DNA of 8,183 bases, taken from NCBI GenBank assembly GCA_020725805.1, contig DYEF01000051.1:1-8183 (forward strand), given 5' to 3'. The translations under genes were made by a program, and so were the position numbers. Below, in pieces: positions 1-8,183 of this stretch. The stretch is from Bdellovibrio sp. (GTDB lineage Bacteria; Myxococcota; SpSt-1050). Every line of letters begins with the position of its first letter. Positions within the stretch are counted from its first letter, which is position 1. The notes below the pieces were generated by a model. That model saw only the letters and a program-made list of their open reading frames with translations, did not search any database and was not told the DNA's origin.

Positions 1-123
1 CAGAAAGAAGGAAAATCTGCAAGAAAAGTGCTGGAAAATTTAAGAGACAGATGGACAATAACATTAGAAGACGAAATATCGGGGAATACTCTTAATATCG
101 AGCTTAACAAAATACCGCACTAA
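1..123 (+). CDS. C-terminal end of an unidentified protein (5' truncated by window)
   Basis: The first reading frame is open from base 1 to a TAA at 121-123 and gives 40 residues ending in ...LNKIPH. The first half is basic and looks helical (KSARKVLENLRDRW). The second half alternates hydrophobic and polar residues, as in beta strands. Composition looks protein-like, and the other two plus-strand frames close earlier (frame 2 at about base 43, frame 3 at 93). I do not recognise the family. It points toward the minus-strand kinase/unknown pair, so the two units converge with 79 nt between their stop codons. No start or ribosome binding site is visible because the gene begins outside the window. 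A chance open frame cannot be excluded at this length. Confidence 0.5.
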   Translation, partial: QKEGKSARKVLENLRDRWTITLEDEISGNTLNIELNKIPH

Positions 124-138
124 TTGGGAAACTCAGGA

Positions 139-184
139 GGTTGACAAACAGATTTTGTTTCGGTTGACAATCTGGTTGACAAAA
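139..184. repeat. Three direct copies of GGTTGACAA in a convergent intergenic spacer
   Basis: GGTTGACAA occurs at 139-147, 162-170 and 174-182, with start-to-start spacing of 23 and 12 nt. CAGATT (149-154) and its complement AATCTG (169-174) form a 6-bp inverted repeat across the same stretch, and AAACA/TGTTT (146-160) form a smaller one. All lie between the stop of the plus-strand gene (123) and the stop of the unknown minus-strand gene (203). There is no GC-rich stem followed by a T run, so this is not a standard intrinsic terminator. Role unknown: weak bidirectional terminator, protein-binding array or repeat remnant. Confidence 0.5.
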
Positions 185-202
185 CTAAAAGGGAGGGTTC
201 TG

Positions 203-859
203 TCAGCTCTTTGAGATTATTTTCCTTATCTCCTTTTCCAGCACGGACATTGCTGCTATATCCACAACTGAGTGCGGGATCAGAATCCCTGCATTTCTCT
301 TCCTCTTATCTTCGAGCTCATCCGTTGCCCCGAATTCGTCAATATATATTACATCCTTCCTGATTTTATAGCCGTAGGTTGCAACCACAACCTCAATACC
401 CTTATAACTGCAATTTTTCATAAGGGTTTTTGCAGAATCAGTAAGATGAATCTCAAAACCGAAATTTACATACTGCCTGAAATAATCTTTCAGATTACTG
501 ATAACAAATGATTCATTTTTATCTTTGAGAAATGCCCTGAGCTCTCTCTCCATCATCTTATCTGCAAGCGAATGGATACACGCAAGGTTCAGATCAAGCC
601 TCTTTGCCTTATACTCGAGCAGATAATTCTGAACTTCTTTGTCGGGCTCTTTATCTCCCTCGAATGCAAGACTGAATCCGGATACCGGATGATGGACTAT
701 GTAAAGTATATCCCGTTTTTTAATCTGAGGATAAAGATACACATCTTCAATCTCCCATATGATATCTCTTATATCCTCTCCGTTTGAATTTATTACGCCG
801 GAATCTTCATATTCGCCATACTTCTTAACAAGCCTTCTATAGATTTCTGTCGTATTCAT
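203..859 (-). CDS. Hypothetical protein, 218 aa, translationally coupled to the kinase gene
   Basis: I do not recognise this protein. It is soluble-looking and highly charged, with no signal peptide and no membrane segment. The N-terminus (about 1-20) and C-terminus (about 195-218, many Lys/Glu/Ile) look helical. The middle has short hydrophobic strands: ILYIVHHPV near residue 51, GIEVVVATYGYKI near 154 and DVIYIDEFG near 168. The ATG at 859-857 shares one base with the TAA of the upstream kinase gene (TAATG). No Shine-Dalgarno sequence precedes it, because the bases before are AAAATAATG, so translation probably depends on ribosomes finishing the kinase. That coupling suggests the two proteins act together, for example as kinase and substrate or regulator, but nothing in the sequence proves this. 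The stop is TGA at 205-203. Confidence 0.85.
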   Translation of the reverse strand: MNTTEIYRRLVKKYGEYEDSGVINSNGEDIRDIIWEIEDVYLYPQIKKRDILYIVHHPVSGFSLAFEGDKEPDKEVQNYLLEYKAKRLDLNLACIHSLADKMMERELRAFLKDKNESFVISNLKDYFRQYVNFGFEIHLTDSAKTLMKNCSYKGIEVVVATYGYKIRKDVIYIDEFGATDELEDKRKRNAGILIPHSVVDIAAMSVLEKEIRKIISKS

Positions 860-2376
860 TATTTTGTAAGGTCCTCTGTGTATTTTGTCTCTTTACCCGG
901 TTCGATAACCAGTATCTTCTTCCGCACGACATTCAGATCCTCGTTTCTGAACGTCACTTCTACACTGCCTGATTTCAGCTCATAATCGAATACCGGTGTT
1001 GTCCCGATCTTCTTTTTGCCGATATAGACATCCGCCCATGGAATGGCATTAAGAGAGAGTCTCCCCTTTCTTATTTCAGCCGTTTTTGAGGCTGCTTCAT
1101 CAGGCTGCTTCAATACCGGGTTCTTTAGCGCCTTCTTATCCCGGGCAGACTCTTCGTGTACCGGCTCCTTCTCTGCATCAGTAACGGCCGGCTCAATACC
1201 CATTACATCTTCCTCAGAAATATCCGCACCTGCCGAATCACCGGAGGCAAAAACCCTATCTACTGCAGTAATATCATACCAAACGGTGTCGTTAGAAAAA
1301 CCCTTTTCCTCATAACTTCTCGGATATAAAAGAACTGCCAGTACAGAGATAACCGCCAGAAGAAGTATTACAGGAACAATAACCATCTTTTTGTTTTTTG
1401 CCGACCTTTTATCTTCGGACTCTTCCTCGAGAACCTCTGTCCTGTGCGTGTAATCTTTTACATATTCAGGGAAGAGTTCCTTCATAAAATCGCCTATATT
1501 CTCCTCCTCGACGCCGTGCGGGTAATCCTTTACATAAGATTTTAGCTCGTTTGAAAACTCGACTGCACTTTTGTATCTGAACTCAGGGTCATAGGAGAGT
1601 GCCTTCATGATAATCCTCTCCAGTCTCTCATCTATCTCGGGATTGATTGATGACGGTCCTATAATCTCACACCTTCTGACATTCTCCAGAAGTTCAATAT
1701 CATTCTTCCCGTCGAATAATTTATTGCCCGTCAGAGTCTCCCACAGGACAACACCGGTCGAGAATATATCCGTCCTAAGGTCCACATCCTTTCCGAGTGC
1801 CTGCTCCGGCGACATATAATCGATCTTTCCGATTATCGCCCCCTGTGTTGTAAGACCTGTTGAAAGTGAGGCCTTTGCAATACCAAAGTCTGTAATCTTT
1901 ACATCCCCGTTTACAGATATAAGAATATTCTGCGGGCTGATATCCCTGTGGACGATTCCGTATATGTTCTCAGAATCATCCCTGAAATTGTGCGCATATC
2001 CGAGTGCAGAGAGGACATATTCGAAAATTTTTATTGTTCGCGGTATACCTATCGGTCTTCCCTTCGACTGTGAACGTTTAATGACATTCAGCAGGTCAGT
2101 CCCCCTGACATACTCCATAACGAGATAATACCGGTTCTTCTCCTCGAAAAATTCATATACCTGAACAATAGATGAGTGATTGAGCTTTGCCCAGAGTTTT
2201 GCCTCCCTTAAAAATAGTTTTATATATCTTTCGTCTTTCAGAAGGTGCGGGTGAATCGCCTTGATTACGACTTCCTTTACAAATCCGTGAGGACCTTCGA
2301 GAGAGCCCTTATAAATCTCTGCCATTCCGCCGGAGGCTATATATTCTTTGAGCAGATATTTGCCTATCTTTTCCAT
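859..2376 (-). CDS. Transmembrane Ser/Thr protein kinase with C-terminal PEGA domain
   Basis: This is a 505-residue membrane-anchored eukaryotic-like kinase. The cytoplasmic kinase domain spans about residues 7-283. The glycine-rich loop is ASGGMAEIYKG (14-24, with Ala for the first Gly). Other landmarks are the ATP-binding lysine K39 in VVIKA, the helix-C glutamate E58, the catalytic loop HRDISPQN (143-150), DFG (163-165), and the SPEQ end of the activation segment (189-192). All key catalytic residues are present and HRD has its Arg, so it should be active and phosphorylation-controlled; T176, T177 and S172 are candidate sites. A charged linker leads to one membrane span (331-350). A low-complexity acidic/basic stretch follows, then a PEGA-type domain (about 438-503: PWADVYIGKKKIGTTPVFDY), presumably outside the inner membrane. 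PEGA-tailed kinases of this build are frequent in myxobacterial and deltaproteobacterial genomes. The start ATG has only a weak purine tract (AAGAAG, 8 nt upstream). Its stop overlaps the next gene. Confidence 0.95.
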   Translation of the reverse strand: MEKIGKYLLKEYIASGGMAEIYKGSLEGPHGFVKEVVIKAIHPHLLKDERYIKLFLREAKLWAKLNHSSIVQVYEFFEEKNRYYLVMEYVRGTDLLNVIKRSQSKGRPIGIPRTIKIFEYVLSALGYAHNFRDDSENIYGIVHRDISPQNILISVNGDVKITDFGIAKASLSTGLTTQGAIIGKIDYMSPEQALGKDVDLRTDIFSTGVVLWETLTGNKLFDGKNDIELLENVRRCEIIGPSSINPEIDERLERIIMKALSYDPEFRYKSAVEFSNELKSYVKDYPHGVEEENIGDFMKELFPEYVKDYTHRTEVLEEESEDKRSAKNKKMVIVPVILLLAVISVLAVLLYPRSYEEKGFSNDTVWYDITAVDRVFASGDSAGADISEEDVMGIEPAVTDAEKEPVHEESARDKKALKNPVLKQPDEAASKTAEIRKGRLSLNAIPWADVYIGKKKIGTTPVFDYELKSGSVEVTFRNEDLNVVRKKILVIEPGKETKYTEDLTK

Positions 2377-2503
2377 TAATTACTTCTTAACCGGTAATGA
2401 TTAACCGAGAATCCCGGTTTATCCGAAAACAGAAAGTAAAAACCGGAAAGACCCTGTAAAATCAGATTTACTGGTGCCAGACGCATTTCGGTTAAAAACA
2501 GAT
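2377..2503. other. Intergenic gap between mutase operon and kinase unit, rich in AACCG/CGGTT motifs
   Basis: This 127-nt gap is the only sizeable break between the minus-strand genes. AACCG or its complement CGGTT occurs five times: 2389-2393, 2403-2407, 2415-2419, 2441-2445 and 2489-2493. A perfect CTGG-TG-CCAG palindrome lies at 2471-2480. I see no stem followed by a U tract in the minus-strand direction, so no clear intrinsic terminator for the mutase operon. I also see no good -35/-10 pair for the kinase; a TTTACA-like hexamer occurs but lacks a partner. It may be an operator region, or the kinase may be expressed by read-through. Confidence 0.5.
2399..2423 (-). promoter_or_regulatory. 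Stem-loop / dyad 22 nt upstream of the kinase start
   Basis: On the minus strand this reads GATAAACCGGG-ATT-CTCGGTTAATC. The arms pair over 11 positions with one T-T mismatch and one G-U wobble, around a 3-nt loop. No U run follows, so a terminator is unlikely. Its position just ahead of the kinase ATG fits an operator dyad or an RNA hairpin affecting translation of a gene that has only a weak ribosome binding site. Function is inferred; the symmetry itself is visible. Confidence 0.4.
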
Positions 2504-2902
2504 TCAGTGAGGTTTGACGTTCTCCCTGACCCAGTTCACAATCTCCTCGATGCTTGTACCGGGTGTAAACAATTTCTTTACCCCGTTCTTATAGAGAAAT
2601 TCGAAGTCATCGTCCGGAATTATACCTCCGCCGAAGACGATTATATCGTCAGCGCCCTTCTCTCTGAGAAGGTTGACAACAGCCGGCATAAGCACATTGT
2701 GTGCACCGCTCATAACGGAGAGCCCTATACAGTCCACATCCTCCTGAATGGCGGTATTCACTATCATCTCGGGCGTCTGATGAAGCCCTGTGTATATTAC
2801 CTCGAATCCCGCATCCCTTAAGGCCCTTGCAACCACCTTTACACCTCTGTCGTGTCCGTCCAGTCCCGGTTTCGCCATAAGTATTCTGACAATCTTTCCC
2901 AT
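2504..2902 (-). CDS. B12-binding small subunit of a methylmalonyl-CoA/isobutyryl-CoA-type mutase
   Basis: This 132-residue protein is a free-standing cobalamin-binding domain, matching the C-terminal part of fused methylmalonyl-CoA mutases. The DxHxxG motif is intact (D15, H17, G20 in PGLDGHDRG). H17 is the residue that replaces dimethylbenzimidazole as lower ligand to cobalt. The second and third signature segments, GLSVMSGAH (60-68) and FGGGIIP (90-96), line the nucleotide-tail pocket, and LFTPGTS (111-117) closes the Rossmann-like fold. Length is normal for stand-alone subunits. It should dimerise with the large subunit encoded just upstream (14-nt gap) to form the active enzyme. The start ATG has AGGAGG 10 nt upstream, overlapping the large-subunit TAG stop. 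This is the last gene of the six-gene operon. By sequence alone the substrate cannot be told from this subunit. Confidence 0.96.
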
Positions 2903-2916
2903 AGGTCTTCTTCCTC

Positions 2917-4596
2917 CTATATTATGCCAGGGTCCTTATATTCCCCGAATACCTCTCTTAATGCACCCATAATCTCGCCGAGGGTTGTGTAAGCCTTTAC
3001 ACAATCGAGTATGTAATACATAAGATTTTCATTAGTTGATGCGGCACCTTTGAGGTCCTTCAGGCACTTCTGAACTTTATTATTATCCCTTTTTTGCCTG
3101 AGTCTTCTGAGTCTCTCCCTCTGTGCCTCCTCCACCTCCTCACCAATCTTCAGAAGCGGTATTTTAAGGTCTTCCTTCATTACATATTTGTTTACTCCTA
3201 CAACCACCTTCTCGCCCTTCTCGAGCTGTTTCTGATAATGATAAGCGGTGTCCGAAATCTCCCTCTGGGGATAACCTGCCTCTATTGCCTTAATTATCCC
3301 TCCCATATTATCGATCTTCTCGATATATCTGAAGGCCTCCTCCTCCATCTTATTTGTCAGATATTCAACAAAATACGAACCGGCAAGAGGGTCTATTACG
3401 TTTGCGATTCCGCTCTCCTCGGCAATAATCTGCTGTGTCCTCAGTGCAACGGTTACTGCCTGCTCTGTCGGAAGTGCAAGTGTCTCATCCATAGAATTTG
3501 TATGGAGTGACTGGGTTCCGCCAAGGACCGCTGCCATTGCCTCTATTGTTGTCCTTACTACATTGTTGAAAGGCTGCTGTGCTGTGAGCGTGCATCCCGC
3601 TGTCTGCGTATGGAATCTGAGTTTTAACGACTCCTCCTTCTGAGCCTTGAATCTGTTCTTCATTATCTTTGCCCACATACGTCTCGCGGCCCTGTACTTC
3701 GCAATCTCTTCAAAGAAATCGATATGGGCGTTGAAAAAATACGAGAGTCTCTTTGCAAAGTCGTCCACATTCAGTCCGGCATCTGTGCAGGCCTGAACAT
3801 AACCTATTCCGTCTGCGATCGTGAATGCCAGTTCCTGAACAGCGGTGGAGCCCGCCTCTCTGATGTGATAACCCGATATGGATATCGTATTCCACTTCGG
3901 TACGTGTTTTGTGCAGTATTCGACTGTATTTACGATAAGCCGCATAGACGGTTCGGGGGGAAAAATCCAGCTCTTCTGGGCAATGTATTCCTTGAGTATA
4001 TCATTCTGGATGGTGCCGCCTATCTGGTCCTGCCTGACACCCTGTTTCTCCGCAACAGCTATATACATAGCAAGAAGCACAGAAGCAGGTCCGTTGATCG
4101 TCATCGAGGTAGTAACCTTATCGAGCGGAATTCCGTCGAAGAGCACCTCCATATCCTCGAGCGAATCGATCGCCACACCACACTTCCCTACCTCACCTCT
4201 CGAGCGGGGATGGTCGCTGTCGTAACCCATAAGAGTCGGGTAATGGAATGCAACCGAGAGACCTGTCTGTCCGTTTTCGAGCAAAAACTTGTATCTCTTA
4301 TTCGTATCGAAGCAGGTTCCGAAACCTGCAAACTGCCTCATAGTCCAGAGTCTTCCTCTGTACATCGTGGGCTGAACACCGCGGGTAAACGGATAACACC
4401 CGGGGAATCCCAGATCCCGGTCATAATCCAGTCCCGCAATATCGGCGGGTGTAGAGAGCTCCGGTACTTCCATATCGGAGACCGTGGAGAATCTCTCGAG
4501 GCGGGGCGGAAGCTTTTCGAAATTCCTTTTGTAGACCTTCTCCTTCCACTCTCTGTATTCCTGTTCTATTCTCTTCTTTTCTTCCTCAGAATACAT
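2917..4596 (-). CDS. Methylmalonyl-CoA mutase family large subunit, probable isobutyryl-CoA mutase
   Basis: This 559-residue protein is the TIM-barrel catalytic subunit of an adenosylcobalamin-dependent acyl-CoA mutase; the B12 domain is a separate downstream gene. Family landmarks: YPFTRG (68-73), [17 protein letters not shown] (77-93), GYDSDHP (124-130), [10 protein letters not shown] (195-204), ISGYH (240-244, with the active-site Tyr243/His244) and [11 protein letters not shown] (361-371). Numbering matches the Propionibacterium enzyme at these sites. Its carboxylate-binding Tyr89 and Arg207 are Phe89 (RQFAG) and Gln207 (YIAQK) here, the known isobutyryl-CoA mutase pair (Phe80/Gln198 in Streptomyces). 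Residue 116 is Ala, not the Asp of 2-hydroxyisobutyryl-CoA mutase. The inferred reaction is therefore isobutyryl-CoA <-> n-butyryl-CoA, which fits the butyryl-CoA genes upstream. Family is certain; substrate is inference, and a bulkier non-carboxylated acyl-CoA such as pivalyl-CoA remains possible. The start has AGGAGG 9 nt upstream, fused with the preceding TAG stop. Confidence 0.96.
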
Positions 4597-4609
4597 CTTT
4601 GATTACCTC

Positions 4610-5152
4610 CTATCTTTCTATCCCGTCGCGGGCATCGATACCTTTCGAATAATAGTGCTTTATCTCCCTGACTTCCGATACGAGGTCGGCAATATCCAGA
4701 AACTCCTGCGGGGCATATCTCCCTGTCAGAATCACCTCCACATTTTCCGGTCTTTCCTTTAGAATTCTGATTACCTCATTTTTGTCTATCAGATTGAAAT
4801 CGGCTGCTACATTTACTTCGTCGAGAACAACAATATCATACTCACCACTCTTAATTATTTTTTCAGCAAGCCTTAAGGCGTCCTGTGCCATCTCGATATC
4901 TATCCTTTCAGGATTCTGCTTCGAGACGAAATCGGGCCGTCCCATCTGCTCGATCGTTATAAGACCGTTCATAAGCTTTGCCGAATTCAGTTCGCCATAG
5001 ACAATCTGACCTTTCATAAACTGAATTATAAACGACCTGAGTCCGTGACCGGCCGCCCTGAAACAGAGCCCGAGAGCAGAAGTGGTCTTCCCCTTTCCGT
5101 TACCGGTGTAAACCTGTATCAGCCCTTTTGTGAGTCTGCTCCTATTCTGCAT
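4610..5152 (-). CDS. cobO: Cob(I)alamin adenosyltransferase, CobA/CobO/BtuR type
   Basis: The enzyme transfers the adenosyl group of ATP to cob(I)alamin, making adenosylcobalamin, the cofactor of the mutase encoded next. From the ATG at 5152 it has 180 residues. The family P-loop is TGNGKGKTT (16-24), followed by IIQFMKG (42-48) that shapes the corrinoid site, LDEVNVAADF (110-119) with a Walker-B-like Asp-Glu, and the C-terminal REIKHYYSKGIDARDGIE typical of CobA/CobO. Length is normal. Start choice: an in-frame TTG at 5173 would add seven residues and has GAGG 7 nt upstream. I prefer the ATG, because GAGGGAG lies 10 nt upstream and family N-termini in compact versions begin just before this LTKG segment. 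The ATG overlaps the acyl-CoA dehydrogenase stop by 11 nt, suggesting translational coupling. Placement between dehydrogenase and mutase suggests dedicated cofactor supply rather than de novo B12 synthesis. Confidence 0.94.
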   Translation of the reverse strand: MQNRSRLTKGLIQVYTGNGKGKTTSALGLCFRAAGHGLRSFIIQFMKGQIVYGELNSAKLMNGLITIEQMGRPDFVSKQNPERIDIEMAQDALRLAEKIIKSGEYDIVVLDEVNVAADFNLIDKNEVIRILKERPENVEVILTGRYAPQEFLDIADLVSEVREIKHYYSKGIDARDGIER

Positions 5153-6290
5153 TTTTGAGAATCTCCCTCGCAATCACAATCCTCTGAATCTCGCTCGTCC
5201 CTTCATAAATTGTCGTCACCCTTGCATCCCTGTAATACCGTTCGACATTGTATTCCTCGATATACCCGTATCCGCCGTGAATCTGAATCGCCTCCGCACA
5301 TATCCTGTTGGCAATCTCTGTCGAATAGAGTTTCGCCATCGATGCCTCTTTGGTGTAATTTCTCTTCTTCTCCTTGAGGAATGCCGCCCTCAGCGTCAGC
5401 AATCTCGCCGCATCCAGCGTCGTAGCCGAGTCCGCGATCTTCCATTGAATCGCCTGAAACTCCGATATCTTCTTGCCGAAGGCCTGTCTCTCCAGAGCAT
5501 ATCTGACCGCTGCCTCGAGCGCCGCATCTGCAATACCGATCGCCTGAGATGCAATACCGATTCTGCCGCCGTTCAATGCCGTCATTCCTATTTCAAACCC
5601 CTTCCCCTCTGTCCCCAGAAGATTTGCGGCCGGTACTGCACAGTCACAGAAATCGAGAGATACCGTATTCGATGCCCTCAGCCCCATTTTCTTCTCTTCC
5701 TTACCGATTATGAGCCCGTCTGTTCCCTTCTCGACGACAAAAGCGGATATCCCTTTTTTACCCTTCGCCTTATCAGTCACCGCATAAACAATAATGCACC
5801 CTGCATAAGCCCCGCTCGTAATGAAGACCTTGTTTCCGTTCAGGATATATTTGTCGCCCTTCTTAACTGCGGTCGTCCTTATTGCACCGGCATCAGAACC
5901 TGCGTGAGGCTCAGTCAGGGCAAATGCGCCGGCTACGTATTCACCGGAAGTTATCTTCGGGATATATCTCTTCTTCGTCTCCTCGCTTGCGTACTGATTT
6001 ATTATCTCCGCTACCATATTCGTAACAGACATCGTAACGGCGGTCGAGGCGCAGGCCTTTGCGATCTCAGACAATGCAAGAGAATATGCCACAACGCCCG
6101 ATTCGGCCCCGCCATACTCCTGAGGAATATTTACGCCCATAAGTCCGAGTTCGGCGAGTTTCTTCAGTATTGCTTTCGGGAAGTGTCCTTCACGTTCATA
6201 TCTGCCGGCAACAGGCGCAATCTCCTTCTTTGCGAAGTCACGCGCCATATCCCTTATCATCTTCTGTTCTTCGGTAATGTCAAAATTCAT
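5142..6290 (-). CDS. Acyl-CoA dehydrogenase, short-chain (butyryl-CoA type)
   Basis: This is a 382-residue FAD flavoprotein of standard family length that introduces the alpha-beta double bond in acyl-CoA and passes electrons to ETF. An N-terminal helical domain (about 1-118) is followed by the flavin signature AFALTEPHAGSD (122-133) and ITSG (157-160) in the beta domain. In the C-terminal helical domain are ERQAFGKKISEFQ (267-279), QIHGGYGY (336-343) and the catalytic-base segment IYEGTSEIQ, with E363 at the position of Glu376 in the medium-chain enzyme. This IYEGTSEIQ placement is the butyryl-/short-chain pattern rather than the isovaleryl type, where the base sits elsewhere. Butyryl-CoA is the likely substrate given crt and hbd upstream; isobutyryl-CoA (valine degradation) is an alternative. 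ETF genes are not in the window. GAGGTG precedes the ATG by 5 nt; the gap to crt is 12 nt. The gene has no TTA, CTA or TCA codon. Confidence 0.96.
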   Translation of the reverse strand: MNFDITEEQKMIRDMARDFAKKEIAPVAGRYEREGHFPKAILKKLAELGLMGVNIPQEYGGAESGVVAYSLALSEIAKACASTAVTMSVTNMVAEIINQYASEETKKRYIPKITSGEYVAGAFALTEPHAGSDAGAIRTTAVKKGDKYILNGNKVFITSGAYAGCIIVYAVTDKAKGKKGISAFVVEKGTDGLIIGKEEKKMGLRASNTVSLDFCDCAVPAANLLGTEGKGFEIGMTALNGGRIGIASQAIGIADAALEAAVRYALERQAFGKKISEFQAIQWKIADSATTLDAARLLTLRAAFLKEKKRNYTKEASMAKLYSTEIANRICAEAIQIHGGYGYIEEYNVERYYRDARVTTIYEGTSEIQRIVIAREILKNAE

Positions 6291-6302
6291 CTTCTCACCT
6301 CG

Positions 6303-7085
6303 TTATTTTCCCTTGAACTGCGGGGCTCTCTTCTCCAGAAACGCCTTCGCCCCCTCCCTCTGGTCCTCGGTTCCGAAAAGGGTAATAAAGCAGAGTTTTT
6401 CGATTTCATTTGCAGTCTTAAGGTCGTGGTCCATACCGAATATCATCGAACGTTTTGCAGCCCTGATGGCAAGAGGTCCCCTCTTCATAATCGTTTTGGC
6501 GATCTCCTTTACCTTCACCATAAGTTCGGCCTGAGGGAAGATATTATTGACGAGCCCTATCTCCTTTGCCCTCTGGGCAGGTATCTTATCTCCTGTAAAG
6601 ACAAGTTCCTTTGCAAGATGTCTGCCGATCAGCCTCTGAAGTCTCTGGGTTCCGCCGAAACCCGGGATTATCGCAAGTGTAACCTCGGGGAGCCCGAAAA
6701 AGGCATTTTCGGAGGCATAAATCATATCACAGGCGATCGCAAGTTCGGTCCCTCCGCCGAGTGCATAACCGTTGACAGCGGCAATTACAGGGACAGGGAA
6801 TGACTCTATCATATCCATAACCCTCTGACCGAGGTCCACAAATGCGCTCGCCCCTTCCGGAGTAAGCGTCGGGAATGTGGAGATATCGGCTCCCGCTACA
6901 AATGCCTTCTCTCCGGCACCTGTAAATATGAGCACCTGAGTTTTGTTCTCGTTTTTTATTTCGTAAAGCGCACATTCAATCTCATTTAAGGTCTCGACAT
7001 TGAGCGCATTGAGCGATTTGGGTCTGTTGATAGTGATTGTCGAAATTCCTTCCTCGAAACTTACAATGATATTCTTATATTCCAT
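6303..7085 (-). CDS. crt: Enoyl-CoA hydratase / crotonase
   Basis: This 260-residue soluble enzyme hydrates crotonyl-CoA to 3-hydroxybutyryl-CoA, or runs the reverse. It has the crotonase fold throughout. The oxyanion-hole segment AFVAGADI is at 61-68. The second oxyanion segment, NGYALGGGTELA (105-116), carries catalytic E114. FGLPEVTLAIIPGFGGTQRL (130-149) carries catalytic E134. Both glutamates of true hydratases are kept, so this is not an isomerase-only or decarboxylase variant. Length is typical. The C-terminus, with EGAKAFLEKRAPQFKGK, is a standard ending for the family and contacts the CoA site of the trimer partner. The ATG has AAGGAGG 7 nt upstream and lies 18 nt after the hbd stop. 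Chain length specificity cannot be read directly; the C4 assignment comes from the neighbours hbd and the acyl-CoA dehydrogenase. Confidence 0.96.
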   Translation of the reverse strand: MEYKNIIVSFEEGISTITINRPKSLNALNVETLNEIECALYEIKNENKTQVLIFTGAGEKAFVAGADISTFPTLTPEGASAFVDLGQRVMDMIESFPVPVIAAVNGYALGGGTELAIACDMIYASENAFFGLPEVTLAIIPGFGGTQRLQRLIGRHLAKELVFTGDKIPAQRAKEIGLVNNIFPQAELMVKVKEIAKTIMKRGPLAIRAAKRSMIFGMDHDLKTANEIEKLCFITLFGTEDQREGAKAFLEKRAPQFKGK

Positions 7086-7103
7086 AGTAAAGCCTCCTTA
7101 AAA

Positions 7104-7952
7104 TCAGTATTTGTAAAATCCTCTCTTTGTCTTTCTCCCGAGCCATCCGGCATCCACATACTTTCTCAGAAGCGGACAGGGTCTGTATTTGCTGTCACCG
7201 AGTCCTCTATGCAGAACCTCCATAATTGCGAGGCATGTATCAAGACCGATCAGGTCTGCGAGGGCAAGTGGTCCCATCGGGTGATTCGTCCCGAGCTTCA
7301 TTCCGTTGTCAATATCCTCCGGAGTCCCCAGCCCTTCGTAAAGTGCATAAACCGCCTCGTTTATCATCGGCATCAGGATCCTGTTTACAATGAACCCGGG
7401 GGAATCGAGTGAAGTTATACAGGTTTTCCCCATCTTTTCGGCAAGAGCCTTCGTGGTGTTATATGTCTCATCGTCCGTTGCGAGTCCCCTTATCAGTTCC
7501 ACAAGCTGCATAATCGGGACAGGGTTCATAAAGTGCATACCGATCACCTTCTCAGGTCTTTTTGTCGCTGAACCTATTCTGGTAATCGGAATAGATGAAG
7601 TATTTGTAGCAAGTATTGCGTGCGGCGGTGCTACCTCGTCCAGTTCCTTAAAGATATTCAGTTTGAGTTGTTCGTTCTCCGTTGCCGCCTCGATATAAAT
7701 ATCGCAGTCTCTCAGGTCGGAAATCTTCGTGTAACAGGCCAGATGATTCATTGCGGAATGAACCTGATCTTCCGTAAGTTTCCCTTTTTCCTGAAATTTT
7801 CTGAGAGACTTTACAATACTGTCTCTCCCCCTGTCTAAAAATTCTTCCTTGATGTCCATCAGTTTTACAGTGAATCCCGTGGTCATACCAACCTGTGCAA
7901 TCCCGGAACCCATCTGCCCTGCACCGATTACTGCAATGGTCTTGATATTCAT
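7104..7952 (-). CDS. hbd: 3-hydroxybutyryl-CoA dehydrogenase
   Basis: This 282-residue enzyme interconverts (S)-3-hydroxybutyryl-CoA and acetoacetyl-CoA. The N-terminal Rossmann domain has GAGQMGSG (10-17) and an acidic residue, D33, at the end of the second strand (KLMDI), which favours NAD over NADP. The catalytic pair is H140 in GMHFMNPVP and E152, spaced 12 apart as in the mammalian enzyme. S119/S120 and N190 (GFIVNR) complete the active site. The C-terminal dimerisation domain has LGTNHPMGPLALADLIGLD and ends with the family's GRKTKRGFYKY. Length is exactly that of stand-alone bacterial versions. It is the first gene of the operon. GGAGG lies 6 nt before the ATG, and a promoter sits about 50 nt upstream. 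In a degradation direction it makes acetoacetyl-CoA for a thiolase that is not encoded here. Confidence 0.97.
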   Translation of the reverse strand: MNIKTIAVIGAGQMGSGIAQVGMTTGFTVKLMDIKEEFLDRGRDSIVKSLRKFQEKGKLTEDQVHSAMNHLACYTKISDLRDCDIYIEAATENEQLKLNIFKELDEVAPPHAILATNTSSIPITRIGSATKRPEKVIGMHFMNPVPIMQLVELIRGLATDDETYNTTKALAEKMGKTCITSLDSPGFIVNRILMPMINEAVYALYEGLGTPEDIDNGMKLGTNHPMGPLALADLIGLDTCLAIMEVLHRGLGDSKYRPCPLLRKYVDAGWLGRKTKRGFYKY

Positions 7953-7996
7953 AAAAAACCTCCGTTTGTGTGTTTAAATACCTCGCCCCAAGGGCT

Positions 7997-8016
7997 GAGT
8001 TATACTATTTTAACTC
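7997..8016. promoter_or_regulatory. Operator-like dyad over the -10 box (GAGTTA-N8-TAACTC)
   Basis: GAGTTA and its exact complement TAACTC flank 8 nt (minus-strand reading), giving a 20-bp dyad centred inside the -10 hexamer at 8007-8002. A repressor bound here would block RNA polymerase. The half-sites resemble the GTTA/TAAC arms of Rex sites, but the spacing is two bases too wide (8 rather than 6 between GTTA and TAAC). A TetR-family regulator of fatty acid genes is another option. No regulator gene is present nearby. Confidence 0.45.
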
Positions 8017-8030
8017 TGGTTCATAGTCAA
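8002..8030 (-). promoter_or_regulatory. Sigma70-like promoter of the hbd operon
   Basis: On the minus strand TTGACT (8030-8025, five of six matches to TTGACA) is followed after exactly 17 nt by TAGTAT (8007-8002, four of six to TATAAT). Transcription would start near 7995, giving a leader of about 43 nt before the hbd ATG at 7952. That leader contains GCCC-TTG-GGGC (7995-7985), a small hairpin right at the predicted start, and the GGAGG at 7963-7959. The leader is too short for a cobalamin riboswitch. Confidence 0.6.
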
Positions 8031-8071
8031 GATAATATAATACTCTCTGGAAATACCCCAAAATTTTTCAT
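8027..8071 (-). other. Tiny 14-codon frame with ribosome binding site, overlapping the upstream gene's stop
   Basis: An ATG at 8071-8069 overlaps the TGA of the upstream partial gene (ATGA) and is preceded by GGAGG with a 4-nt spacer. It encodes only 14 residues (MKNFGVFPESIILS) before TGA at 8029-8027, which lies inside the -35 box of the hbd promoter. It could be a very short peptide, the eroded start of a lost gene, or chance. I do not claim it as a proven gene. Confidence 0.2.
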
Positions 8072-8183
8072 AAATCCTCCGCAAAACTAAATCTTAGCTG
8101 GTTTTTATTCACTTTTTTCTCTTTACTAAGCATCTGCTTTATCCTTTTCATAATGATTTTAAGCACTTCAGATAATCCGTCCC
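8068..8183 (-). CDS. C-terminal end of an unidentified protein (5' truncated by window)
   Basis: The minus-strand frame read from 8181 is open for 37 codons to TGA at 8070-8068, giving DGLSEVLKIIMKRIKQMLS and then a Lys/Asn-rich turn and RFSFAEDL. The amphipathic, basic helix looks like genuine protein. The two alternative minus frames close within 12 codons. I cannot name the family. It is transcribed in the same direction as the hbd operon but is separated from it by that operon's own promoter. No terminator is visible after it, so some read-through into hbd is possible. Confidence 0.55.
   Translation of the reverse strand, partial: DGLSEVLKIIMKRIKQMLSKEKKVNKNQLRFSFAEDL

Follow-up and report, generated by a model that had tools for sequence, protein, structure and literature searches.

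An isobutyryl-CoA mutase gene cluster of the kind considered here is already known from Syntrophothermus lipocalidus TGB-C1, in which split large and B12-binding subunits are encoded together with a cob(I)alamin adenosyltransferase and MeaB (Slip_0757-0760; PMC5017805). That cluster has been proposed to isomerize isobutyryl-CoA to butyryl-CoA ahead of beta-oxidation, the genes for which lie in separate clusters (PMC5017805). IcmA/IcmB of Streptomyces cinnamonensis, to which we liken our locus by description, is also a two-subunit, AdoCbl-dependent mutase that interconverts isobutyryl- and butyryl-CoA, but it supplies polyketide precursors. The fused isobutyryl-CoA mutase IcmF (4xc6) is a single chain with a G-protein domain, while 2-hydroxyisobutyryl-CoA mutase (HCM; 4r3u) has split subunits. 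Methylmalonyl-CoA mutase (MCM) shares the PF01642 family with the protein studied here. As summarized in PMC7238569, citing Jost et al. 2015, acyl-CoA mutases have two specificity sites, and a Tyr/Arg (Y/R) pair at these sites marks MCM. The specificity rule that we used is based on this summary and on solved sequences.

We analyzed a window of 8,183 nucleotides. As the window is an entire contig (G000:C46), anything upstream of position 8183 is outside view. Six open reading frames (positions 2504 to 7952) run head to tail on the minus strand (Table 1). The preliminary description had them packed with gaps of 18 nt or less. Both the reading frames and their families were confirmed, with gaps by coordinates of 18 nt (hbd-crt), 12 nt (crt-acd), 13 nt (cobA to the mutase large subunit), and 14 nt (between the mutase subunits) and with one overlap (acd-cobA). 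The program-made cobA frame opens at TTG 5173, but the ortholog at locus L113 in the same-genus genome G001 has its start codon at the position matching ATG 5152. With the latter start, cobA (180 aa) and acd share 11 nt. From this spacing, we deduced that the six genes probably belong to one operon. A Ser/Thr kinase gene lies 127 nt downstream, and a sequence scan of the window found no terminator-like site on the minus strand. In L113 the unit opens with hbd, which is preceded by 512 nt. The order hbd-crt-acd-cobA-mut is retained there at 83 to 94% protein identity, with dN of 0.05 to 0.11 and dS saturated, so that no dN/dS ratio can be given. This shared order and these values imply that the unit is real and conserved.

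Table 1. Features of the window
Feature	Position	Strand	Basis
hbd, 3-hydroxybutyryl-CoA dehydrogenase, 282 aa, first gene	7104..7952	-	PRK05808; L113 ortholog 88% identical
crt, short-chain enoyl-CoA hydratase (crotonase), 260 aa	6303..7085	-	PRK05809 best family; Pfam ECH_1
acd, short-chain (butyryl-type) acyl-CoA dehydrogenase, 382 aa	5142..6290	-	Pfam Acyl-CoA_dh N/M/C; solved relatives
cobA/btuR, ATP:corrinoid adenosyltransferase, 180 aa	4610..5152	-	PF02572, TIGR00708; start from L113 comparison
icmA-type large subunit, 559 aa, Phe89/Gln207	2917..4596	-	TIGR00641; Phe/Gln pair; tree position
icmB-type B12-binding small subunit, 132 aa	2504..2902	-	TIGR00640, PF02310; DxHxxG (DGHDRG) in translation
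Candidate sigma-70-like promoter upstream of hbd, TTGACT-17-TAGTAT	8002..8030	-	Consensus 9/12; ~12 chance matches expected in window

In profile searches, the hbd product scored 446.9 bits against PRK05808, above the cut-off of 408. For the crt product, PRK05809 was the best subfamily at 306 bits, below its cut-off of 394, and Pfam ECH_1 matched above cut-off at 225 bits. All Pfam acyl-CoA dehydrogenase domains of Acd were above cut-off. Its best solved relatives were bacterial acyl-CoA dehydrogenases (403 bits) and short-chain acyl-CoA dehydrogenase 1jqi (395 bits), with ACAD8 (1rx0) scoring lower at 299 bits. By these matches, Acd, Crt, and Hbd make up a predicted short-chain, butyryl-CoA beta-oxidation set. 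The adenosyltransferase matched the CobA/CobO/BtuR family PF02572 at 216.5 bits and TIGR00708 at 173.9 bits (cut-off, 167.75).

The mutase large subunit scored 826 bits against TIGR00641 (cut-off, 303.8), and the small subunit scored 177 bits against TIGR00640 (cut-off, 57.5) and matched PF02310. A separate B12-binding subunit with the DxHxxG motif is a feature of two-subunit isobutyryl-CoA mutase. At the two specificity sites, the large subunit carries Phe89 and Gln207 (F/Q), where aligned human MCM has Tyr and Arg and HCM has Ile and Gln. F/Q also occupies these sites in the solved fused isobutyryl-CoA mutase (Phe in TRMFAGEG, Gln in EDQGQNTC). The MCM residue signature was thus ruled out, as was that of HCM, which has Ile in place of Phe89 and Asp in place of Ala116. 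By score, the closest solved sequence was HCM at 601 bits, versus 301 bits for IcmF. The window mutase also has His at position 118, where nearly all Y/R mutases and the solved sequences inspected have Asp. This Asp118-to-His change might alter the function of the mutase.

In a quick tree that left out characterized split isobutyryl-CoA mutases, all F/Q mutases except one fused IcmF-type sequence (L152) formed one clade of 53 (SH-aLRT, 99). The window mutase lies inside this clade and HCM outside it, and the whole tree holds two changes between F/Q and Y/R. We then compared the neighborhoods of 100 relatives (51 F/Q and 49 Y/R), with genes located by tblastn and a beta-oxidation neighbor defined as one with 40% identity or more on the same strand within 5 kb. 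Beta-oxidation genes adjoin the mutase in 20 of the 51 F/Q loci and none of the 49 Y/R loci, cobA in 17 versus 0, and propionyl-CoA carboxylase or epimerase in 0 versus 18, an association that is not phylogenetically independent since F/Q is essentially one clade. Among these neighborhoods, crt is an operon member in the window's genus alone, with a looser case in L053. Fuller modules were seen in L045 (Eisenbacteria; cobA-MeaB-mut-small-acd-thiolase-hbd-acd-EtfB-EtfA) and in L053 (thiolase-hbd-crt-acd, followed by mut, small, and EtfB). The preliminary description had proposed an isobutyryl-/butyryl-CoA operon rather than a propionate pathway and had suggested looking in relatives for an adjacent carboxylase/epimerase set. 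The F/Q pair and these neighborhoods favor the proposal.

The host assembly is 98% complete, and we inventoried it by single-family profile searches and the stretches around the matches. The large subunit is the sole MM_CoA_mutase-family protein in the genome. MeaB is encoded on another contig (C2), and thiolases are likewise present outside the operon. An ETF gene pair adjoins a gene for a CCG/4Fe-4S membrane-type oxidoreductase. Genes for Buk, a Ptb-like protein, and IorA (indolepyruvate ferredoxin oxidoreductase) occur in one cluster. KamA, KamD, and KamE are present, and Kdd adjoins a second acyl-CoA dehydrogenase. Complex-I-like genes were seen by inspection on contig C57. There are four 2-oxoacid:ferredoxin oxidoreductase (POR) systems, none of which could be assigned 2-oxoisovalerate specificity with certainty. 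A search of the host genome for an E1_dh-type branched-chain 2-oxoacid dehydrogenase found none, making a ferredoxin oxidoreductase the likelier valine route. The operon had earlier been called a self-contained module. It does unite mutase, adenosyltransferase, and beta-oxidation genes in one unit, but the term is too strong, as the genes for MeaB, thiolase, ETF, and acyl activation lie in other parts of the genome.

We infer the substrate, direction, and electron path from gene content and order, active-site residues, clade, and genome inventory. Isobutyryl-CoA would come from valine via a candidate 2-oxoacid:ferredoxin oxidoreductase or from external isobutyrate via Buk/Ptb. CobA/BtuR would adenosylate the cofactor of the mutase, whose large and B12 subunits would convert isobutyryl-CoA to n-butyryl-CoA. 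Acd, Crt, and Hbd would carry butyryl-CoA to acetoacetyl-CoA for cleavage by a thiolase encoded outside the operon, and electrons from Acd would pass through ETF to the membrane Fe-S oxidoreductase. All steps are in principle reversible, and we favor the oxidative direction, that is, valine or isobutyrate oxidation, although Ptb/Buk and the lysine-fermentation genes might let the cell produce butyrate or isobutyrate as well.

One rival reading is an MCM of a propionate pathway, with beta-oxidation genes adjacent by chance. The best-scoring curated models of the protein are named for MCM, so that by default it would be taken for part of propionate metabolism. These names span the whole mutase family, however, and the F/Q pair, the lack of carboxylase or epimerase neighbors in F/Q relatives, and the same gene order in G001 all argue against it. 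Neither an epimerase nor a propionyl-CoA carboxylase gene had been noted in the window, and in the host genome we likewise found no recognizable methylmalonyl-CoA epimerase by family search and no carboxyltransferase (PF01039), although the latter absence is weakened by an AccD-type protein also being missed, so that a false negative or missing contig is possible. We regard this reading as very improbable. Another acyl-CoA as the substrate (pivalyl-, isovaleryl-, 2-hydroxyisobutyryl-, or a new one), in a pocket tuned by His118, seems unlikely to us. His118 occurs in 19 of the 53 F/Q rows, with six changes on the tree, and in no Y/R row, and the top-scoring solved relative is HCM; yet both residues typical of HCM are missing, HCM falls outside the clade, and the operon also encodes Acd, Crt, and Hbd, which are of C4 type.

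In a variant compatible with our preferred explanation, the operon would run chiefly toward acid formation. Lysine or acetyl-CoA would yield butyryl-CoA, which would be partly isomerized and leave as butyrate or isobutyrate via Ptb and Buk with a gain of ATP. The Buk/Ptb-like/IorA cluster would suit this, the Kam and Kdd genes point to lysine fermentation through crotonyl-CoA, and clostridia show reversible butyrate/isobutyrate isomerization (PMC7764203). The Ptb-like protein, however, scores below its curated cut-off (287 versus 410), the ETF pair beside the oxidoreductase fits acceptor reduction from acyl-CoA oxidation, and the complex-I-like genes also speak against formation as the main role, which we consider possible but not probable.

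Taken together, the operon very probably encodes an isobutyryl-CoA mutase, its cofactor adenosylation, and the enzymes between butyryl-CoA and acetoacetyl-CoA, for use of isobutyrate or valine carbon. Given the residue pair, clade, neighborhoods, single mutase, lack of a recognizable epimerase or carboxyltransferase, and presence of the missing parts elsewhere in the genome, the host, an uncultured bacterium, most likely interconverts isobutyryl-CoA, butyryl-CoA, and acetoacetyl-CoA. What is new is hbd-crt-acd within the same unit, the host lineage, and the Asp-to-His change at residue 118. More speculatively, and with considerable doubt, His118, seen among these mutases only in F/Q members and apparently gained several times, may mark a functionally distinct isobutyryl-CoA mutase-type subgroup whose substrate range or direction has changed, and in this lineage the operon may stand in for the propionyl-CoA route as a single-transcript valine/isobutyrate route via butyryl-CoA. 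The residue pair and neighborhood cleanly separate two mutase functions across the 100 loci. They predict isobutyrate or valine use via butyryl-CoA in uncultured lineages, including Asgard-type archaea, where isobutyrate turnover is poorly assigned.

Translation and family matches assigned the six ORFs to 3-hydroxybutyryl-CoA dehydrogenase (hbd), crotonase (crt), acyl-CoA dehydrogenase (acd), adenosyltransferase (cobA), mutase large subunit (mut), and B12 subunit (small), as named in the preliminary description. Its head-to-tail packing with gaps of at most 18 nt was likewise borne out by spacings, from hbd to small, of 18, 12, overlap, 13, and 14 nt. The overlap, between acd and cobA, is probably 11 nt if cobA starts as in its same-genus ortholog. 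The window spans an entire contig from a 3.29-Mb assembly (98% complete). In the same genus, Deltaproteobacteria bacterium SKW273 keeps the order hbd-crt-acd-cobA-mut up to its contig end at 83-94% identity, and against the same-genus genome dN is low and dS saturated. Chance juxtaposition is excluded for practical purposes. Outside the unit lie a Ser/Thr kinase, of a type common in myxobacterial-type genomes, and an adjoining 218-aa protein for which no family match was found.

Coordinates of the features discussed
Feature	Sequence	Position	Strand
Six ORFs, hbd to small	Window	2504-7952	-
Probable cobA start (ATG)	Window	5152	
Codon of mutase residue 118	Window	4243-4245	-
Ser/Thr protein kinase with C-terminal extension	Window	859-2376	-
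218-aa protein	Window	203-859	
Kdd and KamA-KamD-KamE genes	L119; L158 (host contigs C57, C55)	4586-6803; 9453-13000	
Candidatus Eisenbacteria module	L045	1-14887	

Aligned over its full length, the mutase large subunit scored 601 bits with 2-hydroxyisobutyryl-CoA mutase (HCM) and 536 bits with human methylmalonyl-CoA mutase (MCM). A passage of PMC7238569 citing Jost et al. treats two sites as discriminators among acyl-CoA mutases, with Tyr/Arg denoting MCM. In our alignment, these are Phe89/Gln207 in the window, Tyr/Arg in human MCM, and Ile/Gln in HCM; a solved fused isobutyryl-CoA mutase (ICM) carries Phe and Gln. Among rows with >350 aligned residues, 59 were Y/R and 52 F/Q; one more had Q with the first site missing, and another had R with the first site unreadable. 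Two further rows, with the odd pairs DH and ER, represent a second and divergent subunit of the mutase family in L114 and L115. On the tree, the F/Q rows other than L152, a fused IcmF type that stood apart, formed a single clade of 53 (support, 99), with HCM and human MCM outside it.

On the tree, 59/60 Y/R rows have Asp at residue 118, as do the solved sequences seen. The window protein instead has His, as do another 18 F/Q rows; among the mutases compared, His occurred only in the F/Q type, requiring six changes on a quick tree. Judged from sequence, this substitution could be neutral or touch substrate handling. Three Lokiarchaeota/Sigynarchaeota contigs (L060, L071, and L081) pair a His118 F/Q mutase with a B12 subunit and MeaB, and L060 and L081 have a cobA-like match upstream.

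We scored same-strand genes within 5 kb of 100 mutases, on loci of varying length. Of 51 F/Q mutases, 17 neighbored acd, 8 hbd, 17 cobA, and 20 at least one gene among acd, hbd, crt, and thiolase, while Y/R mutases neighbored none of these (0/49 each). Conversely, propionyl-CoA carboxylase or epimerase lay beside 18/49 Y/R but 0/51 F/Q mutases, so the flanking-gene comparison proposed earlier favors beta-oxidation. L054 and L074 were rejected as exceptions; in each, a second mutase is nearer the carboxylase or epimerase. Fisher's p of ~1e-7 assumes independence, which fails because the F/Q set is nearly one clade; recurrence in distant lineages (the window's phylum, Syntrophomonadaceae, and Eisenbacteria) is the stronger point. 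Seven same-phylum loci (L126-L132) hold part or all of hbd-acd-cobA-mut-small-MeaB, with only acd and mut detected in L132. In the set scored, crt beside the mutase (1/51 F/Q) is a trait of the window's genus. A fuller Eisenbacteria module, encoded on a single strand, has cobA, MeaB, mutase, B12 subunit, acd, thiolase, hbd, another acd, EtfB, and EtfA.

This kind of cluster is already known, since ICM genes with an adenosyltransferase and a MeaB-like protein were reported in Syntrophothermus and relatives (Narihiro et al. 2016, PMC5017805) and related genes in Syntrophomonas BUT1 (PMC6687939). Additional here are the operon shared with hbd, crt, and acd, absent from the Syntrophothermus cluster, the lineage, and His118.

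Own-genome searches of the host found one mutase, one MeaB, one ETF pair, two thiolases above cut-off, five acyl-CoA dehydrogenases, four 2-oxoacid:ferredoxin oxidoreductase proteins, and lysine 5,6-aminomutase, but no E1_dh. On contig C2, a lipoprotein gene and a thioredoxin-like gene come after MeaB; because a same-order genome has a similar lipoprotein adjoining a MeaB that comes after mut and small, synteny by eye suggests that the C2 MeaB partners the window mutase. Neither epimerase nor carboxyltransferase PF01039 was found in this 98% complete assembly. As AccD thus also went unrecognised, we count the missing carboxylase as supportive, not conclusive. A bacterium without AccD is unusual; either PF01039 was missed, the gene is absent, or the host synthesizes its fatty acids by a different route.

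In the proposed pathway, the mutase, with cofactor from CobA, would interconvert isobutyryl-CoA and n-butyryl-CoA, and Acd, Crt, and Hbd would connect butyryl-CoA to acetoacetyl-CoA, with thiolase and ETF supplied from other loci. Beside the ETF genes is a 707-aa protein with 4Fe-4S and CCG domains and, read by eye, N-terminal hydrophobic segments, whose resemblance to ETF:quinone-type oxidoreductases suggests a similar role. Formation of butyrate or isobutyrate instead is an alternative candidate because butyrate kinase, phosphate butyryltransferase, and lysine-fermentation genes are present. The first, with a phosphate butyryltransferase-like gene and an indolepyruvate ferredoxin oxidoreductase, is on contig C88; of the lysine-fermentation genes, Kdd adjoins an acyl-CoA dehydrogenase, and KamA-KamD-KamE stand in a row on another contig. 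Lysine fermentation would also lead to crotonyl-CoA. Given the ETF/Fe-S pair and no visible methylmalonyl route for propionyl-CoA, our first choice is that the operon would serve oxidation of valine or isobutyrate carbon.
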